From Candidatus Altimarinota bacterium (lineage in GTDB: Bacteria; Patescibacteriota; Gracilibacteria; BD1-5; UBA2023), in contig JANJWP010000024.1 of assembly GCA_024709505.1 (NCBI GenBank), positions 1-42,750 of the forward strand: 42,750 nucleotides of DNA, given 5' to 3'. Numbering within the stretch: the stretch's first letter is position 1; each line of letters begins with the position of its first letter. The notes under the pieces are model-generated. The model was not told where the DNA came from, made no database searches, and worked only from the letters and a program-made list of their open reading frames with translations. The translations under genes were made by a program, and so were the position numbers. Below are positions 1 through 42,750 of this stretch, one piece after another.

Positions 1-1
1 G

Positions 2-706
2 GTCGAACGATTTTTTTTCTTCGACCACGACACGCTCGAACCCGGCAATCTCATCCGGCACGCGTGCGGGAGTCGGCACGTTGGAAAAAACAAGGCCCAA
101 GCGACCAAGGCGCTCCTCGAAGAATATTCCGGAACGGCGCTCGACCGCGTTTTTCCTTCTTCGAAAAATATCTTCGACGTCGAATCGGGCTTCGAAGACG
201 CGATGGAAAAAGCCGACGTGGCCGTCATCGCCACCGACACCGACGCTTCCCGCGCGTATGCGAACGACGTCTCGGTCGAAAAAGGCGTTCCCGCAGTATT
301 CGTGAGCATGTTCGAGAACGGGTGCGGAGGCGAAATATTCGTCCATCGTCCCGGGGAATGCTGCTACGGATGCCTCATGCTCCACCAAGAACGCCACGAA
401 TTCTTCGAACGTTACCAAAATACCGCGCGCAAAGCCGATTGCTCTTCGGCGCGCGACGTACGGAGCATGCCGGGAATCGGTATCGACCAGCGCTTTTTGT
501 CGGCCATCGCGTCGAGAACGGCGCTCGACCTCCTTTTGGAAGGGTCGGCGCACGCGCTTCCACCCATTGGCGCGCCCATCGCCTCGAATTGGACCGTTTT
601 TTCGGTCTCGGGAATCGAGGGAATCCTCGAAAACCCCCTTTCGAGCCTTCGGTACCGGATGGAAAGGCATTTGGATTGTCGGTGTGGAAAGCATTCTGGC
701 CGATAA
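2..706 (+). CDS. ThiF/E1-like adenylating enzyme, 5'-truncated by the window edge
   Basis: This is the C-terminal part (about 234 residues) of a ThiF/MoeB/E1 superfamily enzyme, which adenylates the C-terminus of a ubiquitin-like protein or peptide. The frame is open from base 2 and stops at TAA. Visible are the end of the Rossmann nucleotide-binding region (FFDHDTLEPGNLIRH, then a VGKNKA helix), the VIATDTDASR strand/loop typical of E1 adenylation domains, a CYGC pair and a C-terminal CRC pair that could bind zinc. The glycine-rich loop lies upstream of the window. It is clearly paralogous to the E1 at 32563-33381: both share VFVSMFE, a conserved Cys followed by ARD, RSMPGIGIDQ and a C-terminal Cys cluster. 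It has no in-frame TGA. Its partners are not visible, so it may end another conjugation cluster. Family assignment is firm; the substrate is unknown. Confidence 0.85.
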   Translation, partial: VERFFFFDHDTLEPGNLIRHACGSRHVGKNKAQATKALLEEYSGTALDRVFPSSKNIFDVESGFEDAMEKADVAVIATDTDASRAYANDVSVEKGVPAVFVSMFENGCGGEIFVHRPGECCYGCLMLHQERHEFFERYQNTARKADCSSARDVRSMPGIGIDQRFLSAIASRTALDLLLEGSAHALPPIGAPIASNWTVFSVSGIEGILENPLSSLRYRMERHLDCRCGKHSGR

Positions 707-748
707 AAATCCTCCGACTGATTTAATGTTAAAAAATATATAAAAAAC

Positions 749-790
749 TTGCGTAATCGACTCCCCCGTAGTAAAATGCGGGGGATTTTA
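749..790 (+). promoter_or_regulatory. Candidate promoter overlapping a terminator-like hairpin
   Basis: TTGCGT (749-754) and TAAAAT (772-777) are separated by 17 bp, a good sigma70-type pair ahead of the surface protein at 851. The -10 box lies in the loop of a short hairpin (TCCCCCG at 762-768, CGGGGGA at 779-785) followed by a T-rich run. That hairpin could end transcription of the upstream E1 gene. Pattern match only. Confidence 0.45.
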
Positions 791-850
791 CCATTTATTG
801 ACGAGGCCTTTCTGATGGAAATCCGAGACGGTTCCTAACTCTTCCTCTCC

Positions 851-1537
851 ATGCGAATTTCAGATTTCAAGAAGCCGGCGCTATCCGGAATCGTTTTCTT
901 TGGTACGGTCGTCGCGCTTTCGGTTGGATATGGGGCATATTCGTCCATTTCCTCTTCGGAATACGCAGCGGGACAACCCCTCTCTTCGTCGCTTTTTGGT
1001 AAGGTGGTGGGTAATTTGGAAGATTTGAATGCGAAGGTATTAAATCTTTCGTTTTCCGGAGGAAATGTCGGGATTGGGACAACGAGTCCGGGTAGTCAAT
1101 TGCATGTAGAAGGTTCGTCCGGAGGTGATCCTAGGGTTTCTTCGAGATATTTCAACGGGGACACAAATGCTATTGCCGGGTTTCAAGCGATGTCAACGAC
1201 AGGCATTGGTGGATTTATCTTGGCGACGGCAAAGGGTACGTATAAACATTTGACCACAGCGACGGATGGAGATACCTATTTAACCAGTCGCCAAGCGGGA
1301 AATAACTTGATCTTTGGAACAGTATCGGCAGAACGTATGCGAATCGACGCTTCCGGTAACGTCGGGATCGGAACAACTTCACCCGTCGACCGCCTCCATA
1401 TTAAAGGTGACGTTTCCATCGAGAAAAGCAACGGCGCTTCCCGCTGCCGACTCACCACCTACGTCAGCGCTTGTAGCGACGGCTATGCCAGCCTCGGTTG
1501 CACCGGCGGAAAATGCCTCTGCTATTACTGTTATTAA
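851..1537 (+). CDS. Secreted or anchored surface protein with GNVGIGT repeats
   Basis: 228 residues. It has an N-terminal hydrophobic segment (about 13-35, after MRISDFKKP) that fits an uncleaved signal anchor or an atypical signal peptide. Two copies of a GNVGIGTTSP motif follow (about residues 74 and 172), each followed by a leucine/valine strand. This motif recurs in phage tail-fibre, spike and bacterial surface proteins of beta-helical or trimeric type, so an extracellular fibre or adhesin role is likely. The C-terminus is Cys-rich (six Cys in the last 30 residues, ending CLCYYCY), suggesting disulfides or cross-linking. There is no Shine-Dalgarno; the first ATG is used. The next gene shares the N-terminal segment almost exactly, so the two are a duplicated pair. 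Exact function unknown. Confidence 0.75.
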   Translation: MRISDFKKPALSGIVFFGTVVALSVGYGAYSSISSSEYAAGQPLSSSLFGKVVGNLEDLNAKVLNLSFSGGNVGIGTTSPGSQLHVEGSSGGDPRVSSRYFNGDTNAIAGFQAMSTTGIGGFILATAKGTYKHLTTATDGDTYLTSRQAGNNLIFGTVSAERMRIDASGNVGIGTTSPVDRLHIKGDVSIEKSNGASRCRLTTYVSACSDGYASLGCTGGKCLCYYCY

Positions 1538-1666
1538 GTCCTCATTCCCTTAATCGCCGATGTCGAATAATCGGATTATCGCTACTAAAACCGTTCTTTC
1601 CGTAGAAAAACTTCTTACTGATTCCAGATTAAAGATTGCGTAGAAAACTTGTTTAACCAATCCTCC

Positions 1667-2677
1667 ATGCGCATTTCTGATTTTAAAAAACCCGTACTGT
1701 CCGGAATCGTTTTCTTCGGCACGGTCGTCGCGCTTTCGGTTGGATACGCGGCACTTAACGGCGGGATTACGGCATCGGATAAAGCTTCCTCGAACGAAGC
1801 GCTTTCTTCGGTAAAATGGAATCGAATCGTAGACGGAATTCTGGATTTGGACGCAAGAACCGCTGGAATGACAACGAACGGTGGAAACGTGGGAATTGGA
1901 ACGATATCCCCCACTGCCAAACTGGATTTAGCGGGCAATTTCAAAGTAAGCGCCATAGCATCAAGGATATTGTGAGATTTCTCGGATCTCACCGTAAGCA
2001 ACCGCCTATTATTTCAAACCTCCGTTGCAAACCAGCCGACTGGGGTGGGGATAATCCCAAACGGAACGAGCTCCGTTTCGTCAATACAGGTTTTCAATAG
2101 CTCTACGGACCCTTCGAATTCGAGCTACGGGGCGTTGACGACGACTTCATGACTGGTAATACTCGATTCTAATAAGATAGGCGACGGGGTTTATTTGCCC
2201 TTGATGTTAAGAACTGGAAATGCCGAAAGGGTGCGCATTGACACTTTGGGAAACGTGGGAATCGGAACCGCAAGTCCACAAAAAAAGCTCGACGTATCGG
2301 GAGACATTGCCATTTCTTCCAACAAATACCTTTGGTCATCTCCAAATTCCGGAACGAACGTTGGACAAATAAAGCTCCATGACAGCACTACCGGAAACAT
2401 GGAATTTACCAAAATCTGAGGAGGAAATTTCGTCTTCTCGGGATGAAACGTGGTTATGTGATACGAAATAATCACCAACGACATTGCTTCGGGAGCGGTG
2501 GCAGGATGGTACTATGCTTCCTGTCCTTCGGGAAAGGTGGTTCTTGGCGGATCATGCTCGACCGGAGCCGGAACCCAGCCGACCAACACGAGCATCAGTG
2601 GAAACGGATACGGTTGCTATAAATCCAACACCACGACCAACTGGCAAATCAAGGCCACGTGCGCGAACATGCAGTAA
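1667..2677 (+). CDS. Second surface protein with the same N-terminal anchor (reads through five TGA)
   Basis: 336 residues if TGA is glycine. The N-terminus (MRISDFKKPVLSGIVFF) is nearly identical to that of the neighbour at 851, including the hydrophobic segment. GNVGIG motifs occur near residues 73 and 196, each followed by a SPxxKLD strand, again suggesting an extracellular fibre. The frame continues through five TGAs (first at 1976, last three near 2418-2462) to TAA at 2675. The coding pattern stays coherent, and some TGAs sit in glycine-rich runs such as FSGGNVVMG. The C-terminal 60 residues carry four Cys and a WYYASCPSGKVVLGG region that looks like a small disulfide-stabilised tip domain. 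There is no Shine-Dalgarno. Likely an adhesin or pilus-tip-like protein; host or surface target unknown. Confidence 0.72.
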
Positions 2678-2691
2678 AGGCGGCGTTTCGG

Positions 2692-3354
2692 TTATTGTCG
2701 TTCTAAAGCCGTCGGTTCGAATACCTCAAAAAACCTCCGGAGCGCAAGCGTTTGATCGATGAAACACGGGCTCGTCGCCACCGTGATAAGGCGGGCGTCC
2801 TTCGCGAAAGCGAGGATGGCCCGCTTTTTCAATTCGAAGGGAACGTAGTCCAAGTCGGGAGCGAAAAAATCCAAGTCGAGATTGAGGACGGTAGGAACGC
2901 TCGGGTCGTATCCGGTCGATTCCAAAAACGCGAGGGCGCTTTCCAATTCTCCCTCGCCTTCGATTTTTACCATTTCGCGGACGAGCCCGCTTCGGAGGGC
3001 GGGTTCGACATAGTTGCCGACTTCGGTCTTGAAGTTCACGAATTCTTCGACGTACTTCGCGTCCGCCGAACGCGAGAGGTCGAGTTCGTGGACGTTGGGC
3101 CAAAGGTCGCTGTGCATGTCGATATGGACGAGACGGAATCCTTTGGGCAATCCACCCGAAGCGAACGCTTCGAGCCAAAAAGCGAGGGCGAGGTTATGGT
3201 TGTCGAAAACGTGGACGGGGACCCCGTTCCAATCGGAGGAAACGAACATTTCGAGTCCGAAAAACTCGCGTACGGCCCCTTCGCAAAACTCCCGGAACGC
3301 CACTCTCGAACCAACTTTCAAGCGCGAAAGGTCGCCGAACTCACGTCTGGCCAC
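2692..3354 (-). CDS. UPF0489 (C5orf22-like) family protein
   Basis: 220 residues from a GTG start. It matches the UPF0489 pattern: VHIDMHSDLW (a metal-site-like HxDxHxD segment as in arginase-fold proteins), then LNLDLDFFAPD and a late ATSPCFID segment. The family is uncharacterised but its arginase/deacetylase-like motifs suggest a metal-dependent hydrolase in the cytoplasm. It follows gmk on the same strand with about 90 bp between them. The start is uncertain: the frame stays open upstream of the GTG through an in-frame TGA, so the protein may begin up to about 30 codons earlier. It converges on the surface-protein gene, the two stop codons being 15 bp apart. Confidence 0.65.
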   Translation of the reverse strand: MARREFGDLSRLKVGSRVAFREFCEGAVREFFGLEMFVSSDWNGVPVHVFDNHNLALAFWLEAFASGGLPKGFRLVHIDMHSDLWPNVHELDLSRSADAKYVEEFVNFKTEVGNYVEPALRSGLVREMVKIEGEGELESALAFLESTGYDPSVPTVLNLDLDFFAPDLDYVPFELKKRAILAFAKDARLITVATSPCFIDQTLALRRFFEVFEPTALERQ

Positions 3355-3443
3355 TTGAAGGGGGCGAACCGAAGGCCCCGATTGTCCGAAGCGGTTGTTT
3401 CAAACGGGTTCCGCAATGACGGAAATGCGCTCGAAAACGGGCA

Positions 3444-4019
3444 TTACGACCGTGCGAACATAACAGCCGAAACCTTCGCGACCGCGTTTTCGAGGCAGTC
3501 GTTTTCGATTTGATGGTCGTAGAAATCTTTTTCCTCCATTTCGACCAGAGCGTTCGCGAGACGAATGTTCAACGCCCCTTCGTCTTCGGTTCCCCTTCCG
3601 CGAAGGCGGTTTTTCAGTTCGTCAATCGACGGGGGAAGCAAAAAGACCGTGGATACGCGGTATCCGCGACGCATGAGTTCGGGCTTCAAATGGGCCATTC
3701 CCTGAGGATCGACGATGTACACCGGACTCTTCGCATGGGAAACGATTCGGTCGAGCTCCCCCGCCGAAGACCCGTAATAGTTGCCGTGCACGAGCGCGTA
3801 TTCGATCATGTTCCCCGAAAGGATTTCGGCTTCGAATTCGGTTTTCGAAAGGAAATAGTAGTGGACTCCGTCGGTTTCTCCGGGCCTCGGAGCACGGGTG
3901 GTGGTGGTGACGATCTTTTCCACCCGGTCGGAGTGGTTCGAACGGATTTCGTCCCAAACGGTGGTTTTCCCTACTCCGGAAGGACCGGAGAGAATGAATA
4001 CGGTGTGCGATTTTTCCAT
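3444..4019 (-). CDS. gmk: Guanylate kinase
   Basis: 191 residues, the usual length for a bacterial guanylate kinase (GMP + ATP to GDP + ADP), cytoplasmic. The P-loop GPSGVGKTT is at residues 12-20. The GMP-binding region follows as TTTTRAPRPGETDGVHYYF, then the EYALVHGNYYG segment and the lid helix with RLRGRGTED. There is no in-frame TGA. The start is set by a promoter whose -10 box ends 6 nt before the ATG, so the mRNA is probably leaderless and there is no Shine-Dalgarno. Confidence 0.95.
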   Translation of the reverse strand: MEKSHTVFILSGPSGVGKTTVWDEIRSNHSDRVEKIVTTTTRAPRPGETDGVHYYFLSKTEFEAEILSGNMIEYALVHGNYYGSSAGELDRIVSHAKSPVYIVDPQGMAHLKPELMRRGYRVSTVFLLPPSIDELKNRLRGRGTEDEGALNIRLANALVEMEEKDFYDHQIENDCLENAVAKVSAVMFARS

Positions 4020-4025
4020 GCCACG

Positions 4026-4053
4026 AAATTACGGGATTTTCGCGGGAAATCAA
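4026..4053 (-). promoter_or_regulatory. Leaderless-type promoter of gmk
   Basis: On the minus strand TTGATT, 16 bp, TAATTT, then 6 nt to the gmk ATG. Transcription would start at or within a base or two of the start codon. The same geometry is seen at mutY and at the leader peptide at 25754. Confidence 0.55.
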
Positions 4054-4112
4054 GGGACAGTCGGTTCCAATGAACTCGAAAGGATGCCGCCCGAGAGCGG
4101 CATTCCCAAAAA

Positions 4113-7100
4113 CTATCTCGCCGAAACAGACAACCTCTCTCCCGAAGAACGCCCGAAGGTCTCGGGAGCGTAGAATTCGAACGCCCGAGTTGGCGGAACC
4201 GAATAATCGCCCGCATGGGTCGCCCGGAAAACGTAGGATCCTTCGTAGTCGCCCGGTTCGAGGCGTTCGGAATATCCGAAATACCGGTCGTCCAAGAATT
4301 CTTCGCGTTCGAAGAAGGTGTCTTTCGCAACGATCTTCGATTCGGTTGCCAAACGGGTGTTGACCACCTCGGCACCGGCGGGTACGAACGATTCGAACGC
4401 CACGCGGTCGCGGGTTTCGGCGAGGATGACGCGGTATTTGACCCGGACGAGCTGTCCGACGCGGAAGGACTTTACGGAATCGAGGTATTCGTAGGCGGAT
4501 TTCGGGTATTTCAATTCGTCATAGCGGATTTTTCCGGCGTCGTAGAGAGCGGTTTCCTGGCGCTTGAGCGCCTCGATCCTCCGATAATCGGCCTCGTCGT
4601 AATAGGCGGTCGAAACGAACATTCCCTCGTCGCGGGCGGCGAGGTTTTCAGCCGGAACGGGATACGAAAGCGAAAGGTCGTAGTAGAGCTTTCCGGTTCC
4701 GGTCTTTATGAAATTGACGGTGGAATCCGTGGGCAACGCCGAGAGGGGAATCCGTTTTTCGAAGAACTTGGTGACGTCGCCTTTGGAGATTCCCGTTTCG
4801 ATGACGTTCTCGCCGTTCACGCCGGCTTTGACGACCATGTTCGAAAATCCCGAAGCGTCGGAAGCGGCGCGGGCAGCGAAGGCGGAAAGCACGGCGACCG
4901 TATCGAGGGTCGAACCGTAGCTTCCGTCGGATCGGCGGGACTTTGAGAGGAATCGCGAAACGTTGTCGAGTACTTGCGAGAGTTCGTTTTGGTCTTTCCC
5001 AAGCTTTACCGCCGATTCGAGGAACGCCGCCGAAGCGCGGATCCTTCCGCCGTCGGACGGCGAAGCCGCGATGAACGCCCCGCGCGAATCGTAGACGAGC
5101 GCGGTTTGAAGGAGCTCGTCGAAGATCGAATCCGACGCCTTTGACAGCGCCTCGGTATCGGCCGCGGAGAGCGAGGAAATTTTGGAGACGTCGGAGAGAA
5201 CTCCGAGGGCCTTGGATTTTTCGGCCGCATTGAGCGAGGAAACGTCGAGGAGTTTCCACATTTTGTAGGCTTCGTAATCGTCGGGTTTCACTCCCAGCAC
5301 GGCAGAAACGGCCGAAAGCCTTTCGGAGGCCGAATATCCGCAGGAATCCGCCTCGGGCGACGACGGAATCGAGGCGGGCGGAGCGAAACAATACGGCCGC
5401 TTGTTGGCGTAAAACTCGCGCTTCAGGTACGCCGAAGCATCGGAGAGCGACTTTTGATCGACGGCGATGCCGAGCGACCGGATTTGCGAGAGGGTCTTTA
5501 CCACGTGGGCGGTCATCGCGAAATCCGATTTCGGAGCTTCGGGCCAATAGCCGAACCCTCCGTCTCCACGGACGAACGCCGACATCGAAGCGACGTAGTC
5601 GGAAAGCGCTTCGCGCACGGTCTTGGTTTTGGAACCGCCCGCGTCCACGTAGGGCACCGAGACCGCATCGAGATCGAACGGCAGTCAAAGGGCGTCGGAG
5701 AGGCGCTTCGATACGACGTGCGGAATGATGGCGGAAGTTTTTTGTTCGACGCAACCGTAAGGATAGGCCAAAAGGTGTTCGAGCCCGTCCGCGGCGTTCG
5801 CGAAGAGCGTGGCCGAATAGCGGACCGAAAGTTCCGAACGCGATTGGTCGATGCCCGAAAGGTTCAGCCGTTCGTCAAAGGAAGCGTCCCGGGTAGCACC
5901 CACCGTCGCGGTCGTCTCCCACGTTTCCGACCGGAAAACCGGAACCGTCTTTTCAACCGAATCGGATTTCGTCCCCGTTTTCGCAGCAACCGACACCTTT
6001 ACGGCGGCACGGTCTTTTCCGGATGGAACCGACGAAACGGTTACCGGGAAGGCTACGGTTTCGGAAGCGCCGCTTGCAATCCGAACCTTTCGGACGGGTT
6101 TTTCGATAACGAATCCTTCGGCCGAAAGGGATACTTCGAATTCGGCGTCGGATCCCGTGCGGTTGAAAACGACCGGGGAGAGAACGGTTTTATCTCCCGA
6201 GCGGAAGATGCGCGGGAGGTTTTCGGAAACCATGACCTCCTTCGCCGTGACGACCGAAGTTTGCCCAACTCCAATGCGGTTGTCCGCGGAAGTCGATACG
6301 ACCGCCTCGACGACCCAAGTGGTGAGGTTATCGGGCAAAGCGTCGGTGGTTACCGAGAACTTTCCGTTGGCGTCGGTGGTGAAATCAGCTCTCCAAAAGG
6401 CGGTGTCCTTGAACGTTCCGCGCTTCTTTTGGGCATCGCCGCCCTTCCGGTCTTCTCCGGCGCCTCACTTGGCGCCGTTTTGGAGCGCGGAAGACTTTAC
6501 TTCAAGCTTCTCTACGAGGTTGGCGAGCGAAAGCGAAGTCTGAACGCCGAGGTAGCGCTTCATTTCGTAAAAGAAGGCGAAGGGGTTTTTCTTGGGGTTT
6601 CCCAAAAGCGCGAGTACCGATTGGTCAACCACCGAAAGGCTTCCGTTGGCGTTTTTTACGGGGTTTCCGAGCGCGTCCTTAACGAACACCGCGACAGTGA
6701 GGGGTTCGCCCGGGGATTTTCGGTCGCGGTCAGCGGTGACGGTAACCGAAAGGCGTTTTTCATCGGGCAGGACTTTTACGACCGACAAGGCCCGCTTATA
6801 GGTAGGAAGGATGGCGCCCTCTGCTTTTCCAATGATAAACGCCTTTACGTAAACGTTGGGGATATGGCGCGAATCAAGGGGTATTTCGATCCGCTCGGCA
6901 TACGAAGTGATATCGCGGACGAACACGTCGAGAACGGCGTCGTCTTTTTCGACGGCGATGAAAGCTTTTCCGGAATTCACGGGGGTTTTGAGCGTGAACG
7001 CCGCTTTTTCGCCCGGTTTCAAAACGGTTTTTTCAGCGATCATGGACGTGAGCGAATTGTTGGTTCCGCCCCAAGCGACGTAATCTTCGGTTGCCGCGTA

Positions 7101-10100
7101 GGCGTATTCGGAAGACGTCGTTTCCATTCCGTTTTTCCCTCGGTAAACGGCGCGGATTTCGAATTCCCCGCCCTTTTCCGGTCGGTATTCGGCACGGAAC
7201 TTCCCTTCGGAATCGGAAGTGGCCGAGAGGATTTTTTCGACGGTTTCGACGATTTCGTTTTCGGAGTAGTAGGTTCCGTCGATGCCGAGTTTTTTTACCT
7301 CTTTCCATTCCCGGCGGACGAATTCCACGCGGACGGATTTTTCCGGGAGCGGTTTTGCCGAATGGTCGAGAACGATGCCTTCGGCCGGAATCGGGTCGCC
7401 CTTGTTCACCCAATAGGGCGAACGGATCCCCACGTTCGCGTCAGTGCGGTGGAGCGCTTTGGTGACGCTTTGATTGACGGTTCTTCCGGTATTCGGATCG
7501 GTGATTTCAATGTGGAAGCTGTAGAGTTTTTCGCCGTCTTCCGGACCGAATTCGGGCATTTGGTATTCAAGCATTCCCCTTCCGTTCGCGTCGAGCTTTC
7601 CGGAAATGGTTTCGACGAACCGGTCGCTTTGATCGCAATACCCCCAATGAACGCAGTCGTAGTTCGACGAGGCGGTTCCAAATCGGTAGGCGGAATAATC
7701 ACGCGGGTCGAAGAAATAGTTTTGTGACATGACGCGCACCGAATATTCGCCCATCGCGAGAGCGCCGCCAAAGTAATATTCGGCGGAAAACGGCACCGAT
7801 ATTTTTTCCTTGGGAAGAATGTTCGGCGAAGTTTCGGAAGCGGATACTTTGAATACGGGCTTGACGTACTGTTCGACGAAAAAATTTCCGTCATTATGAA
7901 CGTAGAGCGGATTTTCACCGGCCTTACCCGCCGCCGAAACCGTGAAGTCATATCGACCGGTCTTCATGCCCAAAGGAAGATCGAACGCGCCAGCAAAATG
8001 GGAATTCTTGTCCGTTTTGAGCGCAAGTTCTTTGAAGAGTTCCCCATTCTGATCAAGAATGCGGACTTTCACGTCCTTCAAGGTCGATGGGACGTATCCT
8101 TCGGGAAGAAATCGACGGAGAATGCCCTTGAAATACACCGTGTCGCCCGTTCGGTAAATGGGCCGATCGCCATAGACGTAGGCATAATCGCGCATGGTAG
8201 AATCCTGTCCGGAAACGTAGCCGAAATCGTAGTTGGAAACCGAATCCGAATTTACGGCCAAAACGCCGAAATACTTGGCGTTTTTAGCAACGATGAAGGC
8301 GATGGGTTTTGCGGTCTTGGCGATTTCGTAGGAAGACCGTTTGGCATTCCAAGTGATTTTTGCACGTTCGAAAACGGGATTTCCGCTTTCGTAATTGTAA
8401 GAATAGGTTTCAAAAACGAGATCCGAAGGGGTTTCCTTTCCATCGAAAGAGGCCGCGAAGATGTGGCCGCGATCACCGCCTTGTTCGAGCGTGAGCGAAA
8501 GATTGGAGCGGACGAAGAAGTGGGCGAATTCACGATCAAGGTCCCGATATCCTCCTTCGGAAAGATTGAACCGATCGGACGACGTTCAGCGAACGAACAC
8601 GAAGGGGGATTCGGCTTCGCGGCCGAGTATGTCGGCCTCGACGTCCACTTGGGTGGGAGAGAGTTGCCAATGGCGGTTTTGCAGGGGAACGACCACTCTC
8701 GCGATGCGGGAACATTTCGGGGCGTAGTTCGCCTTCCAGGGGTTCGCGGCGAAGCGGAAATACTCAGCCGCATCGGTTTCGCAGGCCTCGAGCGTAGCGG
8801 AAGCGAGATTGACGGACTTAAGGCCGGCGACCATTCCGGCTTCGGCGGGAATGACGTTGACGTCCTTCGGAGCCGAAGAGTAGAGGTAGCGGTCCTTTTC
8901 CGAAACGTTTCCGGTTTTGAACGCGGGAAATACGACGTCGGACTGAAGTCGGTTCCCATAGGAATCGGCGGCTCCTTTGGCAATTTTTACCGAATATTCG
9001 GTATCTGGATTGAGCCGCACGGAAGCAACGTAAGCCCGCTTCCCCTCGACTTTCGGACAACTGAACGTTTCTCGGCTTTCGCCGTTTTTCCATTCCCAGC
9101 GTCCGTCGGGGAAAATGTCGCGGGTCCGCGAGACCGGAACCGTCACGATGAAGCTCGGATCGTTTTGGAGCGGAGTCGTCGAATAAAGGCAGGCTTCGGT
9201 GGTCGAAACGACCTTGAATCCGGAGACCGAAAATTCGGGCGAGACGACGAAATTTTTTTCCGCATCGGACGAAAGCGATGGAGAAGCCGATTTTGAAACG
9301 ACGAGTCGAACCTTGGCCCCGTAAGGAAGCGGGGACTTGATTTCGCATTTGAAACCGGTCCGTTTTTCTTCTCTTCCTTCCGAATTCGAAACGGTGCGGT
9401 CAAAAACCGAAAGATCGCATTCCGAAAGCGTTTCGTGACGTTCTCCAAGGAGACGGACGAAGTCTTTCCCAAACGAAACCACCTCGTCGAATTCGATGGA
9501 TAAAATGCCGTTCCTTGCCGGAATGACGGGGGCCGCACGCCCCTCGGAATAGACTTCCGGAGTATCGATAAGCGCCCCGGTTTCGGAAAACTCCTTATAT
9601 TTTACGACCACGTTCGAAATGAAGTCGTTCGAGCGGAATTTCCATTCGGCCCCCTTTTTCATGGGAAGGTTTCCATAAGCGGGCATGAGTCCTTCCGCAA
9701 CGCGGACGACGTAGTTCGTCGAATGGCTGAGGGGTCCGTCTTTTCCAGTTACGAAAAGGACGTTCGAAACGCTCCCTCCGGAGACCGCCGCAATCTTAAA
9801 CGACACGGGCTTTCCACTCGCCCCCTCAAGGAGGGAAAGCTTTTGTGAAAGGATTTCCGCATCGACGTCGGCATTGAATCGGAGCGTCATTCCATCCTTG
9901 GGCGAAAACGTCGGAATCTCCGAACCGGTGGAAACGATGGCGGAAAGTTCGGGAGTGGAAAATTCCGAAACGAAGGCTTCCTTCATGGGATAGAGGAATC
10001 CGGTCGAATTTCCAACCGTGACACGGTATTTGGACGAGGCTGAGAGCGATTTTTCCAAAACGTATTCGAGTACGTTTCCGGAAATCCACGAACACCGTCC

Positions 10101-10742
10101 ATCAACTTGGGGTTCGAATTTTACGGGACAAGGAATCCGGTCCTGCTCGGAAAGCGACGAAAGCGCGACGACCGGAATGTTGAAAATGAATATCGGGTTT
10201 TTGGAAAGCGCGGAGGTTTCCCCCGAAGGAATCGCCTTCGTCACCTTCACTCCGGCCACGGCTTCGAGTTCGATGACGTAGTCTTTTCCGAGAGGTTTTC
10301 CCCGAAGGCTTGAGACGTCTTTCGAGAGGGTGAAAACGTATTTCGACCCCACCGCCATCTTCTCGGAAAGGGCAAAAGAAACGACGTTACCGTTTTTTAC
10401 CGAAGCGTAACCGGAAAGAGCCGGCGATACCGTGAACGTCGAAGCGTTAACGCTCGCGGGATCGATTTCTTGAGAAAGCGTGAAATCGACCGAAGGAACG
10501 TCGAAAGGGATTTTCCGGTACTCCAGGCTGAAGTTTGCCGCGAGCACCCGCGGAGCCCCGGAAATTTCAACGTATTTCGACCATCCGAAAACGGCTCATG
10601 CGAGCGCGAAAGCGGAAGCGAGCGCGAAAGCGGAGAATTTCCGGCATTTTTTGCGAAACGACGGATCGGCGAACGTTTCGCGGATTTGGCGGCAGAACGG
10701 AACTCCGGTTTTTAAAGCCGCCTTCTGGTGCTTTTTAGCCAT
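4113..10742 (-). CDS. Giant alpha-2-macroglobulin-like protein with intact thioester motif
   Basis: 2209 residues with TGA read as glycine at four places (near 10603, 8586, 6465 and 5685). The N-terminus is basic with one membrane segment (about 36-54), so the protein is probably tethered outside the cytoplasmic membrane. A long stretch of Ig/Big-like macroglobulin domains fills residues 60-830. The MG2 region with DRPIYRTGDTVYFKG is near residue 857. The A2M domain (TTDALPDNLTTWVVEA) is near 1470. The thioester site YPYGCVEQ is near 1661 and is followed by the alpha-alpha toroid and a receptor-like C-terminal domain. Bacterial macroglobulins are thought to trap foreign proteases, protecting the envelope, and are commonly encoded beside PBP1C, as here (12482-14569). 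An 18-bp tandem repeat (GCGAGCGCGAAAGCGGA units, about 10600-10635) encodes the Ala-rich membrane segment. Stop is TAG. Confidence 0.88.
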
Positions 10743-10775
10743 GGTCTTGCAGGATAAGAAACGACCTTTTGAAAC

Positions 10776-10803
10776 ATAGTAGTCCGAAAGGGGCGCGAAT
10801 CAA
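10776..10803 (-). promoter_or_regulatory. Candidate promoter of the macroglobulin gene
   Basis: Minus-strand TTGATT (10803-10798), 16 bp, TACTAT (10781-10776), with the ATG 33 nt further on at 10742. It is the same TTGATT-16 arrangement as at gmk and the permease at 17033. Confidence 0.5.
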
Positions 10804-10845
10804 TGGGGCGAACGGAAAAAATTCGCCTCCGAATCCGCGGGAGTC

Positions 10846-10873
10846 TTTACCTCAGACGAAAAAACCGTACCAT
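10846..10873 (+). promoter_or_regulatory. Leaderless-type promoter of mutY
   Basis: TTTACC (10846-10851), 16 bp, TACCAT (10868-10873), then 6 nt to the mutY ATG at 10880. It matches the gmk promoter geometry. Confidence 0.45.
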
Positions 10874-10879
10874 CGTGAC

Positions 10880-11938
10880 ATGTTCGCCCATTTTCCTTAC
10901 GAAAACCTGCTTTCCTGGCACCAAAAATTCGGCCGCCACGATTTGCCGTGGAGAAGGGGATTGTCCGATTTGGACGAAAAGGAACGCTGATACCGCGTTT
11001 GGCTTTCGGAAATCCTCCTCCAACAAACGCAAGCGTCGAGGGTTGCCGGGTTTTTCGAACGGATGGTAGCGCGGTTCCCTTCGGTGGAATCGCTTGCCCA
11101 AGCTGATTTCGAAACCTTTTTCCCTTACTACGAAGGACTCGGATACTACTCCCGCGCTCGCAATCTTCTTGCTGCGGCAAAAATCGTGGCCGATCGGTTC
11201 GACGGAATGTTTCCGAAGACGACGGAGGAATTGCGTTCGCTCCCGGGGGTCGGCCCCTATACCGCCGAGGCCGTTCGGGCTTTTGCCTACGGAGTGGCGA
11301 CCCTCCCCTTCGATACCAATCTGGAAAAGGTTTTTTCGCGCTACCACCACGGAACGAGATTTCAAAAATTGACGACCGAAGAAAAATCCTGGATCGTCCG
11401 GGATTTTCGGGAATCGGGATTCGACGCGGCGACGGTATCGGGAGCGCTCATGGATTTTGCGAACCTCGTATCCCTCAATTCCAAAGAAAGGGTGGACTGG
11501 AAAAACTATCCGTTGATCGGATGTCGGTTTCATGAGACGCGTGGAAAACTCGAGGTTCCCCAAAAGCGGCGAATGGAACGGTTTCCCATGAAAGACAGCG
11601 TGCTCGTGGCCGTTTTGATGGATCATTCGGGAAAGGTTCTCTATTGCGACGAATCCGTCCAAAACGGAACGGGCGGATATGTCCCCTTTCTCATTCCCCC
11701 CGCCGAAAGCGATCCGCGCGAAGCGATAAAGGAACATTTCCTGAAAAAAGGTCTTGCGGTTTCGGTACGTCCACCGTATTCGAAAGGATTTCTCGACGGC
11801 GCGCCGCTCGCGTTTTTCCGGTGTCGCGTCCAAACGGGAAACGTTCCGTTCGGAACCTTTCCCAAAGGCGGCTTCGGCGCTTGGTGGATGGAACGAAGCC
11901 AAGGGAAGGACGTTGATTTTTCGATTCGTCCTTTCTAA
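10880..11938 (+). CDS. mutY: A/G-specific adenine glycosylase MutY, lacking the iron-sulfur ligands
   Basis: 352 residues. MutY removes adenine mispaired with 8-oxoguanine. The N-terminus WHQKFGRHDLPWR and YRVWLSEILLQQTQ carry the catalytic Glu. The HhH region LPGVGPYTAEAV follows, and the catalytic Asp is in FDTNLEKV. Residue 37 is a TGA (10988-10990) just before YRVWLSE and must be read through; glycine fits. The stretch after ALMDFANLV should hold the four Cys of the [4Fe-4S] loop but contains only one Cys (PLIGC), so the cluster is lost, as described in some other bacteria. A degenerate NUDIX-like C-terminal domain (about 205-340) remains. Stop TAA. It is divergent from the macroglobulin gene. 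Confidence 0.9.
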
Positions 11939-12029
11939 AACTTTACAAAACCCCCTTCGTTCGTAAGGTTGCGGCGCAAACGCCGGAAACGGAGGTTTTC
12001 TTCTCAAACAAAAACGAAAGGGGACGCCC

Positions 12030-12365
12030 ATGCGCAAGCCTTGCAAAAACTGGAGCGGATTCACCATCATCGACGGTCCCGGGAAGGTGTTCGTCTCGGT
12101 CAATAACGGATATCTGAAAACTGGATATTCGAACCTCAACGAAGCCTTGCCGAAACTCTTGCGGTGCATCGATTCGGACGGCAGGCGCGAATGGGTTTGG
12201 GGCGCGACCGAAATCCCCGTTCCCGAGCTTCGGGAAATGTTTCCCAACGCGGTCGTCCAGCATTACCAAAAACTTCGCAAAGACGTCCGCATCCCGACCG
12301 TCCTTTCCCGTCCGACCCCTGTCGAACGCCACCCTTCCGCTGGCGTTTCCACGCGGGCGGCATGA
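12030..12365 (+). CDS. Small unknown protein with strong RBS and apparent TGA stop
   Basis: 111 residues, no recognised family. The start has a Shine-Dalgarno (AAAGGGGA, 6 nt before ATG), unlike its neighbours. The sequence is soluble and mixed alpha/beta, with SGFTIIDGPGKVFVSV near the N-terminus. The frame ends at TGA (12363-12365), and a strong intrinsic terminator lies 37 bp downstream. If TGA were glycine, the frame would run through that terminator and the pbpC promoter for about 55 more codons of unlikely sequence, so TGA looks like the true stop. That conflicts with the code used by mutY and pbpC on either side. It may be an acquired standard-code gene. Confidence 0.6.
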   Translation: MRKPCKNWSGFTIIDGPGKVFVSVNNGYLKTGYSNLNEALPKLLRCIDSDGRREWVWGATEIPVPELREMFPNAVVQHYQKLRKDVRIPTVLSRPTPVERHPSAGVSTRAA

Positions 12366-12401
12366 CGATCAAGCCGCTTCCGGTTACGAGCCGGATTGCG
12401 G

Positions 12402-12432
12402 AACCCCCGCCAAAAGCGGGGGTTTTCTTCTG
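12402..12432 (+). terminator. Intrinsic terminator after the 12030 gene
   Basis: A perfect 9-bp stem (AACCCCCGC / GCGGGGGTT) with a CAAAA loop, followed by TTTTCTTCT. It lies between the small gene and pbpC. Confidence 0.85.
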
Positions 12433-12481
12433 TTTCAATCCCGCTACAATGACCGAACTTCCACCAAAATCCTTCGGTTCC

Positions 12482-14569
12482 ATGAAAATCGCCGCCGCAA
12501 AAAGGCCTTTCGTTTTTTTCGCCTTAACGTGCCTCGTCGTTTTTTTGGGAACGTTCCTCTACGTGCGCTACGCCCTTCCTTTCGAGCTTCCGGAAGAGCC
12601 GTACTCGACGGTGATTTTGGATCGTAACGGCACTGAGATCGGAGAAATTCTCTCGAAAAACGGATACCGCCACCGCCCCTTCCGGAACGAGGACATTCCC
12701 GATTTTACGAAACGGGCGGTCGTATCGCTCGAAGACCGCCGATTCTTTTCCCATTTCGGGCTCGATCCCTTTGGAATCATCCGGGCATTTTGGAACAACG
12801 CCGTTCGCGAGGGGCCGAGACAAGGCGCTTCCACCATCCATTCGTGACTCGTTCGAAACGCCCTTTGGATCGAAGCGGAAAGAAATTGGTTTCGCAAGAT
12901 TTCGGAAGGATTGTTCGCGATGCGGTTGGACGGAAAAATGAAAAAGGAAGACGTTCTTCGCGAATACCTCAACCGGATTTCTTACGGCAGGCTTTCGAAA
13001 GGTTTTTCCGCGGCCTCGCGAAGCTATTTCGGAAAGGAAACCAAAAACCTCACCGAAGCCGAACAAATCGCATTGCTCGCCATTGCGAAAAATCCGGCGA
13101 AATACGATCCGATAAAAAATCCGGCGGGATTCCGCGAGCGATTCGAAGCGGTGTCCGAAGCGCTCGCGGAAAGCGGAGTGCTTCCCAAAGAACGGCTTGC
13201 CGAAACGATGGCGGAAAAATTTTCCTTTCCCGCCCCGAAAAACGCCCTCCCCTACGTTGTGGACGCTTTTAAGCAGGGAAATTTTTTCCTCCCGAAAAAC
13301 CCGAACCGAGACGACGAAGCCGGGCGGATGACCACTTCATTCGACCTTGAAATGACCAATCGGATCGAAAAAATCGCCCGGGGAACGCTTTCGGAAATCG
13401 CGTGGCGGAACGTTTCGGATTATTCGGTCCTCATCGTTCGGCGCGATACCAAAGAAGTGCTCGTCATGCTCTGAGGGAACGATTATTTTTCTTCGCAATG
13501 AGGACAAGTGAACGCCGTCTTCGCGCCGAGGCAAGTCGGCTCGACGATCAAACCCTTCACCTATCTGTTGGCGTTCCAAAATCGGGGCGTCGCTCCGGAA
13601 GACACCGTTCTCGACCTTCCGGTATCGTTTGAAACCGCCGAAGGAACCCCTTACGAACCGAAAAACTATTCCCTCTCCTACCGTTGACCCGTAACGGTCG
13701 CGGAAGCGTTGGCAGGAAGCCTGAACGTTCCCGCAGTAAAAATGGCAGAGCTTGTCGGAATTTCCGAATTGCTCGGTTTCCTGCGTTCGCTCGGAATTTC
13801 GACCCTCACGAAAGAGTCCGACCATTACGGCCTCGCGTTGACTCTCGGAGTGGGGGAAATTCCTCTCTATGAACTCCTGCGCGCCTACACGGTATTTTCG
13901 GATCGGGGAAAGTTCTGCGATTTTTCGCCCTTTCCCGAAACCGAAGTTTCCTGCGTGGAAAGGGCCGATGCGAAATCGGTTGAAAAAATTGAGGCGGTAC
14001 TGACGAACCGCGCATTCAAGCTCCACGAATTCTGAATGCTCACGGCCCTCGATTTTCCTGATCGCTTCGCGTTCGTCAAAACGGGAACTTCCCGGAATTT
14101 CCGGGACAATTACGCCGTGGGATATACGAAAAACTATCTTATCGCCGCTTGGAGCGGAAATAAGGACGGGGGCAACATGAAGGGCGTTTCATGAGCGACT
14201 GGCGCCGGAGAAATTTTCGCGCGGATCGTCCGCGAACTCGAGCCTTCCGGATGATCTCCGGAAGAAGCGACCTTGCAAACGGATTCCTCGGGGCATTTGG
14301 AAATCCTTTCCCCCCTTCCGAAAAGCCGCTATCGAATCGATCCAAACATTCCAAGCCGTACCCAGATTCTCGTTCCGAAATTTTTTACCGACGCGGAATT
14401 CGAAAATGCCGAGTGGTTCTTAGAGGGAAAACCGATCGAAAAAGACGGAATCGAGCTCGCGAAAGAAGTTCCGGGAAAAAGGACGCTCGTTCTCCGACTG
14501 GAAAAAGACGGACGGACGGTGGCGGAAAAAACGGTCGAATTCGAAATCGTAAGCGGTGCGGGGGATTAG
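12482..14569 (+). CDS. pbpC: PBP1C-like bifunctional peptidoglycan synthase (seven TGA=Gly codons)
   Basis: 695 residues. A cytoplasmic tail and one membrane helix (about 10-32) come first. The GT51 glycosyltransferase has EDRRFFSHFGLDP near residue 84 and GASTIHSG-LVRN near 116-126. The transpeptidase has S354-T-I-K357, SLN near 412 and K533-T-G, all catalytic motifs present. A BiPBP_C-like beta domain ends the protein. In-frame TGAs are at residues 122, 331, 340, 402, 518, 571 and 591. Several coincide with conserved glycines: VLVML(G)GNDY, YR(G)PVTVAEAL and VS(G)ATGAGE. This is among the best evidence here for UGA=Gly. The first ATG at 12450 overlaps a TACAAT -10-like box, so 12482 is preferred. 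It probably works with the macroglobulin at 4113-10742. Confidence 0.93.
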
Positions 14570-14603
14570 GCGCATCGAACGTCCTTCGGACGAAACGTTC
14601 CGA

Positions 14604-17033
14604 CTACGAACGCCGCTCGAACGCCGCTACCGCAAGCGAAGCCGAAACGAGAAAGGCAAAAAGCACGCCCACGGCCTTGGTCGCGGCGGAGGGGGAAAAT
14701 TCCAAAAACGATACCGAAAGAATGCCGCCCCATACGGCGGGAAACGCGACGATGGCAGCGGCAAGAAAGGCGGCCGCCGAATAAAACGCAAGCGTGGCGA
14801 TGGCTTGCCTCCGCAAAAATCGTCGGTCGGCACCGATGGCCCGATAGGTTTTTTCCCGTTGCGCACGGAAAACCGAAAGGGATGAAAGTGCCGAAATTCC
14901 GACCGTTACCGAAAGCGCTCCGACGGCGAAAAGGAAGGCCCATACCGCGGGAACAATCTTTTCGGCGGACGAACGGGCGATGGCTACGGTTTCGCGGACG
15001 TCAACGAACGAAACCGAATTTCCGGCGGACTTCAATACGAAAGATTTAAACCCCTCCACGTCCTCCGTCGATGCCGCGACGAAATAGGAAAGCGGGACGT
15101 TGCCGAATTCGCGGGGGGCTACGGAGAAATAGAAAAAGGGGCGGATTCCTTCCCGCAGACTTTGACGGACATTGACGGCGAAAAGCTCGAACTCCCTCCC
15201 CATGACCGAAAAGGTTATGCGGTCTCATGGGTTCACGCCCAATTGTCGGGAAAATTCGTCGTCAAGCGAAACTTCGCCCACCGAAACCGGACGGTCATCG
15301 CCCCGGATGACGGCCTCCGGAAGGAATGAAGAAGTAACGTTGAATTCACGGGTGAATTCCCGCGAAGGATTTTCGCCGAAATGTTCCGAAAGAGTTTTTC
15401 CGTTGATTTTGGAAATTCTCGCCCGGATAATGGAATACGATTCGGATTGGGGGTATTCGGCAACGACGGCAGCAGCCGAATCCTCCGAGAGATTGAGGGC
15501 GAAAACGTCGTATCCGCTGGACGAAAGCCGATCGAGCTCGTCGGAAAAATGAAACGCAAGCGAAGCGAACGATGCGAAAAGCACCGCCGGAACGACGAAG
15601 GCCGACACTACCGGAAAGGCGGGGCTTCCCGGAGCAACGGCCAAACGCACGGCATCAAACGAAGCGAAATCGGAGCGGAGACGGTGCTTCAAAAAACGCG
15701 AAGTCAGGCGGATGGCGGCATGCGAGAGCGCAAGGATCGCCGCGATGAAGCCCACGATGACCAAGGATTTTTGGAGCGATTCTTCCCAAGAAAGGCCCGA
15801 TATCGAACGCAGGAACGCGACGGAGGCAAAAAAGGCCGAAAAAAAGGCGAAAAGGGCGGCGGAAAGCTTTGGGAAAGACGCTTTCGGTTCGGCGAGACCG
15901 GAGAGCGGCGGGGTTTTGAATACCGAAACGATTCCGGGAACCGCGGCCGGAACAAGTACGAACGGCAAGACCCACAAAAGCCTTACGGCCTCGTTCCATC
16001 CCATTTGCGGCGATCAGAAACCGGAAAGCGTCCGGCTAAGGATCGACGTTGCGGCATCGGCCGAAAAAAAGGCGAAAAGGGCGGCCAAAAGGGCGGCGGA
16101 AGCAAAATACCCCACGAATACGGCGGATACGGAAAGCCGGGAAGCTCAAAGTAACCGGAGGATCGAAAACGTTTTCCGATTGAACGTCCATACGGCCCTC
16201 GAAAAGAAAAAGGCGGCCGTTCCCGCAAGAAAAAACACGACCGAAACCGCCTGTGAAACGTATTCGGTTACGTCGTCAACCACTCTCGCCGCCCCTCATG
16301 CGCCTCACCGGAAGCTCCGGACCCTTGCCGAAATTTCCCCGTCGGAACGGAGCGAAGCCAACATCCGATCGGCGTCGAATTCGTTCGGCGTTCGTATCAA
16401 TATCGAAAAATCCGCTCGCGAAAGCGTGGAAATTTCGGGCAATGACATGGCCGTTTCATACGAAATGAAAACGCTTCCGCTTTCTTCGCCGAAGGAGAAG
16501 CTTGATTCGGAAGACTCCAGTATTTCGCCGTCCTGACGCAATTTCCGACGAAAAAAATCCAATTCCCCGCCGGACGAAAACCGTGCGGCGAACGCGGCAT
16601 CGGCGAGATATCCCGATGCGGTCGGAACATTTTGAACAACCGACGCGAATTCGCGCCCATCCGGAGTACGGATGCGGAAATCCCCGTAATACGGCTGTCC
16701 GGGCTGAGCTCCAACAACGCGGACGAGAGCGGTTTTCCCCTGGGAATCGAAAAATGTCGAGGAAAATGAAACCCGCTTGGAACACGTGGCCGAATAGGTT
16801 TCGCAATGTTTGAATACCGCGCTTTCGGTCCCGCTCGAAAAAGGAGCGTTTTGCGTGACGAGCAAATCGGCCCCGAGAACGGGACGGGCTTCAAGTTCGA
16901 CTTGCGAAACCACGGCCCGCGAGAGTGAATCGACCGTGAGGAAAACGAAAAACGCCACGAAAAACGCGAACGTCGCGGCGAAAAATTCCTTTTTGGAGGA
17001 ACGGTAGGCGATTTTGAAAAACGGAATTTGCAC
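14604..17033 (-). CDS. FtsX/YbbP-type ABC transporter permease
   Basis: 809 residues with TGA read as Gly at several points (16305, 16299, 16152, 16016, 15225 and others). The N-terminus has a membrane helix (about 15-38), then a periplasmic MacB-like domain with EARPVLGADLLV. A first FtsX bundle follows around residues 250-350, a second around 370-480, then a second periplasmic domain and a final three-helix FtsX unit. Two FtsX repeats are typical of YbbP/LolC-related permeases of the MacB superfamily, which use mechanotransmission to handle lipoproteins, peptides or drugs. No ATPase is adjacent; an incomplete MacB/LolD-type ATPase lies at the right edge of the window. Start GTG, stop TAG. 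It converges on pbpC, leaving 34 bp. Confidence 0.85.
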
Positions 17034-17058
17034 GGACGAAAAAAGAACGGGACCGAAT

Positions 17059-17086
17059 ATGGTATCCCGAAGCGCTGTTCAATCAA
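17059..17086 (-). promoter_or_regulatory. Candidate promoter of the FtsX-type permease
   Basis: Minus-strand TTGATT (17086-17081), 16 bp, TACCAT (17064-17059), with the GTG start 25 nt downstream. Confidence 0.5.
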
Positions 17087-17102
17087 GAACGGTTTTTTTA
17101 AA

Positions 17103-17130
17103 TTGACTATTTTCTTTAAATGAGTATTGG
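17103..17130 (+). promoter_or_regulatory. Possible promoter of the PEBP-like gene
   Basis: TTGACT (17103-17108) in an AT-rich stretch with a weak TATTGG (17125-17130) 16 bp later. The -35 is good, the -10 weak. Confidence 0.3.
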
Positions 17131-17187
17131 TTATTCGCATTCCAATTTCGGAATGAAGCGTGCCAACACGAACCAAGGAGGTTTCAC

Positions 17188-17598
17188 ATGCGCAAATCCG
17201 TCGTCGCATTGGGCATCGCCCTCGCCCTCGCCGCTTCCGCCGCTTCCGCCCAGGTTTCGATCGACTGGACCTGGAAGGCTTCGCACCGTTGCAACAACGT
17301 CTCGCCCGCCCTGACGGTCACCGGCATTCCGGAAGGCACCAAGTCGCTCTCCTTCCAGATGAACGACCTGGACTACCAGAACAAGGACCACGGCGGCGGG
17401 GCCTTCGCCCACGAATCCGGCGATACGGCCAACGTGCCCGAGGGCACGCTGCAGACGAATTACCGGGGGCCTTGTCCGAGTAATTTCTCGAGCTTCGGTC
17501 ACGTCTACCAGATCACCGTCCGCGCGCTGGATGCCTCGGGGAACGAACTCTCCCGCGGTGCCAAGGGCAAGGACTTCAACGCCAAGACCGCGCAATAG
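17188..17598 (+). CDS. Secreted PEBP/YbhB-like protein
   Basis: 136 residues. A clear cleavable signal peptide (basic MRKS, then an Ala/Leu core, cut after AASA near residue 21) precedes a short PEBP (Raf kinase inhibitor-like, YbhB/YbcL) domain: SPALTVTGIPEGTKSL, a Gly/His segment DHGGGAFAHES, YRGPCPS and HVYQITVRALD. The family binds small anionic ligands; bacterial members have poorly known roles and some inhibit proteases. It has a textbook Shine-Dalgarno (AAGGAGG, 8 nt before ATG), very G/C-ending codons (CTG, GAC, AAG) compared with its neighbours, no in-frame TGA, its own terminator and a TAG stop. These traits suggest very high expression or recent transfer. Confidence 0.82.
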   Translation: MRKSVVALGIALALAASAASAQVSIDWTWKASHRCNNVSPALTVTGIPEGTKSLSFQMNDLDYQNKDHGGGAFAHESGDTANVPEGTLQTNYRGPCPSNFSSFGHVYQITVRALDASGNELSRGAKGKDFNAKTAQ

Positions 17599-17617
17599 CG
17601 CGGGCCGAGGAAACAAG

Positions 17618-17647
17618 AACGCTCCCGCAACGGGAGCGTTTTTTTTG
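17618..17647 (+). terminator. Intrinsic terminator after the PEBP-like gene
   Basis: A 10-bp perfect stem AACGCTCCCG / CGGGAGCGTT, loop CAA, followed by a run of eight T. Confidence 0.92.
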
Positions 17648-17677
17648 GACCTTAAGCCTTTCTTTTCGGCATCGGGC

Positions 17678-17968
17678 CTATTTCGCGAAGACGAGCTTGA
17701 ATTTTTTCTTCCCGACCTGCAAAACGACGCCCTTGTTTCGCGAGAGCTTGACGGGGGCTCGTTCGTCCAAAACCTTTTCCCCGTTGACTTTGACTCCTCC
17801 GCCGGTAATGGCGGTTTTGGCTTCGCCGGTGGTCGCCGCGAATCCGGCGGCCTTTACGAGCGAAAGGAGACCGATTTCATCGAGCGATTCGCGGTCGATT
17901 ACGCGGGACACTCCTTTTTCGAGAAAGTCTTTGATTTGGGAATTGGCGGACATAAAAAACGGAGACAT
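17678..17968 (-). CDS. Stand-alone S4 domain resembling the C-terminus of TyrS
   Basis: 96 residues from ATG 17968, or 91 from ATG 17953. The sequence (LLSLVKAAGFAATTGEAKTA, then GGGVKVNGEKV, ending VLQVGKKKFKLV) is that of the S4 RNA-binding domain at the C-terminus of bacterial tyrosyl-tRNA synthetases, here without the catalytic domain. The frame is closed by TAG upstream, so it is not a fragment of a longer frame at this site. It might act as a free tRNA- or rRNA-binding protein, or in trans with a truncated TyrS elsewhere. A 20-bp palindrome sits just upstream. Confidence 0.7.
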   Translation of the reverse strand: MSPFFMSANSQIKDFLEKGVSRVIDRESLDEIGLLSLVKAAGFAATTGEAKTAITGGGVKVNGEKVLDERAPVKLSRNKGVVLQVGKKKFKLVFAK

Positions 17969-17974
17969 TAGAAA

Positions 17975-17994
17975 AAGGCGTTTTAAAACGCCTT
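17975..17994 (-). repeat. 20-bp perfect palindrome with T-run on the minus strand
   Basis: AAGGCGTTTT / AAAACGCCTT. On the minus strand it is followed by TTTC and then the S4 gene start 6 nt later. It could be a terminator in the S4 leader, a protein operator, or both. It also lies just before a possible promoter (TTGCAT, 16 bp, TAGAGT) for the plus-strand gene at 18051. Confidence 0.5.
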
Positions 17995-18050
17995 GCATGT
18001 CACGACCGTTGTGCTAGAGTTTTGGCGAACTCTTTCCCGTCCACCAACCC

Positions 18051-18290
18051 ATGATCCGAACTTCTTGCCCGGAATGCTATTCCGAATATCGCGTCGTTGT
18101 CGAATTCGCGGGTCGAAACGCCCAATGTCCCAAGTGCGGGACGGTCTTCGAAATCCCCAAACCCGAAGTGCCGGCCGAGGAACTCGTCGCTACCGCGGAG
18201 GTTCCGGAAATCTTGGAAGGAAAAGACGCGTTCGTGCCGATTCCCGATTGGGTGCAAAAACCCGAATTTCCGATCGAGGCGGCGAATTAG
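18051..18290 (+). CDS. Small zinc-ribbon protein (MJ0042-like)
   Basis: 79 residues. The N-terminus has CPEC and CPKC pairs separated by 18 residues (IRTSCPEC, then NAQCPKCGTVFEIP), the pattern of MJ0042/zinc_ribbon_4 domains often found at the N-terminus of regulatory or membrane proteins. Here it stands alone with an acidic, proline-rich tail. No Shine-Dalgarno; stop TAG. Binding partner unknown. Confidence 0.7.
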   Translation: MIRTSCPECYSEYRVVVEFAGRNAQCPKCGTVFEIPKPEVPAEELVATAEVPEILEGKDAFVPIPDWVQKPEFPIEAAN

Positions 18291-18291
18291 G

Positions 18292-19071
18292 CTATTTTCG
18301 GAGGTTCATGAGGTTTCCTGATTCGTAACGCTTGAGTCAGAGAAAGAAAACGGAGAACGCGACCGTCGTCGAAAGCGCCGCGAACGCGCCGAGAGCAGTG
18401 AGCCACGTCCAATCGAAATTCCGAACGAGATCGACCGGGAGCCAAATCGCGAAGAACGCCGGAGCAAAAGAATAGAACACGAATTTTAAAGGAAATCCTT
18501 CAAGGATTTGGGGCGGATACATCCCGGGTCCGAGGGTGATTTCGAATACGCCGTCGGAAAGTTCTTCGGTATCGCCGACGAAAAACGAAAGGGACTGCAC
18601 CGCGGCAGTGACCGAAGCAAGAATGATTCCGCCGAAAAATCCGACGGCAAGAAACGCGGACAAGGTCGTGATCGAGGCGAACGGATAAAACAGGGCGAAG
18701 ATGAGGATTCCATAGAGCATGTCGCCGATCGCGCTCGTCTCGGCCCTTCCCATGGACGTACGCAAAAGGGGGTTTCACGGAAGAAGAAGTTGTCCGTCCA
18801 ATCCTCCGTCGCGGATTTTGGCGGCGACGTCCCAGCTTCCCATGAAAAAGAAAAAATGGATTCAGAACGTAATCGCCAGCATTGCCTGATAGAGCGAATA
18901 GGTTGCGAAATCGAGGCCGGCGATGGTTCAGAACTTCCTGAAAAACAGGTACCAAATAAGGAGCATGAAGAGATTGTTCAACATCATGAATCCTACCTGC
19001 ATGACGAAAGCCCAACGGTATTCCATGGCCGAAAGGACGTTTGCGCGAATGAGACGGAAATAGTTGAGCAT
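18292..19071 (-). CDS. ABC-2 type permease, subunit 1
   Basis: 259 residues with four TGAs read as Gly. About six membrane helices. It begins MLNYFRLIRANVLSAMEYR and has the cytoplasmic coupling segment GSWDVAAKIRDGGLDGQLLLPGNPL, typical of the ABC-2 family DUF990/YadH group, and ends LKRYESGNLMNLRK. It lies 11 bp after the second permease gene in one operon with the ATPase at 19898. Together they form a complete ABC-2 exporter; substrates of this subgroup are unknown, often glycans, lipids or drugs. Stop TAG, beyond a TGA at 18337. Confidence 0.83.
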
Positions 19072-19081
19072 ATTCGGAAAA

Positions 19082-19867
19082 TTAGCCGCCGTTCGCTACC
19101 AAACGGCGCGAGAAACGGGAATAGGAAAACGCGGCGAGGCCCGAAAGGGCAAAAATCCAGAATGCCATGGTCGAGGCGTAGACGAGAAACTTTCCGGGGT
19201 TGAAATTGGCAAAGACCAGACCGGCGACGTATCCGGTAAACGCGAAGGGGGATGCGTAAGCGAATGCCTGGAGCCACGACGGAAAAAACGGGATGGGCAG
19301 GATATTGCCTCAAAAAAACATCACGAACCGCCGCATGATCCAGTTCGCCGGGGATATGTCTTCCATAACGAAGGCGAGCAGTCAGACGTTGAGGTTCAAG
19401 AGGGCAAAAATAACGAACGCTCAAACCAAAAGGAACAGGCCGCCGAACATTCCTCCGAGCGTCAAATCGGGAAGCCCGACGAAAACCGCGCCGATAATGA
19501 ACGCGATTCCCGACATGACCGCCAAGTTCGCAAGGGATCAGGAAAGAACCTCGAACGTTTTGAAAAAGGGGTACGAGACCGGATTGAGCAAATAGATCGC
19601 GACCTTTCCGGTCTTTACGTCTTCGGAGACTTTCATGGCGAGATTCGGCGAACCCACGGCGGCGATTTGGGCGAATATGAGGGCCCAGCCGAGTTCCAAG
19701 AGCGAAACGCTTCAAAAAAGGTGCGGCGCGGACGCGTGCAAATACCGGAACAGGCTCATAATGAGCAACACCCTGACCGCATACGAAAAAAGCGAGGCCA
19801 CCACGTCGAAAAGAAAGACGTTCCTGTGCCGGAGCGATACGCGGAAGAGCTGCCAGTATTTTTCCAT
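19082..19867 (-). CDS. ABC-2 type permease, subunit 2
   Basis: 261 residues with five TGAs read as Gly. It starts MEKYWQLFRVSLRHRNVFLFD and has six predicted helices. The coupling region MKVSEDVKTGKVAIYLLNPVSYPF is the hallmark of this ABC-2 family (DUF990 type). Neither permease gene is uninterrupted under the standard code, so both depend on UGA=Gly. It sits between the ATPase gene (30 bp upstream) and subunit 1. Stop TAA. Confidence 0.83.
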
Positions 19868-19897
19868 GTTCCCGGGGATGCGACGGTAATTGGCGGC

Positions 19898-20866
19898 TTA
19901 ATAGAACGTCCGGATGATTTCTTCGAGCGGAGGCTCTCCGATGGAAAAATCTTCGATTTCTCCGGATGCGTATATCCGTTCGAGGGCGTCTTTTACGGAT
20001 TCGGGGGAAGAAGGGATTTCAATGACGAAAAAGTCCCCTTCGCGGTTTTTGAGTTCGTGGGGTTTCGCGACGAATTCGCCGTTCGATAGGCGGAACCGGA
20101 TCGTTTTCGTTTTTACGTGCTCTTTTTTTAGGGCGTCGAGCGGGCCGTCGGAGACGATTTTTCCGTGGTTGACGATGATTACCCGGTCGCAAACGTGTTC
20201 GACGTCGCCGATATCGTGGGAAGTAAGGAGGATGGTCGTTCCAGAATCGCGGTTGATTTGGTTGATGACGTCACGGAGTTTTTGCTTGGCGATCATGTCG
20301 AGGCCGATGGTGGGTTCGTCCAAAAAGAGGACCTCCGGATCATGGATGAGGCTCGCGGCAACCTCGGCGCGCATGCGTTGTCCAAGGGAAAGTTTACGAA
20401 CGGGGGACGCGTAGAATTCGCCGATTTCGAAGGCTGAAACGAGAAAATCGATCCGGGGCTTCGAAACGGAATCGGGCAACTCGTAGAGCTTGGCGAGAAG
20501 TTCGAAAGAATCGCGGGGCGAAAGGTGGTACCAAAGGCGCGAGGTCTGACCGAAAACGGCCCCGATGCGGTATACGAGTTTCGAACGTTCTTTAGCCGGA
20601 TCGAAGCCCGCGACGTTCACGGTGCCCGAAGTCGGAGACAAAATACCGGAAAGCATTTTGATGGTCGTGGATTTTCCTGCCCCGTTGGGGCCGAGGAAGG
20701 CGACCTTTTCGCCTTTCGCCAAATCGAAAGAAATGCCTGCCACGGCTTCGACTTCACGAAATTCCGGAGAGAAAAGCGCGCGGAGACGGTTTTTGACGCC
20801 TTCGGGTTTCGTTTCGACCCGGAAGGTTTTGCAAAGGTTTCGAACGGAAACGGAAACGGGAGCCAT
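19898..20866 (-). CDS. ABC-2 transporter ATPase
   Basis: 322 residues. The nucleotide-binding domain has Walker A GPNGAGKST, a Q-loop in GAVFGQTSRLW, signature LSLGQRMRAEVA, Walker B VLFLDEPTIGLD and the H-loop LLTSHDIGDVEHV. The long N-terminal lead-in (VEAVAGISFDLAKGE) and LWYHLSPRDSFELLAKLYEL match ATPases that partner DUF990-type permeases. The chosen ATG follows the stop of the exporter gene at 20877 by 11 bp, and the two permeases follow, so the four genes form one transcription unit. No in-frame TGA; stop TAA. Confidence 0.9.
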   Translation of the reverse strand: MAPVSVSVRNLCKTFRVETKPEGVKNRLRALFSPEFREVEAVAGISFDLAKGEKVAFLGPNGAGKSTTIKMLSGILSPTSGTVNVAGFDPAKERSKLVYRIGAVFGQTSRLWYHLSPRDSFELLAKLYELPDSVSKPRIDFLVSAFEIGEFYASPVRKLSLGQRMRAEVAASLIHDPEVLFLDEPTIGLDMIAKQKLRDVINQINRDSGTTILLTSHDIGDVEHVCDRVIIVNHGKIVSDGPLDALKKEHVKTKTIRFRLSNGEFVAKPHELKNREGDFFVIEIPSSPESVKDALERIYASGEIEDFSIGEPPLEEIIRTFY

Positions 20867-20876
20867 AGCGACAGGA

Positions 20877-22604
20877 TTAGAAGTGCGTCTGGGCGCGAAG
20901 CATTCTCGCGTATTTGCCATCGCGGATGAGAAGTTCTTCGTGCGTTCCGCTTTCGGCGACGGCCCCGTTTTCTATGACGAGGATGACGTCGGCCTGTTGG
21001 ACCGTTTTGAGACGGTGGGCGATAATGAAGACCGTCTTGTTCCGGAACAATTCTTGAAACGATCTGGTAATGGCTTCTTCGCTCAGGCTGTCGAGAGCGC
21101 TGGTAGGCTCGTCGAGAAAAAGGATATCCGGGTTCTTTAAAAACGTTTTCGCGATGGCGATGCGCTGTTTTTGTCCTCCGGAAAGCTTCACTCCGCGTTC
21201 GCCGATTTCGGTATCGAGTCCGTTTGGAAAATCGAAAACGAAATTCGCTTCGGCCTTCGCGAGCGCCGTCCGGATTTCCGCCTCAGACGCTTCCGACTGG
21301 CTTCCGTAGGCGAGATTGTCACGAATGGAACCGTCGAATACCGAAGGATCCTGCGATAAATACCCCACGTGCGGATAGAGCGAAGAAAGATTTACGCTCT
21401 TCGTGTCGAATCCGTCGATGGCGACCGAGCCGGAAGTAGGAAACAGGAATCCGCACGCGAGCTTTACGATCGTCGTCTTTCCGGCTCAGGATTCCCCCAC
21501 GAACGCGTACCGCTTCCCGGATTCGAAAACGAAATCGAAATCGGAAACGACACTCCCTCATTCGGCGTAAGAGAAAGAAACGTTCGAGAAGACGATTTTT
21601 CCGGAGTTGAAAGCGAATTTTTCTCCGGAGGCGAGATTCGGCGTTTTGGGCGCTCAGTCAAGCCGATTCCAGAGCTGTTCGATATTGACGATGCTGTCGG
21701 TAAAACGGACGTACGTCTCGGAGATGTCGGAAACGGTGCTCGAAAAGACTCAAATCAAGGTGATGAGGAAGATGATTTCGGGAAGTTCGACGGCACCGGA
21801 GAGATACGCATGACCAAGCTTCCAATACGTAAACGCGATGACGGCGTAGGTGAATACCCTGATTCCCTGGAAGATAAGCATTTGCGCTCCGAATTGAATG
21901 CGGTTGGCCACTCCGTATTCTCCTATTTTTTCATCGAGAGCGGCAATTTCCGTATCGCGGGCGAGGGATTGTACGACCTCGATTCTGGAATGTATGGCAC
22001 GGATAAGCCGGCGGTCGTATTCGGTAACGGTTCTCGCCCGGGTTTCCTTATATTTCTTAAGCCTTCCGTTAAAGTAGGCGACGTTCGCAGCGATGAGCGA
22101 AAATCCGAGGAGCGCGGCCAAAAGGATTTCGACCGGCTGCCTGGAAAGAAGAACGAACGTCGGAATTCCGACGACAACGAATTTCGTCGCCTGCTCGAAA
22201 AAGGATTCGAGACCGTCGAGCCACGCGCGACCGCCTTTGTCGATAAGGGAAAAGGTTCGGGCACTCCCGAGCGTTTCGGCATAGTTATTGTCGAGTTCGA
22301 GAACCATCGGAAGATACCGGTGATGGAGGTATTTCCATCCTTCCGTTTTCAGTTGCGGAAGCCCCGTATGACGTATCGCCCAAACGAAAACGTAATAAGC
22401 GACTATCGAGATGGAAAAAGCGCCGACGAGGGCTTCGAACCCGGGAACATCCCGTTCGAGAAGGCGTTTCGAAAATTCGGAGAGCAAAAAACTCAACGCC
22501 AATCCTCCGAACGTGAGAAAAACGACGTATCGGAAAACGTAGAAAAAGAGATTTTTCGGCTGAATGAAGAACGGCTTGAAGAAAAGCCTGATTTTAGAAT
22601 CCAT
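20877..22604 (-). CDS. ABC exporter, fused membrane and ATPase domains
   Basis: 575 residues, the normal length of a half-size type IV exporter. Residues 1-315 form the six-helix membrane domain. The ATPase then has Walker A GESGAGKT, a Q-loop region GYLSQDPSVFDGSIRDNLAYG, signature LSGGQKQRIAIAK, Walker B ILFLDEPTSALD and H-loop FIIAHRL. Four TGAs are read as Gly. The one at 21486-21488 (residue 373) is the invariant second glycine of Walker A, which is strong proof of the code. It heads the ABC-2 operon. Substrate unknown; homologues export lipids, peptides or drugs. No C39 peptidase domain is seen. Confidence 0.9.
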
Positions 22605-22642
22605 ATCCCAAAGAAAACGATGCGTGGAAAAGATATGGATCC

Positions 22643-23800
22643 TTATACCCCGACGAGCCGGGTCACGACTTCCATTTTGGCTTCGATTTTCGCGTTCATT
22701 TTCGCCGCGCCCTTTCGAAGGACCTCTTCGACGAATTCGGGATTGTTCTTAAGCGATTCGTAGCGGTCGCGAATGGGCTTGAGATATTCGAGAAGGATTT
22801 CGAGAAGTTCCATTTTGGCGTGACCGTATCCGTAGCCGGTTCCCTTTTCGAATTTCTCGCGCATGGCTGCGAGGCGTTCCGGCGTGGCGAAGACCTTGGC
22901 AAGAGCGTAAACGTCGTTGTCGAGCGGCTTGGGGTCGTCGAGCCCTTCGGAGCCGGTAACGATTTGGGCGATCTTTTTCTTGAGCGTCTTTTCGTCGTCG
23001 AACACGCCGAGAAAGTTGTCGTACGACTTGCTCATTTTGCGCCCGTCGATACCGGGCAGGGTTTCGACGGCTTTTTCGACGTGGGCGACGGGTTCTTTAA
23101 AGACGTCTTGCCCGTAGGTCTTATTGAAGGCGCGAGCGATGTCGCGGGCCATTTCAAGGTGCTGGATTTGGTCTTTCCCTACCGGCACGACGTCAGTGTC
23201 GTAGGCGAGGATGTCGGCCGCCATGAGGATGGGGTACGTGAAGGTGGCCATGTTGAGATTGTTTTCAAATCGTCGGACAACATCATTCAGCTTTTCTTTT
23301 CATGCACTGATTTTTTCCTCCATTTCTTCAATATTTCGACGTAGGTTCTTTTCATGATTTCCACCGGTCCCACGTGATCAGGTAAGTCTTAGAAAATCTT
23401 CATAGACTTCATTCCGTCATTCATGATGTGCTATAACACGGAACAAATCTTCTCTTTCTTGCTGAAAATCCTTATATGAATGCGCCCTCAGCATCAGCGA
23501 ATACGGCGTCACGCTTCCTAAAACCCAGTTGAGTTTTGGGATGAGCGCGATGTCCGACTGGCGAAAAATACTGATTTCGGTATCCGGTCCGTGAACGGCG
23601 AGATACGTGAGCGCGAGCTCAAACGACTGCTTGCGGAGTTTTTCGCCGTCGTGCACGCTTGTGAGCGCGTGGAGATCGGCGATGAAAATGGCGGCGTCGT
23701 TGCCGCGGGCCAAGCGGTCGAACGGCAAAACGGCTCAAACGAGGTTGCCCAAATGCATCGACGTGCCGGTGGGCTTTACGCCGGTGAGAATCTTTTTCAT
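22643..23800 (-). CDS. trpS: Tryptophanyl-tRNA synthetase with a ~65-residue AT-rich insertion
   Basis: 385 residues; bacterial TrpS is usually about 330. The N-terminus has KKILTGVKPTGTSMHLGN (the HIGH-type motif) with a TGA as the glycine after GNLV. The catalytic half continues with TFTYPILMAADIL, VGKDQIQHLE and GRKMSKSYDN (KMSKS). Between RAHSYKDF and NLNMATFTYP lies an in-frame segment of about 65 residues (23262-23470). It is markedly AT-richer than its surroundings, contains three TGAs and encodes a charged, coiled-coil-like helix. The normal spacing here is a short linker. No stop interrupts the whole frame if UGA=Gly. Stop TAA. Confidence 0.9.
23262..23470 (-). other. AT-rich in-frame insertion within trpS
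   Basis: About 200 bp of clearly lower GC than flanking trpS sequence, in frame, with no stop if UGA=Gly. The encoded stretch is charged and helical (NIEEMEEKISAGKEKLNDVV). No inverted terminal repeats or intein motifs are visible. Boundaries are estimated from where TrpS conservation stops and resumes. Confidence 0.6.
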
Positions 23801-23818
23801 AATCGAAAAGTTTGGAAT

Positions 23819-24607
23819 TTAACGGGAGTATACGGAGGAAATCCATTCGAGAAAGTCCTTCGTTGCCGGAAGCATGGTCGAAAGCCCGTGCCCAAGTCCG
23901 GCGTATTCGCGGTATTCGATGTCGTTTTCTGGAAATTCGCGGCGGAGTTTTTCGAAATATTCTGCCGTTTTCTTATAGAAAATGCTTCGGTCTTCGGTTC
24001 CGTGAGCAAGAAATACGCGAACGTCTTTCAGCGCTTCGGTTTCGAGAAAAGGGGTCAGTCAAAGCGCGTCTTCGAACTGCGATTTCCATACCGGCAAATC
24101 GATGCCCCGGTATTGCGAAGAAAATCCGCGCCGAATCGAGGCGAGAAAATCTTCGACCGTTTCTTCTTTTACGCCGCGTTTTCCAAAAGAACGGTAATCG
24201 GTAACCGGGTAGAAGAGTCCGATAGTCCGAATTTCCGGACAAAATTTCGGAAGGAGCGGAACGACTCATCCGCCGTAGGACATTCAAAGGAAAACGATAT
24301 CAGAGTAATCAAGAACTACGTCGTCTCAGGAATATGCGGAAGTCCAGGTTCCTCATTGCGAATATTTTCGCGCATCCAGAAGCGTTTTAATCGAATTCAT
24401 CGGGGTGAATTCCCCTTCCGAACGGCAAAATCCGTAGTATTCGGGAACGAGCACGTCGTACCCCGCGTCCGTGAGGAGCGAAGCGTTTCGAAGAGCGCCC
24501 ACGTCGATAAGGTTTGGCGCGCCGATGGCAACGATGATGAGTTTTCCATTCGAATTGGCGCTTCGGTACAACGAGGCGACCAATCCGTTCTTTACGAGGG
24601 TTTGCAT
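23819..24607 (-). CDS. Alpha/beta hydrolase (serine hydrolase)
   Basis: 262 residues. An alpha/beta-hydrolase fold is suggested by KLIIVAIGAPNLID, LTDAGYDVLVPEYYGFCRSEGEF, the nucleophile elbow G108-M-S110-Y-G and the late catalytic His in YAGLGHG (His240); the acid is probably in VFLAHGTEDRSI. Five TGAs are in frame. The one at 24284-24286 is the first glycine of the GxSxG elbow and others give a GG pair after it, confirming UGA=Gly. Members of this group include acyl-peptide hydrolase-like peptidases and esterases. It ends 19 bp before trpS on the same strand. Stop TAA. Confidence 0.82.
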
Positions 24608-24653
24608 GGGAAAAATACGATGGAATAAAGGGATTTTTCGGAATCGGGAATTT

Positions 24654-25457
24654 TTACGAAGGAACACCCAGATTCACGAGCATCATGCAATTCTTATCAA
24701 TGGCGCGAACATCGCCCTTCCGATATAAGGAATTGAGCGGCGAACAGAATTCCGAATTCACGAACACGTCGTTTTTAAAATTCTGCGCGAGTTGGGCGGA
24801 TTCGTCGAGATAGTTTTGAATGAAATAGTATGCCCCGGCCAAACCGAACGCCCGAGCGATTATCTGCAGCGCGTCGGCGGAAATATCGCACTTTCTCCGG
24901 TCGAGGAGCTCCCGAATGTCGGATTCGCGAAACGGCTCGCTCGCGTCGCAAAGCTCCGGAAGGTCGATTCCAATATCCGAAAACGTCGAAAGTCGTGCGG
25001 ACGGATCGTCGATCTTCAATTGTGACGAATAGAGCGAACGGATACCGGCAAGGTCGGATTCACGGCGGTTCGAATCGTATTCCGGTCCGACGAGGATTCC
25101 CCTATCGGCTAAGAGATACGTCACCCGAACGGGCACGACCGAAGAAAGGAATTTCACTGCGGAAACCGTGCCTTCGTATTTCGCGCGAAAGCGGGCGGGA
25201 ACGTCCTGGAACGAAGCGTAGTCGCCCCGGATTCCGCCGGTGGATTTATCGTAGATGGGGCAAATCGTCGCGTATGCTTGGACGATTTCTCCGGATCTCA
25301 CCATGGTGAGCACGTTTTTAGTGGTTTCCCGTGTGTTGAAAGATACGGATCTTACGTTCGGACTTTTGGAAACGAAGGCCTGCTTGGAAATTTCGAGTGC
25401 TTTTGCGGCGGATTTGAGCGACGGTGCGGTGGTAACCAGAGTTTCAAGAGTTTTCAT
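24654..25457 (-). CDS. Unknown soluble protein downstream of a putative attenuator
   Basis: 267 residues, no family recognised. No signal peptide or membrane segment. An N-terminal helix-rich part (SLKSAAKALEISKQAF) resembles a small DNA-binding-like helical bundle but lacks decisive motifs. The middle has VPVRVTYLLADRGILVGPEYD, and two Cys lie near the C-terminus. No in-frame TGA, no Shine-Dalgarno, stop TAA. About 300 nt upstream is a strong promoter, followed by a leader ORF and a terminator/antiterminator arrangement (25634-25789), so expression may be attenuated. The function cannot be inferred from its neighbours. Confidence 0.6.
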   Translation of the reverse strand: MKTLETLVTTAPSLKSAAKALEISKQAFVSKSPNVRSVSFNTRETTKNVLTMVRSGEIVQAYATICPIYDKSTGGIRGDYASFQDVPARFRAKYEGTVSAVKFLSSVVPVRVTYLLADRGILVGPEYDSNRRESDLAGIRSLYSSQLKIDDPSARLSTFSDIGIDLPELCDASEPFRESDIRELLDRRKCDISADALQIIARAFGLAGAYYFIQNYLDESAQLAQNFKNDVFVNSEFCSPLNSLYRKGDVRAIDKNCMMLVNLGVPS

Positions 25458-25633
25458 ACGAAAAAAAAGGGGGGGGAATAAAAAGGCCGGCGGGGATGTC
25501 CCATCGGCCAAAAGAAGTTTTTTGCGCGTCGCGCGGAAAAATCCTATCGCCAATGGGAAAGGAAGTGGTGCCAGATATTGATGAAAGGGAATTTGGGTTT
25601 CATAGATCGGTGCGAAACGAATGGGCGGATAAA

Positions 25634-25711
25634 AAAATCCCGGAAGGCGGACCTTTCGGGATTTTCGTCTTTTAAGCGCTCTGTTGGCCTATGACAAAAC
25701 CTCCCGGAAGG
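25634..25711 (-). promoter_or_regulatory. Putative transcription attenuator (mutually exclusive hairpins)
   Basis: Reading on the minus strand there are three elements. Element 1 is CCTTCCGGGA (25711-25702), element 2 is TCCCGAAAGG (25661-25652) and element 3 is CCTTCCGGGA (25647-25638). Elements 2 and 3 form a terminator stem flanked by AAAATCCCG / CGGGATTTT (25665-25657 and 25642-25634) and followed by a run of seven T. Elements 1 and 2 can pair instead. Element 1 overlaps the last codons of the leader ORF at 25689-25754. The promoter is 25761-25789. It regulates either the 25457 gene downstream or read-through from the JAMM gene upstream. Confidence 0.55.
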
Positions 25712-25754
25712 TCGGGACGGAATGCCAAGAGGTGAATGAAAGGCGGGTGTTCAT
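25689..25754 (-). CDS. Candidate 21-residue leader peptide
   Basis: The frame begins with ATG 6 nt after the -10 box of a near-consensus promoter and ends at TAG. It encodes a peptide containing SFTSWHS, then PTFREVLS. A Trp-His pair preceded by Ser/Thr codons could be a sensing stretch, but the codon run is not as extreme as in classical trp or his leaders. Supported by position only. Confidence 0.35.
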   Translation of the reverse strand: MNTRLSFTSWHSVPTFREVLS

Positions 25755-25760
25755 GACCAA

Positions 25761-25789
25761 ATAGTACCCGCTCGGCCGGATTTTGTCAA
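25761..25789 (-). promoter_or_regulatory. Near-consensus promoter ahead of the leader/attenuator
   Basis: Minus strand TTGACA (25789-25784), exactly 17 bp, TACTAT (25766-25761). This is the best sigma70-type promoter match in the window. Confidence 0.7.
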
Positions 25790-25810
25790 AACGAATCGTG
25801 TCGTGCCCGA

Positions 25811-27880
25811 TTATTCCCCGCTCCCCAAAACGATATTCACCGGACGCAAATCGGGTTCGAAGACCGTTTTTCCATGCCGCACCTTTCGGGAAAGGTGGAG
25901 GAGCCTTCCGCGCGAATCGCAAAGTCAAAGTTCCGCCGATTTGGCAACGCCTACCCGGGAAATGAAGCGCCTTCTCCGCAACGCTTCGCGCTCGGAAATC
26001 CGAAGGAGCTTCCATGCCGTGAGAAGGTAGTCGCGGGAAGCGCCGAAATCTTTTCCGGCAAGCACGAGCGAATTCGGAAAATCTTTGGCGGAAGCGGCAA
26101 CCGGAGGCGTCATTTGGTTCGCGATGACGAACGGCACGATTTCGAGACTTGGGGAATCTTCGAATTTTCCGGGGGCGGAATCGGGATGGTTGATATCGCC
26201 GTCGCTCGGTCAAAGCGGGCCTCCGGGATGCTTGTGCCAGTTGAAAAAATCGAGCGCGTGAGGGAAGGGATTGGAATTTCCGGATTCTTCGGCCGCACGC
26301 CTCGAAGCCGAAAGAAAGAGCGTTCGTTCCGCTTCGGGAAAATCGCGGAACGCCTTTGAAAAATGCTCGGTCGCATACGGTTCCCAAGCGTCCGGCCGAA
26401 TCGAAAACTCGACCGACGTCGCGTCGATTTGCTCGAAAGGCGGATTCGCGAGATTTTTCAAAGGCAGGCGTCCATCATGAGCGGCGTATCCGCTCGAAAA
26501 CCAAAACCCTCCGGTTTCACGGTTTTGCGAAACCGTTTTCGGGTGTTCCAATTGCCGAAAGATGCTTTCGGCGTCCGAACGCGACAAAACATACGTCCCA
26601 AGGTCGCGGAGTTCGCGAGCCTTCGCTTTTTCGCGGAAATGGGCGAATTCGTAGTAAGCGTCCGAAAGGGCCGCGTCGAATTCTCCACGGTTTTGGTTTG
26701 ATCCGCCGGAGAGCGGACGGGTCGTAACGAAACGTTCCTTTTCAGCCTCAATCCAAACGAACCGAAGGCTTGAGCCCGTCGCGTTCGGTTCGAGGGAAAC
26801 CCGAAATTCTCAAGAAATCGAAGGGATCGTTTCGAAACGAGGTTCGGTCGAAACGTTCGGAAGAACGGATTGGAAGGATTGGGGCTGGGGGGAACGATCC
26901 AATGGGCGGCGTATCGGGCGGCGGTTTCTCTTCGACGGACGGTGGCGGAACCATTTCCACCACAAAGCGGCAACCCCCGAAACGGCAAGCGCCGGAGCCA
27001 GCCAAGGCAAGGAAATTCCGGAGGGATTTTGAGCATGTGGAACATGGGCGTCGGAATTCCGGGCATCTTGAACCGGAGCCTCCTCCAAATCCTCCGGACG
27101 ATTTCCCATCGCGTCGGCCACGATCGCCGCATCGTCAATGCCGGAGGAACCATACGCCCGAAGCAGGACATTTTCGATTTCTTCGGAGGAAAGCGAGCGC
27201 GTGACCGATTCGAATGCTTCTTTGGAAAATCCGTTCGGAAAAAAACCGAGGTCATTCATCGCGGAAACGATTTTTCCATTCGGATCGGCAACGAAGGCTG
27301 AGACGTGGGGAACTTCGGCATTCAATCGCGCCGATTCGGAAAGCGGGACTCCTGCGGAAAGCCCCTCGACGCGGCGGACCGATTGCTCGAGCGTAACGTA
27401 GGATTGGTTCGGGTGGTCTTCGCGAACGTCGTCGAAGATTTTCCGAACGTCGTCGGCAGTCAGCGAATCCGTCTCCCCCACCGAAGCGGAACTGGAAAAC
27501 GGGAGCGCATGGGCGTTTCAAGAAGGGGACGGCGAAATGAATTCCTCGGCAATTTCGACGGCTTCGGCCGAAGGAAGGGCGAGAATCGCGGAGACGCACG
27601 CCGCGGTGGCGAGCGCGATTTTCGTAGCGTTTCCATGTTCTTTGGACGACCGAAAAAGGCTCTCCAACGCAAAAAACGTTCCGATTCCGCCCAAGACGCT
27701 CCGACATGCGACGGCTCATCCAGCAACGGCGAACATTCACGAAGAGGCGGCAATTGCGGCGCCCGAAGCGAGCGCGATCCCCACCGCAAAGCGGACTTTT
27801 GCGGTGGTTTTCCAAACGTCGCGGAAACATTCGATCCCAAAGGATGGAACGGGGATGTCGGACAGGGACGAAACGGTCAT
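25811..27880 (-). CDS. Membrane-anchored JAMM/JAB metalloprotease-like protein 1
   Basis: 689 residues with six TGAs read as Gly. Hydrophobic segments lie at about 30-75 and 87-104 (the second resembles a signal peptide, ending LPSAEA). An outer domain follows with a helical motif (DDVRKIFDDV, then YVTLEQSVRRVEGL, about 140-240). A membrane helix (290-311) and a basic stop-transfer (HRPSKRNRR) place the C-terminus inside. The C-terminal JAMM domain has HKHPGGPL(G)PSDGD near residues 548-561, a perfect HxH-x7-SxxD zinc site. The TGA inside it must be an amino acid. JAMM enzymes cleave ubiquitin-like isopeptide bonds. It is a paralogue of the protein at 36121-38691. The ATG directly follows an in-frame TAA, fixing the start. 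Stop TAA. Confidence 0.82.
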
Positions 27881-27943
27881 TTTTTACGATTTGGAAATAT
27901 GCAATCAAACCTACTTCCCTCCGGTACGGAAACCCAAGAAAAA

Positions 27944-27962
27944 TCCCGGAAATATTCCGGGA
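27944..27962 (-). promoter_or_regulatory. Terminator-like palindrome in the JAMM 1 leader
   Basis: TCCCGGAA / TTCCGGGA with a 3-nt loop, followed on the minus strand by TTTTTCTT, 64 nt before the JAMM 1 ATG. The plus-strand neighbour points away, so no upstream minus-strand gene needs this terminator; it may attenuate JAMM 1. A TTGTCA-like box lies further upstream near 28018, and TTGATT-16-TAAAAA directly abuts the ATG. Confidence 0.45.
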
Positions 27963-28070
27963 CAATGGAAAAATCCCCCCTATTTTCCCTCAAAGATTTC
28001 CAATTTTATTTTGACAAATTCGTCGTTACGCGCAAAAAACGATAGCCACCAACACAAAAAAGGAGCCGGA

Positions 28071-28238
28071 ATGCCAAAGGATTTTTTATCGCAGGAATCG
28101 GAAGACTGCCTTTCTCAAGACGAAGTCGATCGGATGCTTCGTCCAGTGCCTACCGCCATCGCGCACCACGGTCCGACCGAATCAGAGACGCGCGAAGCGG
28201 AAGAAAAGGCAACTCGCGACACCAAACCCGCAGGATGA
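28071..28238 (+). CDS. 55-residue protein with strong RBS and apparent TGA stop
   Basis: No family recognised. AAAAAAGGAG lies 5 nt before the ATG. The N-terminal half has LSQDEVDRML, which resembles the short LSQxEIDALL peptide at the N-terminus of FliM; no flagellar genes are present, so this may be chance. The rest is acidic and disordered. The frame ends at TGA (28236-28238), and an intrinsic terminator begins 35 bp later. Reading TGA as Gly would extend it through the terminator for about 39 codons. The coding call rests on RBS, length and terminator. Confidence 0.55.
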   Translation: MPKDFLSQESEDCLSQDEVDRMLRPVPTAIAHHGPTESETREAEEKATRDTKPAG

Positions 28239-28272
28239 TCGACTCTGAGGAGACGATTGTCCGCACTCATCC

Positions 28273-28302
28273 AACCCCTCCCCCGCGGAGGGGTTTTCTT
28301 TT
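28273..28302 (+). terminator. Intrinsic terminator after the 55-residue gene
   Basis: A 9-bp stem AACCCCTCC / GGAGGGGTT, loop CCCGC, followed by TTTTCTTTT. Confidence 0.85.
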
Positions 28303-28336
28303 GCCCGTTTTACCGTGACTCGGGAAGGGTTTTCGC

Positions 28337-28435
28337 TATAATGCGCAGGTTTTATGCGTAAAGGTCGGACGGAAAGGTTCGGTTTCGGCGATTTTCCGGG
28401 ACCGGCATGAGCCGGAACGAACCTTTCCGTCCGAC
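28337..28435 (+). promoter_or_regulatory. argS promoter -10 and long leader stem-loop
   Basis: TATAAT at 28337-28342 has only a weak -35. The predicted 5' UTR contains an 18-bp perfect inverted repeat (left arm 28364-28381, right arm 28418-28435). Its apical part holds a smaller CCGGC / GCCGG hairpin. No T-run follows, so it is not a terminator. The ATG lies 28 nt after the stem. It may control argS by mRNA stability or ligand/protein binding. Confidence 0.55.
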
Positions 28436-28462
28436 AAAAGTCGTCACACACCTCCAAGCATT

Positions 28463-30538
28463 ATGGCAAATTCCGTCCACAACCTTTCCACGTTCTGCGA
28501 AGCCTCGCTTTCGAAGATGGCCTCCACCCGCGACGCCGTCCGCGCGGAGCGTTCGGAGCGCGGAACCGTGGCGAAATACGACTTCATCGCGCTCATCCGC
28601 GGCTCCGTAACGGCCGACATTGCCGAGGAGTTCAAAAACGACCTCCCGCTTTTTGAAATCCAGTTCATCGACCGCGCGCAATTCGGCGCGGACGTGGTTT
28701 TCAAATCGACCGAACTCATCAAGGCCGACAAGAACCGCTACATGGGGGAAATCTGCCCCAACCTCGTAAAGGCGCTCGAGACCGTCGAAAAAGACACTGC
28801 GAAACTTTTCGAAAAAGTCGAACAGAAGGGCATCTACGTCAACGCCAGATTCGGTACCGCCTTCCTCTTTTCCGAACTCGCCAACCTCGAATCCCAAGGA
28901 TCCCGCTTCGGCGAAAATGCCGAAGGCGCCGGAAAGGACGTGGTCGTCGAATATTCCTCCCCCAACGCAGCCAAGCACCTGCATGCCGGACATATCCGTT
29001 CGACCATCATCGGGCACGTGCTTGGAAACCTCTACGACGCGGCCGGATACACCGTCCACCGCATCAACTACCTCAACGACTGGGGAGGCGTGGGATTCCT
29101 TTTGGAAGGACTTTCCCGCCAGCAAGCGGACGTGGAAAAATTCGAAAATAAGAACGATCTGCTCTTCGGTATCTATTCCACCTTCCGCAAGGGACAAAAA
29201 TTCGCCGCTTCCGCCGAAGAATACGCCAAAATGACCGCCGAAGACGCCGCCGAGCTCGCAAGCGTTTTCGGGGACGTTTCGACCTTCGAAAAAATGGTCG
29301 CTTCGTTCGCCGATTTCAAAACGAAATCCGACGCGCGCTTCGCCGGGCTCGAATCCGGTTCGGACGAAGACTTCGCCGACTGGCAGAAAATCATAGCGTG
29401 GAGCCTCGCCGACTTTGAAAAATTCTATGAAATTCTCGACATCCGCCACGATTACCTTACCTCCGAGGCGCTCTACGCCAACCTCGGTCGCGACTTGGTA
29501 AAAGAATCGGTCGCGAAGGGTTCGGTAGTGCTTTTCGACCGCGCGAGGGCCGATGCCGAAATCGCGTCGATCAATGCCGAACGTACCGCGGGAATCCTTT
29601 CCGACGAAGTGGCGGACAAGCTCGTGGGCGAAGTCGAAGCCGACGTCGGCGCGTACGTCGTTCCGCTCGAAAACCGCGAACGCTACGTCGTTCTCAAAGG
29701 CAACGAATCCACTATCTACGCCACCCGCGACCTCGCCGCACTGAAAAACCGCGCCGAAATATTCGAACCCGTCAAAATGGTCTACGAAGTCGGCCAAGAA
29801 CAGCAGGACCACTTCCAAAAACTCTTCGAATCTTCCAGGAAGATCGGTTTCGGCGAAGGCATCGACCTCTGCCACGTCTACCACGGCTACTACGTCAACG
29901 AAGAAACTAAGAAAAAGCTTTCAAGCCGCGACGGAGCGTCGAACATCATGAAGCTCCTCACCGATACCGTCGCCTATTTCGAGGCGAAATACGAAGGGAA
30001 CTCCGAATTTTCCGCCGAAGAAAAACGCCGGACCGCCCGCGCCCTCGGAGTCGGTTCGATCGTGTTCAACGACCTCAAGCGCGACAAAAAATCGCCCGTA
30101 GGGATATCCAACGATACCCAAAAAACGATTCGGGCGTTCGAAGAAGCCGGAGGTGCGTACGTCATCTACGCTTCCTGTCGCGCGAAAAGCATTCTCCGGA
30201 AATACGGAAAACCGATAGCGAGCGTAGCGGAAATCGTCGCGGCGAGCGGAAAGGAAAACTCCGTCGGCGCGCTCGACCTCTTGGACGTCGAAGCCGACCT
30301 TATCAAAAAGCTTCTCGACTTCCCCAACGTGGTCGAAAAAGCGGCGAAAAACGACGATCCCGTCCGCGTTACCGAATACCTTTTGAACCTTTCGGGACTC
30401 TACAATTCCTATTACAACGCCGTTCCGGTCTTGAAGGGCGAGAACGTCGAGGCCCGTCTTGCCATCGCCCGCGACACCGCACGCGTCATCGATAACGGAT
30501 TGGCGTTGCTGCACATCGAGACGCTCGAAAGAATTTAA
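28463..30538 (+). CDS. argS: Arginyl-tRNA synthetase
   Basis: 691 residues, class I synthetase charging tRNA-Arg in the cytoplasm. An N-terminal tRNA-binding domain (about 1-150) precedes the catalytic core: VEYSSPNAAKHLHAGHIRST contains the HIGH-type HAGH, then the INYLNDWGG motif. A middle insertion of about 90 residues (240-330) makes it longer than the usual 550-600. Then come YEVGQEQQDHFQ and KLSSRDG (KMSKS equivalent), with the anticodon-binding domain at the end. Codon use is strongly biased to C-ending codons, as expected for high expression, and no TGA occurs in 691 codons. Stop TAA. A structured leader precedes it. Confidence 0.93.
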   Translation: MANSVHNLSTFCEASLSKMASTRDAVRAERSERGTVAKYDFIALIRGSVTADIAEEFKNDLPLFEIQFIDRAQFGADVVFKSTELIKADKNRYMGEICPNLVKALETVEKDTAKLFEKVEQKGIYVNARFGTAFLFSELANLESQGSRFGENAEGAGKDVVVEYSSPNAAKHLHAGHIRSTIIGHVLGNLYDAAGYTVHRINYLNDWGGVGFLLEGLSRQQADVEKFENKNDLLFGIYSTFRKGQKFAASAEEYAKMTAEDAAELASVFGDVSTFEKMVASFADFKTKSDARFAGLESGSDEDFADWQKIIAWSLADFEKFYEILDIRHDYLTSEALYANLGRDLVKESVAKGSVVLFDRARADAEIASINAERTAGILSDEVADKLVGEVEADVGAYVVPLENRERYVVLKGNESTIYATRDLAALKNRAEIFEPVKMVYEVGQEQQDHFQKLFESSRKIGFGEGIDLCHVYHGYYVNEETKKKLSSRDGASNIMKLLTDTVAYFEAKYEGNSEFSAEEKRRTARALGVGSIVFNDLKRDKKSPVGISNDTQKTIRAFEEAGGAYVIYASCRAKSILRKYGKPIASVAEIVAASGKENSVGALDLLDVEADLIKKLLDFPNVVEKAAKNDDPVRVTEYLLNLSGLYNSYYNAVPVLKGENVEARLAIARDTARVIDNGLALLHIETLERI

Positions 30539-30563
30539 ACCGGATTTTTTCAACTGCCAGACC

Positions 30564-31319
30564 ATGATCTTCTCTTTCGAAACCAATCCGACGTACGCGT
30601 TCCTCCATGCAATCAACATGGCGCAATCGGACGAGCCGTTCGAAGGGTGGTCGGATTTTACGAACGCCATTTGGGAAGAATCCCCCGAGGTTTTCTATTT
30701 TCTTGCGGGAAGCGGAGAATACAGCCTCTACGGACACGACATTCCCACGACCGCCGCGATGGCTATGGAAAAACTCGAAAGACTCAAGGAAGATGCCAGC
30801 TTCAAACGACTTGAAAACGAAGTGTCGGAATACCGGAATTTCGTATCGAAGCAGTGGTCTAAAAACGAAGGGGCGGTTCTCGGGTTCTTTGAATCCCTCT
30901 GAATCGAAATGCCTGAGGATTCCAAAGGCATGAGGGTATTCCTTACTCATCCGAAACTCCGAAACGGCCTTACCGTGGACGATTCGACGATCGTTTGGGG
31001 ACATTCGGAAGATTTTGAAAATTATTCGACCGTCTATCTTGCCCACGAGTTCCTGCACATAGCGACGGCCCACGACCCTTCCGACGTGACCCACGCGATC
31101 ATCGAGCTCGCAGCCGATAACGAAACCCGTATCCGGCTCAACGGAAAGGGGGAATATTTCGAATATCCGGGACACCGGCGCCTCGTGGAAATCGAAAAAC
31201 TTCTCCTTCCCTTCTGGAGAACGTATCTCGAATCCGGACGGAAAGACTTTTCGAATTTCGTCGAAGAGGCAAAAAAAAGGTGGCACGAGGCCACCGGAAA
31301 TCAGGCGGAAGGGTCGTAA
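30564..31319 (+). CDS. Putative zinc metallopeptidase (HExxH)
   Basis: 251 residues with one TGA (30900-30902, residue 113) read as Gly. The zinc motif is H161-E162-F-L-H165 in YLAHEFLHIATAH, followed 17-22 residues later by Glu in IIELAADNE, which could be the third ligand (gluzincin-like). The N-terminal half is helical, with SKQWSKNEGAVLGF. There is no signal peptide, so it acts in the cytoplasm. Family not identified; helix-zinc-helix peptidases of the DUF2268 type are a loose analogy. It lies 25 bp after argS. It converges on, and seems to have replaced the 3' end of, the radical SAM maturase gene. Stop TAA. Confidence 0.65.
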
Positions 31320-31329
31320 TCGCAACGGG

Positions 31330-32220
31330 CTGGAGCGCCGTGCAATCCCCTTCCCTGAGCTATGCTGAGCGATCGAAACGTCGGTTCCCCGGCCGGATTC
31401 GCGGACGTCGTCGAAGCCGAACTGCGAAGGATCTTCGATGAAGTTCTCCGAAAGGAGGAAATCGCGAACCTCGTCCATATGCGCTTCGTTCTGGCGCATC
31501 CGCACGAGACCGATCCGAAAAGGAATGCCCAGTCTTTTTGCTCCCCGAAGGTTCTTCAGCCACTTTCGGAAACTTCCGGGGGTTTTCGTACACGCGTCGT
31601 GGATTTCTTCGGTATGCCCGAAGACACTCGTCGCGAGGGAAACGCCCATCCCGGAAAGCCGTTCGAGATCGTCTTTCCGAAAAAGCGTGGCATTGGAGAA
31701 CACCTCCAGTTCTTCGAACTCAAGGGAACGCGCGTATTCCAAGATTTCCCAAAAGCCCTTGTGGACCAAAGGTTCCCCTCCGACGATTTGGCATTTCCGG
31801 AATTTCGCGCTTTTCAACTGGTCGAGAACCCTTCTGGCCGTTTCGACGGACATGCCTCGGCTTCGGACCGGTCCGCTTTCGGCATAGCAATGAATGCATT
31901 TTTCATTGCACGCCCCCGTAATTTCCACCCAGGCGATATCGAGGACGTCGAGTTTCGCTTGCGCTTCGGAGGTATCCGGAAGGAACATTCGACCGAGAAT
32001 CCCCCCCTTCGACACAATTCCCGTGGATTTCCGGAGTTTCGCGAAGCAGGTATTCGAGCTTTTCGCAAATCTCCGCGGAACTTTGCGCGATTTGCACCAA
32101 GTAGTTGGCGGTACCGGGGTCGATGACGCGTATGGCCTGACCGAAAAGGTCGTAGAGAGCCCACTTGTTGATGCCTTCGACGAGGAACAATCCGTCGCCG
32201 ATATTTTCCGTCCGCTTCAT
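31330..32220 (-). pseudogene. Radical SAM peptide maturase with N-terminal RRE-like domain: frameshifted and truncated
   Basis: The first 73 codons (from ATG 32220, RBS GGAGG) encode a PqqD-like/RRE-type domain (NKWALYDLFGQAIRV, DPGTANYLVQIAQ). The frame then shifts at a C7 run (32001-32007, G7 in the mRNA); removing one base joins it to the radical SAM core. The core has C104-N-E-K-C108-I-H-C111 (the 4Fe-4S/SAM site), GGEPLVHKG, and FRIGLVRMRQNE and DDVRESGRG, typical of SPASM-type RiPP maturases. After RESGRG no SPASM Cys follow; the frame runs open into the antisense of the metallopeptidase gene. So the auxiliary-cluster domain is missing. The shift may be a sequencing error, a programmed shift or decay. 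The 3' end given is where homology-like sequence stops. Confidence 0.7.
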
Positions 32221-32239
32221 GTTCGCCTCCGAATTCGTT

Positions 32240-32272
32240 GGAAAAGAAAAACGGAGGGGCGAGCCCCTCCGT
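32240..32272 (-). terminator. Terminator between the precursor peptide and maturase genes
   Basis: A perfect 10-bp stem ACGGAGGGGC / GCCCCTCCGT with a 2-nt loop, followed on the minus strand by TTTTTCTTTTCC. It would give much more peptide mRNA than maturase mRNA, a common RiPP operon design. Confidence 0.85.
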
Positions 32273-32284
32273 CGGTAAGTCCCC

Positions 32285-32422
32285 TTATTTCGGGGAACAA
32301 GCGCCCGGCTTGCAGCACTGGGCCTGCATGGGCACACCGCCCGTAGAGGCGGCGACGCCCGACTGGACGACTTCCTGGACGGGTTTCCAGGAGGGGTCTC
32401 CCGGCTTTACGGCTTGAATCAT
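32285..32422 (-). CDS. 45-residue Cys-rich peptide, candidate RiPP precursor
   Basis: The start is set by AGGAG 7 nt before ATG; stop TAA. The peptide has a Cys-free front half (MIQAVKPGDPSWKPVQEVV) and a GG near residues 28-29. The C-terminus VPMQAQCCKPGACSPK has three Cys in 16 residues. Leader/core layout, own promoter, terminator and the following RRE-radical SAM maturase gene support a ribosomally made, post-translationally modified peptide. The Cys could become thioether-linked. Alternatively it is a small metal-binding or modifier peptide handled by the neighbouring E1/E2 enzymes. No matching family recognised. Confidence 0.7.
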   Translation of the reverse strand: MIQAVKPGDPSWKPVQEVVQSGVAASTGGVPMQAQCCKPGACSPK

Positions 32423-32475
32423 GGCAAATCTCCTTTATTGCGTTCATCACCGGGGAAATCCCGATGACATAATAT

Positions 32476-32503
32476 GTATTAACTAAATTAATGATAAAGT
32501 CAA
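32476..32503 (-). promoter_or_regulatory. Promoter of the Cys-rich peptide gene
   Basis: Minus strand TTGACT (32503-32498), 16 bp, TAATAC (32481-32476), in a very AT-rich stretch just after the E1 terminator. The leader to the ATG is about 50 nt. Confidence 0.6.
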
Positions 32504-32514
32504 TGCTTTGGAGT

Positions 32515-32548
32515 CATGAAAAAAACCGCCCCATTTCGGGGCGGTTTT
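32515..32548 (-). terminator. Terminator of the E1/E2 operon
   Basis: An 11-bp stem AAAACCGCCCC / GGGGCGGTTTT, followed on the minus strand by a run of seven T, 15 bp after the E1 stop codon. Confidence 0.9.
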
Positions 32549-32562
32549 CGATTGAACCGGTT

Positions 32563-33381
32563 CTACGGAACGGCGCATTCGCAGTCCGGAAAACTCGGAG
32601 GATTTTGTTTGATGCTTGAGAGGTGTTCGTCGAGAACGCCCGGAATTCCGAACAACGAAAGGATCGTCCACGACTCGCCGACGTTCGGCAGGGAGTGTTC
32701 TTGTCCTTCGAGGAGGATTTCGAGCGCCTTTCTTGCGGCCAAGGCCGAAAAGAACGATTGGTCGATGCCAATGCCGGGCATCGACCGGGCATCACGGGCG
32801 AGATGGCACTGGGCTTTCTCGGCCGTTTTTTCATACTCTTCGAGCATGTCCTGTCGGCCAAGATGGCGCATCAGGCAGGAAAAACAGGCGCCATGGCCCG
32901 GGCGATACGCGAAAACCTCGCCGGCCTTCCCTTTTTCGAACATGCTGACGAATACGGCCGGAGTGGCGGTCTCGATAGAAAGTTCGTTCAAGAAAAACCG
33001 GGAAGAATCGGTGTCGGTCGCGACGATGAGAACGTCGGATTCGGCCATTGCGGCACGAGTGGTCGAATGGTTCTCGAAAACGCTCGTTTCATGCACGAAC
33101 GCCTCGATACCTTCGCCCGCGTATTCGCGCAGGTATTCGGCCACCGCGGCGGCCTTGTTTTTTCCCACGTACTTGATTCCGCAGGAGTGGCGTACGAGAT
33201 TTCCCGCCTCAAGCGTGTCGAAATCGAAGAGATGGAAGCGGGAAACGCCGGAACGAAGCAGGTGCATCGCGATTTCGGCTCCGCCACCAAGTCCGACGAT
33301 CATGACGGTCGAATCCTTGAGGGGCGGGTGCAAGGCGTCCCGCCGAGCGTTCCGCTCGGTAAAGGGGGTATCTTGTCGCAT
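32563..33381 (-). CDS. E1-like (ThiF/MoeB family) adenylating enzyme
   Basis: 272 residues. Adenylation domain: VMIVGLGGGAEIAMHLL (ATP loop, residues 27-42), LFDFDTLEAGNLVRHSCG (Asp55, Asn61, Arg64), VGKNKAAAV (Lys74/76), VLIVATDTD (Asp122). Zinc-type Cys pairs are C166-x2-C169 and C267-x-C269. Cys192 in KAQCHLARDARSMPG is a candidate acceptor for a thioester. This is a minimal E1, as in bacterial ubiquitin-like systems, ThiF/MoeB and RiPP adenylators. It is the last gene of the operon with the E2 (33719) and the 83-residue protein (33445). SD is AAAGGAAC. No in-frame TGA; stop TAG. It is a paralogue of the enzyme at 2-706. Confidence 0.88.
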   Translation of the reverse strand: MRQDTPFTERNARRDALHPPLKDSTVMIVGLGGGAEIAMHLLRSGVSRFHLFDFDTLEAGNLVRHSCGIKYVGKNKAAAVAEYLREYAGEGIEAFVHETSVFENHSTTRAAMAESDVLIVATDTDSSRFFLNELSIETATPAVFVSMFEKGKAGEVFAYRPGHGACFSCLMRHLGRQDMLEEYEKTAEKAQCHLARDARSMPGIGIDQSFFSALAARKALEILLEGQEHSLPNVGESWTILSLFGIPGVLDEHLSSIKQNPPSFPDCECAVP

Positions 33382-33409
33382 GGGAGTTCCTTTCTTGCGA
33401 AGAAAGACC

Positions 33410-33437
33410 GTCCGCGCGGAAAAATTCCCGCGCGGAC
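33410..33437 (-). promoter_or_regulatory. Stem-loop between the 83-residue gene and E1
   Basis: A perfect 10-bp stem GTCCGCGCGG / CCGCGCGGAC, followed on the minus strand by a T-rich but interrupted GGTCTTTCTTC. It may be a partial terminator or a 3'-stabilising hairpin that raises the 83-residue product over E1. Confidence 0.55.
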
Positions 33438-33444
33438 GACCCGG

Positions 33445-33696
33445 TTAGACGAACGAACGGACCATGGTCCCGAGCTGGGTCATGTTATCCTGAACGTCCT
33501 TGGGCAAGTCGCGGTACTCCTTCGACTGGGTATTGCCCACCTGGCCAACAGGGCTGATGACCATGTTGGCCTTGCCTTGGCTGAACGGCTCGATGGCACG
33601 AGTCGTCGCCTCGACGTCGATCGGTTTGCGGTCACCGTCGAGGCCGAACGCGGAGAGGTCGAGTTCGACGGCGGGAGAGGTGGCGTTATTGCTCAT
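33445..33696 (-). CDS. 83-residue protein between E1 and E2, candidate modifier or substrate
   Basis: AAGGAG 7 nt before ATG; stop TAA. No recognised family. The sequence starts with a Ser/Asn-rich tail, then VELDLSAFGLDGDRKPIDV, a middle ANMVISPVGQVGN and a helical C-terminus DLPKDVQDNMTQLGTMV ending RSFV. It has no C-terminal GG, so it is not a classical ubiquitin-like modifier unless processed, but its position between E2 and E1 and its following stem-loop suggest an abundant partner protein. No Cys, no signal peptide, no membrane segment. It could be the conjugated protein, a substrate or an adaptor. Confidence 0.65.
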   Translation of the reverse strand: MSNNATSPAVELDLSAFGLDGDRKPIDVEATTRAIEPFSQGKANMVISPVGQVGNTQSKEYRDLPKDVQDNMTQLGTMVRSFV

Positions 33697-33718
33697 GATG
33701 TCGCTCCTTGGAAAAACT

Positions 33719-34177
33719 TCAGTTGGCTTCCGGCAGGATCCAGCGGCCGGAACGGATTTGCACTTCGTGGGCATGGATCCATGCGGCGGCGATATTCAAG
33801 ATGAAGTAGCCGCCCTTTTTGGGTTCCCAACCCGTTCCGACGCGGTCGTCGGGCTTCAAAACGCAAAGCGTGACCCCGCCGTCGCGTTCGCCACGATGGT
33901 GCGCCGAATGCATCCCTTGGGACAAGCAGTACGCCTTCACGTCGCGGTCCATGACGACCGCGTCGGGAGCGGAATACGGAAAGTCTTCCGGGTAATAGAG
34001 GCGCACCTTGTAGGCGTTTTGGTTGATCGTCACGATCACGCCTTCGGCGTACATGACGTCCCCTGCCATCAGGATCTTGAAGAAGGGAAAAGCGGCATTG
34101 AGCAAATCCACCTCCTGCTTCAAGCGGGGAAGAAATTTCCCTGGGTCCTTCCCGACCCAATTCGGTAGTTGCGCCAT
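33719..34177 (-). CDS. E2-like ubiquitin-conjugating fold protein
   Basis: 152 residues to an apparent TGA stop. It fits a prokaryotic E2 (UBC) fold: YKVRLYYPEDFPYSAPDAVV (the beta-meander and P-x-x-P-like turn, residues 57-75), a His-rich loop MHSAHHRGERDGG, the catalytic Cys at about C105 in GVTLCVLKPDD, then a Trp-containing GWEPKKGG and LNIAAAWIHAHE, the helix with conserved Trp seen in bacterial E2s. E2s accept a modifier from E1 as a thioester. SD AAGGAG 6 nt before ATG. If TGA is Gly the protein gains 10 residues and ends at TAA 33686, overlapping the next gene by 11 nt. TGA as the true stop gives normal operon spacing. Confidence 0.82.
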   Translation of the reverse strand: MAQLPNWVGKDPGKFLPRLKQEVDLLNAAFPFFKILMAGDVMYAEGVIVTINQNAYKVRLYYPEDFPYSAPDAVVMDRDVKAYCLSQGMHSAHHRGERDGGVTLCVLKPDDRVGTGWEPKKGGYFILNIAAAWIHAHEVQIRSGRWILPEAN

Positions 34178-34202
34178 ATCAGTCTCCTTTCGTAACTATG
34201 GC

Positions 34203-35276
34203 TTAATGAAAAGAATCGGGTACGTCGCCGCTTGCGGAAACTCCGCGCGCGGTAACGTGATTCGGATTGAGACCCGAATTCCTACGGCGTTGCCCCGAAT
34301 TCCTACGGCGAGGCTCGGGGGCATCAGGACGCGGCTCAGATGGTTGGGAAGGCGGGATGCCGAAGGTTCCCCGATGCCGTTCCAACGTTGGAAGTTCCCG
34401 GGATTGTGTCCAGGCCCTCCAAAGCGAAACGATCATCTTTCCCAAAAATACGAGGACGAGGCCTAAAAGGCTCGCTAAGATGCCAATGGCTGCCAGGAAA
34501 AACCTCCAGGCATGGGGAAAAAATTCCGTGCGCTTATGAAGCTGATAGGCAACGACGGAGAAGAAGGCAATGCCCGCGGCAATCGCGAGCGCGTTGAGGA
34601 AAGCCCGCTTCGGAGAATCTGAAACGGAGGATGGTGAGACCCCTTTGGACGGCGCCTCCGATTTCGAGGCCGGACGGGAATCATTCGACCTCAAGGGCCC
34701 GATGGGTTCGAAAGGCTTGATAGAGCCAGCGTCATCGGCCTTTTTCAGAGCCGAGAACTGAAGGTTTCCGTCCGGAGAATACGAACAAACTCCGGAGCGT
34801 TTCCCAACGTTTTTTTCCCCGGATTCGCAAGCCCCTTCCAACCGGTTTTCCACCCACTCCCCGGAAAAATACGTTCCGTCCGGACGAGCGTACGTACCAG
34901 TGCCATGGCGTTTTTCATGAAGGAAATGCCCCTCATAAAACGCCCCGGTCTTCGATGCGTATTTTCCCAGTCCGGTAATGCAGCGGCCACTTACGCAGCC
35001 AACGCCCTCGGCAATGAGTTCTTCGAGACGCCGGAACTTTCGTTCCTTCGAATCGAGCGCGTCAAGTTCCGAAGATATCCGCCGCAATTCGGCAAGGGCC
35101 TCGTCCGGCTCGGTCGTCGCCCGGGATTTCGCCAGGTCGGCAGCCTTTCCGAGTTCGGCCCGCCGGTCTTGCATGACGGCGCGCATTTCGGCAATCTCCT
35201 CCCGTCCCGGCTCCGAAAAAACCGGAGCCGAAACCAGAAGCAGCACGGCCGAAAAAAGGATGGCAACGGTTTTCAT
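34203..35276 (-). CDS. MORN-repeat membrane protein with signal peptide
   Basis: 357 residues. Signal peptide 1-21 (cleavage after PVFS). A charged coiled-coil (about 25-90) follows, then GRCITGLGKYASKTG and MORN repeats (GAFYEGHF, GTYFSGEW) at about 105-150, used for lipid or protein binding. A Ser/Pro-rich linker (180-220) leads to two membrane helices (about 226-250 and 262-285) and a basic tail. The tail has a short tandem repeat (RRRNSG twice, from a 16-bp DNA repeat near 34280). The N-terminal region faces outside. SD GGAGG 9 nt before ATG. It overlaps the lipoprotein gene by 4 nt in the classic ATGA arrangement. Stop TAA. Role unknown; perhaps a scaffold at the membrane. Confidence 0.72.
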   Translation of the reverse strand: MKTVAILFSAVLLLVSAPVFSEPGREEIAEMRAVMQDRRAELGKAADLAKSRATTEPDEALAELRRISSELDALDSKERKFRRLEELIAEGVGCVSGRCITGLGKYASKTGAFYEGHFLHEKRHGTGTYARPDGTYFSGEWVENRLEGACESGEKNVGKRSGVCSYSPDGNLQFSALKKADDAGSIKPFEPIGPLRSNDSRPASKSEAPSKGVSPSSVSDSPKRAFLNALAIAAGIAFFSVVAYQLHKRTEFFPHAWRFFLAAIGILASLLGLVLVFLGKMIVSLWRAWTQSRELPTLERHRGTFGIPPSQPSEPRPDAPEPRRRNSGQRRRNSGLNPNHVTARGVSASGDVPDSFH

Positions 35277-35476
35277 GTCGAAGTTCCTCCCGTCCGATTC
35301 TTAATGGAACGGTGGAGCTCTTCGATTTCGCGGCGTTTCCGGTCTTCGGCTTTTTCGGCCTCGGTTGGAACGGACGGCTTGGCTTCGGGACGACGAACGT
35401 ATGATCCGCTCGACGAACAACCGCCCAAAACTGCCACGAAAACGAAAATGAGGGTGAGGGTTCGCAGAGCGTTCAT
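35273..35476 (-). CDS. Small lipoprotein
   Basis: 67 residues. A classic lipobox signal: hydrophobic MNALRTLTLIFVFVAVLGG then Cys20 (LGGC), giving a mature protein CSSSGSYVRRPEAKPS with an acidic/basic helical tail. SD AAGGAG 7 nt before ATG. The frame stops at TGA overlapping the next ATG. Read as Gly, this TGA would force about 94 more residues of Arg/Pro-rich nonsense overlapping the MORN gene, so TGA looks like a real stop here. It probably sits on the outer face of the cytoplasmic membrane with the MORN and JAMM 2 proteins. Confidence 0.7.
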   Translation of the reverse strand: MNALRTLTLIFVFVAVLGGCSSSGSYVRRPEAKPSVPTEAEKAEDRKRREIEELHRSIKNRTGGTST

Positions 35477-35489
35477 GGCACATCTCCTT

Positions 35490-36005
35490 TCAATAACGTT
35501 GGAAGCGGAGCTTCCGATAGATTTCGCGCGCGTTCGAAACGTTCATTTCAACCACGCCTGGATCGACTCCGGATTCCCGGAGCACGGACAAAGGAATTTC
35601 GTACGCTTCACCGCCAAAGGGCAATTCAAAGATGCGGAGATGGCGGTTTTTCACGTCTCCGAGAAAAAGGATCCCAACGATGTTGGAACGCCAATCCCCC
35701 CGGAGAGTCATGGCAACGTAGGTTCGACCAGAAAAAACGGTCAGCTCCGGAGTTCCTGGAACGTCGCCATTAAAAACAGCATCGGTCCGAACCTTCCGGA
35801 ATTCTTTTTCCACTTCGCGGCGCACCGAACGGAACGGAATCGAAAACAGTCGGGCAAGCAATCCAAACACGCGGGAAAGCATCCACCAAAGGGCGAATCC
35901 CGAGAGCGCGAACAACGAAAGCGAACTTCCCCTTCCGCCGGCAAGCGCGCGATTGAACAACACGGCAAGAAAACCTGCCGAGAGCATGTCACGGAACTTG
36001 GGCAT
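35490..36005 (-). CDS. Unknown membrane protein of the conjugation operon
   Basis: 171 residues. Two closely spaced hydrophobic helices (about 10-23 and 29-55, with FALWWMLSRVFGLLARLF), then a cytoplasmic or outer domain of about 110 residues (VFSGRTYVAMTLRGDW, LRIFELPFGGEAYEIPLSVL). No family recognised. SD AAGGAG before ATG. The frame stops at TGA (35490-35492), and 7 nt later an SD plus ATG of the lipoprotein follow. If TGA were Gly, the frame would overlap the entire lipoprotein gene (about 63 more residues), so TGA likely terminates. It follows JAMM 2 with a 115-bp gap that holds a short CGGCGG / CCGCCG hairpin. Confidence 0.65.
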   Translation of the reverse strand: MPKFRDMLSAGFLAVLFNRALAGGRGSSLSLFALSGFALWWMLSRVFGLLARLFSIPFRSVRREVEKEFRKVRTDAVFNGDVPGTPELTVFSGRTYVAMTLRGDWRSNIVGILFLGDVKNRHLRIFELPFGGEAYEIPLSVLRESGVDPGVVEMNVSNAREIYRKLRFQRY

Positions 36006-36120
36006 GGTCTTCTCCTTCTAAAACGAGAATGTTAAGGAACTCTCGGCGGTATTCCGCCGGAACCCGGAACCCGAAAATCTTCGGGGCGCGCGTTCCGGAG
36101 GAATACCCGGACGTATCGGC

Positions 36121-38691
36121 TTAATCGATGCGAGCGACTTCCACGGGAACGAGATCGGGTCCGAACGTTCCCACGTTTTCGATTCGAATCTCACGATGGA
36201 GATGCAACAGCCTTCCATCCGAAGAAACCAGTCAGAACGAACGGGCTCGAGCAAAGCCGATCTTCTCCACCGCTTCGTTCCGGCGGGTTTTTTCTTCTTC
36301 CAAAATGCGCAACACCTTCCAAAAAGTGAATACGTAGTCGCGTTCCCCGCCGAATTCGTTCCCCTTAAGGACGAGGAACGTTCCGGGCTTCAAGGAGGTC
36401 AACGACGAGAATCGGTCGATCCGGTTGGCGATGGCGTAGGTCATCGCGCCCATTCCGGGTGCCAGTTCAAAAACGAGCGGGGTGGCGTTCGGACTGTTGA
36501 GATCGCCTTGGCTTGGGGAAAGCGGTGCGCCCGGATGTTTGTGCCAATTGAAAAGGAATGCGGTGAGAGGAGTGCGGAATTTCCGTTCGAAATAGGTCTC
36601 GAATCGAGAAAACAAACGGTTTCGCGCATGGGAAATATTGGGAAGCACGTACGTTTGGGACGCCGATTCCCGGATGCCGAATTCCACCGAAGACGAATCG
36701 ATTTCATGGTCTTTCGGAAGCGCAAGCCCTTCGAAGCGGAAGGTTCATCGAGAAACGAGATACGGCGACGAGAACCAGTGTCCGCCCGTTTCCCGATTGG
36801 AACGGGAAGTCGCCGGGTCTTCGAGCTGGCCGTAAATTTTGGAGAGATCTTCCGAAGCGACTTCGAACTTTTGGACGTTGCGAAAATCTTCGTATTTCGC
36901 AGCATTTCGGGCAAGAAGCGCCGAGCGGCAAAATTCTTCGCATGCGTTTTCAAGGTTCCGAGCGAATGCGTCCAATTCCCCAATTTCAAGCGGAAGCGGA
37001 GTTCCCCAAGAATTTTCAAAAATGGTTTTTCCATCATCGAAACAGAATGTCGAGACTATGACCGACCCGTCGGAGACGGATATCTCCGTCACGAATTCGG
37101 ATCCGGTGGGAACGCGCTGCGAATACGCGAGGGTTCCGGTATAGTCCTTCGAAGAAGATGAGCGGTTCGGGTCGATTGAGAATTTCCAATCATCGACGAA
37201 GAGGGTTTTCGTTTTCCTAAACGCGGCGATTCGGGCGATTTTCTTCGGATCGGTCTCGGAAATGTCGGACAGCCATTCGGGAAGCGCTTCGGATTTTGAG
37301 GCCTCCTCGGACAAGGCGGGAACCGGAGCGAAAACGGGGTCGGCGGAAGGAACGGGGGTATCGGGCGCGGGTGCCGGAGCCGGGATGGCGGCGGGTGCCG
37401 CCGGAGCTTCCGCGGGATTGGGAGCGGGAACGACGGATTGAAACGGAATGCTTCCTTCCTCTCTCTTTCGACGGGCAGTCTCTTTCCGACGGCGGAATAT
37501 CCAACCGAAGCCTACCGCCAGCATTCCGGTCGCAGTGGCGACAAGCCCCCAATTGCTTGTGGCAGAAGAAGATTGGGCGACCGAAACGGGAATTGAATCG
37601 ACAGAAGGAACGGGGGTATCGGGCGCGGGTGCCGGAGCCGGGATGGCGGCGGGTGCCGCCGGAGCTTCCGCGGGATTGGGAGCCTGCTCGGAAACCGGGG
37701 TTTGCACGGGTTCCGGGATTTCAGCCGGAACGCCTCCGTCTTGGATCGCGTATGCCCTTTCCAAAACCGCTTGGATTTTTTCTTCGGACATTCGCCGGGC
37801 CGCTTCGTCAACGGTTTGGTTGGAAGCAAGATATCAGAGCTCTTTCATGGCAGTGGCGATTTTTCCGAAAGGATCGTGAACGGCTGCGGAAACGGAAGCG
37901 TTCAATCCGGCGAGGTTTTCGGATTGGGATAAGGGAATTCCTCGTGACAATCCTTCGATGCGCCGAACGGATTGTTCGAGGGTAACGTATTTTTGACCGG
38001 GATGATCGTGACGTATGTCGTTAAAAATTTCCGTTACCGGGGCTGGTAATGCCGGAGAAGGATTTGAAGCAAGAACCGATAATGCCCGGCTTCTCGTTTC
38101 GGAAGCGACCGATTGGACGGACGTCGCGGCGGCTTCGGCGGAAGAAGACGCTCAAAGCAAAGCCAGAACCGATCCCACCGTCGCGGCGGACACCTTCTTT
38201 ACCCCTTCGTAGAGGGAAGCCCGTTTTTGTGCCGCTTCCAATTGGAACGACAGTTCTCCTTCCTCGTAACGGCTGAATATCTCACGGACCAATGGATCGA
38301 GCTCGGCGCGGGTTTTGGCGGTTTCGATGGCCCGCAGGAGTCTGGAGAACGGATTTTTTCCCACGCGTTCAGCCACGAGATCAAACGCCGCTTCGGAAGC
38401 GAAATATCCGCCGACGGCCGACATGGCCACACGGGCCACGAGAATCGAGCCCGCAGCGACGGCGGCTCACGAAGCGACGGCCGCCGCCGAGGATGCGAGA
38501 AGTCCGGCTCAAACGACGAGGCGGGTTTTGGCGTTATCCTTCCACGCTTGTTTGAAACGGGAGAATCGGGATTTTTGGCGGCGTTCGACCGAGGCTTCGT
38601 AAGCTCAATCGACGAAACGGATGAAATCCTCCCGGGTGATGCGGGAAGGCCGGATTTGGGCGGACGCGGACGGGATGGCAATGGAAAACAT
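36121..38691 (-). CDS. Membrane-anchored JAMM/JAB metalloprotease-like protein 2
   Basis: 856 residues with seven TGAs read as Gly. N-terminal cytoplasmic tail, Ala-rich hydrophobic segments (about 57-100), a helical stretch, a signal-like segment (about 165-185, SVLALLGASSSAEA), and an outer domain (about 215-290, with YVTLEQSVRRIEGL) shared with JAMM 1. A Pro/Ala linker with an 80-bp DNA repeat flanks a membrane helix (about 379-400) and RRRKETARRKR. The C-terminal domain has HKHPGAPLSPSQGD near 716-729, a perfect JAMM zinc site. A TGA at about 37834 aligns with Gly of the JAMM 1 paralogue (AMKEL(G) versus AMNDLG), direct evidence for the code. It heads the operon with E2 and E1. Stop TAA. 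Confidence 0.82.
37346..37425 (+). repeat. 80-bp direct repeat, copy 1, in JAMM 2 linker
   Basis: Essentially identical to 37604-37683. It encodes a Pro/Ala-rich linker (APNPAEAPAAPAAIPAPAPA) on the minus strand, on the C-terminal side of the membrane helix. Confidence 0.85.
37604..37683 (+). repeat. 80-bp direct repeat, copy 2, in JAMM 2 linker
   Basis: Second copy of the repeat at 37346-37425, 258 bp away, encoding the linker on the N-terminal side of the membrane helix. Recombination between the copies would remove the helix in frame (258 is divisible by 3). Confidence 0.85.
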
Positions 38692-38782
38692 GGGCGGACG
38701 AAGAAAAGAATTCGATCTCCCCGAAGAGTTTTGTATTGGTTTTCCACTGCTTTTGCTGGTTTCGATAATACAAAAATATGAT

Positions 38783-38812
38783 ATTTTGCAAACCAATATT
38801 TAAATTTGTCAA
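38783..38812 (-). promoter_or_regulatory. Candidate promoter of the JAMM 2 / E2 / E1 operon
   Basis: Minus strand TTGACA (38812-38807), 18 bp, CAAAAT (38788-38783), in the most AT-rich stretch nearby. The leader to ATG 38691 would be about 85 nt. The spacing is slightly long, so the -10 is tentative. Confidence 0.4.
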
Positions 38813-38854
38813 TAATTGGAGTTTCGGGAGTGGAATTTGACGGTCATTCTAAAA

Positions 38855-38885
38855 GAACGTTACGGCATTGGACTTGGTAACGTTC
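38855..38885 (+). repeat. 9-bp perfect inverted repeat in the divergent region
   Basis: GAACGTTAC and GTAACGTTC separated by 13 bp, between the JAMM 2 promoter and the gene at 39026. The gap 38692-39025 otherwise holds only the two divergent promoters and no gene I can support. Possibly an operator. Confidence 0.4.
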
Positions 38886-38968
38886 GAAGGGGGTTTTCGG
38901 GCATCTTAAAAAGTCCGAAGTGGCGGTCAGGGCGGATTCGAAATAAGAAAATCGCTCAATGCGCTTTT

Positions 38969-38997
38969 TTGACCCCCTTCCCCGAATCTGCTATCAT
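38969..38997 (+). promoter_or_regulatory. Promoter of the 39026 gene
   Basis: TTGACC (38969-38974), 17 bp, TATCAT (38992-38997). The -10 overlaps an upstream in-frame ATG (38996), so the ATG at 39026 is the real start. Confidence 0.65.
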
Positions 38998-39025
38998 GGA
39001 AAGGTACGCGTTAACCAAAAATTCC

Positions 39026-39775
39026 ATGAACGCCGCCAAGAACCAACAGGCCGTACAACTCGAAATTGGGGAATCCGCCGCTTCCGTCGAAAAACCACAG
39101 TCGGCCATACAGCTCGAAATCGCCGGAATCGTCGATAAGTACGCCTCCGCGGCTGCCGACATTCAGAAAGGCACCGTGGGCGAAATCGGCAAACTCACCC
39201 GCACCATGGCATTCGCCGGAGCTCTAGCCGTCGCGCCGTCCGCAAACCTGGCGGAAAGCCCGTATGAGCCGGTTGCGGCGAATGGGAAAACGGAGCTCGT
39301 CCTTAAGGAAGAACCTTCGCAGAACGCGGACATCAAAACAATCATGGAACGATACAAGCAAGCGGCCGAATTTGAAAAAATTCCGTCCATGCCGACGGAA
39401 CAGCGGAGGAAACTCATGGAATATTACAAGAAGGGCAAGGAAGCCGGAGTAAAAGATCGGTTGCTCGCCACGGGAATGGGTTCCATAGTGCTTTGATATT
39501 CGGACATCGAAGCCGTGAAGGTTTTCGTATCGGAATATCAGAAGACCGGAAAGATGGGAAAGTACCTCCCCCTCCCCTATTTGAGTTTCACTAACGCCGC
39601 GGAGAAATTCCCCGAAGCGCAGGCGATGTTCGCAAGCGAACTCGAAGCGACCAAGAAGATGGAAGCGCAGATTAAGTCGATTCTTGAGATGATTACGGCG
39701 GAAAACCGGCAAGCAACGGCGGAACTCCGAAAACAGATACAATTTCTCGACGGCATTCTCAAGGGGATCAAGTAG
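39026..39775 (+). CDS. Unknown helical protein
   Basis: 249 residues with one TGA (near 39494) read as Gly. No family recognised. Long amphipathic helices with coiled-coil character at both ends. A repeat of (V/I)QLEI near residues 8-30 (QAVQLEIGESAAS, then SAIQLEIAGIVDKY) marks an internal duplication. A central hydrophobic stretch (MAFAGALAVAPSA, about 65-80) could be a weak signal or amphipathic segment. It starts a run of four plus-strand genes with similar helical, acidic composition. Stop TAG, followed by a strong terminator. Confidence 0.65.
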
Positions 39776-39779
39776 TTTT

Positions 39780-39808
39780 TTGCAACCCAAACGAACATGT
39801 GACAAAAT
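39780..39808 (+). promoter_or_regulatory. Promoter overlapping the upstream gene's terminator
   Basis: TTGCAA (39780-39785), 17 bp, CAAAAT (39803-39808). The -10 lies in the left arm of the terminator stem, and the ATG at 39835 follows with a leader of about 20 nt. RNA from this promoter starts within the stem and escapes termination. Confidence 0.5.
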
Positions 39809-39832
39809 GGAGCGGTAACCGCTCCATTTTTC
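39804..39832 (+). terminator. Intrinsic terminator after the 39026 gene
   Basis: Arms AAAATGGAGCGGT and ACCGCTCCATTTT around a single A (effective loop TAA), followed by T, C, G. A 13-bp match, with T-run partly inside the stem. Confidence 0.75.
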
Positions 39833-39834
39833 GT

Positions 39835-41490
39835 ATGGCAGAATTCCATAACGCACCGGAAATCCGACAGAACGAAACCCTTCCGCCGAAGGGGATTTCA
39901 AAGGAGGCGACCGAGAAGAAAGAGCATCCGGGAACCCAAGCGGCCCTCGCCTTCGTGGAAAAGAATTTCTGAGACCTTCCCGACGAAGACCAAAAAGACA
40001 TGAGGGTCGCGGAATCGAAGACATTTCTCTCCGCGAATCCGGGTGCGGCAGATCTTTTCGCACGCGTCATCAAACATTGTGAGGCAAGTGGAGCAGGCAA
40101 TAAACTCTCGACCGAGTGCCAAGACGGATTGCCGATTTCGGTTTCCGACATCTCGAAACTCGCGGAAAAATTCGAAATGGCGCAAGTCGCTGAAATCGTA
40201 ATAAAAACTGGAGAGGAGAAATCCGAAGCGGCGAAGGAGAAATCCGACCGCATCAAATCCATTCGGGAACGCCTTTCCCAACACAAAGATATCGCGAAGA
40301 AATACGAATCGCAACTTGCCGATTTGGAAAAGGGCGATTTTAAACCGGAAGATCCGAAAGTACGCGAGTTCGCTAAAAGCCTCCTTTCGGATTTCCAATC
40401 GAAAATCAAATCCCTCGCCGAATCCGGCCAGGACACCTCCAAAGCCGCCGAAGACCTCCGTTTCTTCGCCACCCAATTCCGCGACCTCGGCATCATCGAC
40501 CACGCCGAATTCCGCGACCTGTTCAAAAACGCTCCCGAAAAATCCGGTCCGGGTACCGAAAAATCCCCGGTGAACGGGCGCACCGCGCTCGCCGAGAACT
40601 TCTCTTCCGCCGGAGACGGGCGCACCTACTTCGCCCTCGGCCGCCGCGACGGAGAAAACCGGCAATTCGACGAATTCGTCCGCGTTTCGCCCGATGGAAA
40701 ATCGGCAAGCAAGGAAATCGTCGGAAAATACGGCTACTCGATTACGCTCGAACCCCTCCCCCTCCAAACCGCCAAATCCGCCGAACGCGAATCGAAAGCG
40801 GGCGAGCTCGCGGCGGCTGAATCGGGGAAAGCCAAAATCGAAAACCAAGCGAAATTCGTCGAAGAAACGTTTGGAACGAACGGTTCCAAAATCCCCCCTC
40901 CGGAGAACCCGAGATACCAAGAATTCAAAAACGCCATCGACAAGATCGCAAAAGAAACCGGAACCCCTCCCGACCCAAACGACCCCAAAAAAACGCTCGA
41001 AGCCATAAAATCTTCCCTCAAATCCTCTTACGCCCAAGCAATCGAAAAAACTTCCAAAACCAAGCGCGAACTCTCCCTCCTCGAAAAATCCTCAGAAAAC
41101 ACGGCCGATACCGAAGCCGCACAGCGCGAAGAACGAGCCCGAAACGCCATCGAACTTCTCGACAAAACCGGAATTTCCGCCCTCGGCCCCAAAGCCACCG
41201 AATCGCTTTTGAAAAAATTCGGAGCTCCGGGGTGCGAAAACGGGAAGCCCGTAGATCTCGAAAAATTCGTCACTGGCGTCCGCTCGCTCGCCGGAGAATT
41301 CCGAACGTTCGTTACCGAAACCCTCGGGAAACCCGAAAATTCCCTCTTCGACCTTTCATCCGATCCGGCGACGCTCAAGACCGTCGAAAGTCCCCTCGCT
41401 TTCGAATTCAAGACGCTCGGACTTCTAAAAGAAGACGGAAGCCTTGATACCCAAGCCGTTTCCAAAACCGAAAAAACCCAAAACGCATAA
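39835..41490 (+). CDS. Large unknown coiled-coil protein
   Basis: 551 residues, with one TGA (near 39972) read as Gly. No family recognised. Rich in Glu, Lys and Ala, with several long helices: residues about 125-175 (EKSEAAKEKSDRIKSIRERL), 310-410 and onward. A short beta segment with GRTYFALGRRDGENRQFDEF sits near 260-285. No signal peptide or membrane helix. The C-terminus is Lys/Thr-rich. Highly charged, partly disordered; possibly a scaffold or cytoskeletal-like protein. Stop TAA. Confidence 0.65.
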
Positions 41491-41515
41491 ATTTCCGAAC
41501 GCACGCCCCATTCTC

Positions 41516-41908
41516 ATGAACGCCCCCGCTCAAAAAGCCGAAAGTGCCTCACTCGAAACTCCGTCCATCGTTGCCGAAACCCGACAGGAAAGCGTGGTTA
41601 TCACGGGCAATTACGCCGGATTGGTCGAGGCAGTCCTTTTAGACTACGCCATCCACGAAAAACTCGCCCTCGTCGAAGATCGGCTGAAAATCGCCAGAGA
41701 ACTCCTGCGAGCGGACAAAACCCATGACGAGGGAATGACGGCCTTTCACCAAGCGAACGCCGCAATTGTCGAACTCGAAAAAATCCCCCTCACCGAACAC
41801 GAGAAAGTCCGCCTTAAAGAACTTTCGCACCTCATGGTGGAAATGGGAATCGCCTTCGCGGCAGGAACCCTGCCCCGCCACCTTTCCGAGATGGAGTGTC
41901 CGAGATAA
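41516..41908 (+). CDS. Small helical protein, paralogue of the next gene's C-terminus
   Basis: 130 residues, no family recognised. After a variable N-terminus comes SVVITGNYAGLVEAV, then a helical hairpin (RLKIARELLRADKTHDEG, FHQANAAIVELEKIPLTEHE, VRLKELSHLMVEMGIA). The helical part aligns by eye with residues 110-185 of the protein at 41944 (both have a helix, LxxIxxxxLxExEKxxxxEL and a final hydrophobic helix). No SD, no TGA. Stop TAA. Confidence 0.65.
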   Translation: MNAPAQKAESASLETPSIVAETRQESVVITGNYAGLVEAVLLDYAIHEKLALVEDRLKIARELLRADKTHDEGMTAFHQANAAIVELEKIPLTEHEKVRLKELSHLMVEMGIAFAAGTLPRHLSEMECPR

Positions 41909-41943
41909 TCGTATCACCATAGTTTTTCTTATCCCAACCACCC

Positions 41944-42516
41944 ATGAATTCCACGAATCCCCGACTCGAATCCGCAGAAACTGTATCTCTCGAAAATACC
42001 GGAACCATCGTAAAATACGACGTTCACCAAACGGCAACCATTCTGGCTTCCGACGGAAAAAGATATTACGTTTTCCCCTGATTCAGCATTGAAATGGAAG
42101 AATACTGCGAACTCGCCGAATGAATGCCCGTCCGCTTCGAAATCGCAAGCGAACCGGAAGAATCGAAAAAATGACCCCTCATGATCGCGAAAAACGTGAG
42201 GATCGACCATTCCGCCACGGTTTCCGATACCGCCGCGAAAGCCTCGGAAATCCTCGACGTAACGAATGCGTTATCGGGCTCGCTCGAAACGAAAATAGCA
42301 TCGCTTCGGTCCATTATCCAGCACGGAAACGAAGCCGTAGAAAGCGGAAAAGACTACCGAACGGTAAAAAGCCATGTCGACGCGGCATATTCGATTTTGC
42401 GGACCATAGACGAAAAATCCCTCTCGGAAGAGGAAAAAGCGGCGTTCGAAGAAGTCGGACAACTCCATAACGATTTGGCTATGGAACTCGCCATGATGGA
42501 CGAACCGGCCGAATAG
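41944..42516 (+). CDS. Cold-shock-like domain protein with helical C-terminus
   Basis: 190 residues with three TGAs read as Gly. N-terminal region (about 17-80) looks like a divergent cold-shock/OB domain: GTIVKYDVHQTATILASDGK, then RYYVFPGFSIEM, a (G)MPVRFEI strand and KK(G)PLMIAKNVRI. Two of the TGAs supply the glycines where cold-shock proteins have them (G-x-V-x-F and K-G-P). The classical aromatic RNP1/RNP2 residues are only partly kept, so nucleic-acid binding is uncertain. The C-terminal half is a helical bundle resembling the protein at 41516. Stop TAG. Confidence 0.65.
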
Positions 42517-42524
42517 CGGTCGCC

Positions 42525-42749
42525 CTACCCCACCTCAACCACCTTCCCCTCCCCCACCCGAAACCGCTTGTCCGCCCTTGCCGCCACCGAATCGTCGTGA
42601 GTGATGGCAAGAATGGAGATTTCGGTCTCGCGGCGCAATTCGCCGATCAGGTCCATGACCCGGTCGGCGTTTTTCTTGTCGAGGTTTCCGGTCGGTTCGT
42701 CCATGAACAGGTAGGGAACCTCTCCCACAAACGCCCGGGCAATGGCAAC
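42525..42749 (-). CDS. ABC transporter ATPase, C-terminal end (truncated by window edge)
   Basis: About 74 residues remain: VAIARAFVGEVP is the end of the signature helix, then Walker B YLFMDEPTGNLD, the D-loop and the H-loop ILAITHDDSVAARA. The EPTGNLD form is characteristic of the MacB/LolD/FtsE branch, whose partners are FtsX-type permeases like the one at 14604-17033, though no link is shown. The 5' end lies beyond the window. Stop TAG. It converges on the plus-strand gene at 41944-42516. Confidence 0.85.
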   Translation of the reverse strand, partial: VAIARAFVGEVPYLFMDEPTGNLDKKNADRVMDLIGELRRETEISILAITHDDSVAARADKRFRVGEGKVVEVG

Positions 42750-42750
42750 C

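What the first reader, a model, noticed from the sequence alone, without database searches (positions are those of the whole stretch)
31330..38691. Ubiquitin-like conjugation genes combined with a RiPP-type peptide/radical SAM module
Seen: one minus-strand operon with a JAMM zinc-site protein (HKHPGAPLSPSQGD), a membrane protein, a lipoprotein, a MORN protein, an E2-like protein with candidate catalytic Cys105, an 83-aa protein and an E1-like enzyme; then a 45-aa Cys-rich peptide with its own promoter and terminator and an RRE-radical SAM gene. Established: bacterial E1/E2/JAB sets such as the Bil and CBASS type II systems conjugate modifiers to proteins; RRE plus radical SAM genes mature RiPPs. 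I know of no described system with this full combination and with membrane-embedded JAMM, lipoprotein and MORN partners. Inference: a CPR system that modifies a membrane or surface protein with a peptide or small protein, perhaps for defence or episymbiosis.
Basis: partly seen in the sequence, partly recalled or inferred. Interest (0 to 1): 0.9.

Follow-up and report, generated by a model that had tools for sequence, protein, structure and literature searches.

The report
Two genetic codes in one operon
In bacteria that read the codon TGA as glycine, a ubiquitin-like protein-tagging operon is written as if TGA still meant stop, while its partner protease gene beside it uses TGA as glycine; this suggests the tagging genes are made to be read by another, standard-code cell such as the host these parasites live on.

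Summary
The window is a Gracilibacterium contig. [quoted passage not shown] The 'JAMM protein' is the C-terminal part of one 856-aa membrane JAMM protein (36121-38691) with seven in-frame TGA=Gly codons. JAMM, E2 and E1 occur together in 7 genomes of one family and in none of 52 other relatives tested for JAMM. The RiPP module is not part of the conserved system.

The unexpected result concerns the code. In six genomes tested in detail, the E1, small, E2, coil/MORN, lipoprotein and membrane genes hold no TGA codon (0 of about 480 glycines; combined p about 1e-48). All 38 tested have Shine-Dalgarno sites, against about 12% of native genes. Many end in TGA, although these genomes have no RF2. 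JAMM follows the native rules, even where it lies between these genes (G011). A same-genus pair shows the pattern is old and maintained.

Best explanation: the conjugation genes are kept readable for standard-code ribosomes, most likely in the host cell, and JAMM is made at home. The sequence facts are firm; the place of translation is inference.

The parts
36121..38691 (-). JAMM/JAB membrane metallopeptidase, 856 aa, native code 25: seven in-frame TGA=Gly (codons starting at 38607, 38511, 38469, 38154, 37836, 36747, 36234); no Shine-Dalgarno
   Evidence: Code-25 alignment of 7 homologues: E-TGG, HxHP and PSxxD kept; TGA falls in Gly columns
35490..36005 (-). membrane protein (N-terminal helix, long TM helix, small beta-meander domain), 171 aa, no TGA=Gly, SD AAGGAG, ends in TGA
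   Evidence: Family A5 found only in operon genomes apart from one weak hit; AF2 pLDDT 79; no convincing PDB match
35273..35476 (-). small lipoprotein, 67 aa, ends in TGA overlapping the next ATG (code-25 read-through 94 codons)
   Evidence: Lipobox LGGC; counterpart at the same place in other genomes
34203..35276 (-). coil/MORN/TM protein with disordered tail and conserved C-terminal motif (S/D)Gx[VI]Px[SD][FLYI]x: candidate E1 substrate
   Evidence: MORN Pfam 1.4e-4; C-termini conserved in 7 copies
33719..34177 (-). E2-like (UBC fold), catalytic Cys105, 152 aa, ends in TGA
33445..33693 (-). small protein, 82 aa, fused to the E1 N-terminus in G008 and G017
32563..33381 (-). E1-like ThiF-family adenylating enzyme, 272 aa
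   Evidence: Pfam ThiF 2.4e-25; PADLOC E1-E2 3e-27; invariant CxxC and Cys192
32519..32544 (-). terminator after E1 (CCGCCCCGAAATGGGGCGG + T-run)
   Evidence: read directly from the sequence
1..706 (+). C-terminal part of the E1 of the second copy (copy B); rest on contig C16
   Evidence: 141-bp identical overlap of C16 end and window start
25811..27880 (-). second JAMM protein (JAMM2), six in-frame TGA=Gly
32285..32422 (-). 45-aa Cys-containing peptide ORF with SD; separate module, not conserved with the system
31300..32220 (-). RRE-like part plus radical SAM, two frame breaks at G-runs; separate module
   Evidence: Pfam Radical_SAM 1.3e-23; not conserved

Best explanation
A membrane-associated ubiquitin-like conjugation system of Gracilibacteria whose parts are written for two translation systems. 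Shown: the small protein, E1, E2, coil/MORN, lipoprotein and membrane genes never use TGA as Gly, carry strong Shine-Dalgarno sites, and often end in TGA; the JAMM gene of the same locus uses TGA as Gly and has no Shine-Dalgarno, like the rest of the genome. Inferred: the first group is maintained for translation by standard-code ribosomes with RF2, most likely in the cytoplasm of the host on which these epibionts live. There E1 and the small protein would activate the conserved C-terminal tail of the coil/MORN membrane protein (or of the membrane protein) and E2 (Cys105) would attach it to targets, as type II CBASS attaches its CD-NTase. JAMM, which a standard-code cell cannot make whole, is made in the Gracilibacterium and removes the conjugates there, acting as home-side protection. 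How the genes or transcripts would reach the host is unknown.
For: Genome is code 25: TGA at conserved Gly, only RF1, UCA tRNA with Gly identity bases in G011. Conjugation genes: 0 TGA in 6 genomes, p = 3e-36 (G011), 5e-4, 0.04, 0.009, 8e-11, 8e-5; combined about 1e-48. JAMM in the same loci: 51/67, 7/52, 10/75, 19/57, 14/40, 12/57 Gly codons are TGA; in G011 JAMM lies between the small gene and E1. Stops: 12 of 22 end in TGA in GC-rich genomes, 3 of 24 in AT-rich ones, as for real stop codons; read-through would add 2-361 codons, and the G008 E1 has no in-frame TAA/TAG before its terminator. Of about 230 genes with orthologues, a TGA at the homologous terminus was seen only for operon genes, apart from one JAMM false positive and two borderline G011 cases. 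SD>=4 in 38/38 operon genes against about 12% of native genes (p about 1e-25); JAMM has none. Long residence: same-genus pair G008/G017 changed 33 of 47 shared Gly codons with no TGA, JAMM 34 of 38 with 12 TGA; GC3 0.74 vs 0.44. Flanking MutY and a second gene are shared between two genera. E1 and JAMM distances correlate 0.945. Closest enzymes are CBASS E1-E2 and E2. MCP receptors in relatives show similar features while CheA was not found.
Against: No route for DNA or RNA into a host was found. Transport known for relatives is DNA uptake (PMC8080830, Absconditabacteria). AAGGAG can still pair with the altered 16S tail in most of these genomes, so SD alone does not prove a foreign ribosome. 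In G017 and G010 all genes end in TAA and could be translated at home. Codon usage of the operon is atypical in G006 and partly in G011, as expected for transferred genes. In G037 a few ribosomal genes are also TGA-free. The substrate tail and the role of JAMM rest on sequence patterns only; JAMM is recognised by conserved motif, with only weak Pfam scores (0.02-0.08).
Confidence: 0.42

Rival explanations
1. Code-takeover switch (defence inside the Gracilibacterium). The system works at home. When a phage or plasmid brings RF2 or removes the UCA tRNA, TGA becomes a stop: JAMM synthesis fails, the TGA-free conjugation genes stay readable, and unopposed conjugation kills or protects the cell, as in CBASS.
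For: Same partition of TGA between JAMM and the other genes; TGA stops become correct only if RF2 arrives; enzymes are closest to CBASS; standard-code-compatible phages of Gracilibacteria are reported (PMC10746230).
Against: G017 and G010 use TAA throughout, so their genes would always be on, while their close relative G008 would be fully off; TGA-stop use follows GC content as if neutral. No CD-NTase or known effector in the operon.
Confidence: 0.2
2. Horizontal transfer: the conjugation genes came from standard-code bacteria, and SD sites, missing TGA and TGA stops are left over from the donor.
For: Patchy presence (7 of 27 family genomes); atypical codon usage in G006 and partly in G011; other TGA-free, SD-led genes of G011 (MCP, CheW, transglycosylase) look recently acquired.
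Against: JAMM, always beside these genes and embedded among them in G011, is full of TGA; the same-genus pair shows saturated synonymous change without TGA; E1 and E2 codon usage is native in G000 and G008; synteny is shared between two genera; no homologue found outside the family in the collections searched.
Confidence: 0.2
3. Expression-level effect: TGA-Gly is a slow codon, so strongly expressed genes avoid it and carry SD sites; TGA stops are tolerated read-through.
For: In G037 ribosomal S1, S2 and EF-Ts lack TGA.
Against: Those genes lack strong SD and have native-like codon usage, unlike operon genes in G011; in G011 no family-conserved gene outside the operon with 6 or more Gly lacked TGA; TGA stops in G008 would leave E1 without a stop codon before its terminator.
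Confidence: 0.1

Closest known systems
Type II CBASS ubiquitin-like module (Cap2 E1-E2, short-type E2, Cap3 JAB)
   Same: E1, E2 with catalytic Cys, JAB peptidase, no ubiquitin-like modifier found; E2 closest by structure and profile to CBASS E2; conserved C-terminal tail as possible conjugated end
   Different: No CD-NTase; E1 and E2 separate; JAMM is an 856-aa membrane protein; extra membrane, lipoprotein and coil/MORN proteins; candidate tail ends in a hydrophobic motif, not Gly or Ala; split genetic code
Bil / Bub bacterial ubiquitin-like operons and group 6 E1/E2/JAB operons (Iyer 2006, PMC1779556)
   Same: E1 + E2 + JAB gene set
   Different: No beta-grasp Ubl recognised; membrane parts; code split
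Standard-code-compatible phages of Gracilibacteria and Absconditabacteria (Liu 2023, PMC10746230)
   Same: Genes free of in-frame TGA within the reach of a TGA=Gly host
   Different: Here chromosomal genes beside a TGA-rich partner gene; no phage homologue found; strong SD; true TGA ends

Membership tests
Type II CBASS | CD-NTase in the operon | tested here: not met
   No such gene among the operon proteins scanned with Pfam or PADLOC, nor among listed neighbours
Type II CBASS | E1 and E2 domains related to Cap2 | tested here: met
   PADLOC E1-E2 3e-27 for E1; E2 models 1.9e-5 to 1.8e-10; PDB CdnG-E2 top hit
Type II CBASS | JAB peptidase | tested here: met
   E...HxHP...SxxD motif in 7 of 7 homologues; Pfam Prok-JAB only 0.02-0.08
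Bil / Bub ubiquitin-like systems | beta-grasp ubiquitin-like modifier | tested here: inconclusive
   No profile hit for the small protein; its fold was not predicted; the membrane protein's model had no convincing match
Ubiquitin-conjugating E2 (UBC fold) | UBC fold with catalytic Cys | tested here: met
ThiF/E1 superfamily | ThiF domain | tested here: met
   Pfam 2.4e-25
Code 25 genome (TGA=Gly) | TGA at conserved Gly, UCA tRNA-Gly, no RF2 | tested here: met
   the tRNA was seen in G011 only
RiPP precursor/maturase system joined to the operon | conserved linkage of peptide and radical SAM with E1/E2/JAMM | tested here: not met
   Not beside E1/E2 in the six other neighbourhoods; rSAM relatives distant and elsewhere

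The most novel reading that the evidence does not exclude
Gracilibacteria keep a set of chromosomal genes in their hosts' genetic code (TGA stop, SD-led): the conjugation operon and perhaps aerotaxis-type receptors without CheA. The genes are delivered and translated in the host to tag its proteins and steer it, while the TGA-coded JAMM can be made only at home and serves as a code-locked antidote.
Probability: 0.35. Interest if true: 0.98.

Novelty: categorically new. Interest (0 to 1): 0.93.

Why it matters
I know of no described bacterial chromosome with neighbouring genes of one operon in two genetic codes, each set conserved over deep divergence. If the conjugation genes are read in the host, this is gene delivery by a parasitic bacterium, recognisable from sequence alone, and gives a simple screen (TGA-free, SD-led, TGA-terminated genes) for host-directed genes in all recoded epibionts. 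If they are read at home under code takeover, it is a new way to sense phages. Either way it adds a CPR branch of membrane-bound ubiquitin-like conjugation.

Tried and rejected
E2 in phages, plasmids and viral contigs: no match. E2 in 346 other genomes of the class and 379 of the phylum: none. Fold of the membrane protein: no convincing PDB match. JAMM profile against PDB sequences: nothing useful. The small protein as modifier: disfavoured by its fusion to E1. Contamination or chimeric contigs: rejected, because the mixed code occurs within single loci of several genomes. A real stop inside JAMM at 36234: rejected, because JAMM2 has TGA at the same place followed by a conserved tail. Enrichment of TGA in JAMM over the genome was tested and is uneven (p 0.71 to 1.6e-8), so it is not used as an argument. 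First greedy estimates of TGA use in GC-rich genomes include antisense ORFs; conserved genes only were used for the final p values. MCP genes as the same class: suggestive, but their codon usage is often atypical, so recent transfer is not excluded.
Full report
What the window is. The window is contig C9 of a 1.17-Mb genome (33 contigs, 98% complete). A relative in the same family, G011, is the deposited 'Candidatus Gracilibacteria' STCSWMC_176. The genome reads TGA as glycine: TrpRS at 22646-23800 has TGA at its conserved Gly and three further TGA; one release factor per genome was found in six genomes, each of RF1 type, and no RF2; a UCA-anticodon tRNA with the glycine identity bases given in PMC8629427 is present in G011. 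Papers report TGA=Gly and no prfB for Gracilibacteria (PMC6851277).

The system. Read with the right code, the operon is JAMM (36121-38691, 856 aa), membrane protein, lipoprotein, coil/MORN protein, E2, small protein, E1. E2 has a UBC fold (pLDDT 90), closest to the E2 of short type II CBASS (Z 11.2; sequence E 7e-5). E1 is ThiF family, closest in PADLOC to CBASS E1-E2. JAMM keeps E-TGG, HxHP and PSxxD in seven homologues. E2 occurs in 7 of 147 relatives, all in one family, in no other of 346 genomes of the class, in no other of 379 drawn from the phylum, and not in phage, plasmid or viral contig collections. JAMM occurs in exactly the same seven genomes of 59. A second copy reaches into the window's left end from contig C16 (141-bp overlap), and a second JAMM is at 25811-27880.

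The code split. In every genome the JAMM gene is one long frame only if TGA is Gly, with 7-51 TGA, whereas the conjugation and membrane genes have none. Against conserved native genes the depletion gives p = 3e-36 in G011, where 78% of Gly codons are TGA, and 5e-4, 0.04, 0.009, 8e-11 and 8e-5 in the others; combined about 1e-48. In G011 the gene order is lipoprotein, coil, E2, small, JAMM, E1, so a gene with 51 TGA lies between genes with none. The effect is thus a property of the genes, not of a DNA segment. In 780 kb of G011 only a handful of other genes lack TGA; several look recently acquired, one is a MORN-type protein with ordinary codon usage.

TGA as a stop. Three of six genes in the window copy end in TGA, and all five in G008. 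In GC-rich genomes 12 of 22 do, in AT-rich ones 3 of 24. Reading through would add 2-361 codons; for the G008 E1 no in-frame TAA or TAG precedes the terminator hairpin. Among about 230 genes with orthologues, TGA at the homologous end was seen for the operon genes (three in G008, one in G000), for JAMM (false, since the tail after it is conserved in JAMM2) and in two borderline G011 cases.

Initiation. Of 38 operon genes in six genomes all have a Shine-Dalgarno match of 4 or more bases, mostly 5-7. Of 142 native genes with orthologue-supported starts about 12% do (p about 1e-25). JAMM starts have none. The 16S 3' end is altered in this group: GGACTATCTCCTT instead of the canonical GGATCACCTCCTT, and CTCTTT in G006.

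Age of the pattern. G008 and G017 belong to one genus, with locus GC of about 55% and 40%. Five operon proteins share 47 Gly positions; 33 changed codon, none to TGA. JAMM shares 38; 34 changed, 12 involving TGA (Fisher p 1.5e-4). GC3 of E1 is 0.74 and 0.44, so each gene has moved towards its genome's composition. A MutY gene and another flanking gene are shared between genera g1 and g8. E1 and JAMM distances correlate at 0.945. Recent transfer therefore does not explain the pattern well, although the operon's codon usage is atypical in G006 and partly in G011.

Mechanism. Shown: enzymes with conserved catalytic residues, membrane partners, and a coil/MORN protein whose variable tail ends in a conserved motif. 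Inferred: the tail is the conjugated end, as the CD-NTase tail in CBASS (PMC10097602), and JAMM reverses it. Inferred with more doubt: the conjugation genes are translated where TGA is stop and SD is used, most likely in the host. The main rivals are code takeover by phage and left-over features of transfer.

Related genes. MCP signalling domains occur in 13 of 59 relatives; 20 of 24 hold no TGA. Some are preceded by a PAS gene, have strong SD sites, or end in TGA. CheW domains were found in only three genomes, as single-domain CheW or a weak hit, so no CheA was seen. This fits host-directed genes but also repeated recent transfer, because their codon usage is mostly atypical.

RiPP module. 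The 45-aa ORF and the RRE/radical SAM region follow the E1 terminator, have SD sites and no TGA, but are broken at two G-runs and are not conserved with the system. They are best treated as separate.

Limits. All genomes are draft assemblies, most of them from metagenomes as far as named. Gene starts were inferred. The SD background and TGA background come from samples of each genome, not from whole genomes. No experiment has tested where these genes are read.

Noticed in passing
L142, L143, L144, L145, L146, L147, L148, L141 (16S 3' ends): The 16S anti-Shine-Dalgarno is altered in this Gracilibacteria group (ATCTCC or ATCTCT instead of ACCTCC), and native genes mostly lack SD sites.
   Followed up: partly
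L156:519-2073, L158:321-2238, L155:1417-3000, L159:1096-3144, L003:333-2301: Aerotaxis-like PAS and MCP genes free of TGA, several SD-led or TGA-terminated, in genomes where no CheA was found.
   Followed up: partly
L027:7478-8077: In G011 a lone MORN-type membrane protein tens of kb from the operon is TGA-free and SD-led although its codon usage is native; possibly the missing MORN part of the G011 system.
   Followed up: partly
window 31300-32422: 45-aa peptide plus RRE/radical SAM module with one-base frame breaks at G-runs (about 32003 and 31345); the gene end would be a TGA just before a terminator.
   Followed up: partly
window 30555-31319 (+): 254-aa protein with HEFLH zinc-type motif, one in-frame TGA, convergent with the radical SAM gene; no NCBIfam match.
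   Followed up: no
L015:9445-9927 and L017:7699-8145: Second E2-like paralogues without the catalytic Cys, UEV-like, beside the active E2 in G006 and G010.
   Followed up: no
L176:13702-16938: In G037 ribosomal S1, S2 and EF-Ts genes have no TGA-Gly codons, so strong expression may also select against TGA.
   Followed up: no
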